From an uncultured Rhodospirillaceae bacterium (GTDB lineage Bacteria > Pseudomonadota > Alphaproteobacteria > Rhodospirillales > Magnetospirillaceae): a stretch of 38,106 nt of DNA. The stretch lies in NCBI GenBank assembly GCA_903899885.1, contig CAIULK010000214.1:1-38106 (forward strand). The letters are read 5' to 3'. Shown in pieces: positions 1-38,106 of this stretch (position 1 is its first letter; each line of letters begins with the position of its first letter). The notes below the pieces were generated by a model that was not told the origin of the DNA, did no database searches, and saw nothing but the letters and a program-made list of their open reading frames with translations. The translations under genes and the position numbers were made by a program.

Positions 1-302
1 GCCCCTCGTTTCAGCTCATAATCACGCAACATATCAACAATCGCCAGATCGTCGGCGCCCATATCCTGGCACTCGTCGGACCGGCTCCGCTTTCGAATAT
101 ACGCCGTCAACGTCTCGATGATCGGCCCGATATAGGACTCGTACTGTCCATCGTCGCAGATGCCCCGCAACATGTAAATCGCCGCATCCGCCTGACGAGT
201 CGCGGCCCGGCTGCGCGCCCAGGCGATCCAGATGCCCCAAAACCCGGCGACCAGAGGCCCAATATTGCGGGCAACTTCGCTCCAGGCCAGAACGTCGCCC
301 AT
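1..302 (-). CDS. Small membrane-anchored protein, 3' end outside the window
   Basis: I do not recognise this protein. The frame stays open from an ATG at 302 to the window edge (100 codons seen). It begins MGDVLAWSEVARNIGPLVAG, and residues about 12-28 (rich in G, L, V, F, W, I) look like one membrane segment. A basic stretch (WARSRAAT) follows, then a polar, probably helical, cytoplasmic part with YIRKRSRSDECQ. The ATG lies one base after the trpE stop, so it is probably co-transcribed and translationally coupled with trpE. No clear ribosome binding site is visible. In many alphaproteobacteria trpG follows trpE; this sequence is not trpG. The function is unknown. Confidence 0.6.
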   Translation of the reverse strand, partial: MGDVLAWSEVARNIGPLVAGFWGIWIAWARSRAATRQADAAIYMLRGICDDGQYESYIGPIIETLTAYIRKRSRSDECQDMGADDLAIVDMLRDYELKRG

Positions 303-303
303 G

Positions 304-1815
304 TCACGACGGGCGCCGGTTGACGAGGCTGGTGTATTCAAACGCCCGTTCGGCGGCGCGCAGCAGGGCGCGGGCCTTGTTCAGGCATTCCTCGTGCTCG
401 GATTGCGGGTTCGAATCGACGACGATGCCCGCCCCGGCCTGCACGATCATTTGGCCATCCTTGACCAAGGCGGTGCGCAACGCGATGCAGGTGTCCATAT
501 TGCCGTTGCCCGCGAAATAACCGATGCACCCGGCATAGAAGCCGCGGCGCACATCTTCCAGCTCGTCGATGATTTCCATCGCCCGGATCTTTGGCGCCCC
601 CGACACGGTGCCCGCCGGGAAACCGGCCATCAGCACGTCCATCACGTCGCAGCCTGGGCGCAACTGGCCCTCGACGTTCGAGACGATGTGCATCACATGC
701 GAATAATACTCGACCACCATTTTGTGGGTGACCCGCACGCTGCCCACCTCGGCCACCCGGCCGACATCGTTGCGGCCCAAATCCAGCAGCATCAAATGCT
801 CGGCCAGTTCCTTGGGATCGGCCAACAGGTCGGCTGCCAAGACCTTGTCTTCCTCGGCATCGGCGCCGCGCCGCCGGGTTCCGGCGATCGGGCGGATGGT
901 GACCTTGCCGTCGCGCAGCCGGACCAAGATTTCCGGGCTGGAACCGACGATCTGATAGGTTCCGAAATCGAGATAGAACAAAAACGGCGACGGATTGGTG
1001 CGGCGCAGCGCCCGGTACAGGGCGAAGGGCGGCAACGGGAACGGCACGGTCAAACGCTGAGACAGCACGACCTGGAAGATATCCCCGGCGGCGATATACT
1101 CCTTGGCCTTGGCAACCATTTCGGCGTAGCGCGCGGCATTGCCTTCGACCGGGGGCAACCCGTCCCACTGGGGCGGGGCTTCGGCATGCGGCAACGGGCA
1201 GTCGAGGCGGCCGATCATCCGGTCAAGGCGATCCTCGGCCTCGTCCCACGCCGCGCGGGCATCACCGCCCGGAACGGGCCATACAGGCACCACGGCGGTC
1301 AGGGTGCCATCGACATTGTCGAACATCGCCATCACGGTCGGACGCACATACACGCCGTCGGGGATGCCGATTTCGTCGGGATTGGCATCGGGCAGGGTTT
1401 CGGCCAGACGCACGGTATCATAGCCCATATAGCCGAACAAACCGGCCGACATCGGCGGCAGGAACGACGGAATCGCCACGCGGGATTCGGCGATCAAGGC
1501 ACGCAAACTGTCGAGCGTGCCCTGGGTTTCCAAAACGAAATCATCGGGCCGGGCCGAAACGGCGCGGTTGACCCAGGCGCGATCGCCCCGGCAGCGCCAG
1601 ACCAAATCGGGGTCCAGCCCGATCACCGAATAACGGCCGCGGACGGCGCCGCCTTCGACCGATTCCAGCAAGAAGGAATAGGGACGCCCCGCCCCCAACT
1701 TCAAAAAGGCGCTGACCGGGGTTTCCAGATCGGCGACCAGGGTCCGCCAGACCAGCTGCGGCTGCCCAGCTTCGAACCCGGCGCGAAACGCGGCGAAATC
1801 GGCCCGAGACGGCAT
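304..1815 (-). CDS. trpE: Anthranilate synthase component I
   Basis: Catalyses chorismate plus ammonia (from the TrpG glutaminase) to anthranilate, the first committed step of tryptophan synthesis, in the cytoplasm. The 503-residue length is normal. The N-terminal domain carries the feedback-site region (LLESVEGG, about residue 49). The C-terminal chorismate-binding domain has IVGSSPEILVRL, IAGTRRRG, YYSHVMHIVSNVEG and the signature FPAGTVSGAPKIRAMEI near residues 400-415. The start was chosen at ATG 1815 because GGAG lies five bases upstream; a GTG at 1821 is an alternative in the same frame. It sits two bases downstream of the PpiD-like gene and clearly forms an operon with it. No leader peptide or attenuator is visible, as expected when the promoter lies before the upstream gene. 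Aminodeoxychorismate synthase is the main alternative, but context and motifs favour TrpE. Confidence 0.95.
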   Translation of the reverse strand: MPSRADFAAFRAGFEAGQPQLVWRTLVADLETPVSAFLKLGAGRPYSFLLESVEGGAVRGRYSVIGLDPDLVWRCRGDRAWVNRAVSARPDDFVLETQGTLDSLRALIAESRVAIPSFLPPMSAGLFGYMGYDTVRLAETLPDANPDEIGIPDGVYVRPTVMAMFDNVDGTLTAVVPVWPVPGGDARAAWDEAEDRLDRMIGRLDCPLPHAEAPPQWDGLPPVEGNAARYAEMVAKAKEYIAAGDIFQVVLSQRLTVPFPLPPFALYRALRRTNPSPFLFYLDFGTYQIVGSSPEILVRLRDGKVTIRPIAGTRRRGADAEEDKVLAADLLADPKELAEHLMLLDLGRNDVGRVAEVGSVRVTHKMVVEYYSHVMHIVSNVEGQLRPGCDVMDVLMAGFPAGTVSGAPKIRAMEIIDELEDVRRGFYAGCIGYFAGNGNMDTCIALRTALVKDGQMIVQAGAGIVVDSNPQSEHEECLNKARALLRAAERAFEYTSLVNRRPS

Positions 1816-1817
1816 GA

Positions 1818-3692
1818 TCACTCCGTCCGCGTCACTTGGCTGCGGTCAATCTTGACGTTGTAGCGAACCGCCAACGCCCCCAGGAACTGGTCGTCGAGAT
1901 CGTTGGCCACGGTTTGCGCCAGTTCGCGCCCGATCTTGGCGGCGATTTCCGGATGAGCCTTGGCGTCGAAGGGTTGAACCCCGGCCAAACGGGCGATGAC
2001 CCAGCCCGCGCCGGATTCGGCCACCGCCACCTGCCCCGCCGTTTTTTCGAACAGCGCGCCGATCGCCGCCGACGGCAGATCCTGCCCCTCGGCCGCCACC
2101 CGCGGGAACGGGCGGCTGGTCTTGACGGTCAGGCCCATCGCGGCGGACGCCGAGGATATCGGCGCCCCGTCCTCGACACTTTTGGCGAGTTTCTCGGCGC
2201 GTTCGCGCGCCGCCGCGTGCCGGCGCTCGGCAATCAGGGCCGCCGCCACGTCGGAACGAACCGCCGCCAACGGACGCGCCTGGGGTGGCGTCACCTTATC
2301 GACCCGCAGCATGAAGAAGCCGTCATTGCCGTTTTCGGTCAACTGGCTTTCGCTGCCGACCTCGGCATGAAAGGCGACGTCGAGGAACGCCTCGGCCTTG
2401 GGCAGATTGTTGGCGGGCCGCCCCTCGCCGTCCTTGCCTTGGGCGTCGAGCGCCGGGAACGTGGCAACCTGAAGATTGAAGCGCTTGCCCGCCTCTTCCA
2501 GCGAGGCGCCGCCGCCCAGCGCATCCTCGACCTTATTGGCCAGGGCGCCCAGCAGATCGCCCGCGCGGTCGCGGCGAATTCCAGCGACGATCCGCTCGTG
2601 CACGTCGGTCAGGGTGGCGGTCTTGCCGGGGATGACGGTGGCCACCTTGGCCAAATGCCAACCCAGCGGCGATTGCACGGGGCCGACCAGCGCGCCCGCA
2701 GCGGCGCCGAACACCGGACCAGCCAATTCCTCGGGCAAATCGTTTTTCTCGATCGAACCAAGATCGAGGACCTGCGCCCCCAGGGCCTTGGCGACGGCGG
2801 CAAAATCCTTGCCGGATTTCAACAGCGCCCGGACCTTGTTGGCCTCGGCCTCGTCGGCCAGCATGATCTGGCTGACTTGGCGGCGTTCCGGCGTGTTGAA
2901 CTCGTCCTGACGCTGGTGCCACGCCTCATCGACCATGTCGTCCGAGATTTGGATGTCGTTCTCGACGTCGGAGGGACGCAGCAGCAGCACGGTCAGCGCC
3001 CGGTATTCCGGCGCCATGAACCGTTGCGCGTTTACCTTGTAATACTGTTCCAGATCGGCCTCGGCGGGGGCGGCCGGAGCGGGAACCGATTTGTCGTCGA
3101 GCTGGGTCCAGTCGGCGGTGCGCCGCTCCATGCGCCGGGCGACGATCGGATCGACCAGCGAGGCCGGAATGCTGACGCCGCCCTCGACCGCTTGGCCGAC
3201 TTGGCCCCGGATCATCGCGACGCGCTGTTCGCGCAAGAAACCTTCCTCGGTCAGACCGGCGCGCGCCAAGGCGCGGCGCAGCCGCTCGCGGTCGAACACC
3301 CCCTTGTCGTCGCGCAAATTGGGATCATTCGCCACCTTGGCCAGGATCAGATCATCCGACGCGGCAAGGCCCAGGTCGCGCCCAGCCTCGGAAACCAGCG
3401 TCTTGTTGACGATCGACTCGATGGCGCGGTCCATCAGGCCCATCTTGCGGGCCTCCTCGGGCGTGAGTTTTCCGCCCAGCATCGGCTGCAAGCGGTCGAT
3501 CTCGCGCCGGAACTGCGCATCGACGTCCGAGGCCGAGAACTGGTTGCCCGCCACCTCAATGGCGGGGCCGGTGCCGAAGGCGCCCCGGCGGATGACGTCG
3601 CCTACCCCCCACGACATGAAGCCGAACGTCAGAAGCGCAAGCAGCAGCTTGACGATCCAGGTCTGAGAGGCCTTGCGGAAAATATCGAGCAT
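1818..3692 (-). CDS. PpiD/SurA-like periplasmic peptidyl-prolyl isomerase
   Basis: A membrane-anchored folding factor of the SurA_N/PpiD family that assists exported proteins in the periplasm. The 624-residue chain starts MLDIFRKASQTW and has one membrane helix at about residues 13-33 (VKLLLALLTFGFMSWGVG), the standard PpiD architecture. A SurA-type N-terminal chaperone region (about 40-190) and a parvulin-like rotamase region (about 235-350, including RRQVSQIMLAD and SPLGWHLAKV) follow, then a second PpiD-like C-terminal half. The frame is open about 30 codons further upstream, but those residues are arginine- and glycine-rich and unlike the family, so ATG 3692 was chosen. It heads the ppiD-trpE operon and is divergent from the sulfur cassette. 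Whether it has true isomerase activity cannot be judged; many PpiD proteins act mainly as chaperones. Confidence 0.9.
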   Translation of the reverse strand: MLDIFRKASQTWIVKLLLALLTFGFMSWGVGDVIRRGAFGTGPAIEVAGNQFSASDVDAQFRREIDRLQPMLGGKLTPEEARKMGLMDRAIESIVNKTLVSEAGRDLGLAASDDLILAKVANDPNLRDDKGVFDRERLRRALARAGLTEEGFLREQRVAMIRGQVGQAVEGGVSIPASLVDPIVARRMERRTADWTQLDDKSVPAPAAPAEADLEQYYKVNAQRFMAPEYRALTVLLLRPSDVENDIQISDDMVDEAWHQRQDEFNTPERRQVSQIMLADEAEANKVRALLKSGKDFAAVAKALGAQVLDLGSIEKNDLPEELAGPVFGAAAGALVGPVQSPLGWHLAKVATVIPGKTATLTDVHERIVAGIRRDRAGDLLGALANKVEDALGGGASLEEAGKRFNLQVATFPALDAQGKDGEGRPANNLPKAEAFLDVAFHAEVGSESQLTENGNDGFFMLRVDKVTPPQARPLAAVRSDVAAALIAERRHAAARERAEKLAKSVEDGAPISSASAAMGLTVKTSRPFPRVAAEGQDLPSAAIGALFEKTAGQVAVAESGAGWVIARLAGVQPFDAKAHPEIAAKIGRELAQTVANDLDDQFLGALAVRYNVKIDRSQVTRTE

Positions 3693-3814
3693 CGCCGGAA
3701 ATACGCCTGAAAAAAACCGTGGTTTCGAGCCCGGCATCATACGGAGGGCCGCCCCCCCCCGCAACCGGGAATCCGCCGTCCTCATGAATTCGAAATAACT
3801 GGATTAGATTCATC

Positions 3815-3844
3815 TTGCTTAACGGGACGGGTCGCGGCTTTAAT
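3815..3844 (+). promoter_or_regulatory. Candidate sigma-70 promoter for the sulfur cassette
   Basis: TTGCTT (3815-3820) and TTTAAT (3839-3844) are separated by 18 bases, about 75 bases upstream of the DsrE-family start and within the 228-base divergent gap. This is a match by eye only; alphaproteobacterial promoters are degenerate. Confidence 0.3.
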
Positions 3845-3920
3845 CGTTCGACGGAGGATAACGCCTTCGATTGAATTTGGACGGCAAGAACACCACTAAC
3901 AAGGATCAAGGAAACTCCCG

Positions 3921-4322
3921 ATGGCTTCCCAGCCCCTGTACATCATCCTGAGCTCCGGCGAGCATGAAAAGGTTCATCTGGCCGCGATGATCGCCTCGGT
4001 CGCGGCCGTTTCGGACCGCAAGGTCGAGGTATTCGTCACGATGAACGCGGTCAACGTGTTCGAGCGCGGCTTGGCCCCCGAGGAACGCTACCACGGCGGC
4101 AACTATCACGACCTTTTCGTCGCCAACAAGGTTCCCGACACGCTCGAGCTGTTCCAGATGGGCAAGGATCTTGGCGAATTGAAGATGTGGGTCTGTTCGA
4201 TGGTCCTCGATCTCAAGCATTGGGAAGTGGAGAAGAACCTGACGGAAGGCCTGTTTGACGGCGCGGCCGGTCTTACGGTATTCTTGTCCGACGCCGAAAA
4301 CGGGCAACTCCTTTCTTTTTAA
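3921..4322 (+). CDS. DsrE-family sulfur-carrier protein (DsrE2-like)
   Basis: A cytoplasmic sulfurtransferase-type protein of the DsrE/DsrF superfamily, which carries persulfide sulfur on a cysteine and exchanges it with TusA. It has 133 residues. The N-terminal strand (PLYIILSSGEHEKVH) and the single cysteine, Cys92 in KMWVCSMVLDL, match the DsrE2-type C-S-M pattern. The ending GLTVFLSDAENGQLLSF is normal for the fold. An AAGGA-type ribosome binding site precedes ATG 3921. It is the first gene of a four-gene cluster with TusA, an SQR-like flavoprotein and DUF1641. DsrE-TusA pairs are known from sulfur-oxidising organisms, so a role in passing sulfane sulfur is inferred. There is no accompanying dsrAB or hdr gene in view. 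Confidence 0.85.
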   Translation: MASQPLYIILSSGEHEKVHLAAMIASVAAVSDRKVEVFVTMNAVNVFERGLAPEERYHGGNYHDLFVANKVPDTLELFQMGKDLGELKMWVCSMVLDLKHWEVEKNLTEGLFDGAAGLTVFLSDAENGQLLSF

Positions 4323-4361
4323 TAAAAAGCGACGCTTTCAAGACACGAAGGAAAAAAGAAC

Positions 4362-4589
4362 ATGGCAACCACCACCATCGACGGTCGCGGCTCGTTCTGC
4401 CCGGGTCCTCTGATGGAACTGATCGCGGCGCTGAAATTGGCGGCGGTCGGTGACGAAATCGAGGTGCTATCCTCGGACAAGGGGTCGGCGAACGATATCC
4501 CGGCTTGGATCAATAAGGTCGGCCACACCCATGTCGGCACGACGGACAAGGGCGGTTACTGGAGCATCCTGGTTAAAAAAGCGAAGTAG
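4362..4589 (+). CDS. TusA-family sulfur-transfer protein
   Basis: A 75-residue protein of the TusA/SirA/YedF family, small cytoplasmic carriers that accept persulfide sulfur on the cysteine of a CPxP motif. The motif is present as Cys13-Pro-Gly-Pro (GRGSFCPGPLMEL), followed by the family pattern ending in ND IPAWINKVGH. A purine-rich site (GAAGGAAAAAAGAA) lies just before the ATG. A short palindrome, AAAGCG-A-CGCTTT (4326-4338), sits in the 39-base gap after the DsrE gene. Its position between DsrE and the SQR-like gene suggests relay of sulfane sulfur rather than the tRNA-thiolation role of E. coli TusA. That function is inferred from context only, so the tusA symbol is not applied. Confidence 0.9.
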   Translation: MATTTIDGRGSFCPGPLMELIAALKLAAVGDEIEVLSSDKGSANDIPAWINKVGHTHVGTTDKGGYWSILVKKAK

Positions 4590-4670
4590 TTGTTGGGGGA
4601 TGCGGCCAAGGCTGCGGTCAGACAGCCGGCGCCGTTTTCGAAGTTCTGAACCACTTAGGGAGGGTTACGA

Positions 4671-5810
4671 ATGTCCAAGACGATTCTTATCGTGGGCGGC
4701 GGTCTTGCCGGCACGATCGTGGCGAACGGCATGTGCCGTCAGCTCAATTCCGAGCTGCGGAACGGGTCGGTCAACATCACGATGTTGGGAACCACCGAAA
4801 CCCATATGTATCAGCCCGGTCTGCTGTACGTGCCGTTCGGCCGTATCCGCGAAGCCGAACTCTATCGTGATCAGCGCCGGGTGTTGGACCGGCGCGTGAA
4901 TTTCTTCGTCGATCCCGCCAAGCATATCGACGTCGAGAAGAACCAAGTCACCACCGAGAAGGGCCGTACCTTCAAGTACGATTACCTGGTGCTGGCCACC
5001 GGTTCGCGCATCATGCCCCAGAACATTCCGGGCATGGCCGAAGCCGGTCACTGGTTCTACGACATCGAAGGTGCCCGCAAGCTGCGGACCGCGCTCAATA
5101 ATTTCGAGGGCGGCAAGATCATCGTCAACGTCAACGCGCCGCACAAGTGCCCGGTCGCCCCGCTCGAAGTCACGTTCATGCTGAACGAGTTCTTCAAGGG
5201 CAAGGGCATGTCGGACAAGGTGGAAATCACCTACACCTACCCGATCGGCCGTCTGCACGCGCTGGAACCGGTTGCCCATTGGTCCAAGCCGGAATTCGAC
5301 AAGCAAGGCATCAAGTACGAGACCTTCTTCAACACCGAATCGGTGAACCCCGAGAAGAAGACCATCCGCTCGATGGAAGGCGTCGAACTGCCGTTCGATC
5401 TGCTGATCACCATTCCGCCCCACATGGGCCAGCAGGTGATCATCGACTCCGATCTCGGCAAGGGCGGCTGGGTGCCGACCAACACCAAGACCCTGCATCG
5501 CGAAGGCTCGACCAACGTCTTCGTCGTCGGCGACACCACCAACATTCCGATTTCGAAGGCCGGTTCGACCGCTCACTTCGAGGCCGACGTGTTGATCGAC
5601 AATCTGGTCTCGCTGGTCACCGAAGGCGCTTGGGCCCGTGAATACGACGGTAAGGTGTTCTGCTTCGTCGAAACCGGTCTGGGAACCGGCACCTATGTGT
5701 GGTTCGACTACAAGACCCCGCCGAATCCCGGCCCGCCGTCGCAGATGATCCACTGGTTCAAGCTGGCTTACAACCGACTGTACTGGCTGTCCGCTCGCGG
5801 CCTGCTGTAG
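4671..5810 (+). CDS. SQR-like FAD-dependent oxidoreductase
   Basis: A 379-residue flavoprotein of the sulfide:quinone oxidoreductase/flavocytochrome c sulfide dehydrogenase superfamily. The N-terminal dinucleotide-binding motif is VGGGLAG (8-14). YLVLATGSR (about 105-113) and VFVVGDTTNIP (about 283-293) are the other FAD-contact motifs. Of the redox cysteines in characterised SQRs, Cys160 (in HKCPVAPLE) and Cys331 (in KVFCFVE) are present. I see no third cysteine equivalent to the residue near 128; the only other cysteine is Cys22. This suggests a two-cysteine member that could oxidise sulfide or a persulfide carrier and reduce quinone. The C-terminal HWFKLAYNRLYWLSARG is amphipathic and may dip into the membrane. 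AGGGAGG precedes the ATG. It is followed 12 bases later by DUF1641, a partner often seen beside such oxidoreductases. Confidence 0.88.
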   Translation: MSKTILIVGGGLAGTIVANGMCRQLNSELRNGSVNITMLGTTETHMYQPGLLYVPFGRIREAELYRDQRRVLDRRVNFFVDPAKHIDVEKNQVTTEKGRTFKYDYLVLATGSRIMPQNIPGMAEAGHWFYDIEGARKLRTALNNFEGGKIIVNVNAPHKCPVAPLEVTFMLNEFFKGKGMSDKVEITYTYPIGRLHALEPVAHWSKPEFDKQGIKYETFFNTESVNPEKKTIRSMEGVELPFDLLITIPPHMGQQVIIDSDLGKGGWVPTNTKTLHREGSTNVFVVGDTTNIPISKAGSTAHFEADVLIDNLVSLVTEGAWAREYDGKVFCFVETGLGTGTYVWFDYKTPPNPGPPSQMIHWFKLAYNRLYWLSARGLL

Positions 5811-5822
5811 GAGGGGCGTCTT

Positions 5823-6362
5823 ATGACCGATATGCCGCAACCTTCGATTAGCGAAGAGCTGGCTCGCCTTGCCCAAGGCGGCAAGGACGCTCTTTGTGAC
5901 AGTATGTTCTCCCGTTTGGCGGACACCGCCGGCAACACGCTGGAAGTGGTCGACAAACTCAACGATCCGGACGTCAAGGAAGCGATCGTCTACCTGCTGG
6001 ATAACCTGGGAACGCTTCACCGCACCGGGGTTCTGACGACGGTGGTCGATCTGCTCTACTTGGTCCACGGTGCCCGCAACGCGGCCACCGATTCGATCGT
6101 CGACCGTGTGTTCGCCTTCATGGAACACATGGCCAACAACGTCGGTACCGAAGATCTGGGCACCTTGGCGCACGAAGCCAAATGCTCGGTCGAGGACGCG
6201 CTGGAACATTGCCAGATTCCGGGGGCCAGTGCTGGCCTGTTCGGAACCCTGCGCATGCTGTCCAAGCCGGAGACGCAGGAAGCCATGCGGTTCATGCTGG
6301 CCTTCGCCTGCTCGCTGCGCAAGCGCGTCGCGGTCGTCGCCAAGACCCGCGCCCCGCTTTAA
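5823..6362 (+). CDS. DUF1641-family protein
   Basis: A 179-residue, mostly helical, soluble-looking protein. The C-terminal LRMLSKPETQEAMRFMLAFACSLRKR fits the short conserved region of DUF1641, and the central helix-rich part (LLDNLGTLHRTGVLTTVVDLL) is also typical. The family has no firmly established activity and recurs next to SQR-like flavoproteins and formate dehydrogenase accessory genes, so a role as partner or membrane adaptor of the preceding enzyme is inferred. Four cysteines (Cys25 and three near 120-165) are scattered without a metal-binding pattern. The ribosome binding site TAGGAGGGG overlaps the stop of the SQR-like gene, which shows tight coupling. It is the last gene of the cassette; a terminator follows. 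Confidence 0.8.
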   Translation: MTDMPQPSISEELARLAQGGKDALCDSMFSRLADTAGNTLEVVDKLNDPDVKEAIVYLLDNLGTLHRTGVLTTVVDLLYLVHGARNAATDSIVDRVFAFMEHMANNVGTEDLGTLAHEAKCSVEDALEHCQIPGASAGLFGTLRMLSKPETQEAMRFMLAFACSLRKRVAVVAKTRAPL

Positions 6363-6394
6363 TTCGCGGGCCGCGTCGAAAGCGGTTATAGTCT

Positions 6395-6423
6395 GGGGCG
6401 GGCTGTTTCCAGCCCGCCCCTTT
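6395..6423 (+). terminator. Rho-independent terminator of the sulfur cassette
   Basis: A perfect 10-bp stem, GGGGCGGGCT / AGCCCGCCCC, with a six-base loop (GTTTCC), is followed by TTTCC. It lies 33 bases after the DUF1641 stop and before tpiA, so the cassette and tpiA are probably separate transcription units. Confidence 0.8.
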
Positions 6424-6452
6424 CCTATGTCAACATCTCGGAAAAAATCCTC

Positions 6453-7208
6453 ATGTCGAATAGAAGGCCGCTAATCGCCGGAAACTGGAAAATGAACGGA
6501 ACCGTCCATGAGGGTGCCCGGCTCGCCGCCGCGATCAAAGCCGGGATTTCGGCGGATCCGGGGTGCGACGTGGTGATCTGCCCGCCCTTCACCTTGATTT
6601 CCACGGTGGTTGGCGCCGTCGCCGGGTCGCTTGTCGCGGTCGGCGGCCAGGATTGCCACGCCAAGGTTTCGGGGGCCCATACCGGCGACATTTCCGCTTC
6701 GATGCTGGCGGATCTGGGCTGCCGCGCCGTCATTGTCGGCCATTCGGAACGCCGCGCCGATCACGGCGACACCAACGACAGCGTGCGCGCCAAGGCCGAG
6801 GCGGCCCACGCCGCCGGTTTGATCGCCATTGTCTGCGTCGGCGAAACCCTGGCCGAGCGCGACGCGGGCCAAACGATGGAGGTCAACTGCACTCAAATCG
6901 CCGGGTCGCTGCCCGCCACCGCCACCCCGGCCAACACGGTGATCGCCTATGAACCCGTCTGGGCGATCGGCACCGGCCGGGTCGCCACCCCGGAACAAGC
7001 GCAAGAGGTTCACGCCGGAATTCGCGCCGAACTGGCCGCCCGGCTGGGCTCCGGCCCCGCCTCCCAGATGCGGATTCTCTACGGCGGCTCGATGAAGCCC
7101 GACAATGCCAAGGCGCTGTTGGCGCTGGCCGATGTCGATGGCGGCCTGATCGGCGGCGCAGCCCTGAAGGCGGCCGATTTCCTGGCCATCATCGGCGCCG
7201 CGCGGTGA
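6453..7208 (+). CDS. tpiA: Triose-phosphate isomerase
   Basis: Interconverts dihydroxyacetone phosphate and glyceraldehyde 3-phosphate in glycolysis and gluconeogenesis, as a cytoplasmic TIM-barrel dimer. It has 251 residues, normal for the family. Substrate and catalytic lysine are in AGNWKMNG (residues 9-16), the catalytic histidine in IVGHSERR (about 95), the catalytic glutamate in AYEPVWAIGTG (about 168), and the phosphate loop in LYGGSMKP (about 210). All active-site residues appear present. The stop overlaps the moeA start by four bases (GTGA). The upstream neighbour in many alphaproteobacteria is a divergent ppiD-trpE unit; here the sulfur cassette lies between them. Confidence 0.96.
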   Translation: MSNRRPLIAGNWKMNGTVHEGARLAAAIKAGISADPGCDVVICPPFTLISTVVGAVAGSLVAVGGQDCHAKVSGAHTGDISASMLADLGCRAVIVGHSERRADHGDTNDSVRAKAEAAHAAGLIAIVCVGETLAERDAGQTMEVNCTQIAGSLPATATPANTVIAYEPVWAIGTGRVATPEQAQEVHAGIRAELAARLGSGPASQMRILYGGSMKPDNAKALLALADVDGGLIGGAALKAADFLAIIGAAR

Positions 7209-8374
7209 TCTCGGTCGAAACCGCCTTGGCGCGGGTGTTGGCGGGACTTGCTCCGCTGCCACCCGAAACCGTGGCGTTGCCGCAAACAGCGGGGCGCGTA
7301 CTGGCGGCCGATATCGCCGCCGGGGTCAGTCACCCGCCTTTGCGGGTATCCAGCATGGACGGCTGGGCGGTTCAGGCGGCCGATACCGCCTCGTCCCCGG
7401 TGGTTTTGGCGCAAATCGGCGAATCGGCGGCCGCGCGGCCGTTTGGCGGCAGCGTCGGTCCCGGCCAATGCGTTCGGATTTTCACCGGCGCGGCAATCCC
7501 ATCCGGGGCCGATGCCATCGTCCGCCAGGAAGACGTGGAGCGGGTCGAGGGGGGCGCGCGGATTGGCCAAACCGTTGCCGCCGGTACCTTCGTGCGTCCG
7601 CCGGGCCTGGATTTCGCCACGGGCGACCGACTGCTAACCGCGGGCTGCATTCTCGATTACCGCCGGATCGGTTTGGCCGCCGCGATGAACCGGGCGTGGC
7701 TGCCGGTGCGCCGCCGTCCCCGGGTCGCGGTGCTATCGACCGGCGACGAATTGCGAATGCCGGGCGAGCCTTTGGGCACGGCGCAAATTCCCGGTTCGAA
7801 CGGCCCGGCGCTGGTCGCCTTGGCGCAAGCGCACGGGGCGGAGGCCCTGCATCTGGGCATCGCCGCCGATACGGTCGAATCCCTGGCGGCGATGATCGGC
7901 GGCGGGCATGATCTGCTGGTGATTTCGGGCGGCGCCTCGGTCGGCGATCACGACGTGGTCGGCGACGTGCTGGCCCAAGCCGGGATGACCCGCGATTTCT
8001 GGAAGGTCGCGATGCGCCCGGGCAAGCCCCTGATGTTCGGGCGGTTGGGCACGATGCCGGTGCTGGGATTGCCCGGTAATCCGGTGTCGGCCCTGGTCTC
8101 GGCGGTGCTGTTCCTGGTCCCCATGCTGAAAGCGTTGAGCGGCCTGCCCGCCGCCCCCTTGCCGCGAACCGCGCGGCTGGGCCGCGACCTGCCCGCCAAT
8201 GACGAACGCCAAGATTACCTGCGCGCGGCCCTGGTTGGCGACGTCGCCACCCCCTTCGTCAAACAGGATTCGGCGGTGCTGTCCGGCTTCGCGAGCGCCG
8301 ACGCCTTGGTAATCCGCCCGCCCTTCGCGCCAGCCGCCGAAGCGGGCGATGCGGTCGATGTGATTACGCTGTAG
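7205..8374 (+). CDS. moeA: Molybdopterin molybdenumtransferase
   Basis: MoeA inserts molybdate into adenylated molybdopterin to finish the molybdenum cofactor, in the cytoplasm. It has 389 residues. Features include SSMDGWAV (about 49-56), FTGAAIPSGADAIVRQEDV (about 93-111), the MoaB/Mog-like domain with STGDEL (about 178-183), GSNGPALVAL, ISGGASVGDHD (about 240-250) and LPGNPVSALV (about 286-295). The C-terminal small barrel is complete. It starts with GTG overlapping the tpiA TGA, so translation is coupled; pairing with a glycolytic gene is unusual. The 3' end overlaps the convergent TetR gene by 11 bases. No molybdoenzyme is encoded in the window. Confidence 0.95.
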   Translation: MISVETALARVLAGLAPLPPETVALPQTAGRVLAADIAAGVSHPPLRVSSMDGWAVQAADTASSPVVLAQIGESAAARPFGGSVGPGQCVRIFTGAAIPSGADAIVRQEDVERVEGGARIGQTVAAGTFVRPPGLDFATGDRLLTAGCILDYRRIGLAAAMNRAWLPVRRRPRVAVLSTGDELRMPGEPLGTAQIPGSNGPALVALAQAHGAEALHLGIAADTVESLAAMIGGGHDLLVISGGASVGDHDVVGDVLAQAGMTRDFWKVAMRPGKPLMFGRLGTMPVLGLPGNPVSALVSAVLFLVPMLKALSGLPAAPLPRTARLGRDLPANDERQDYLRAALVGDVATPFVKQDSAVLSGFASADALVIRPPFAPAAEAGDAVDVITL

Positions 8375-8936
8375 CGATCCGCCGGGCGACCAGCCCAACC
8401 GCCAATTGGCGGGCCAGCCGCGCCGCCCCCGGATCACCGCTGACCTGGGCGCTGACGATCGCCCCTTCCTTCAGCAACAGCAGTTCGCGCGCCAGGGCCG
8501 CCGGATCATCGGCGCCCGCCGCCGCCGCGATGCCGGTGAGCCACGAGTGCAACAGCGCCTTGTGCCGGGCGGCGGCGGCGCGAACCGGATCGCCGGGTCG
8601 GCTGAATTCGGCCGTGGCGTTGATGAACAGACAGCCGTGGAAATCGGGGGCCGAAAACCATTCCCCCAGAAGATCGAACATCGCCAGCAGACGATCGGCC
8701 GGTTTTTCGGCGCGGGCTTCCACCCCTTGCGCCAGCCAGTCGCGGAACAACTCGTCGCGGCGGCAGAGCACCGCCAAAATGAGCTCCTCCTTCGACCGGA
8801 AATGTTTGTACAGCGTCATCTTCGACACCCCCGCCTCGGCCAGGATGCGATCGATGCCGGTGTTGTGGAAGCCGTTTTGGTGAAACAGCGCCAACGCGGT
8901 TTGCAGCAACTTTTCGCGGGCCGGGGATTTGGTCAT
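8364..8936 (-). CDS. TetR/AcrR-family transcriptional regulator
   Basis: A 190-residue one-component repressor. The N-terminal DNA-binding domain has the classic helix-turn-helix (IDRILAEAGVSKMTLYKHFRSKEELI, split here at about residues 28-53). The C-terminal ligand-binding domain contains HGCLFINATAEF and resembles the TetR_C group often seen in regulators of electrophile or solvent stress. ATG 8936 (MTKSPAREKLL) was preferred over an ATG six codons upstream because family members begin just before the first helix. It is convergent with moeA and overlaps its end. The ligand is unknown. A palindrome of TetR-operator type lies at 9811-9830 in front of the HPP gene and may be a target. Confidence 0.9.
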   Translation of the reverse strand: MTKSPAREKLLQTALALFHQNGFHNTGIDRILAEAGVSKMTLYKHFRSKEELILAVLCRRDELFRDWLAQGVEARAEKPADRLLAMFDLLGEWFSAPDFHGCLFINATAEFSRPGDPVRAAAARHKALLHSWLTGIAAAAGADDPAALARELLLLKEGAIVSAQVSGDPGAARLARQLAVGLVARRIATA

Positions 8937-9051
8937 GGCGCCTAAAGGGTCCAAGGAGTGGCGGAAGGGCTGTTGGTCGGCCTCTTCTCGAAACCGTTAA
9001 AATAGGTTATCCTGCGATTGATGCCACACGGCAAGCAATGCGAGCCAAGGC

Positions 9052-9321
9052 ATGGGCGCGTCTGCAATTCTCCGGCTTCAAGCCGCTGGGTTCTCGACCG
9101 AGCAAGTCACGGCATTGGCCGAGCTGATTGATGCGCAAGCCGCCAGCAAATCGGATTTGGAAGCGTTCGAGCATCGGCTTGAGATGAAGATTGTCGATGT
9201 GAAGTCGGCCCTGACGGCGGAGATTGCCGGAGTGAAGGTCGATATTCTGCTGCTCAAATGGATGATGGGGTTCATCCTCGCCTTTCAAGTGGCGATCTTC
9301 GCAAAGATGTTCCTGCATTGA
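9052..9321 (+). CDS. Small DUF1640-like coiled-coil membrane protein
   Basis: An 89-residue protein. The N-terminal ILRLQAAGFSTEQVTALAELI matches the opening of DUF1640/CCDC90-type bacterial proteins. It is followed by a charged coiled coil (SDLEAFEHRLEMKIVDVKSAL, residues about 35-54) and one C-terminal membrane helix (WMMGFILAFQVAIFAKMFL). It is therefore probably a tail-anchored inner-membrane protein with a cytoplasmic coiled coil. The family is common and often multicopy in Rhodospirillales; its role is unknown. It is shorter than typical members (about 100-130 residues). The start ATG 9052 has only a weak CAAGG upstream. Confidence 0.75.
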   Translation: MGASAILRLQAAGFSTEQVTALAELIDAQAASKSDLEAFEHRLEMKIVDVKSALTAEIAGVKVDILLLKWMMGFILAFQVAIFAKMFLH

Positions 9322-9789
9322 CCCCCTCGCCCCATGCCCCGCGACGGCGGGCTGCCGCAAGGTAAAGAAAATGCCGGTCTGATTAGCTCTGGCGGACAGC
9401 CCCGCTTCAGCTAATAGCGTAACGTACCCACGAAGTTCCGGAATTCCCCAGAATTCAAAGGTCAATGGAACATGTGGGTTCCCAAATAACACATAAATAA
9501 GACCATACCCCATCCCAGCAATTTTTCCATCGTGGCGGTCTCCGTGATCCAGGACTTCGGTGACGGGGATTTTGTACTTAATTGCGCGGCCTGCACAGCA
9601 ATCAACCAAACGGGCGTTTTTGCGCCTACACTCTGCACGCGTGCATGCCGACCTGCAACTATAGTTTTTTGTTACGGGCATCGCGTTAATTTTTTTTGCA
9701 CCAATTGCACAGGGCGGCGACGCGCATTTTAATCGGATTATCTGCTCATCCGCACCCCAGACCCCATAATCGAAACCACGTGGACCATC
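9322..9789. other. AT-richer intergenic stretch with an unresolved minus-strand frame
   Basis: No recognised gene lies between the coiled-coil protein and the HPP promoter. The stretch is clearly less GC-rich than its surroundings and contains T and A runs around 9480-9720. On the minus strand a frame is open from 9681 down past 9322. Its middle part reads like a real protein (IAGMGYGLIYVLFGNPH, then FEFWGIPELRGYVTLLAEAG), but the part below 9321 is merely antisense to the coiled-coil gene. It could be a short unrecognised gene or a decayed remnant. I could not identify it. Confidence 0.35.
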
Positions 9790-9830
9790 TTGACAGAATC
9801 GCCCGCAACGTATACCGACTTGTCTGTCTA
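9790..9830 (+). promoter_or_regulatory. Promoter and possible TetR-type operator before the HPP gene
   Basis: A consensus -35 box TTGACA (9790-9795) is followed after 15-17 bases by TATACC/TACCGA. Overlapping the -10 region is a 20-base imperfect palindrome at 9811-9830, TATACCGACT-TGTCTGTCTA (7 of 10 positions paired). It has the GAC..GTC core common in TetR operators. The nearby TetR regulator is the obvious candidate ligand-responsive repressor, but this link is inference. Confidence 0.4.
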
Positions 9831-9854
9831 TTTACCGCTTGGAGGGACAGACCG

Positions 9855-10364
9855 ATGACAACGCTTACCGACAAACTGCGCGGCGGCGCGGCCCTGCCGC
9901 CACGGGCCGGGTTTCCCACCATCGCCGTCGCGGCGACCGGCGGATTCGTGGCGATTGCCGTGATCGCCCTGCTCTCCTCCTCGACCGGGATCCCCTTGGT
10001 GCTGGGGTCGTTCGGCGCGTCCTGCGTGCTGCTGTTCGGCTTTCCCGACGTTCCCTTTTCCCAACCGCGCAACGTGATCGGCGGGCATATCCTGGCCTCT
10101 CTCGTCGGGCTGGTCTTCCTGTCGCTGTTCGGGGCCACTTGGTGGAGCATGGCGCTGGCCGAGGGGGCCGCGATCGCCCTGATGATGCTGACCCGCACGG
10201 TTCACCCGCCCGCCGGCTCGAACCCGGTAATCGTCATGCTGACCGCGCCCGGCTGGCGGTTTCTGATCATGCCGACCGCGTTGGGCGCGGCGGCGCTGGT
10301 TGCGGTCGCCTTGCTGGTCAACAATCTTCCCAAGGGGCGCGCCTATCCGAAATACTGGCTTTGA
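9855..10364 (+). CDS. HPP-family integral membrane protein
   Basis: A 169-residue inner-membrane protein with about four membrane helices and the motif that names the family, HPPAGSNP (about residues 119-126), plus the conserved GSFGASCVLLFGFPDVPFSQPRN split around residues 55-78. HPP proteins have been linked to nitrite transport in chloroplasts and cyanobacteria, but most bacterial members are uncharacterised. ATG 9855 was chosen because GGAGGG lies just upstream and the first helix begins soon after; an in-frame ATG at 9696 would add 53 basic, histidine-rich residues unlike the family. It has its own promoter, and a possible TetR operator overlaps it. Confidence 0.85.
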   Translation: MTTLTDKLRGGAALPPRAGFPTIAVAATGGFVAIAVIALLSSSTGIPLVLGSFGASCVLLFGFPDVPFSQPRNVIGGHILASLVGLVFLSLFGATWWSMALAEGAAIALMMLTRTVHPPAGSNPVIVMLTAPGWRFLIMPTALGAAALVAVALLVNNLPKGRAYPKYWL

Positions 10365-10433
10365 CCACGCCATGAAATCGCCCTAATCTCGGGCCTCTAA
10401 TACTTCCCTATCCGCCCAGCCCGGAGGGATGTG

Positions 10434-11351
10434 ATGACCCGACCCAATCGTTTCGTGCTGCGCATGGTCGTCTTCGTGTTGGCCGTGGCCGCCGTCGCGG
10501 GCACGCTGGCGCCGACCTTGATCCATATCTTCCTGGCCAATCCCGGGCTGAACGGCCTGATCGTCGGGATTTTCGTGACCGGGATCGTCATGAATTTCCG
10601 CCAAGTGCTGCTGCTCAACCCCGAAGTCGAATGGATGGAGGGCTGGCGGCGCGGCACGCCGATCCTGTCGGGCGCCCGGTTGCGGTTATTGGCGCCGATG
10701 GCGGGGATGCTGGGCGAACGGTCGGGGCGGATGAATTTGTCGGCGATGGCCTTGCGCTCGTTGCTCGATTCGATCGCCGCCCGGCTGGACGAGGGGCGCG
10801 ATCTGGCGCGCTATTTCGTCGGCCTGCTGATTTTCCTGGGGCTGTTGGGCACATTTTGGGGGCTGGCGCAAACCATCGCCTCGGTCGGCGATGTGATCGG
10901 TTCGCTGACGGTGTCCGGCCCCGACATGGCCGCCGCGTTCGACCGGCTGAAGGTTGGTTTGGCCGCCCCCTTAAGCGGCATGGGCACGGCGTTCTCGACC
11001 TCGCTGTTCGGCTTGTCGGGCTCGTTGATCGTCGGCTTCCTCGATCTTCAGGCCGGTCAGGCGCAAAACGCTTTTTATAACGAGCTGGAAGACTGGCTGG
11101 CCAGCCAAACCCGCCTGAGCGGCGGCGGCGGCGACGGTGAACACCCGGTGCCCGCCTATATCCAATCGCTGCTGGAACAAACCGCCGACAGCCTGGCCGA
11201 ATTGCAGCGCATCCTGGCGCGCGGCGAGGAAAGCCGGATCGCCACCAACGCCAACATCCGCACCCTGATCGACAAGATGTCGATCCTCGACGACCATTTG
11301 CGGACGGAACAGGCCTTGCTGGCCCGCACCATCGCCGCCGTCGAGGAGTAA
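10434..11351 (+). CDS. MotA/TolQ/ExbB-like proton-channel subunit
   Basis: A 305-residue inner-membrane protein. There are two N-terminal helices (about 8-30 and 38-58) and then a MotA/TolQ/ExbB core with two helices: FVGLLIFLGLLGTFWGLAQT (about 127-146) and APLSGMGTAFSTSLFGLSGS (about 180-199). A cytoplasmic helical tail follows. The pattern G-L-L-G-T-F-W-G-L and the later G-M-G-T-A-F-S-T-S are typical of proton-driven stators. ATG 10434 is preferred to the adjacent GTG 10431 because it gives better spacing to GGAGGG. With the following OmpA/MotB-like gene, four bases later, it forms a stator-like pair. No flagellar, Tol-Pal, TonB or Zorya partner genes are adjacent, so the driven process is unknown. 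Confidence 0.85.
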   Translation: MTRPNRFVLRMVVFVLAVAAVAGTLAPTLIHIFLANPGLNGLIVGIFVTGIVMNFRQVLLLNPEVEWMEGWRRGTPILSGARLRLLAPMAGMLGERSGRMNLSAMALRSLLDSIAARLDEGRDLARYFVGLLIFLGLLGTFWGLAQTIASVGDVIGSLTVSGPDMAAAFDRLKVGLAAPLSGMGTAFSTSLFGLSGSLIVGFLDLQAGQAQNAFYNELEDWLASQTRLSGGGGDGEHPVPAYIQSLLEQTADSLAELQRILARGEESRIATNANIRTLIDKMSILDDHLRTEQALLARTIAAVEE

Positions 11352-11355
11352 GGCC

Positions 11356-12375
11356 ATGCTGTCCCGCCGCGCGCGGCGCACCGTCGAGATCTGGCCGGGC
11401 TTCGTCGATGCCCTGTCGGGGCTGTTGATGGTGATGATCTTCGTGTTGATGGTCTTCGTTCTGGCGCAGTTCTTTTTGGGCAACGCGCTGTCGGGCAGCG
11501 AACAAACGGTCAACCGCCTGAGCGCCGAATTGGCCGGTCTGGTCGATCAATTGGCGCTGGAAAAGAAAACCACCGAAGGCCTGCGCACCGATCTGTCCAA
11601 CCTGTCGGCGCAATTGACCGATGCCAGCGCCGAGCGCGAGGGGCTGGAACACGACGTCGCCGCGCTGCTAGCGCTGAAGGCCGAACTGGAAAGCCAGCTC
11701 GCCAATGCCAACCAGCGGGCCGAGAGCGAAAAGCAGGTCAGCCTTCAGGCCAAGGCGGAACTAGCACTGCTGACCCAGCAGTTGGAGGCGGTGAAGTCCG
11801 AACTGTCCCGGGTCGCCGCCGCCTTGGATGTGTCGGAAAAGCAAACGGCCGATCAGAAGGTGCAGATCGGCGACCTCGGCAAGAAATTGAACTTGGCCCT
11901 GCTGGGCAAGGTCGAGGAATTGCAGCGCTATCGTTCCGAATTCTTCGGCAAACTGCGCGCCATTCTGGGCGACCGTCCCGGCATCCGCATAGAGGGCGAC
12001 CGCTTCATCTTTCAATCCGAATTGCTGTTCGACACCGCATCGTCCGAACTGGGCGCCGATGGTTTGCGCCAAGTACGCGCCCTGGCCGGCACGCTGGCCG
12101 AGATCGCCCGCAAGATCCCCCCGTCGATCCCCTGGGTGCTGCGGGTCGATGGCCATACCGACAAACGGCCGATCGCCTCGAACCGATATCCCTCGAACTG
12201 GGAACTCTCGACGGCGCGCGCCATCTCGGTGATCCGGGCGCTGATCGCGGCGGGCATCCCCGCCGACCATCTGGCCGCCGCCGGGTTCGGCGAGTTCCAG
12301 CCCTTGGACAGAAAGGATAGCGACGCCGCCTATGCCCGCAACCGGCGGATCGAAATCCGGCTGGACACGAAGTAA
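11356..12375 (+). CDS. MotB/OmpA-like peptidoglycan-binding stator partner
   Basis: A 339-residue protein with one N-terminal membrane helix (WPGFVDALSGLLMVMIFVLM, about 13-32) whose aspartate (Asp18) fits the proton-carrying residue of MotB/ExbD/TolR-type proteins. A long coiled coil in heptad-rich sequence covers about residues 50-195. A C-terminal OmpA/MotB domain (about 205-339) includes FDTASSEL, VDGHTDKRPI and NWELSTARAISV, with the final NRRIEIRL. The OmpA domain should hold peptidoglycan. It pairs with the MotA-like gene just upstream. The extended coiled coil would let the pair span the periplasm. It converges with the autotransporter gene, with two bases between the stops. Confidence 0.88.
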   Translation: MLSRRARRTVEIWPGFVDALSGLLMVMIFVLMVFVLAQFFLGNALSGSEQTVNRLSAELAGLVDQLALEKKTTEGLRTDLSNLSAQLTDASAEREGLEHDVAALLALKAELESQLANANQRAESEKQVSLQAKAELALLTQQLEAVKSELSRVAAALDVSEKQTADQKVQIGDLGKKLNLALLGKVEELQRYRSEFFGKLRAILGDRPGIRIEGDRFIFQSELLFDTASSELGADGLRQVRALAGTLAEIARKIPPSIPWVLRVDGHTDKRPIASNRYPSNWELSTARAISVIRALIAAGIPADHLAAAGFGEFQPLDRKDSDAAYARNRRIEIRLDTK

Positions 12376-12377
12376 CC

Positions 12378-14060
12378 TCACAACGCGACCGTCAGCCCCA
12401 AATGCAGGCTGGTGCCGGTTGAGCGCAGGGCCGGATTGGCGGATATGTCGGTGGATTGAAGCTCGCGCGAGATGTCGCCGACCTCCGATCGCGTGGCCGA
12501 CAGATCAAGAGAAATGCCGCGTTCCGACTGGAAGCGAATGGCCCCGCCTATTTCCCCGCCATTTGGGGTATCGGCGACTTTGAGGCTGGGGGCAACAGTG
12601 CCCGATTTGCCCATATCGAAGCGATAGCCGACGAGGCCCGCCACCGTCTTGCTGGAATAGTGGCTGCGGCCGAATTCCTGTTCGAAATCGATCGATCCGA
12701 ACACCGGCCCTTTGACCGCTCGAACGCCCACCGTGGCGGCCTCGGCTTGGTGGTCGCCGTTGATGGTATCGCCGGCATCCCACACGTTTTCCGCGCGGAC
12801 AAACGGTTCCACTTCAACAGTGTCAACGTGAAGACGGTAGCCGATTTCGGCGCCGGGGCGAATTTGGGCGACGGCGGTGCGGCCGGAATCGTTGTAGGTG
12901 CCGTCGGATTCGGTGTAGGCCGAAGTCCAGCGTTCACCGATCAGCGTACTCAGCCGCCCTTCGATTTTAAGCGGCTTTTCCGTGGGCGTAAGGCGAGCCG
13001 TGCCGGTGCCCGCGACGAACCACGTGTTGGAGGTCGAGGTCCCGGTAATCCCGCCGCGTGTGCTGTCGATCGCGCCGCGGCTAAGCCCGCCCGCCAGCTC
13101 CAAACCCAAGCGGTGACGTGGCGACTGCCAAGAAAGGTATGGCGAAAGGGTATAAACGTTCTCGTGATAGGCGCCGCTGTTATACTCGGTATCGAGATTG
13201 GTACGGCCAAAGCCGAAGGCGGTTCCGACAAGCAGGCCGGGGGTAGCCCTCCAATCGGCCCCAAGGGTGTAGGTGCGGGTCATCCCGGAGGTGCGGGCAT
13301 CGGCTTGGCCGTTGTGACTGGTGTTGCTGGAATATTGCCCCCACAGGGTAAGGCGCGCCGGATCGCCGCCGCTGGGCAACCGCAACCGGTCGGACCCGCC
13401 CGGCTGCCGTTGCGGCCGTTCGTCCAACGACAGCGAAAAATTACCCAGCGAAGACAGATGGTCGAGGGTGTCGCCGCGATCACTGGTCCGTTCCCAGGGC
13501 TCGTTGCCGTTCGGCTGGAATGAGGACGACAGTTTGCCGAGCGTCGAATCGCCCGGCGGAATCGTCGTTACCGCTTGTGACGAGGCGATGTTGGCGACCT
13601 CGATCCGGCGCAGGATATTGCTGATCTGGCTGCGCGGTTGCGCCGAGGCCAACTGAGTGTTCACGGCCTGACGGGCCTGCTTCAACTGCCCAGACGATAT
13701 CCCCGTGCTTACGCCGACGGTGACGGTATAGGATTGGTCGTTCGTGAGTGGGTGGGTGTCGCTTTCCCGGATCGTAAACGTATAGGTGCCGGTCGTGGTG
13801 GGCGTGCCGGACAGAACGCCGCCCGCGCTTAAGGACAAGCCGGGCGGCAAGGATCCCGATACGACCGCGAATGTGATCGGCGCCACGCCGTCCCCGGTAT
13901 CGGTAAAGGTTTGGCTATAGGCCACGCCGAGCGTTGGATTGGGAATGGTGACCGGGGCAAAATCAATGCTGGATGCGTGCCCCGCCGCCGGAGCGATCGT
14001 TATTGCCATTAGCAGCGAAAAGAGAGCAAACACATACGATCGAAATTCCCGCCCCAACAT
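12378..14060 (-). CDS. Autotransporter-type outer-membrane protein with one Ig-like domain
   Basis: A 560-residue exported protein. A signal peptide (about residues 1-29, cleavage after GHA) is followed by one bacterial Ig-like (He_PIG) domain at about 34-116 with PPGLSLSAGGVLSGTPTTTG. A helical linker (QLKQARQAVNTQLASAQ, about 125-141) and a C-terminal autotransporter beta-barrel (about 290-560) follow, ending GTSLHLGLTVAL with a hydrophobic last residue. Alternating barrel strands (for example TYTLGADWRA, VYTLSPYLSW, GAEIGYRLHV) are clear. The passenger is very short for an autotransporter. It is probably surface-exposed and its role (adhesion or envelope integrity) is unknown. It lies alone, convergent with the OmpA-like gene. 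Confidence 0.85.
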   Translation of the reverse strand: MLGREFRSYVFALFSLLMAITIAPAAGHASSIDFAPVTIPNPTLGVAYSQTFTDTGDGVAPITFAVVSGSLPPGLSLSAGGVLSGTPTTTGTYTFTIRESDTHPLTNDQSYTVTVGVSTGISSGQLKQARQAVNTQLASAQPRSQISNILRRIEVANIASSQAVTTIPPGDSTLGKLSSSFQPNGNEPWERTSDRGDTLDHLSSLGNFSLSLDERPQRQPGGSDRLRLPSGGDPARLTLWGQYSSNTSHNGQADARTSGMTRTYTLGADWRATPGLLVGTAFGFGRTNLDTEYNSGAYHENVYTLSPYLSWQSPRHRLGLELAGGLSRGAIDSTRGGITGTSTSNTWFVAGTGTARLTPTEKPLKIEGRLSTLIGERWTSAYTESDGTYNDSGRTAVAQIRPGAEIGYRLHVDTVEVEPFVRAENVWDAGDTINGDHQAEAATVGVRAVKGPVFGSIDFEQEFGRSHYSSKTVAGLVGYRFDMGKSGTVAPSLKVADTPNGGEIGGAIRFQSERGISLDLSATRSEVGDISRELQSTDISANPALRSTGTSLHLGLTVAL

Positions 14061-14165
14061 CCCGCATACTCCGCTATGCCAATGACACGGGGAAGTATTG
14101 TGGAATGAACCTTAAAAATAGGTAACCTCGAAGCGCGGGCGAGGTCAGGGGGCCATCGGAAAAAA

Positions 14166-14849
14166 CTACAGCCCCGCCAAGTTCCGGTCGACGCGCGATA
14201 AAACCGCCACCACGCCGATCGTTGCCACCACCAGGAACAGCGGCCCGAACAGCCAGAATACCAGCGGCACCGCGAAGAAAAAAGCGCGGGTGCCGATCGC
14301 GACCATATTGCCCGCATGGTTCAGCCGCCGCGCCACGTATTTTGGCGACAAGATATCGTGAACATCACGCACTTCCTTGGGCACGTTGATCATGAAGATC
14401 ACGTGGTTGGCGAGCCGCACCGACATCGCATAGGCCAAAAAACAAATCATGAAATCCACCAACAGGCAGATCACCTTGACCAGCCACAGTTCCGCCGCGT
14501 GTGAGCCGACGACGTTCAAGACATGCCATGTGCGCGAGATGGTTTCCGCCTGCCCGGACAAGGTCAGGGTGCCGACAATCAACAGCGTGCTGGTCGATAC
14601 CATCAGAATTCCATACATGATGAAATTGCGCAGGGTCTGAACCGCCATTACATCCTTGGCGGGGTTGTTCATGACGTTTTCCACCCAGGCGCGCCGCGCC
14701 AATTCCAGTACGAAATGAATGGAATAGGTTGGATCACGCCGGATCCGCGCGTTCAGGACAAAATAATAGCCCACGACAATCGCCACACTGAGCGCCACCG
14801 CCCCGGCATCGACCCCGAATTCACGCAACCAATCCCAAACCGCGGTCAT
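14166..14849 (-). CDS. DUF599-family membrane protein
   Basis: A protein of about 227 residues with four to five membrane helices: an N-terminal one (AVALSVAIVVGYYFVL), FIMYGILMVSTSTLLIVG, LWLVKVICLLVDFMICFLAY, and a C-terminal hydrophobic region (FAVPLVFWLFGPLFLVVATI). WVENVMNNPAKDVMAVQTLRN and the mid-protein NVPKEV region are characteristic of DUF599. The function of the family is unknown. ATG 14849 (MTAVWDWLREFG) was chosen; a GTG eight codons upstream is possible. GGAAGGGAG lies 10 bases before the ATG. It is divergent from the flavin reductase gene across about 70 bases. Confidence 0.82.
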   Translation of the reverse strand: MTAVWDWLREFGVDAGAVALSVAIVVGYYFVLNARIRRDPTYSIHFVLELARRAWVENVMNNPAKDVMAVQTLRNFIMYGILMVSTSTLLIVGTLTLSGQAETISRTWHVLNVVGSHAAELWLVKVICLLVDFMICFLAYAMSVRLANHVIFMINVPKEVRDVHDILSPKYVARRLNHAGNMVAIGTRAFFFAVPLVFWLFGPLFLVVATIGVVAVLSRVDRNLAGL

Positions 14850-14922
14850 CACCTGGAAACTCCCTTCCAACACCGTGCGGCCATGGTACCCTGAATCGGA
14901 AACTCAGCGGAAGAAGGCTCGC

Positions 14923-15456
14923 ATGATGCAGGAGCTCGACCTCTCCTCGGTCTATCGGCTGCTGGAACCGGGACCGGTGGTTCTGTTGACCACCGCGCAC
15001 CATGAGCGCGCCAATGTGATGACCCTGTCGTGGCACATGATGGTCGATTTCGTGCCGCCGCTGGTGGCCTGCGTGGTCAGCCAAAACGATTTCAGCTTCG
15101 CCGCCCTGCGCGCCACCAAGGAATGCGTGATCGCCCTGCCCGATTCCGGCCTTGCCCCAACGGTGGTGGCGGTCGGCAATGCGTCGGGACGCGATATCGA
15201 CAAATTCGCCGCGTTCGGATTAACCCCGATGGCGGCCAGCCAAGTCGCCGCCCCCCTGGTGGCCGAATGCTTCGCCAATCTGGAATGCCGGGTCATCGAC
15301 ACCCGATTGGTCCCGCGCTTCAATCTGTTCGTTCTAGAAGTGGTTAGGGCGTGGCGCGATCCGACGCGGTCCAACCCGAAAACCATTCATCATCACGGCC
15401 ACGGCAGCTTCGTGATCGACGGGGAAAGCCTGCGGCTCGAGTCGAAAATGCCGTGA
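14923..15456 (+). CDS. Flavin reductase-like FMN-binding protein
   Basis: A 177-residue protein of the flavin reductase / FMN-binding split-barrel family. The N-terminal PGPVVLLTTAHHERANVMTLS (split at about residues 16-37) matches the FMN phosphate-contact region, and CVVSQNDFSFAALRATKECVIALP follows the family pattern. It probably uses or supplies reduced FMN in the cytoplasm; the substrate cannot be told. ATG 14923 was chosen because GAAGAAGG lies upstream and the 16 residues before it are poorly conserved in character. The stop codon overlaps the start of the next gene (TGATG), so the two are translated together. Confidence 0.85.
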   Translation: MMQELDLSSVYRLLEPGPVVLLTTAHHERANVMTLSWHMMVDFVPPLVACVVSQNDFSFAALRATKECVIALPDSGLAPTVVAVGNASGRDIDKFAAFGLTPMAASQVAAPLVAECFANLECRVIDTRLVPRFNLFVLEVVRAWRDPTRSNPKTIHHHGHGSFVIDGESLRLESKMP

Positions 15457-16316
15457 TGCGCGCGGGTTGGATTCTGCTGGCGCTGCTGCTGGCCGCCCCG
15501 CTTGCCGGGCGGGCCGAGCCGCAATCCTTCAAGGAATGCCCCGATTGCCCGGAGCTGGTGGTCATCCCGCACGGCGAGTTCATGATGGGTAGCCCACCCG
15601 GCGAACAAGGCCGCTTCGATACCGAGGGCCCCCGCCATCCGGTGCGGATCAAGGCCTTCGCCTTGGGCAAAACCCCGGTGACGGTCGAGGAATTCCTGAC
15701 CTTCCTGCGCGAAACCGACTATCAACCCCGCCCCTGCAATCATGTCCTGAACCTGACATGGCGGAGCGAGGGAAACCATCTGGCCTATCCCCCGGGCTCG
15801 GCGGAATCACCCAAGCAACCGGCGATCTGCGTCGGCTGGAAGGATGCCCAAGCCTACCTTGCGTGGCTGAACGGCAAGGTCAAGGGCGAGGTCTACCGCC
15901 TGCCCAGCGAGGCCGAATGGGAATATGCGGCGCGCGGCGGCACCACCACGGCGCGCTGGTGGGGCGAGGCGATCGGCGGTAATAACGCTAATTGCAACGG
16001 CTGCGGCAGCCCCTGGGACAACAGCCTGTTCGCGCCGGCCGGCAGTTTCGGCCCCAACCCGTTCGGCCTGTTCGACATGCTGGGCAATGCCTGGGAATGG
16101 ACGCAGGATTGCTGGAATTCCAACTATACCGGCGCCCCCCAAGACGGCAGCGCCTGGATCGGCGGCGATTGCGGCAAGCGCGTTCTGCGCGGCGGTTCGT
16201 GGAGCAACCTGCCGATCTTCATCCGCTCGGCGGCGCGCAGCGGCGGCGACGCCAAGGGCCAGGATTTCGATTACGCCAGCGACGCCGGATTCCGGGTGGC
16301 GAGAAGCATCCGGTAG
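15456..16316 (+). CDS. Formylglycine-generating-enzyme-fold (SUMF1) exported protein
   Basis: A 286-residue protein with a signal peptide (MRAGWILLALLLAAPLAGRA) and a complete FGE-sulfatase domain: VVIPHGEFMMGS (about 34-45), RHPVRIKAFALGKTPVTVEEF, YRLPSEAEWEYAARGG (about 147-162), GLFDMLGNAWEWTQD (about 205-219), VLRGGSW (about 244-250) and GFRVAR. The catalytic cysteine pair of true formylglycine-generating enzymes should lie shortly after RGGSW; no cysteine follows that motif here. The protein is therefore probably a non-catalytic or differently active family member in the periplasm. No sulfatase gene is nearby. ATG 15456 overlaps the previous stop and coincides with the signal peptide start. 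Confidence 0.85.
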   Translation: MRAGWILLALLLAAPLAGRAEPQSFKECPDCPELVVIPHGEFMMGSPPGEQGRFDTEGPRHPVRIKAFALGKTPVTVEEFLTFLRETDYQPRPCNHVLNLTWRSEGNHLAYPPGSAESPKQPAICVGWKDAQAYLAWLNGKVKGEVYRLPSEAEWEYAARGGTTTARWWGEAIGGNNANCNGCGSPWDNSLFAPAGSFGPNPFGLFDMLGNAWEWTQDCWNSNYTGAPQDGSAWIGGDCGKRVLRGGSWSNLPIFIRSAARSGGDAKGQDFDYASDAGFRVARSIR

Positions 16317-16320
16317 GGTT

Positions 16321-17091
16321 TCACCGCAACGCCGCCCGGGGATCGAAATCCAAGGTCAGATCGCGCAAGCCCGCCGGGGTTCCCGGCGGCAAATGCAAGG
16401 GCGAGGACACCAGCACCGCGTTGCGCGCACTTTGCGCCAGAGCGCGATAATCCGGCAGCTTTTGATAACGCGGATCCATCACCGCCTCGGCGGTCTCGAC
16501 GGTGCCGTCGGGCGACAACACCACATGCACCGCGATGATCCAAAACCGGCTGCCCAGCCGCGCGACATCGAAATTCCAGCGGCGCAGGATCTGGGCGCGC
16601 AGATAATCCCGCACGCTGACCGCCGCGCGCGGCCCCAGCACCCCGGCGTTGGCGGTGTTCGCATCCTCGCCCATTCCGTGGCCGCTTTCGGCCTGATCCT
16701 CGGGCGCCAGTTTGGCATGCGGTTGCGCGCGGTCGGCTTGGCGCAGGCGGGAATCGAAATCCTCGGGCGGCGGCGGTTTCATCAGCTTGCCCGCGTGCGG
16801 CTTGATCGTGGCGGGCGGTATTGGCGCGGTGGTGGCGGGGGCCGGTTTGGCGGTTTCGGGCGGCGTTTCGGCCGGACGGTCGGCCTTCGGTCCCGGCGGT
16901 GCCGTGGTTTGCTCGCCCAAGGCAACCAGTTCGACCGGAATCACCTCGGGCTCGACCGGCGGCGGCGCCGACACGGCGGGAAACCCAAGGATCGCCAGAG
17001 CCGCCACCAAGCCATGCAACAGCAGCGAGCAAAGCGCGCCCGCGCCCATCCCTGGGCGGCCGCCGGTATGCGTGGAATCGAGGTCGGTCAT
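16321..17091 (-). CDS. TonB/TolA-like energy-transducer protein
   Basis: A 256-residue protein with the TonB layout. A short cytoplasmic N-terminus is followed by one membrane helix (ALCSLLLHGLVAALAILGFP, about 18-37), whose LLHG places the conserved histidine of TonB proteins. A proline-rich periplasmic stretch (PPPVEPEVIPVELV, PAETPPETAKPAPATTAPIPP) and a C-terminal TonB_C-like domain (about 165-256, with RRWNFDVARLG and VVLSPDGTVETAEAV) follow. ATG 17091 was chosen because it starts just before the helix; the longer open frame upstream overlaps the divergent ATPase gene. No exbB/exbD lies beside it. It converges with the SUMF1-type gene, with four bases between stops. Confidence 0.78.
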   Translation of the reverse strand: MTDLDSTHTGGRPGMGAGALCSLLLHGLVAALAILGFPAVSAPPPVEPEVIPVELVALGEQTTAPPGPKADRPAETPPETAKPAPATTAPIPPATIKPHAGKLMKPPPPEDFDSRLRQADRAQPHAKLAPEDQAESGHGMGEDANTANAGVLGPRAAVSVRDYLRAQILRRWNFDVARLGSRFWIIAVHVVLSPDGTVETAEAVMDPRYQKLPDYRALAQSARNAVLVSSPLHLPPGTPAGLRDLTLDFDPRAALR

Positions 17092-17161
17092 CACACCGGT
17101 CAGATATACGGCCGCGAGGCCCCACTTGTCGCCCGCCTTTATCCGCGCTAGCCTTCCGGGC

Positions 17162-18022
17162 ATGGATTCCGCCGCCCTGCTCTCCCCGCTACGCCGCATC
17201 GCCGATGCGCTGGAGCGCCTGTCGCCGCCCCCGCCGCCACCGGCCGATCTGACCTCGGCCAACGCCTTTATCTGGGAAGCCGATCCCGACCGGCTGGAAC
17301 CGGTGGCCCAGGTGGCCGGGGTCGATCTGGAGTTGCTGCACGGCATCGACCGTCAAGCCGATCTGCTGCGTGACAACACGCGCGCCTTCGCCGCCGGGTT
17401 CCCGGCCAACAACGCGTTGTTGTGGGGCGCGCGCGGCACCGGCAAAAGCTCGCTGATCAAGGCGGTACACGCCGCCGTCAACGCCGAACACGGCGCGCCG
17501 CCCTTGGGGCTGGTCGAAATCCACCGCGAGGATCTGACCTCGCTGCCCCGTTTGTTGCGGCGCTTGAAAGCCTCGCCCCGCCGCTTCGTGCTGTTTTGCG
17601 ACGATCTGTCGTTCGAAGCACGCGACGACGCCTATAAATCGCTGAAGGCGGTGCTGGAAGGCGGCCTGGAAGGGCGGCCCGCCAACGTGGTGTTCTATGC
17701 CACCTCGAACCGCCGCCATCTGATGGCCCGCTCGATGATCGAGAACGAAAGTGCCGGCGCCATCGACCCCGGCGAGGCGGTCGAGGAAAAAGTCTCGCTG
17801 TCCGACCGCTTCGGGCTGTGGCTGGGCTTCCACCACATGGATCAAGACACCTATTTCCGCGCGGTGATCGGCTATGCCGCCCGCTTCGCCCTGGATGTGC
17901 CGGAAACCGACCTGAAACGCCAAGCCAACGAATGGTCGGTCACCCGCGGCGCGCGTTCCGGCCGGGTGGCGTGGCAGTTCATTCAGGATCTGGCGGGACG
18001 GTTGGGGAAGCGGTTGGGGTAA
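17162..18022 (+). CDS. DUF815-family AAA ATPase
   Basis: A 286-residue cytoplasmic P-loop ATPase. Walker A is LLWGARGTGKSSLIKAV (about residues 81-97) and Walker B is FVLFCDDLSFE (about 139-149). NVVFYATSNRRHL (about 176-188) is the sensor region, and LSDRFGLWLGF is the family-specific motif. DUF815 proteins are widespread single-copy ATPases with unclear function, often near secretion or cell-envelope genes in alphaproteobacteria. It is divergent from the TonB-like gene. A weak ribosome binding site precedes ATG 17162. It stands 64 bases upstream of the restriction-modification gene but is probably unrelated to it. Confidence 0.9.
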   Translation: MDSAALLSPLRRIADALERLSPPPPPPADLTSANAFIWEADPDRLEPVAQVAGVDLELLHGIDRQADLLRDNTRAFAAGFPANNALLWGARGTGKSSLIKAVHAAVNAEHGAPPLGLVEIHREDLTSLPRLLRRLKASPRRFVLFCDDLSFEARDDAYKSLKAVLEGGLEGRPANVVFYATSNRRHLMARSMIENESAGAIDPGEAVEEKVSLSDRFGLWLGFHHMDQDTYFRAVIGYAARFALDVPETDLKRQANEWSVTRGARSGRVAWQFIQDLAGRLGKRLG

Positions 18023-18086
18023 GGACTGGAAGTTGCACCGCGCATGGCTTACCGTGCCCAACGGGTAAACTCACGAGGATACGGAC

Positions 18087-21026
18087 GTGACGCCGGACGA
18101 CTTCATCGCCAAATGGAGGGGCTCGACCCTTACCGAGCGCTCGGCGTCGCAGGCGCATTTCCTCGATCTGTGCGATCTGTTGGAGGTCAAGAAACCGCAG
18201 GACGAGGATCGACACGGCGAGTTTTACACCTTCGAGAAAAACGTCCTGAAGCTCGACGGCCGCCCGGGCCGCGCCGATGTCTGGCGCAAGGGCTGTTTCG
18301 CCTGGGAATACAAGGGACCGCACAAAAATCTGGTCAAGGCCTATTCCCAGCTTAAGGAATACGCCGACGCACTGGAAAATCCGCCGTTGCTGATCGTCTC
18401 CGACATGGACGAGATCCGCATCCACACGAATTTCACCAACGCGGTTTCGGTGCGGTACGACATCAAGCGTGCCGAATTGGGTGATCCCGGCGTGCGCCAA
18501 CGTCTGCGCTGGTGCTTCACCGATCCCGAACGCCTGCGCCCCACCGCCACCCGCGAAAGCGTCACCCGCGAGGCGGCCAAGAAATTCGGCGCCATCGCCA
18601 ACAAGCTGCGCGCCCAGAACCACGACCCGCAAAAGGTCGCCCATTTCCTTAACCGCTTGGTCTTCTGCCTGTTCGCCGAGGATATCAATCTGCTGCCCGA
18701 GCGGGTGTTCGCCGACATCATGGAGGAATCGGTCAAGTCGGCCGACGAATTCCAGCCGATGCTGCGCGATCTGTTCCGCATCATGAAGGACAAGGGCGGC
18801 CGTTTCGGCACCACCCAGATCCCGTGGTTCAACGGCGGCCTGTTCGACAGCGACGAGGTGCTGCCGCTGGGCTGGCTGGAGATCAAGGATCTGCACGGCA
18901 CCCTGGGGTTGGATTGGAGCGCGATCGAACCCTCGATCTTCGGCACCCTGTTCGAGGCCGGGCTGGACCCGGAAAAGCGCGAGGTCATGGCCTCGCTGTT
19001 CGACCCCGCCGCCAAACCCAAGAAAGGCGCCAAGACCACCGCCGCGCCGGCGGACAAGGGGGTCGGCATCCACTATACCGACCCCGCGACCATCTTGAAA
19101 ATCATCGAGCCGGTGGTGATCGCCCCCTTGCACCGCGCCTGGGAAACGGTCAAGGCCGAGATCGCCGCCCACCGCGCCGCCCGCGACAACGCCAGGTCCG
19201 ACGCCGCCCGCACCAAGGCCGAGAACGCGGCGCGCGCCGCCTGGGAGGCTTTCCGCCAGCGCCTGGGGGCCTTCCGCGTGCTCGACCCCGCCTGCGGTTC
19301 GGGGAATTTCCTGTATCTGTCGCTGATCCGCCTGAAGGATTTCGATCTTGAGGTAATGAACGAGGGCAAGGCCCTGGGCCTGCCGCTGGACGGCCAGCGC
19401 GTCACCCCCCTGGCGGTCAAGGGCATCGAGATCAACCCCTATGCCGCCGAACTGGCACGCGTGACCATCTGGATCGGCGAGCTGCAATGGCAGATCCGCA
19501 ATGATTTCGATTATCTGGTCAAACGCAGCCCGATCCTGGGGCGCCTGGATTCGATCGAATGCCGCGACGCCCTGCTGACCCCGACAGGCGACGAGGCCGA
19601 CTGGCCCCAGGCCGATGTGGTGGTGGGCAATCCGCCGTTTCTGGGCGACAAAATGATGATCGGCAAATTGGGGGACGAGTATGTCGCCACGCTGCGCCGC
19701 GCCTACGAAGGCCGCCTATCGGGCGGCGCCGATCTGGTGTGCTATTGGTTCCTCAAGGCCTGGGACCGGATCGCGGCGGGAACGCTGACGGCGGCGGGCC
19801 TTGTTTCGACCAACTCGATCCGGGGCGGGGCAAACCGCAAGATCCTAGACACCATAGCCGCGAACGGGTGCATTTTTGATGCCTGGGGGGACGAGCCGTG
19901 GGTGGTGGACGGGGCGGCGGTTCGGGTGTCTCTGGTGTGTTTCTCCCGGAACGAGAGAGCGGCTGAGGTCCGCCTGGATGGGCGACCGGCGGAACGTGTT
20001 AATGCCGATTTGACCGCGCAAGATTCTGATTTAACTACGGCACGCCATATCGACGAGAATCAACACAAGGCATTCATTGGTACTCAGAAAAATGGCAATT
20101 TCGATATTCCAGGGGAACTTGCCCGAAAGTGGTTGGCCATGCCTCTGAATCCGAACGGCCGCCCCAATTCTGATGTTCTTCGTCCATGGGCCAACGGCTC
20201 CGACATTACCCGTCAAGCATCGGGACGTTGGATCATTGACTTTGGCGTCTCCATGACGGAGGAGAGCGCGGCATTATATGAAGCGCCATTCGCCTATTCC
20301 ATTCGGTCTATCCTCAATGAGCGCCAAGGAAAACGGGAGGAACGCGCATCAGAGAAGTGGTGGATATTGCAGAGATCCCGCCCAGAAATGCGGACCGCAT
20401 TAGATCCATTTGAGCGATACATCGTGACGCCTCGTGTCGCCAAGCACAGAATATTTGTCTGGCTGGACAAATCGGTTCTACCCGACACACGTTTGGTCGT
20501 TATCGCAAGAGACGACGATACGACCTTCGGAATTCTTCATAGCCGATTCCACGAGATATGGTCACTCCGCACCTGTTCTTGGCATGGGGTCGGCAACGAC
20601 CCGACCTACAATGCCGAGTCGGTCTTCAACACCTTCCCCTTCCCCGAAGGCCTTACCCCCAACATCCCCGCCGCCAATTACGCGGACAACCCCCGCGCCC
20701 AGGCCATCGCGGCGGCGGCCAAGCGGCTGGACGAGTTACGCCGTAACTGGCTGAACCCGCCCGATCTGGTGAAAATCATCCCCGAGGTGGTGCCCGGTTT
20801 TCCCGACCGCATCCTCCCGGTCAGCGCCAAGGCCGAGGCCGAGCTGAAAAAACGGACCCTGACCAACCTGTACAACCAGCGCCCGGCGTGGCTGGACAAT
20901 GCCCACCGCGATCTGGACCAAGCGGTCGCCGCCGCTTATGGCTGGCCCCAGGATATTTCCGACGACGAATCCTTGGCCCGCCTGCTCGCCCTCAACCACG
21001 CCCGCGCCCAGAGCGCCGACGCATGA
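18087..21026 (+). CDS. MmeI-type single-chain restriction-modification enzyme (type IIL-like)
   Basis: A 979-residue enzyme combining nuclease, methyltransferase and specificity in one chain. The N-terminal PD-(D/E)XK nuclease is intact: Asp64, Glu74 and Lys76 (ADVW then WEYKG) keep the D-x9-E-x-K spacing described for MmeI. A helical connector covers about 150-380. The adenine methyltransferase has motif I DPACGSGNF (400-408), GIEINPYAAELAR and motif IV NPPF (515-518). Residues about 635-835 form the target recognition domain, encoded by distinctly less GC-rich DNA. A helical C-terminus follows. Start GTG 18087 has GAGGA eight bases upstream. Such enzymes modify one strand of an asymmetric site and cut at a distance. 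Lone MmeI-family genes also occur in defence islands; hicAB follows here. Confidence 0.9.
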   Translation: MTPDDFIAKWRGSTLTERSASQAHFLDLCDLLEVKKPQDEDRHGEFYTFEKNVLKLDGRPGRADVWRKGCFAWEYKGPHKNLVKAYSQLKEYADALENPPLLIVSDMDEIRIHTNFTNAVSVRYDIKRAELGDPGVRQRLRWCFTDPERLRPTATRESVTREAAKKFGAIANKLRAQNHDPQKVAHFLNRLVFCLFAEDINLLPERVFADIMEESVKSADEFQPMLRDLFRIMKDKGGRFGTTQIPWFNGGLFDSDEVLPLGWLEIKDLHGTLGLDWSAIEPSIFGTLFEAGLDPEKREVMASLFDPAAKPKKGAKTTAAPADKGVGIHYTDPATILKIIEPVVIAPLHRAWETVKAEIAAHRAARDNARSDAARTKAENAARAAWEAFRQRLGAFRVLDPACGSGNFLYLSLIRLKDFDLEVMNEGKALGLPLDGQRVTPLAVKGIEINPYAAELARVTIWIGELQWQIRNDFDYLVKRSPILGRLDSIECRDALLTPTGDEADWPQADVVVGNPPFLGDKMMIGKLGDEYVATLRRAYEGRLSGGADLVCYWFLKAWDRIAAGTLTAAGLVSTNSIRGGANRKILDTIAANGCIFDAWGDEPWVVDGAAVRVSLVCFSRNERAAEVRLDGRPAERVNADLTAQDSDLTTARHIDENQHKAFIGTQKNGNFDIPGELARKWLAMPLNPNGRPNSDVLRPWANGSDITRQASGRWIIDFGVSMTEESAALYEAPFAYSIRSILNERQGKREERASEKWWILQRSRPEMRTALDPFERYIVTPRVAKHRIFVWLDKSVLPDTRLVVIARDDDTTFGILHSRFHEIWSLRTCSWHGVGNDPTYNAESVFNTFPFPEGLTPNIPAANYADNPRAQAIAAAAKRLDELRRNWLNPPDLVKIIPEVVPGFPDRILPVSAKAEAELKKRTLTNLYNQRPAWLDNAHRDLDQAVAAAYGWPQDISDDESLARLLALNHARAQSADA

Positions 21027-21042
21027 AAGCCCCCTTGAAATA

Positions 21043-21068
21043 GGTGGCAAAAACTGCCACCATTTTTC
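21043..21068 (+). terminator. Hairpin with T-run between the restriction gene and hicA
   Basis: A perfect 7-bp stem, GGTGGCA / TGCCACC (21043-21049 and 21055-21061), with loop AAAAC, is followed by ATTTTTC. It looks like a terminator for the upstream gene. It ends only seven bases before the hicA ATG, where the ribosome binding site should be, so it may also act as an operator or a translation-blocking hairpin. Confidence 0.6.
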
Positions 21069-21359
21069 ATGACCTTGAATGCCGCCAACCGCGCCACGCT
21101 CCGCATGATCTTCGCCGATCCGATGCGGGGCGACGTGCGGTGGGATGATTTTGTTCGCTTGGTCAACGCCCTGGGCGGGGAATGGTTGAAACCCGGCCAC
21201 GCGGCGGGAAGCCGGAGAAAGGCGAAGCTGAATGGGCGCAAGGGCTTGTTTCACTCGCCCCATCCCGGTGCCTTAATGAAAAAGGGCTCGGTCGAATCGG
21301 CGGCCGAATTTTTGAGAAACGCCGGGGTGACGCTTGCGCCGGAGGATGAGCGATGCTGA
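21069..21359 (+). CDS. hicA: HicA-like mRNA interferase toxin
   Basis: A 96-residue toxin of the HicA family, a double-stranded-RNA-binding-like fold that cleaves mRNA. MTLNAANRATLRMIFADP and WDDFVRLVNALGGEW match the long-HicA N-terminus. GSRRKAKLNGRKGLFHSPHP carries the glycine-serine-arginine motif and the conserved histidine region, and KKGSVESAAEFLRNAGV closes the family pattern. Its last seven bases overlap the start of hicB, giving toxin-first order and coupled translation. No Shine-Dalgarno sequence is visible because the preceding hairpin occupies that place. Activity is likely from sequence but not shown. Confidence 0.85.
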   Translation: MTLNAANRATLRMIFADPMRGDVRWDDFVRLVNALGGEWLKPGHAAGSRRKAKLNGRKGLFHSPHPGALMKKGSVESAAEFLRNAGVTLAPEDERC

Positions 21360-21718
21360 CCAACATATTGAACTACAAGGGTTATTACGCCGAATTCGGG
21401 TATGACGATTCGGCCGACGCCTTTCACGGCCGCGTCATCGGCTTGAATGACGTGATCGATTTTTACGGCCGCACCATCGACGAGTTGAAGGCCGAGCTCC
21501 GCACCAGTGTCGACGAATATATCGACTGGTGCCGCGAAGAAGGCGAGGAGCCGGAAAAGGCTTGGTCCGGCAAGATGACGCTCCGGCCCTCCGACGAGCA
21601 GCGCCGCCGGTACTTCGTCGCGGCGGCGGCGCAAAAGAAAAGCGTCAGCGCGTGGATGCTCGATGTCCTCGACCGGGAAAGCGTGGCCGTCATCGGCGCG
21701 GTCCCGCGCGTCGATTAA
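21353..21718 (+). CDS. hicB: HicB-like antitoxin
   Basis: A 121-residue antitoxin. The N-terminal partial RNase H-like fold (YYAEFGYDDSADAFHGRVIGLNDVI, about 10-34) binds and blocks HicA. The C-terminal part (SDEQRRRYFVAAAAQKKSVSAWMLDVLD) looks like a ribbon-helix-helix DNA-binding domain for autoregulation. DELKAELRTSVDEYIDWC lies between. Translation is coupled to hicA by the seven-base overlap. A GGCGAG...CTCGCC stem (21723-21746) follows the stop and could end transcription weakly. Confidence 0.88.
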   Translation: MLTNILNYKGYYAEFGYDDSADAFHGRVIGLNDVIDFYGRTIDELKAELRTSVDEYIDWCREEGEEPEKAWSGKMTLRPSDEQRRRYFVAAAAQKKSVSAWMLDVLDRESVAVIGAVPRVD

Positions 21719-21780
21719 TACCGGCGAGCCGCTGAAGCGACTCGCCTATTCGCCCTTGGCCGCGCCGCCGATGGCGGCCG

Positions 21781-21829
21781 ATACCGGTGAACGAGCCATG
21801 GGAAAGTCAAATCGAGCGTTCACCGGTAT
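21781..21829. promoter_or_regulatory. Perfect 13-bp inverted repeat upstream of copA
   Basis: ATACCGGTGAACG (21781-21793) and CGTTCACCGGTAT (21817-21829) are perfect inverted copies separated by 23 bases, ending 49 bases before the copA ATG. A related partial copy, ATACCGGCGAG, lies at 21718-21728. It does not match the CueR-type copper operator. It may be a paired operator, a terminator after hicB or a remnant of a mobile element. Confidence 0.5.
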
Positions 21830-21878
21830 AACACCCCCATCTTGACGAAGACCGGGCCGACCGCCCATCTTCCCCCTT

Positions 21879-24026
21879 ATGGAAAACACCGAGATCACGG
21901 AACTGGCGATCGGCGGCATGACCTGTGCCGCTTGTTCGGCGCGGTTGGAGAAAGTGCTGGGCCGGGTGCCCGGCGTCTGTTTGGCCGAGGTCGGCTTGGC
22001 CAATGAACGCGCCCGCATCGAGGCGGCGGCCGAGGTTTCCGCCGCCGATCTGATCTTGGCGGTGGAAAAGGCCGGGTTCAAGGCCAGCGTGATCACCGGC
22101 GAGACCGGCGAAGCCGAACGGCTGGAGGCCGAACGGGCGGCGGAAACCGCGCGCGCCTTGCGCTTGGTCGCGGCTTCGGCGGCGCTGACCCTGCCCTTGG
22201 TGCTGCCGATGCTGCTGATGCCGCTGGGGGTGCATTGGATGCTTCCGGCCTGGGCGCAGGCGCTGCTGGCCACCCCGGTGCAATTCCTTATCGGCGCCCG
22301 CTTTTACCGGGGGGCGGCGAAATCGCTGGCGGGCGGCAGCGGCAACATGGATGTGCTGGTCGCCTTGGGATCAAGCGCGGCCTATGGGCTGTCGGCGTGG
22401 CATCTGTTCAGCGGCGGCGATCTGTATTTCGAGGCCGGCGCCGTGGTGATCACCCTGGTCGGTTTGGGCAAGGTGCTGGAGGCGCGCGCCAAACGCTCGG
22501 CCGCCGGGGCGATCCAGGCCTTGTTGCGCCTGCGTCCCGACACCGCGCATGTGATGCGCGAGGGCCGCCTGATCGACCTGCCCGCCGCGTTGGTGCGGGC
22601 CGGTGATGTCGTGATGGTGCGTCCGGGCGAACGGCTGCCGGTCGATGGCGTGATCCAAGACGGCGAAAGTTCCCTCGACGAATCGCTGATCACCGGCGAA
22701 AGCCTGCCCTTGGCCAAGGCGGCGGGCGACGGGGTGGTCGCCGGATCGGTCAATGGCGAGGGGGCGCTGCGCATCCTGACCCAACGGACCGGCGCCGATT
22801 CGGCGCTGGGCCGCATCGCGGCGGCCGTCCAGCGCGCCCAATCCTCGAAGGCGCCGGTCCAGCATTTGGCCGACCGCATCGCGGCGGTGTTCGTGCCCGC
22901 CGTGGTGGGGCTGGCGGTGTTGGCGTTCCTGGGCTGGTGGTTGGCGGCGCACGATCCCCAGCGCGCCTTTCTGGCGGCCATTTCGGTGCTGGTGGTGGCC
23001 TGCCCGTGCGCCTTGGGGCTGGCGGTGCCGACCGCGATCATGGTCGGCACCGGAATCGCCGCCGGGCACGGCATCCTGATCCGCGACGCCGAGGCGCTGG
23101 AGCGCGCCGACCGGGTCGATGTCGCGGTGTTCGACAAAACCGGCACCCTGACCCAGGGCAAACCGGCGGTAACCGCGATCGATGCCTTGGACGGCGATGA
23201 AGATGGCTTGCTGCGCCTTGCCGCCTCGGCCCAATTGTCGAGCGAACATCCGCTGGCCAAGGCGGTGGTCGATCTGGCCCATCGGCGCGGCCTGACACTG
23301 ACCCCGATCGGCGGTGTCACGGCGCTGCCCGGCCGGGGGATCAGCGTATCTTGGAACAACGAGACCCTGCGCATCGGTTCCGACCGCCTGATGCGCGAAG
23401 CCGGGATCGAGACCGGCGGCGCCGGCGGCCGGATGTGGGTGGCCCTGGGGTCCCGCCTGCTGGGCAGCCTGGCTCTGACCGACCCGGTCAAACCGGGGGC
23501 GGCGGCGGCGGTGGCGCGGTTGCGGGCAATGGGGGTCGAAGCGGTGATGCTGACCGGCGACCAGCGGGCGGCGGCCCAGGCGGCGGCGGCCGAGGTCGGC
23601 ATCAAGAATGTCGAGGCCGAGGTTCTGCCCGAGGAAAAGGCCGCCGCCGTGCAGCGTTGGAAGGCCAAGGGGCACACCGTCGCGATGATCGGCGACGGCA
23701 TCAACGACGCCCCGGCCCTGGCGGGCGCCGATGTCGGCATCGCGCTGGGCACCGGCACCGACGTGGCGATCGAGGCGGCGGGTGTGTGCTTGGTGGGTGG
23801 CGATCCGCTCCGGGTGGCCGACGCCTTGGATCTGGCGCGCCGCACGGTCCGAAAAATCCGCCACAATTTATTCTGGGCCTTCGCGTATAACGTCATCGCC
23901 CTGCCGCTGGCGGCGGCGGGTCTGCTTCGCCCAGAGATCGCCGGGGCGGCGATGGCCGCCTCGTCGGTGTCGGTGGTCACCAGTTCCCTGATGCTGCGCC
24001 GCTGGCGCCCGAAGGATGAAATTTGA
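21879..24026 (+). CDS. copA: Copper-exporting P1B-type ATPase
   Basis: Pumps Cu(I) from cytoplasm to periplasm at the cost of ATP. It has 715 residues. One N-terminal heavy-metal domain has the metal site GMTCAACS (Cys16, Cys19). Eight membrane helices are expected, with the transport motif Cys375-Pro-Cys377. The phosphorylation site is D419KTGT, TGES (actuator) lies near residue 273, and the nucleotide-binding histidine is in SSEHPLAKA. The hinge is GDGINDAPAL (605-614). The late helices carry YN and MAASSVSVV, the Cu(I)-type signature. It begins a three-gene unit and overlaps the next start by one base (TGATG). A large inverted repeat lies upstream. Confidence 0.95.
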   Translation: MENTEITELAIGGMTCAACSARLEKVLGRVPGVCLAEVGLANERARIEAAAEVSAADLILAVEKAGFKASVITGETGEAERLEAERAAETARALRLVAASAALTLPLVLPMLLMPLGVHWMLPAWAQALLATPVQFLIGARFYRGAAKSLAGGSGNMDVLVALGSSAAYGLSAWHLFSGGDLYFEAGAVVITLVGLGKVLEARAKRSAAGAIQALLRLRPDTAHVMREGRLIDLPAALVRAGDVVMVRPGERLPVDGVIQDGESSLDESLITGESLPLAKAAGDGVVAGSVNGEGALRILTQRTGADSALGRIAAAVQRAQSSKAPVQHLADRIAAVFVPAVVGLAVLAFLGWWLAAHDPQRAFLAAISVLVVACPCALGLAVPTAIMVGTGIAAGHGILIRDAEALERADRVDVAVFDKTGTLTQGKPAVTAIDALDGDEDGLLRLAASAQLSSEHPLAKAVVDLAHRRGLTLTPIGGVTALPGRGISVSWNNETLRIGSDRLMREAGIETGGAGGRMWVALGSRLLGSLALTDPVKPGAAAAVARLRAMGVEAVMLTGDQRAAAQAAAAEVGIKNVEAEVLPEEKAAAVQRWKAKGHTVAMIGDGINDAPALAGADVGIALGTGTDVAIEAAGVCLVGGDPLRVADALDLARRTVRKIRHNLFWAFAYNVIALPLAAAGLLRPEIAGAAMAASSVSVVTSSLMLRRWRPKDEI

Positions 24027-25105
24027 TGTCGCGACGGAACCGGGTACGCACCCTGTTGATGGGCCCCCGCAAGAAAAGCCGGATGGATCACCCGTGGGCG
24101 ATGCCGCTGGTGCTGGCGGCGATTCTGGCTTTGGGGATCGGCATCGGGGTCGGCGTCGGCGTGCTGTCGCGCGGCAAACCCGCAATGAAGGAGGCCCCGC
24201 CCGCCCCGGTGACCGCCTTCGACGACAGCACCGGGTTCGACCGCCCGGCGCGGCACGAATTGCTGTCGCCCAGCCAGACCGAGGCGTGGCACGAAAGCGC
24301 GCAAGACGAAATCCCCGCCCCGTCCGCGAAAAAGGAAGCGGTCCAACCGCGCGAACTAGCCTTCCAGCCGGGGGGTGGCCAACCGGCGTGGCTGCGTTAC
24401 GCGGTTCCCGCCCAGCAGGCGCACGGAAAACCGATGATCGCGGTGATGATCGACGATTTGGGGCTGGACCGCCGCCGCACCGAACGGGTGATCGAGCTGC
24501 CCAAGCCCCTAACCCTGGCCTTCATGACCTATGCCGAGGATCTCGACCGTCAAACCGCAGAGGCCCGCGCCCATGGCCATGAACTGATGGTCCACATGCC
24601 GATGCAGCCGATCAACGGCGGCCTGAACGCCGGCCCCAACGTGCTGGAAGTCGGCTTGCCGCAAGACGAACTGAAACACCGGATCGAATGGGGGCTGTCA
24701 CGGTTTTCCGGCTTCGTCGGCATCAACAACCACATGGGCAGCCGGTTCACCGCCGACGCCCCCGGCATGGCGGTGGTGATGGATGAATTGGCCCGGCACG
24801 GTTTGATCTTCGTCGATTCGGTGACCACCGACCACAGCGCGGCGGGTGCGGCGGCCCGCAAGCGCGGGGTTCCGTTCGCGGCGCGCGACGTGTTTTTGGA
24901 CAACGAACAAGAAACCGGCGCCGTCGCCGCCCAGTTGGAACATACCGAGGCCTTGGCACGGCGCCAGGGGGCCGCCATCGCCATCGGCCATCCGCACGAC
25001 ACCACCATCGAGGCCTTGGCCAAATGGCTGCCGACCCTGGCCGAACGCGGTTTCGTGCTGGTGCCGGTGACCGCCATCGTCAAAACCATTTCCCCAACCG
25101 GATGA
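24026..25105 (+). CDS. Divergent polysaccharide deacetylase (YibQ/DUF610 family)
   Basis: A 359-residue protein with an N-terminal membrane anchor (PLVLAAILALGIGIGVGVGV, about 27-46), a low-complexity periplasmic linker (about 50-130) and a divergent polysaccharide deacetylase domain. The domain has MIAVMIDDLGLDRRRTE (about 136-152), LMVHMPMQP, the HMGSRFT stretch (about 235-241), IFVDSVTT and IGHPHDTT (about 323-330). The aspartate pair and histidines are kept, so a metal-dependent carbohydrate esterase-type activity is possible. The ATG overlaps the copA stop and GAAGGA is upstream. Being inside a copper operon is unusual; family members are normally next to ctpA or envC-type cell-wall genes. 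Substrate unknown. Confidence 0.85.
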   Translation: MSRRNRVRTLLMGPRKKSRMDHPWAMPLVLAAILALGIGIGVGVGVLSRGKPAMKEAPPAPVTAFDDSTGFDRPARHELLSPSQTEAWHESAQDEIPAPSAKKEAVQPRELAFQPGGGQPAWLRYAVPAQQAHGKPMIAVMIDDLGLDRRRTERVIELPKPLTLAFMTYAEDLDRQTAEARAHGHELMVHMPMQPINGGLNAGPNVLEVGLPQDELKHRIEWGLSRFSGFVGINNHMGSRFTADAPGMAVVMDELARHGLIFVDSVTTDHSAAGAAARKRGVPFAARDVFLDNEQETGAVAAQLEHTEALARRQGAAIAIGHPHDTTIEALAKWLPTLAERGFVLVPVTAIVKTISPTG

Positions 25106-25115
25106 GAGGTTCATC

Positions 25116-25316
25116 ATGTCCACCACCTACCGCGTTACCGGAATGAGCTGCGGCGGTTGCGCCCGCTCGGTCGAGGATGCCATCAAGGCCGTGGCGCCCC
25201 AGGCATCGGTCAGCATCGATCTGGCGGCGGCGGCCGTGACGGTGAACGGTGCCCAGGAACAACAGGTCAAAACCGCCGTCGAGGACGCGGGCTTCACCTT
25301 CGGAGGAGTGGTGTAA
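25116..25316 (+). CDS. CopZ-like heavy-metal-associated chaperone
   Basis: A 66-residue single heavy-metal-associated domain. The Cu(I) site is GMSCGGCARSVEDAI (Cys12 and Cys15), followed by the expected beta-alpha-beta pattern (VSIDLAAAAVTVNG, VEDAGFTFGG). It is probably a cytoplasmic shuttle handing copper to CopA. It has its own good ribosome binding site (GAGAGG) 10 bases after the deacetylase gene. The stop codon TAA forms the first bases of a palindromic repeat element, so the 3' end may have been set by insertion of that repeat. Confidence 0.9.
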   Translation: MSTTYRVTGMSCGGCARSVEDAIKAVAPQASVSIDLAAAAVTVNGAQEQQVKTAVEDAGFTFGGVV

Positions 25317-25490
25317 CAGGCTGCGGAAAAAGTCCGCGCTCAATGCTTTAACTCGTCACCCCCGCGAAGGCGGGGGTCCATGCCGGGGCAGGCAGCGATG
25401 CCGAACACGCTATGTTGTGCCGTCGGCCCCATGGATTCCCGCCTTCGCGGGAATGACGAGGGAAAATCGGGTTTTTCCGCAACCGGTTAA
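25314..25490. repeat. 177-bp nested inverted-repeat element (copy A)
   Basis: The outer arms AACAGGCTGCGGAAAAA (25315-25331) and TTTTTCCGCAACCGGTT (25472-25488) are inverted with 15 of 17 matches. The element begins at the TAA stop of the copper chaperone and ends GGTTAA. Nested inside are CGTCACCCCCGCGAAGG (from 25354) and CCTTCGCGGGAATGACG (to 25458), each part of a small hairpin. The inner arms belong to the CCCGCGAAGGCGGG-type intergenic repeat that is very common in alphaproteobacteria. No coding frame is present. It resembles a non-autonomous mobile element carrying the common repeat. Confidence 0.75.
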
Positions 25491-25500
25491 CGGATACGCC

Positions 25501-26388
25501 ATGCGACTTGCCCTGCTCATCAACCGTTCGGCCGGAAGCTTTCGCCATCTTGTCCTGGAATCGACTGTTTCGGCGGTGATGCGGGCGTTGAAGGCGGGCG
25601 GCCATTCGGTGGAGCTGGTGATCTGCGGGCGGCGCAACCTGCCCGTCCGCGCGGCCGAACTGGCGGCGCGGGACGATCTCGACGGGGTGGTGGTCGGCGG
25701 CGGCGACGGCACGATCCTGACCGCGATCCGCGCCGGATTGGGTCGCGGCATCGTTCTGGGCCTGTTGCCCTTGGGCACGCTGAACCTGCTGGCCCGCGAT
25801 TTGGGCCTGCCCGCCGATCCCGTCGAGGCGGCGCGGCATTTGGCCGCCGGATCGGTTCAGGAAATCGATCTGGCCGAGGTCAACGGCCAGTTGTTCGCCA
25901 TCTGGGCATCGCTGGGCATGCATCCGTGGATGGTGCGCCGCCGCGACCATCTTCAGCGCGACGGCGTGCGCAAATGGCGGGCGATGGCCTTGGCTGCGTT
26001 GCGGGTCCTGCGCCGCTATCCGATGATCGAGGTGACGCTGACCCTGGACAGCGACACCGTCACCGTGCGCACCCCCTTCATCGTCGTCACCAACAACGCC
26101 TGGAAGGGCGGCTTGCCGCCGCAGCGCCCGGCCTTGAACGAGGGAATGCTGGAGGTGCATGTGGCCCGCTGCGCCACGCGGCGCTCGCTTTTGTGGCTGG
26201 CCGTGAACGCCGCCTTGGGCCGCTGGCGGATCGAGCGGCTGCTGCGCACCTATCAGGCCAAAACGGTCGAGGTCAGCGGCCACAACAAACACCGGATCAT
26301 GCTGTCTCTGGACGGCGAGGTCACCGTGATGCGCCCGCCCTTGTGTTTCCGGGAACACCCCAAGGCCCTGCGGGTGTTGATGCCATGA
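25501..26388 (+). CDS. Diacylglycerol-kinase-fold lipid kinase
   Basis: A 295-residue protein with an N-terminal DAGK catalytic domain: LLINRSAGSF (about 5-14), the nucleotide loop VVVGGGDGTILTAI (about 62-75) and LPLGTLNLLARDLGLP (about 88-103). The C-terminal YegS/DAGK accessory domain includes NNAWKGGLPPQRPALNEGMLEV and the final LDGEV. It probably phosphorylates a lipid such as diacylglycerol or a sphingoid-like compound at the membrane face. It starts just after repeat copy A and overlaps the metallophosphoesterase by four bases (ATGA), so the kinase and the phosphoesterase are co-translated. That pairing suggests linked lipid-phosphate metabolism. Confidence 0.88.
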   Translation: MRLALLINRSAGSFRHLVLESTVSAVMRALKAGGHSVELVICGRRNLPVRAAELAARDDLDGVVVGGGDGTILTAIRAGLGRGIVLGLLPLGTLNLLARDLGLPADPVEAARHLAAGSVQEIDLAEVNGQLFAIWASLGMHPWMVRRRDHLQRDGVRKWRAMALAALRVLRRYPMIEVTLTLDSDTVTVRTPFIVVTNNAWKGGLPPQRPALNEGMLEVHVARCATRRSLLWLAVNAALGRWRIERLLRTYQAKTVEVSGHNKHRIMLSLDGEVTVMRPPLCFREHPKALRVLMP

Positions 26389-27176
26389 GACTCCTCGCCC
26401 ACCTGTCCGACCTGCATTTCGGGCGGACCGACGCCCGCGTCGTCGAATCCCTACTGGCCGATCTGCATCACCACCGGCCCGATTTGATTGCTATTTCCGG
26501 CGATCTGACCCAACGCGCCAAAAGCCACCAGTTCGCCGAGGCCCGCCAATTCCTCGACGCCCTGCCCGCCCCGGCGGTGATCGTGCCCGGCAATCACGAT
26601 CTGGCCCCCTTGTACCGGCCCTTGAACCGCTTGTTCCGGCCGCGCGCCAAATTTCACAGGCATTTGCCCGATCACGAACCCTGGCCGGTCTGGCAAGACG
26701 AGGAAATCACCGTGATCGGCCTGGACAGCACGCGGCATCTGCGCTGGACCAGCGGCAAATTGCGCTCGATCCATTTGGACCATGTCGATACCGTCCTGGC
26801 CGAGGCGACAACGCCGGTCAAGGTGGCGTTTTTGCACCATCCGCCCGCCGAATCCCCCTCGGGCCATCCGTTCGAGGCGTTGGCCGAACGTGGCGTCGAT
26901 CTGATCCTGACCGGACACGTGCACAAGGCGCATGCCGAGGTGATCCGCGCCAACACCGGACAATCCTGCGTCCTTGTCCAAGCCTCGACCGCCTGCTCGA
27001 CCCGGCTGCGCGAGGATGCCAACGGCTATGGCCTGATCCGCATCGACATGCCCGAGATCGAGGTTACCCTGCGCGGCTGGTCGGGGGCCGCCTTCCACAC
27101 CACCCATCAAGTTCCCTTCACGCGGACAACCGGCGAATGGCGCCCGCGCAAAGGGCACGTGACGCCGCCCGCTTAG
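26385..27176 (+). CDS. Calcineurin-like metallophosphoesterase
   Basis: A 263-residue hydrolase with all five metallophosphoesterase blocks. They are LSDLHFG (7-13), ISGDLTQRA (about 38-46), VPGNHDL (about 65-71), FLHHPP (about 148-153) and LTGHVHKAH (about 176-184), which supply a two-metal site. The substrate is unknown; cyclic nucleotides, nucleotide-sugar lipids or phospholipid head groups are usual for this group. ATG 26385 overlaps the lipid kinase stop, and the same frame is open further upstream only as a shadow of the kinase. mntA follows 19 bases downstream. Confidence 0.9.
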   Translation: MRLLAHLSDLHFGRTDARVVESLLADLHHHRPDLIAISGDLTQRAKSHQFAEARQFLDALPAPAVIVPGNHDLAPLYRPLNRLFRPRAKFHRHLPDHEPWPVWQDEEITVIGLDSTRHLRWTSGKLRSIHLDHVDTVLAEATTPVKVAFLHHPPAESPSGHPFEALAERGVDLILTGHVHKAHAEVIRANTGQSCVLVQASTACSTRLREDANGYGLIRIDMPEIEVTLRGWSGAAFHTTHQVPFTRTTGEWRPRKGHVTPPA

Positions 27177-27195
27177 CGCCTTAAGATCGCGGCCC

Positions 27196-27600
27196 ATGAA
27201 CATTCCGTCCGACCATGACCTTGCGGCCGCCGTCCGCGCCCTCGTGCCCGGGGCCGTCGCCGTTTATCTGTTCGGCAGCCGCGCCGACGGCGATCAGCGT
27301 CCCGACAGCGACCTCGACCTTGCCGTGTTGGCGGAAGGGCCGCTGGCCCCGGTGGCCTTGTGGGATGCGGCGCAAAGCCTTGCCATCCGCTTCGATTGCG
27401 ACGTCGATCTGGTGGATCTGCGAACCGCCAGCACCGTGCTGCAACACCAAATCATCACCACCGGGCGGCGGCTGTTCGGGCAAGGCGGCGTGGTCGAACG
27501 GTTCGAGATTTTCGTGCTGTCGGAAATGACCTCGTTGAACGAAGCCCGCGCCCCGTTGCTGGCCGATATCGCACGCGATGGTTTCGTCCATGCCCGATGA
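27196..27600 (+). CDS. mntA: MntA-type nucleotidyltransferase antitoxin
   Basis: A 134-residue minimal nucleotidyltransferase. The active site GSRADGDQRPDSDLDLAV (27-44) has the GS motif with Asp39 and Asp41; a third carboxylate is in CDVDLVDL (Asp69/Asp71). In characterised MntA-HepT systems the antitoxin AMPylates a HepT tyrosine and so switches off the ribonuclease. The gene overlaps hepT by 11 bases. No clear ribosome binding site or promoter is visible in the 19 bases after the metallophosphoesterase gene, so it may be read from the upstream unit. Confidence 0.88.
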   Translation: MNIPSDHDLAAAVRALVPGAVAVYLFGSRADGDQRPDSDLDLAVLAEGPLAPVALWDAAQSLAIRFDCDVDLVDLRTASTVLQHQIITTGRRLFGQGGVVERFEIFVLSEMTSLNEARAPLLADIARDGFVHAR

Positions 27601-28006
27601 CACACTGCTCAACAAGGCCGCCATCGTCGAGCGTTGCGTTGCGCGCGCCCGCCAGGAATATGCCAAGGACCCGGACGGCTTCGGCCACGACATCACCCGG
27701 CAAGACGCGGCAATCTTGAACATTCAACGGGGTTGCGAGGCCTGCTTGGATATCGGCCACCGGATCATTCAGCGTCGCCGCTTGGGGATTCCGCAAAGTG
27801 CCCGCGACGTGTTCGCGCTGCTGGAACAAGCGGGAATCATCGACGCACCCTTGGCTGACCGGCTCAAAAAGATGGTCGGATTTCGCAACATCGCGGTTCA
27901 CGATTACCAAACCCTGCACATGGCGGTCGTCATCGAGGTCATCACCAAGCGGCTGGACGATCTGTTGACCTTTGCGCACATCGTTCACCGGGACCTTGCG
28001 CCATGA
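27590..28006 (+). CDS. hepT: HepT-like ribonuclease toxin (DUF86)
   Basis: A 138-residue helical protein of the HEPN superfamily. The ribonuclease motif R-x4-H-x-Y is complete as Arg99-NIAV-His104-Asp-Tyr106, and Tyr106 is the type of residue modified by MntA. LNIQRGCEACLDIGHRII (about 43-60) is the conserved helix of the family. ATG 27590 (MPDDTLL) is used; an upstream ATG four codons earlier is possible. The stop overlaps the hpnE start (ATGA), so this toxin gene is translationally coupled to a hopanoid biosynthesis gene. Confidence 0.88.
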   Translation: MPDDTLLNKAAIVERCVARARQEYAKDPDGFGHDITRQDAAILNIQRGCEACLDIGHRIIQRRRLGIPQSARDVFALLEQAGIIDAPLADRLKKMVGFRNIAVHDYQTLHMAVVIEVITKRLDDLLTFAHIVHRDLAP

Positions 28007-29232
28007 AGGGCACCCTTCACGTGGTCGGCGCCGGGCTGGCGGGTTTGAGCGCCGCCGTCGCCGCCGCGTCGGCGGGGACCCGGGTGGTGCTGCACGAGGC
28101 GGCGGGGCATGCCGGGGGGCGCTGCCGTTCGTTCCGCGACGATTCGATCGGGCGGGTGATCGACAACGGCACGCACCTGTTGCTGGGGGTCAACCAAACG
28201 GCGTTGGCCTATGCGGCGCGGATCGGCGGAACGGTGGCGATGGAACGTCATCCCCCGGCCTTTCCGTTTCTGGATTTGCAAAGCGGCGATCGCTGGACCC
28301 TGTCGGCCGGGCGTTTGCTTCTGCGGCCGTTCGAGCTGCTGGCCGCGCTGGGCGTGTTCGAGAACGACGAGGCCCAAACCGTCGCCATGCGGCTGTCCTC
28401 GGCCAGATCCTTTCGGCGGATTTGGGAGCCGTTATGTGTCGCGGCGCTGAACACCGATGCCGATCAGGCCTCGGCCCAGATGTTCGCGCGTTTGCTGCGC
28501 GCCGCCCTGACCGGCGGGGTGCGGGCGCTTGATGCCTATGAGTTCCCGGCCGGACTGTCGTCGGCGCTGGTCGCCCCGGCCTTGGCCACCTTGGCCGCGC
28601 ACGGCACGAAACTGTGTTTCCGCCACCGCCTGACCAGCTTGGACGCCGACAGGCTGGTGTTCGACCACGGACCGCTGCCGCTGGCGGCCGAGGACCGGGT
28701 TATTCTGGCGCTGCCGCCCTGGATCACCGGGCCGTTGCTGGATCAATCCTTCGCCCTGCCGACCCGGGCGATCGTCGGCGCCCATTTCGTTTTGGGCACG
28801 CCCGGCTTGCGTTTGCCGGGAAATAAACCGTTCCTGGGGTTGACCGGCGGCACCGCGCAATGGCTGGCCCAACGGGGCGACGTGATCTCGGTGACCGTTT
28901 CGGCGGCCGATGCCTTGGCCGCCCGGCCCAACGCCGAGATCGCCTCCCTCCTGTGGCGCGAGATCGCCCCGGTTCTGGGCATGGAGGGGGCACCGCCGCC
29001 GCGCAGCCGCATCATCAAGGAACGCCGCGCCACCTTGGCCCACACCCCCACCGACATCCGGGCACGCCCCACCCCAGCCACCCGTTTTCCCAAAATCGTC
29101 ATGGCGGGGGACTGGATGGACGGCCCGTGGCCTTGTACCATCGAGGCGGCGATTCGCTCGGGCCTCGCCGCCGCCCGACTCGCCCTCGCACGGCCGGAGC
29201 TTGAGTTCCAAGGCCCGCGCGCCTATCTTTAG
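28003..29232 (+). CDS. hpnE: Hydroxysqualene dehydroxylase
   Basis: HpnE removes the hydroxyl of hydroxysqualene to give squalene in the HpnC-HpnD-HpnE route to hopanoids. It has 409 residues. The FAD-binding motif is VVGAGLAGLSAAVAAA (6-21) and AGGRCRSF (about 37-44) is the second dinucleotide contact. DNGTHLLLGVN, FPAGLSSALVAPAL and the C-terminal VMAGDWMDGPWPCTIEAAIRSG (about 366-387) are typical of HpnE. The amine-oxidase fold is complete. hpnC and hpnD are not in this window. It follows mntA-hepT with a four-base overlap and precedes sodB. Confidence 0.88.
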   Translation: MKGTLHVVGAGLAGLSAAVAAASAGTRVVLHEAAGHAGGRCRSFRDDSIGRVIDNGTHLLLGVNQTALAYAARIGGTVAMERHPPAFPFLDLQSGDRWTLSAGRLLLRPFELLAALGVFENDEAQTVAMRLSSARSFRRIWEPLCVAALNTDADQASAQMFARLLRAALTGGVRALDAYEFPAGLSSALVAPALATLAAHGTKLCFRHRLTSLDADRLVFDHGPLPLAAEDRVILALPPWITGPLLDQSFALPTRAIVGAHFVLGTPGLRLPGNKPFLGLTGGTAQWLAQRGDVISVTVSAADALAARPNAEIASLLWREIAPVLGMEGAPPPRSRIIKERRATLAHTPTDIRARPTPATRFPKIVMAGDWMDGPWPCTIEAAIRSGLAAARLALARPELEFQGPRAYL

Positions 29233-29268
29233 AGTTGTTCAAAAAGAAACAGCAGGAGAATTCCCATC

Positions 29269-29865
29269 ATGGCGTTCGAACTCCCCGCCCTTCCCTTTGC
29301 CGCCGACGCGCTGGAGCCCCATATGTCGGCTCGCACGTTCGAGTTCCACCACGGCAAGCATCACGCGGCCTATGTCACCAACCTCAACAACCTGATCAAG
29401 GACACGCCCCTGGCGGCGATGAGCCTGGACGAGGTGATCAAGGCGGCGAGCGCCGATCTGCCCGCCAAGCAGGGCATTTTCAACAACGCCGCCCAGGTGT
29501 GGAACCACACCTTCTTTTGGAATTCGATGAAGAAGGGCGGCGGCGGCAAGCCTTCGGGCAAGCTGGCGGCGATGATCGAGTCCGATCTCGGCGGTTACGA
29601 CAAATTCAAGGAGGATTTCAAGGCGGCCGGGGTCGGCCAGTTCGGCTCGGGCTGGGCGTGGCTGGTGGTCGAGGGCGGCAAGCTCAAGATCGTGAAAACC
29701 GCCAATGCCGACACCCCGCTGGTCCATGGGCAAAAGGCGCTGCTGACCGTGGATGTGTGGGAACACGCCTATTACCTGGATTACCAGAACCGCCGCCCGG
29801 ATTTCATCGGCGCCTTCCTCGACCATCTGGTCAATTGGGAATTCGCGGAAAAGAATCTGGGATAA
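29269..29865 (+). CDS. sodB: Iron-type superoxide dismutase
   Basis: Converts superoxide to oxygen and hydrogen peroxide in the cytoplasm. It has 198 residues. Metal ligands are His27 ([10 protein letters not shown]), His80 (QVWNHTFFW), Asp162 and His166 ([12 protein letters not shown]). Gln76 in NNAAQVWNH is in the position that usually marks iron enzymes, and GSGWAWLVV agrees. Metal preference is a prediction and cambialistic behaviour cannot be excluded. A strong AGGAG site precedes the ATG. The xthA start lies three bases after the stop, so oxidative-stress and DNA-repair genes form one unit. Confidence 0.95.
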
Positions 29866-29868
29866 GCG

Positions 29869-30639
29869 GTGAGGATCGCCACCTGGAACGTTAATTCGGT
29901 TAAGGCGCGGTTGCCCCTGGTCCTTGATTGGCTGGGGGCGGCCAAGCCCGACGTTCTGGTGCTGCAAGAAATCAAATGCCAAGACGACGGCTTTCCCGCC
30001 TTTGAATTCGAGGCCGCCGGGTACCAAAGTTTGGTCTTCGGCCAAAAGGCCTATAACGGCGTGGCGATTCTGGCGCGCGCGCCGGTCAAGGACGTGGTCC
30101 GAGGCCTGCCCGGCGACGAGGCCGACACCCAGGCCCGCTGGCTGGAAGGCGATGTGAACGGCGTTCGGATCGTCTGCCTGTACCTGCCCAACGGCAACCC
30201 GGCGCCGGGCGAGAAATGGGATTACAAACGGACCTGGATGCGCCGGATGGTGGAGCGGGCCACGGTTTTGCTGGCCCGGGAACAACCGCTGGTGCTGGCC
30301 GGTGATTTCAACATCTGCCCGACCGACGCCGATGTTTACGACCCGCCCAACTGGCAAAACGACGCGCTGTGCCGCCCGGAAAGCCGGGCGCTGTTCCGCG
30401 AACTCTGCCATCTGGGCTTCACCGACGCGTTGCGGGCGCTGAATCCGGCGGCGGACCGGTTGTTCACCTTCTGGGACTATCAAGCCGGGGCGTGGCCGAA
30501 GGACAACGGCCTGCGCATCGACCATCTGCTGCTGTCGCCCCAAGCCGCCGACCGCTTAAGCGGGGCCGGTGTGGACAAAACCCCGAGGGGGTGGGAGAAG
30601 GCCAGCGACCACACACCGGTTTGGGTGGAGTTGGGGTGA
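29869..30639 (+). CDS. xthA: Exonuclease III / AP endonuclease
   Basis: Cleaves DNA at abasic sites and trims 3' ends during base-excision repair. It has 256 residues. The catalytic fold has IATWNVNSVKARL (3-15), VLVLQEIKCQD (about 29-39, metal-binding Glu), the active-site tyrosine/aspartate region near YLPNGNP, LAGDFNICPTDADVY (about 144-158), LRIDHLLLS and SDHTPVW (about 247-253, catalytic His). The start is GTG 29869, three bases after sodB. Nothing odd is seen. Confidence 0.94.
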   Translation: MRIATWNVNSVKARLPLVLDWLGAAKPDVLVLQEIKCQDDGFPAFEFEAAGYQSLVFGQKAYNGVAILARAPVKDVVRGLPGDEADTQARWLEGDVNGVRIVCLYLPNGNPAPGEKWDYKRTWMRRMVERATVLLAREQPLVLAGDFNICPTDADVYDPPNWQNDALCRPESRALFRELCHLGFTDALRALNPAADRLFTFWDYQAGAWPKDNGLRIDHLLLSPQAADRLSGAGVDKTPRGWEKASDHTPVWVELG

Positions 30640-30734
30640 GGGGACGGTTGAAACCGCGCGGCAACGCGCCTACCATTGCCTTACATCCTTACCTGCGCAA
30701 TCGGGTGTAAGGAAAATGAGTCCAACCATGGGGT

Positions 30735-30836
30735 CGTCATTCCCGCGAAAGCGGGAATCCATGTGCCCGGCGGCACGATTTTGGGCCAGCCGCACTCTTT
30801 GTCCTTGCCATGGATCCCCGCTTTCGCGGGGATGAC
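30735..30836. repeat. Paired CCCGCGAAAGCGGG-type intergenic repeat (copy B)
   Basis: The left arm CGTCATTCCCGCGAAAGCGG (30735-30754, continuing GAATCCATG) and the right arm CATGGATCCCCGCTTTCGCG (30809-30828, continuing GGGATGAC) are near-perfect inverted copies about 45 bases apart. Each arm is also a small hairpin. It is related to the inner part of copy A at 25354-25458 but lacks the outer TGCGGAAAAA arms. No gene is seen in 30640-30891 apart from this element. Confidence 0.8.
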
Positions 30837-30891
30837 AAAAATGGAACAAGGATTGCGTTCCTTCATTCGATTCCTACCCGCGGATTTTACG

Positions 30892-31116
30892 ATGCTCGCC
30901 AAACTGACATCCAAGAACCAGCTCACCCTGCCCAAGGCGGTGATTGCCGCCGTGCCGGATGCCGAATATTTCGACGTCACCGAGGAAAACGGCCGCATCG
31001 TGCTGACTCCGGTGCGCATCAACCGCGCGGATTCGGTGCGGGCGAAGCTGGACGCGCTTGGACTGTCCGAAGCGGACGTGGCCGACGCCGTGGCTTGGGC
31101 GCGCCGCCCGGGATGA
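30892..31116 (+). CDS. AbrB/MazE-type antitoxin
   Basis: A 74-residue protein with an N-terminal SpoVT-AbrB swapped-hairpin DNA-binding domain (LAKLTSKNQLTLPKAVIAAV, residues 2-21, then YFDVTEENGRIVLTPV). The C-terminal tail (about 45-74) should wrap the PIN toxin. ATG 30892 was chosen because the domain begins immediately; an in-frame ATG at 30841 would add 17 residues encoded in repeat copy B. The stop overlaps the PIN start by four bases. It probably represses its own operon. Confidence 0.88.
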   Translation: MLAKLTSKNQLTLPKAVIAAVPDAEYFDVTEENGRIVLTPVRINRADSVRAKLDALGLSEADVADAVAWARRPG

Positions 31117-31535
31117 AGCCCCTTCGGTTGGTCCTCGACACCAACGTCTTGCTGTCGGCACTGCTGTTTCGAAGCGCCGCGATGATAGGATTGCGCACGG
31201 CGTGGCAGACCGAGGCCATCCGCCCGCTTGCCAGCCGCGAGACCGTGGCGGAATTATTGCGGGTTCTTCACTATCCCAAATTCGCCCTGGACACGGCCGA
31301 CCGCGAAACCCTGCTGGCCGATTACCTCCCCTGGTGCGAGACGGTTACGATCCCGGTGCCGCCGCCCGGCACGCCCGATTGCCGCGATCCGCTCGATCGG
31401 CCCTTTCTGGAACTGGCGCTGGCGGCCCAAGCGGATGCGCTGGTCACCGGGGACCGCGATCTTTTGGCGTTGGCGAATGCCTTTCCAGTCCCGATCCTGA
31501 CCCCAGCCGAGATGCGGACCCGATTGTCCGGGTAA
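31113..31535 (+). CDS. PIN-domain toxin
   Basis: A 140-residue putative ribonuclease toxin of the PIN family that pairs with AbrB-type antitoxins. Acidic residues of the metal site are visible: Asp9 in LVLDTNVLLSAL, Glu43/Glu47 region in SRETVAELLRVL, Asp93/Asp97 in CRDPLDRPFLELAL and Asp116 in ALVTGDRDLL. All seem intact, so it should be active. It converges with the SIR2-type gene with 30 bases between stops. Confidence 0.88.
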   Translation: MKPLRLVLDTNVLLSALLFRSAAMIGLRTAWQTEAIRPLASRETVAELLRVLHYPKFALDTADRETLLADYLPWCETVTIPVPPPGTPDCRDPLDRPFLELALAAQADALVTGDRDLLALANAFPVPILTPAEMRTRLSG

Positions 31536-31565
31536 CAGCCCCGGTTGGCGGCCCCCTCGGGACAG

Positions 31566-33029
31566 CTATGGCAGTGCCGCCGCCAGAAGATCGGCGAACC
31601 ACGCCTCGCCCCGGACGAGGTCCATGTCGCTATCGGACTCAAGATGCGCGCGGTCGGGAAGCTTACCCGCGTCGCGGCATTTTTCCAGCCAACTCCGGCA
31701 CCCCACCGCATCGCCCCGCAGGGCGGCGAGACAGGCGAAGTTATACAACCCCGCCGCCGGGTCGATGGCGTTGGCGCGTTGAAGTTTGTCCTCGGCTTGG
31801 TTCAGCAGATCCTCACGTTCCCGCCCGGCCAACCTCGACGAATGGACAATCAGGCAAGAGCCCCAATTGTTGAAAGCCTCATGAAGGTCCGGTTTGAGCG
31901 CGACCGCCTGGGCGTAGCGGTCGCAGGCCTCCTCCCACTGGCGGTCGGCCTCCGGGCCGCTCTTCGTTCGGGCCTGTCGATCAAGGGCCATGCCCAAATT
32001 ATTGAGTACCTTATGGTCATCCGGCTTGAGCGCGAGCACCTCGGCACAGCATTCGGCGGCAAGGTCCCACAGGCGGTTGGCCACCTCCCCATTCATCCGG
32101 TTGGCCTGTTGAACACAAGCAAACGCCAGATTATTCAAAATCGCCGGGTCACCGATGGCGAGAAGCTCGTCATGCCGGGCGGTGATCGCCTCCCATTGCT
32201 CGGACATCGCCAGCATCGCGATTTCCGTGCGCCGCTCGGACACCGGCGCGGGCGCCGGTTCGGGTTGGGGGACCGGTTTCTCGCGCGGGCAGCCATCGTG
32301 CGGTTCGATGCAGCCGATCGCCCGCTCGATCCGCTCGAACGCCTGCGCCGCCCCGGATATGGATTTGCGCTGTTCCGGGTCGCTGAACCCGACGATGGTT
32401 TCGAGGACCGATTTCAGATGCGTGAAGGGTTGGGAGATGAAGACCGGCTGGGCGCAGCTCAATCCCTCGGCCAGGGCGATGAAGAAGCGGTCGGCATCGA
32501 AGCCCTTGACCCAATAGGCGTTCCGCTGCTTGTCGAGAAACGCCGTTACCGGGGCGGAGGGCGGGCTGTCGTTGTAGCCGATCCAATACGAATCGTGGGC
32601 GAAGGTGCGCATCGCGTCGAGTTGCCGGAACACCGGGTCGTTGTCGCCTCTATAGCCGGCCACCAGCCAGGTGCGGCGCCGCGCGCTGTCCTCGAACAGC
32701 GGGGGTAACCGCTGGAACAGTTTCTCGACCTCGTCCGTCAGATGCGCCTGGAAGAAGCCGTCCTGCTGGCCGTGCAGATGGAACACCGAGGATCGCCCCA
32801 CCCGTTCCGGCCGGAACTCGGCGTTGGCCACCATGTCGTAGACGGCGGGAAAATTGTTGAACAGCGCGCTGGCGCGCATGACCAGCGGGTCGAAATTGGT
32901 GGTCAGCACCCGATCGACAACCTCATCCTTCATCAAGCGGGCGAGGTTGATATGCGCCATGTTGATCCGCGACCGCGTGATGTATTTCGAAATCAGGGCG
33001 TGGCGGTCACCATCAGCCAGTTCGGCCAT
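31566..33029 (-). CDS. SIR2-TPR protein, N-terminally truncated (possible pseudogene)
   Basis: The open frame from ATG 33029 gives 487 residues. The first half is the later part of a SIR2-like NAD-binding domain: VDRVLTTNFDPLVMRA (about 38-53, the catalytic Asn and Asp) and VFHLHGQQDGF (about 81-91, catalytic His region). YWIGYNDSPPS and KGFDADRFF follow. A proline-rich linker (PVPQPEPAPAPV, about 250) leads to TPR-like repeats (NNLGMALDRQA, EACDRYAQAVALKPD) to the end. SIR2 families should begin with a GAGxS-type nucleotide motif, which is absent. Homologous sequence continues upstream of the ATG to a TGA at 33134-33132. SIR2 enzymes of this kind often act in phage defence as NADases; this copy is probably inactive. 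Confidence 0.75.
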   Translation of the reverse strand: MAELADGDRHALISKYITRSRINMAHINLARLMKDEVVDRVLTTNFDPLVMRASALFNNFPAVYDMVANAEFRPERVGRSSVFHLHGQQDGFFQAHLTDEVEKLFQRLPPLFEDSARRRTWLVAGYRGDNDPVFRQLDAMRTFAHDSYWIGYNDSPPSAPVTAFLDKQRNAYWVKGFDADRFFIALAEGLSCAQPVFISQPFTHLKSVLETIVGFSDPEQRKSISGAAQAFERIERAIGCIEPHDGCPREKPVPQPEPAPAPVSERRTEIAMLAMSEQWEAITARHDELLAIGDPAILNNLAFACVQQANRMNGEVANRLWDLAAECCAEVLALKPDDHKVLNNLGMALDRQARTKSGPEADRQWEEACDRYAQAVALKPDLHEAFNNWGSCLIVHSSRLAGREREDLLNQAEDKLQRANAIDPAAGLYNFACLAALRGDAVGCRSWLEKCRDAGKLPDRAHLESDSDMDLVRGEAWFADLLAAALP

Positions 33030-33149
33030 GCAGGCGGGATAGGTTTTCGGCTCGGGCGCGTCGCGGTATTGAAGCGGATAGTCCTTTTCGATCGCCTTGA
33101 CGAACTCCGAGGCCAGCGGAATTCCCGCCGATCAACCTGAGGTGATCAT
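33030..33149 (-). pseudogene. Lost 5' part of the SIR2-TPR gene
   Basis: In the same frame as the SIR2 gene, and directly before its first ATG, the sequence reads SAGIPLASEFVKAIEKDYPL and then QYRDAPEPKTYPAC. This is clearly the beginning of the domain, but there is no start codon in it. A TGA at 33134-33132 sits where the cysteine of a GAGCS-like motif would be, preceded by only ATG-Ile-Thr-Ser-Gly. The normal first strand is missing, and the relB promoter lies just beyond. The 5' end was therefore probably cut off. Confidence 0.65.
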
Positions 33150-33158
33150 TACCGTCGC

Positions 33159-33187
33159 TTGACGCGATCTCAATTGAGATACATACT
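33159..33187 (+). promoter_or_regulatory. relB promoter with palindromic operator in the spacer
   Basis: TTGACG (33159-33164) and CATACT (33182-33187) are separated by 17 bases, 25 bases before the relB ATG. Between them lies a perfect 14-bp palindrome, ATCTCAATTGAGAT (33167-33180). Its position fits an autoregulatory site for the ribbon-helix-helix antitoxin. Confidence 0.65.
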
Positions 33188-33211
33188 TGGCCATCCGAAA
33201 AGGCCCCGATC

Positions 33212-33484
33212 ATGACCACCCACACTTCGATGCTGCATATCCGCGTTGACGACGCGATCAAGGCGCAAGCGGTTGAAACGCTGGCGGCGATGGGGCTGTC
33301 GATATCTGAGGCCGTCCGATTATTCCTGCACCGGGTGGTGGCCGATCAAGCCTTTCCTCTGGAATTGAAGGTGCCGAACGCCGAAACCCGCGCGGCGATG
33401 AACGAAGCCCGCGCCATGACGGCGGCCCGTTGCGACACGGCTGGCGCGCTGTTCGATGACCTCGAAAAAAACACCCGCCCGTAA
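33212..33484 (+). CDS. relB: RelB/DinJ-family antitoxin
   Basis: A 90-residue ribbon-helix-helix antitoxin. MLHIRVDDAIKAQAVETLAAMG (about 7-28) and SISEAVRLFLHRVVADQAFP (about 30-49) are the DNA-binding strand and helices of RelB/DinJ; the C-terminal part should bind the toxin. It appears intact. It overlaps the yafQ start (ATG 33456), the usual layout. The toxin gene is broken, so this is now an orphan antitoxin that may still repress its own promoter through the palindrome at 33167-33180. Confidence 0.88.
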   Translation: MTTHTSMLHIRVDDAIKAQAVETLAAMGLSISEAVRLFLHRVVADQAFPLELKVPNAETRAAMNEARAMTAARCDTAGALFDDLEKNTRP

Positions 33485-33913
33485 GCGCGCCCCGCCGCAG
33501 CGCGCGTCGGATTATACGAAGACCTTCCTCAAGGATTAAAGCGGTTTGCGCTTAATCTGGCGCAAACCGCTTTAGCGAGAATTGAGCGAGCGGCCAAGGG
33601 CGCGGACGCGCCCGCCCGGCGAGGGGCATATGAATAGTAAAGCCTTTTGCGTCATATCAGACGCAAAAGGCTTTAGAAGCGGCTGTCCCGGTCCGGCCGT
33701 TACGACATAACTCGGCTGAAGGAAGCGATGATGCACCTGATCGCCGCCGACACCCCGCTTGGACCGGAATGGCTTGATCACCCGCTGAAAGGCGATTGCG
33801 CCGATCACCGTGAATGTCACGTCGGCGGCGATTTCCTGCTGATCTATCGGATCGTGAACAGCGCCATCATCTTCGTGCGAACCTGAACCCACGCCGAACT
33901 GTTCGGGGAATGA
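33456..33913 (+). pseudogene. YafQ-type mRNA interferase toxin, disrupted
   Basis: The gene starts at ATG 33456 inside relB and reads to SDYTKTFLKD (33507-33536), where a hairpin-ended element interrupts it. After the element the same protein resumes: KRLSRSGRYDITRLKEAM (from 33677), then GPEWLDHPLKGDC, HRECHVGGDFLLIYRI and FVRT. A TGA at 33884-33886 then replaces the glycine codon of the family ending RTGTHAELF, after which THAELFGE and the old stop (33911-33913) follow. There are thus at least two lesions, the insertion and a nonsense codon. Without the insert the protein would be about 106 residues, normal for YafQ/RelE. No functional toxin can be made. Confidence 0.88.
33537..33675. repeat. 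Hairpin-ended 137-bp element inserted in yafQ
   Basis: The left end is a perfect 15-bp stem (TAAAGCGGTTTGCGC, 33537-33551, with 33560-33574; loop TTAATCTG). The right end is a perfect 16-bp stem (TAAAGCCTTTTGCGTC, 33638-33653, with 33660-33675; loop ATATCA). A smaller internal stem, GGGCGCG/CGCGCCC, lies at 33598-33613. The element starts TAAAGC and ends GCTTTA, so the ends are inverted repeats bounded by TA. Removing 137 bases (the element plus one TA) restores the yafQ frame exactly. No coding frame is present. It resembles a miniature inverted-repeat element that duplicates TA. Confidence 0.8.
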
Positions 33914-33925
33914 CCCCTCCCCAAC

Positions 33926-34747
33926 TCACCGCCGCTTCTTCACCCGCATCCAGAACGAATTCGACGCCGCCGGAAAGGCGCTCGCCTTGATCGCCGCCCA
34001 CACCGGGTTGGCATGCGCCGCCAATCCGCCGTCCTGCGAGATGTAATAGCTGGGATAGATCGGCTCCAGCCACCGCCCGCCGCCCAGGAACAAGGCGGCC
34101 AGCAGATATTGCTCGTTATACAGCAGCCCCTCGGCGGGCGGGGGATAGTCGTAGGGCAAATAAACATCGTGAACATGGACGATCACGCCGGGCTCCAGCT
34201 CCGGCAGAATCTCCAGAAACAACCGGGTGACGTCGGAATTCTCGAAACTGCGGTGCGAGGAATCGATGAACAGCACGTCGCCCGATTTCAGCTTGGCGAA
34301 CACCGAATCATCCACGGTTTCGGCCGGGGCGCGGATGACTTCGTCGCACAGGGCATCGACCTCGGCGCGCGGTTGCGGATCGATCGACACCAGCCGGGTG
34401 CGCAACGACAGATCGGTGATGGCGCGGCGCGCGAATTTTGTGGAATTGCCCGATCCCACCTCGACCATCAGCCGGGGATTGAGGGTACCCAAAAACCCGT
34501 ACAGCCCCACGGCGTCGAACGCGGTGAACCAGGGGTTCATCCAACGGGGCGCCGGATCGTCGTCCCCGGCTTGCAACGGAATGGCGGCAAAGCGGTCGGC
34601 GAATTTGGCGAAGGCGTCCAGATGGCGGACATAGTCGGGCTTTCCCGCCGCGATCAGGGTGGTCAAGGCGGGGTGGGTCGGGCGGCCAAAGCCCCAACGC
34701 GGTTCGCACGTATAGGCGTAATTGCCGATTTTGACCTTGGCGGTCAC
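33926..34747 (-). CDS. Class I SAM-dependent methyltransferase
   Basis: A 273-residue protein. The SAM-binding motif LMVEVGSGNSTKFARRAI lies at about residues 95-112, RLVSIDPQPRAEVD at about 120-133 is motif II, and DVLFIDSSHRSF (about 157-168) is the acidic motif with a histidine. HVHDVYLPYDYP (about 190-201) completes a pattern seen in the Methyltransf_24 group that acts on small or glycan substrates. GTG 34747 was chosen because AGGAG lies seven bases upstream; an in-frame ATG at 34762 is the alternative. It is divergent from the TPR glycosyltransferase gene and may act in the same surface-glycan process, which is inference. Confidence 0.82.
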   Translation of the reverse strand: MTAKVKIGNYAYTCEPRWGFGRPTHPALTTLIAAGKPDYVRHLDAFAKFADRFAAIPLQAGDDDPAPRWMNPWFTAFDAVGLYGFLGTLNPRLMVEVGSGNSTKFARRAITDLSLRTRLVSIDPQPRAEVDALCDEVIRAPAETVDDSVFAKLKSGDVLFIDSSHRSFENSDVTRLFLEILPELEPGVIVHVHDVYLPYDYPPPAEGLLYNEQYLLAALFLGGGRWLEPIYPSYYISQDGGLAAHANPVWAAIKASAFPAASNSFWMRVKKRR

Positions 34748-34835
34748 GGGCGGTCTCCTCATGCTTGGAGGCCCATGTTTAACACGAAGGAGCGGCGCTT
34801 GCATCGGGGCGCATTCCAGGCGACAACCCTTGCTT

Positions 34836-36803
34836 ATGGATCTTGACCGGCAAATGGCAAAGGCGGTCGCGGCGGCCGAGGCCGGCAAAACGCGGGACGC
34901 CATTTCAGGCTTCGAGGCGCTGCTCAAACGCGCGCCCGAGGTGATTCCGGCGCGCTATAATCTGGCTTTGCTGTTGCTGCAATCCGGGCGCATCAAGGAG
35001 GCCCTGGGCCATCTCGATCGTGTGCTGGCCAAGGATCCCCGCCACGGCCCATCGCTGTTCAGCAAGGCCAAGGCGCTGCTGGTCCTCGACCGCCCGGCCG
35101 AGGCCGCCGCGCTGCTGGCCCCGCTGGCCCCCAGCAACGACCCGGAAGTGCTGCTGGCGCTGGGCAATGCGTGGCGCCGCCAAGGCCGCCTGGACGAGGC
35201 CGAGGCGATCGGGCGCCGCCTGACCCAGCTTGCCCCCGGCTTTGCCGCCGGGCACCGCAATCTGTGCCAATTGCTCGCCGAACGCGCCCCCGAGCGCGCC
35301 TTGCCCGATTTGCGGCACGCGGTCACCCTGCATCCCAAGAACGCCGAACTGAACGCGATGCTGGGCCATTGCCTGTTGCGGCTGGGACGGTTGGAGGAAG
35401 CCGACGCCACGCTGAAAACCGCGCTGACCCTTGACCCCGCCTTGGTGGCGGCGCGCGGCCACCGGCTGCGGGTAGCGCGCGAGCTGTGCGATTGGGACGA
35501 GGAAGACCGTCTGTTCGCGCACATGCGCGATGATCTGTCCACCACCACGCCCAAGCAATTGGCGATCGCCACCCAAGACGCCATCTTCTATCCCTTCAGC
35601 GGAGCCGAGATCCGCCGCATCGCCCAGGCCGAGGCGATGTTCCGCGCCGGCGGCGTCACGCTTTTGCCCACGCCGCGCCCGAAAGCGCGGACGGCGCTGA
35701 CCGTCGGGTTCCTGTCGCCCGATTACCGCGAACACGCCACCATGCATCTGGCGGGCGATGTGTTCGCGCATTTCGACCGCGGGGTGCTGCGCCCGATCGC
35801 CTATTCGGTCGGCCCCGACGATGGATCGGGCTGGCGGGACCGCATTGCCGCCCAGGCCGACGGCTTCGTCGATCTCGCCGGTTTGTCCGACCGCGAGGCC
35901 GCGGAACGCATCGCCGCCGACGGCGTGCATGTATTGTTGGATTTGTCGGTCTACACCCGCCATGCGCGGCCCGGGATCGCGGCGCGCCGCCCGGCGCCGG
36001 TCCAAGCGGCGTGGCTGGGGCTGGCCGCCAGTTCGGGGGCACCTTGGAACGATTACGCGCTGGTCGATCCACTGCTGGTGCCGCCCGCCCACCGCGATCA
36101 TTTTTCGGAAAAGCTGGTGTATCTGCCGCACGGCTATCAGCCCAGTCTGGCCCTGATCGCCGCCGCCCCGCCACCGCCGCGCGCGGATTTGGGGCTGCCG
36201 GAAAGCGGCGTGGTGTTTTGTTCCTTCAACGGCCACCGCAAGATCGACCGCGCCAGCTTTGCCCTGTGGATGGCGATTTTGACCGATGTGCCGGGATCGG
36301 TGCTGTGGATGCTGGCCCCGCCCCCGGCCGCCCGCCAGCGGCTGGAAGCGGCGGCCCGGTCGGCGGGGATCGATCCGGCCCGGCTGATCTTCGCGCCCTA
36401 TTGCGCGCGGCCCGAACATCTGAGGCGCCTGGGCGCCGCCGATCTGTTTCTCGACGCGCTGGTTTGCGGCGCCCACACCACGGCGGCGGATTGCCTGCGG
36501 GTCGGCCTGCCCTTGATCACCGTGGCGGGCGAGCGTTTGGCATCGCGGGTTGCCGCCTCGTTGCTCGGGGCTGTGGGCATTCCAGAACTCGTTACCGATT
36601 CGGCGGCGGCGTTCCGCGCGCTTTCGGTTGCCTTGGCGGGCGACCTTGAACGTCGGCGCGACCTTCGCGCCCGGCTGGCGGCGGCGGTGAGTGCTTCGGT
36701 TCCCTTCGATCCGCCGCGCTTTGCCCGCGACCTGGAAGCGGCGGTGGCCGCGATGTGGGCACGCCATCACGCCGGGCGGAAAGCCGAGGACATTCCCCTG
36801 TGA
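34836..36803 (+). CDS. TPR-containing SPINDLY/OGT-type glycosyltransferase
   Basis: A 655-residue cytoplasmic protein. The N-terminal half (about 1-220) is built from tetratricopeptide repeats (ARYNLALLLLQSGRIKEAL, LLALGNAWRRQGRLDEAEA, LNAMLGHCLLRLGRLEEAD). The C-terminal half is a glycosyltransferase family 41 domain: TVGFLSPDYREHATMHL (about 288-304), APVQAAWLGLAASSG (about 388-402), FCSFNGHRKIDRASFALW (about 461-478), FAPYCARPEHL (about 519-529) and GAHTTAADCLRVGLPLITVAG (split, about 546-566). Bacterial members glycosylate proteins such as adhesins or flagellins. The target is unknown. ATG 34836 starts the first TPR helix; a weak ribosome binding site precedes it. Confidence 0.88.
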   Translation: MDLDRQMAKAVAAAEAGKTRDAISGFEALLKRAPEVIPARYNLALLLLQSGRIKEALGHLDRVLAKDPRHGPSLFSKAKALLVLDRPAEAAALLAPLAPSNDPEVLLALGNAWRRQGRLDEAEAIGRRLTQLAPGFAAGHRNLCQLLAERAPERALPDLRHAVTLHPKNAELNAMLGHCLLRLGRLEEADATLKTALTLDPALVAARGHRLRVARELCDWDEEDRLFAHMRDDLSTTTPKQLAIATQDAIFYPFSGAEIRRIAQAEAMFRAGGVTLLPTPRPKARTALTVGFLSPDYREHATMHLAGDVFAHFDRGVLRPIAYSVGPDDGSGWRDRIAAQADGFVDLAGLSDREAAERIAADGVHVLLDLSVYTRHARPGIAARRPAPVQAAWLGLAASSGAPWNDYALVDPLLVPPAHRDHFSEKLVYLPHGYQPSLALIAAAPPPPRADLGLPESGVVFCSFNGHRKIDRASFALWMAILTDVPGSVLWMLAPPPAARQRLEAAARSAGIDPARLIFAPYCARPEHLRRLGAADLFLDALVCGAHTTAADCLRVGLPLITVAGERLASRVAASLLGAVGIPELVTDSAAAFRALSVALAGDLERRRDLRARLAAAVSASVPFDPPRFARDLEAAVAAMWARHHAGRKAEDIPL

Positions 36804-36836
36804 AGCAGGCATAATCGAACGGACGGAGGTGCCCCC

Positions 36837-37352
36837 ATGGCTGTTGTTTTGATTTCGGTGTTCTGTCCCGATCGTTCCGGCTTGATCGCCGACATTTCGA
36901 CCCGTTTGTTCGAAATCGGCGCCGATTTGGGCGACAGCAGCTTTTCGATGCTGGGCGCCGGGGCGGAATTCACCTCGGTCTGCACGATCCCCAACGATTT
37001 GGCGCCTTCGGAAATCGAGGCCGACCTGCGGGCCCTGCCCGGTTTGGCCAATGCGCAAGTGTCGGTGCGCCCGTTTGACCTTGACGCCGCCCACGGCCCC
37101 AGCGGGCGGATTACCCACCGCGTGGTGGTCAGCGGCGGCGACCGGCCCGGTCTGGTTGCCCGCTTGTCCGAGGTGTTCGGCCAGTTCCACGCCAACATCG
37201 TGCGGATGGACGCCCAGCGGATTCCCGAACAGGGGCTGTACGTCACGCGCTTCGCGGTTTCGATCCCCGACCGGGCCGAAGCCTGCCTCAACCACGTCGC
37301 CAACACGGCGGGCGGATTGAACCTGTCGGTTCATGTCGAAGAGGCCCGATGA
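36837..37352 (+). CDS. Double-ACT-domain protein (GcvR-like)
   Basis: A 171-residue protein composed of two ACT domains. The first is VLISVFCPDRSGLIADISTRLFEIGADLGD (split, about 4-33) and the second is RVVVSGGDRPGLVARLSEVFGQFHANIVRM (about 95-124). Both carry the glycine at the strand-helix turn that usually binds an amino acid. Such proteins are annotated as glycine-cleavage repressor GcvR-like; in this phylum the actual ligand is unproven, so no symbol is given. GGAGG precedes ATG 36837. It ends within an inverted repeat shared with the intergenic region before the Crp/Fnr gene. Confidence 0.85.
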   Translation: MAVVLISVFCPDRSGLIADISTRLFEIGADLGDSSFSMLGAGAEFTSVCTIPNDLAPSEIEADLRALPGLANAQVSVRPFDLDAAHGPSGRITHRVVVSGGDRPGLVARLSEVFGQFHANIVRMDAQRIPEQGLYVTRFAVSIPDRAEACLNHVANTAGGLNLSVHVEEAR

Positions 37353-37402
37353 TACCGCCCAACACCCCCTTCGACACCCATGGCGACGCCTCGGGCGGTA
37401 TC
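37352..37402. promoter_or_regulatory. Perfect 10-bp inverted repeat between the ACT and Crp/Fnr genes
   Basis: GATACCGCCC (37352-37361) and GGGCGGTATC (37393-37402) are perfect inverted copies with 31 bases between them, ending 29 bases before the Crp/Fnr ATG. It is a possible operator or large hairpin. There is no T-run, so it is unlikely to be an intrinsic terminator. Confidence 0.45.
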
Positions 37403-37431
37403 GCGTGCGCCCGGCGAGGGGCGAACCAACG

Positions 37432-38082
37432 ATGACCCCTGGCGATCTGGCCGCCTTTCCGGCCCTGACCAAACTGGACGGCGAATCGGCCCGCCTGCTG
37501 GATCAATCCGCGCGGGTGGTGACCTTTCCGGCGGGCACGGTTTTGTTCAGCGACGGCTCGGAATGCCCGGCCTTCGTGCTGGTGATCGACGGCTCGATCC
37601 GCGTGCAAAAAGTGGCCGAGAACGGCCGCGAGATCGTGCTGTACCGGGTCGAGCGCGGCCAATCCTGCGTTCTGACCACCAATTGTTTGATCGCCAACGA
37701 CGTTTACTCGGCCGAGGGCATCACCGAAAACCCGGTCACCGCGCTGGTGCTGCCCGCCGGAATTTTCCGCCAGCTGCTGGCCCGTTCGGAAGGGTTCCGC
37801 GATTTCGTGCTGTCGGCTTATGCCACCCGCATCACCGATCTTTTGATGCTGATCGAGGAAGTGGCGTTCGGCCGCGTCGATGTGCGCTTGGCCGGATGGC
37901 TGGCCGCGCATGGCCGCGAGATCAAGATCACCCACCAGGAAATCGCCGTCGAACTGGGCACCGCCCGCGAGGTGGTCAGCCGCCAGTTGAAGGAATTCGA
38001 ACGGCGCGGTCTGGTCACCCTGCACCGGGGCCGGATCGAGGTGTTGGACCCCGCCACCTTGCGTGGGCTGGCGAATATCTAA
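37432..38082 (+). CDS. Crp/Fnr-family transcriptional regulator
   Basis: A 216-residue regulator. The N-terminal cyclic-nucleotide-binding-type barrel (about 20-120) includes TVLFSDGSECPAFVLVIDGSIRV and the GQSCVLTTNCLI stretch. The dimerisation helix is about 125-150. The C-terminal winged helix has ITHQEIAVELGTAREVVSRQLKEFERRG (about 163-190). The N-terminal cysteine cluster of oxygen-sensing FNR is absent, and the barrel lacks an obvious cAMP pocket, so the signal is unknown; heme- or redox-type regulators of the DNR kind are plausible. ATG 37432 is preferred; the frame is open upstream through the inverted repeat. The stop codon TAA is the first three bases of a repeat element. Confidence 0.88.
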   Translation: MTPGDLAAFPALTKLDGESARLLDQSARVVTFPAGTVLFSDGSECPAFVLVIDGSIRVQKVAENGREIVLYRVERGQSCVLTTNCLIANDVYSAEGITENPVTALVLPAGIFRQLLARSEGFRDFVLSAYATRITDLLMLIEEVAFGRVDVRLAGWLAAHGREIKITHQEIAVELGTAREVVSRQLKEFERRGLVTLHRGRIEVLDPATLRGLANI

Positions 38083-38106
38083 AGCCTTTTGCGTCTGATG
38101 TGACGC
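38080..38106. repeat. Second copy of the yafQ-inserted hairpin element, cut by the window end
   Basis: TAAAGCCTTTTGCGTC (38080-38095) is identical to the 16-base right-end arm at 33638-33653. It is followed by TGATGT and then GACGC, the start of the pairing arm. The loop TGATGT is close to the reverse complement of ATATCA (TGATAT), so this copy runs in the opposite orientation. Its first TA forms part of the Crp/Fnr stop codon. Confidence 0.75.

Follow-up and report, generated by a model that had tools for sequence, protein, structure and literature searches.

In many sulfur oxidizers, to our knowledge, it is unsettled how sulfane sulfur first arrives at the carrier TusA on its way to the rDsr or sHdr pathway. 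The steps beyond TusA are described for A. vinosum, where the relay runs through DsrEFH and DsrC to rDsrAB (PMC7596348). In M. fumariolicum SolV, the genes MFUM_v2_0219-21 form an operon of a type III sulfide:quinone oxidoreductase (SQR), TusA and DsrE2 that goes up about 1.7-fold with sulfide, as PMC10205796 reports. For cable bacteria, PMC13293266 (2026) describes yeeE–tusA–dsrEFH type II clusters in which TusA feeds the Dsr route from sulfide; there YeeE imports sulfur and the type III SQR is separate and drawn as periplasmic, the membrane side on which it acts being only presumed. The DUF1641 protein ForE is required for menaquinone use according to PMC8808070; a search of PMC10090944 for YjlC found no mention of it.

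In this work, we analyse a window of 38,106 nucleotides, the whole of a contig stretch from an uncultured Rhodospirillaceae bacterium (CAIULK010000214.1), in which four genes for a DsrE-family protein, a TusA, an SQR-like flavoprotein and a DUF1641 protein lie at 3921–6362, between ppiD and tpiA. The locus resembles the SolV operon in joining an SQR gene to tusA, and differs from it in that DUF1641 follows and in that its DsrE is short and not a DsrE2. Its carriers also recall the TusA–DsrEFH–DsrC relay of rDsr and the (rhd-)tusA–dsrE2 clusters, as TusA and DsrE-family carriers occur in the same genomes and, for the rDsr relay, in the same operon in five of them, whereas here the carriers are tied to a predicted quinone-reducing flavoprotein rather than to a rhodanese or an importer. 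A DUF1641 protein beside a quinone-reducing oxidoreductase is likewise found for B. subtilis ForE1 (formate:menaquinone oxidoreductase) and for YjlC of the NDH-2 YjlD, but the neighbour here is an SQR-like flavoprotein and a coupling role in this subfamily is putative. As in the cable bacterial clusters, TusA would feed a Dsr route from sulfide; unlike them, the cassette has no YeeE among its genes, for which reason an import cassette was rejected. We recognised no description of a TusA–SQR–DUF1641 cassette, or of its place behind dsrN, among the papers that our searches of an open-access library listed. The cassette goes together with rDsr or sHdr across genomes, some of which have it within or next to the corresponding operons. 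It is likely to draw electrons from hydrogen sulfide at the membrane and to hand the sulfur to a carrier that feeds the main sulfur-oxidation pathway.

Layout and conservation of the cassette

The first-pass annotation of this DNA had proposed a four-gene cassette ending in a strong terminator. The gene coordinates proved exact and the families were confirmed with Pfam and NCBIfam (Table 1), with gaps of 39, 81 and 12 nt between consecutive genes (locus L053). A GC-rich hairpin is present after the cassette; its T tail is weak, and the four terminator-like sites of the region are not above the 3.0 (s.d. 1.8) found in shuffles. The single sigma-70-like site in the region falls inside the DsrE gene.

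Table 1. Features of the cassette and its borders, in window positions
Feature	Position	Strand	Basis
ppiD-like peptidyl-prolyl isomerase, left border of insertion site	1818..3785	-	SurA_N_3, Rotamase_2
Sulfur carrier of the DsrE family (133 aa) with Cys92 conserved	3921..4322	+	Pfam DrsE_2, PDB 2qs7
TusA (75 aa), a sulfur carrier whose CPGP motif holds Cys13	4362..4589	+	Pfam TusA, PDB 1pav
Predicted type III-like SQR flavoprotein, 379 aa, Cys160 and Cys331	4671..5810	+	NCBIfam NF049943, human SQOR
DUF1641 protein (179 aa), proposed to couple the flavoprotein to quinone and membrane	5823..6362	+	Pfam DUF1641, PDB
Terminator-like hairpin 3' of the cassette	6395..6420	+	11-pair stem, 10 G-C, tail TTTCCTATGT
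tpiA, right border of insertion site	6453..7208	+	Pfam TIM 1.9e-90

A survey of gene order by similarity to the window's flavoprotein gathered 69 flanked loci with distinct flavoproteins. All four genes are present in 58 of these and the TusA–flavoprotein–DUF1641 trio is intact in 68, so that the order is conserved and not rare. TusA lies directly upstream of the flavoprotein in all 71 loci with enough flank, DUF1641 lies downstream in 69 of 70, and the TusA–flavoprotein pair is also carried on haloarchaeal plasmids. Cultivated bacteria with the cassette include Paramagnetospirillum caucaseum and Magnetovibrio blakemorei.

As to the surroundings, trpE in the flank scores over the cut-off of its NCBIfam model and moeA (Pfam) follows tpiA at 7205–8374. 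The flavoprotein is absent from 28 of the 55 genomes of our family sample. Twenty of these 28 were examined: in 11 ppiD is directly divergent from tpiA, which bears out the earlier proposal that the cassette was inserted there; seven have no ppiD match within 1.5 kb upstream of tpiA, and in two the contig ends. The flavoprotein copies at the ppiD–tpiA site form one clade in a tree of 71 of the 72 distinct flavoproteins (one partial sequence excluded), built with a quick method with SH-aLRT support only and with long branches among its outermost rows.

Sulfur carriers and an SQR-like flavoprotein

The two sulfur carriers read from the sequence at the outset were confirmed as to family, DsrE by Pfam DrsE_2 (6.8e-6) and PDB 2qs7 (E value 2.5e-5) and TusA by Pfam TusA (3.8e-20) and PDB 1pav (1.5e-21), and their cysteines are invariant: C92 of DsrE in 61 of 61 relatives and C13 of TusA in 71 of 71.

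The flavoprotein belongs to Pfam Pyr_redox_2 (1.1e-14), and its best model is SQR_III_seleno (NF049943; 1.4e-105, 353 bits, below the cut-off of 525). Human SQOR is its closest solved sequence and, in a comparison made with the fused flavoprotein–DUF1641 model, the best fold match (8dhk, E value 8.7e-30). We therefore predict, from these model, solved-sequence and fold comparisons, that it is a type III-like SQR, with the SQR fold and two redox cysteines, the type III likeness deriving from NF049943, a selenoprotein-subtype model. C160, in the stretch GKIIVNVNAPHKCPVAPLE, and C331 align with cysteines of SQOR that we take to be its catalytic pair C201/C379 (human numbering), and both are invariant in 71 of 71 flavoproteins. 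C22, the sole further cysteine, is kept in 55 of 71; the first-pass count of two of the three SQR cysteines holds, the third being absent.

By reading of the sequence, no NADH-type GxGxxE site is present in the second Rossmann strand, so an NDH-2, another NAD(P)H-dependent flavoenzyme or an NADH-dependent disulfide reductase was rejected. A flavocytochrome c sulfide dehydrogenase was rejected as well, because FCSD_central reaches only 16.8 bits against a cut-off of 27 and none of the four cassette genes encodes a partner cytochrome; by reading, no leader precedes the first Rossmann strand either. At the C terminus, which has the conserved tail HWFKLAYNRLYWLSARGLL, the model places a single helix (358–374) and is of low confidence from residue 375 on, in contrast to the type III SQR of Caldivirga maquilingensis, which reportedly binds the membrane through two C-terminal amphipathic helices.

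The DUF1641 protein as a candidate quinone-coupling partner

The fourth protein is a member of PF07849 (2.8e-8, 33.9 bits, cut-off 21) and matches the solved chains of YjlC (9snk), of an 'NDH-2 membrane coupling protein' (9pxk) and of ForE1 (8rqz). Characterised DUF1641 relatives couple flavo- or molybdo-enzymes to quinone. As the flavoprotein and DUF1641 genes share one frame, the stop between them can be read as a residue, and we modelled both proteins as one chain with AlphaFold2, using an alignment of 87 rows (the window, all 23 read-through relatives, and 34 of the 47 flavoprotein-only and 29 of the 39 DUF1641-only rows listed). This read-through fusion gave no confident interface between the two (pTM 0.66), and we therefore make no claim of a flavoprotein–DUF1641 complex from it; DUF1641 alone (63 rows) folded poorly (pTM 0.29).

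Association with rDsr and sHdr genes

The cassette had been described as standing without hdr or dsrAB genes. This is true of its neighbourhood and not of its genome, which has a dsr operon, with dsrA, dsrB, dsrE, dsrF, dsrH, dsrC and dsrK present, as well as soxB; no second SQR was found there with the queries used. In the order sample, dsrA scores above its model's cut-off in 52 of the 56 genomes that carry the flavoprotein, compared to 53 of the 241 that do not, and in the family sample it is present in 27 of 27 genomes with the flavoprotein compared to 8 of 28 without. In the phylum sample, leaving out G000, the proportions are only 5 of 10 and 47 of 387 (p 0.005), one of the five (G445) being below the model's cut-off. 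The flavoprotein-positive genomes of this sample that are free of dsrA include two with sHdrB1 (G300 and G355) and three with neither gene (G385, 96% complete; G468, 65% complete; and G490, 37% identity). Altogether, sHdrB1 occurs in three (G046, G300 and G355) of the nine flavoprotein-bearing genomes without over-threshold dsrA and in none of 17 comparison genomes.

Genetic linkage was found for both pathways. In five genomes the trio lies directly behind dsrN and the cassette DsrE is absent; in the four of these that were read from dsrA on, the dsr operon supplies DsrEFH (dsrM is presumed from its position). The five flavoproteins form one clade, and their placement thus counts as one event. 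In L032 the cassette follows shdrC2–shdrB2–lbpA-like genes on one strand, with a dsrE2–tusA pair in between, and in L156 the opposite strand carries shdrC1-to-lbpA-like genes at a distance of 7 to 8 kb; the names sHdrC1, B1, A, H, C2 and B2, LbpA, LipS and YeiH-like are those we take to fit domain content and gene order.

The co-occurrence with dsr is partly shared ancestry. In a TpiA tree of 35 genomes (16 cassette-bearing with full tpiA and 19 of the 20 cassette-free, L103 being excluded as partial), only three independent pairs fall on supported branches, and over random pairings dsrA differs in the same direction in one, in the opposite direction in none and not at all in two. With so few independent pairs, this phylogenetic control has no power, and the co-occurrence carries that caveat.

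A proposed carrier-coupled sulfide oxidation module

On balance, we judge it rather likely that the cassette is a carrier-coupled sulfide:quinone oxidoreductase feeding a cytoplasmic sulfane-sulfur oxidation pathway. The flavoprotein would oxidize sulfide through its C160/C331 pair and FAD and reduce quinone, with the DUF1641 protein as its putative quinone and membrane partner. Sulfane sulfur would pass from the active site straight to Cys13 of TusA, and from there to the cassette DsrE or to the genome's own DsrEFH (or DsrE2–TusA) and into the receiving pathway, which would be rDsr in the source genome and sHdr–LbpA in some relatives. The first-pass suggestion of sulfide or persulfide oxidation with sulfur delivery thus remains the best-supported, predicted, reading, although it had set the cassette apart from dsr and hdr and the genomes do not. 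A periplasm-facing type III SQR, as presumed for the cable bacterium, speaks against TusA being loaded directly in the cytoplasm (PMC13293266).

That the flavoprotein acts instead on carrier-bound sulfur, as a TusA/DsrE persulfide (or thiosulfonate):quinone oxidoreductase or a disulfide-handling enzyme serving the relay, is unlikely. TusA neighbours the flavoprotein more constantly than any other gene does (71 of 71), DsrE3A and TusA of Metallosphaera carry thiosulfonate from tetrathionate (PMC8551704), and soxB in the source genome means that Sox may be the entry of sulfane sulfur; yet both SQR cysteines are kept, the second domain is of SQR rather than NADH type and the comparable SolV operon responds to sulfide (PMC10205796).

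Detoxification, in which the SQR clears H2S, TusA and DsrE only dispose of sulfane sulfur and energy metabolism is not fed, has been proposed for the SolV type III SQR (same source). The eight family members that have dsrA and no flavoprotein agree with it, since rDsr therefore does not need the flavoprotein; linkage to the dsr operon end and to shdr-like genes, along with dsrA in every flavoprotein-bearing family member, makes it distinctly improbable. TusA also has roles in biosynthetic sulfur delivery, for tRNA thiolation and the molybdenum cofactor, and moeA follows tpiA here. A biosynthetic cassette is nevertheless very hard to credit, as the genes are patchy, inserted, missing in relatives that keep ppiD beside tpiA, and found with dissimilatory sulfur genes.

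Within the carrier-coupled reading, we tentatively picture TusA, the flavoprotein and DUF1641 as one complex at the cytoplasmic edge of the membrane, a possibility somewhat short of an even bet, in which a protein carrier rather than sulfite, a thiol or free polysulfide accepts the sulfur and DUF1641 gives access to quinone. If so, sulfide would enter rDsr or sHdr directly, with no need for oxidation in the periplasm, for storage of sulfur or for its import, and the cassette would be a plug-in unit that bacteria move between the two pathways. The conserved unit also suggests that DUF1641 may have a general role in coupling several unrelated oxidoreductases to quinone. A direct route from sulfide to carrier may so far have been overlooked. 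With a conserved TusA–SQR–DUF1641 unit that stands behind the dsr operon in one clade and next to shdr-like genes in a different setting, sulfur entry becomes a question that can be put to the test with four small proteins. The unit is also a candidate marker by which to recognise, from their genomes, Magnetospirillum-like bacteria and haloarchaea that use sulfide directly.

A four-gene cassette between ppiD and tpiA

Profile matches bore out the proposed DsrE, TusA, SQR-like and DUF1641 genes between divergent ppiD and tpiA, assigning the first two products to carriers (DsrE family and TusA), the third to SQR-like flavoproteins and the fourth to DUF1641. The genes are separated by 39, 81 and 12 nt, and the flanking trpE, ppiD-like, tpiA and moeA genes were confirmed. 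The region upstream of the cassette yielded no convincing sigma-70 promoter, and the 'strong terminator' stands as a strong hairpin stem but with a weak T tail. Elsewhere in the window, a MotA/ExbB-like gene (just under the Pfam cut-off) precedes an OmpA-family peptidoglycan-binding gene, the two forming an ordinary envelope pair.

Coordinates of the cassette and of features in the window and in related loci (L numbers)
Feature	Location	Strand	Remark
Cassette, four genes	window 3921-6362	+	between divergent ppiD and tpiA
Hairpin	window 6395-6420		downstream of cassette
MotA/ExbB-like and OmpA-family genes	window 10431-12375		envelope pair
Six-gene extended form	L148:7857-11001		genome G355
Six-gene extended form	L157:3210-6353		genome G300
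Six-gene extended form	L032:4526-7673
Two small genes downstream of cassette	L148:6686-7645		genome G355
Counterparts of the two small genes	L157:6510-7532		genome G300
Distant relative	L154:7076-9424		genome G490

Identity of the four products

The flavoprotein is a predicted SQR-type enzyme because model, solved-sequence and fold matches, conserved cysteines and a second Rossmann stretch free of an NADH motif all point that way. Its top curated model covers a selenoprotein subtype within type III SQR (E 1.4e-105), with the match under the model cut-off; type III is the most likely assignment. Among solved sequences human SQOR is closest; behind it come 3h8i/3h8l, an SQR entry from Acidianus, then flavocytochrome c and further SQRs. 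In a fold search with a fused flavoprotein–DUF1641 model human SQOR likewise came first, ahead of SQRs from Aquifex and Acidithiobacillus; NDH-2 ranked lower. The two SQR cysteines noted in the first-pass annotation, C160 and C331, align with those of SQOR and are kept in 71/71 distinct relatives; its second Rossmann stretch resembles that of SQRs, and reading it revealed no NADH glycine motif. Both carriers also retain their expected cysteines, Cys13 of TusA being invariant in 71/71 sequences and Cys92 of DsrE in 61/61.

Three solved chains are related to the DUF1641 protein: YjlC, one that bears the name 'NDH-2 membrane coupling protein', and ForE1, which was obtained only with a profile (E 0.0012). 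An entry titled as an integrative YjlC–YjlD model also appeared in the fold search. Excerpted text reports that the formate dehydrogenase of Bacillus subtilis requires ForE to use menaquinone (PMC8808070), and that in co-culture Ignicoccus shows a joint rise of a DUF1641 protein and a flavin disulfide oxidoreductase whose locus numbers are consecutive (PMC3149612).

Conservation and insertion

Among 72 distinct flavoproteins, 69 loci had enough flank on both sides (short flanks excluded L042, L069 and L105). The proposed survey of gene order found all four genes in 58/69 and an intact TusA–flavoprotein–DUF1641 run in 68/69, the sole locus without DUF1641 being a Chloroflexota plasmid (L052); DsrE is absent from 11/71. 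As loci were collected by similarity to the window flavoprotein and profiles were built from the same loci, these figures describe its relatives, not all SQRs. On two haloarchaeal plasmids TusA overlaps the flavoprotein by 4 nt, and on one of them an annotated DUF1641 gene follows. An extended form is carried by alphaproteobacterial loci that have sHdr-like genes, dsrE2-tusA-dsrE-tusA-flavoprotein-DUF1641, whose two TusA proteins differ from each other. The two small genes behind the cassette in G355 and G300, one with a DsrE domain, look secreted on reading and are possibly periplasmic sulfur-handling proteins. The distant relative in L154 (37% identity) has a small downstream gene, a TetR-like regulator upstream (by reading) and no TusA seen, and may belong to a different SQR subgroup.

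The comparison confirmed that the cassette is inserted, as had been suspected. The flavoprotein is present in 27 and absent from 28 of the 55 genomes of the family sample. We examined 20 of those lacking it and located tpiA in all: ppiD is directly divergent from tpiA in 11, the contig ends in 2, and no ppiD was matched within 1.5 kb upstream in 7. Of the 27 bearers, 16 have both ppiD and tpiA around the cassette and 5 more have one (short fetched locus); four of the others are dsrN-linked, G252 carries it elsewhere and one lies at a contig edge. The 21 distinct flavoproteins at the ppiD–tpiA site form one clade (SH-aLRT 94), a pattern that one insertion with later losses may explain.

Linkage to sulfur oxidation genes

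In G246, G205, G294 and G185 one strand reads dsrA-dsrBEFHCMKL-dsrP-dsrN-tusA-flavoprotein-DUF1641; in G129, where no dsrA was detected, the run was read only from dsrP onward, with dsrP and dsrN beside the cassette. None of the five has the cassette DsrE, as if the DsrEFH of the dsr operon replaced it; L023 and L037 (alphaproteobacterial) also lack it, yet no dsr genes were matched beside them, so DsrE loss is not solely a matter of dsr linkage. Because the five copies form one clade (SH-aLRT 97), they count as one event. G185 and G294 (L131, L130) carry this version though most other flavoprotein-bearing members of their genera use the ppiD–tpiA site, which suggests replacement by transfer. 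Further cassettes close to dsrN or dsrA are those of G024 (about 2.6 kb from dsrN), G004 (about 4.5 kb, opposite strand) and G252 (about 20 kb from dsrA). L032 reads shdrC2-shdrB2-lbpA-YeiH-like-dsrE2-tusA-dsrE-tusA-flavoprotein-DUF1641 on one strand; in G355 a shdrC1-to-lbpA-like block and the cassette lie 7 to 8 kb apart on opposite strands, with a lipoyl ligase between, and in G300 sHdrB1 is on a different contig.

Across the order sample (297 genomes; flavoprotein at E <= 1e-40, dsrA above model cut-off), the flavoprotein occurs in 56 and dsrA in 105, and dsrA accompanies it in 52/56 genomes vs 53/241 without it (Fisher p 1e-23, ancestry ignored). With ancestry likewise ignored, the proportions are 27/27 vs 8/28 within the family (p 8e-9) and 25/29 vs 45/213 in the order minus the family (p 9e-12); a TpiA tree of 35 genomes yielded three independent pairs on supported branches, leaving an ancestry-aware test of the association without power. 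In the phylum sample minus the source genome (E <= 1e-60 for both proteins) dsrA occurs in 5/10 vs 47/387 (p 0.005). Of the five, G445 falls under the dsrA cut-off; the flavoprotein matches in G357, G490 and G538 are partial or distant.

A search for sHdrB1 (E <= 1e-30) in the nine flavoprotein-bearing genomes without over-threshold dsrA found it in three (G046, G300 and G355), compared with none of 17 comparison genomes. Neither dsrA nor sHdrB1 was found in G012 (82% complete), G049 (76%, 33% identity), G468 (65%), G490 (37% identity) and G385 (L152), the last being the clearest exception, 96% complete and with the four-gene cassette.

The source genome itself holds dsrA and, by over-cut-off NCBIfam models, dsrB, E, F, H, C and K, together with a DsrL-like protein, a DsrP match below cut-off, soxB (823 bits) and one DUF1641 gene above cut-off. 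No second SQR was found in the searches made, which a flavocytochrome c could escape. The first-pass description of a system 'without hdr or dsrAB' holds for the cassette locus and fails for the genome, the cassette being tied more tightly to the rDsr and sHdr pathways than was seen at first.

Proposed role

Excerpts of published work describe TusA handing sulfur to DsrEFH and DsrC for rDsrAB (PMC7596348), with this transfer shown in vitro for a cable bacterium (PMC13293266), and assign TusA and DsrE-type transferases to Hdr-like systems (PMC8551704, PMC11582611). In our proposal the SQR would work on the cytoplasmic side and load TusA directly, while DUF1641 would give it quinone access. Against the location and the direct loading stands the presumption, in an excerpt of PMC13293266, that a type III SQR elsewhere is periplasmic; against the mechanism also counts structure prediction of the SQR-like/DUF1641 pair, a check suggested earlier, which gave no confident interface. 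The cassette is real and conserved, and it combines a type III-like SQR with carrier proteins and a probable quinone-coupling subunit.
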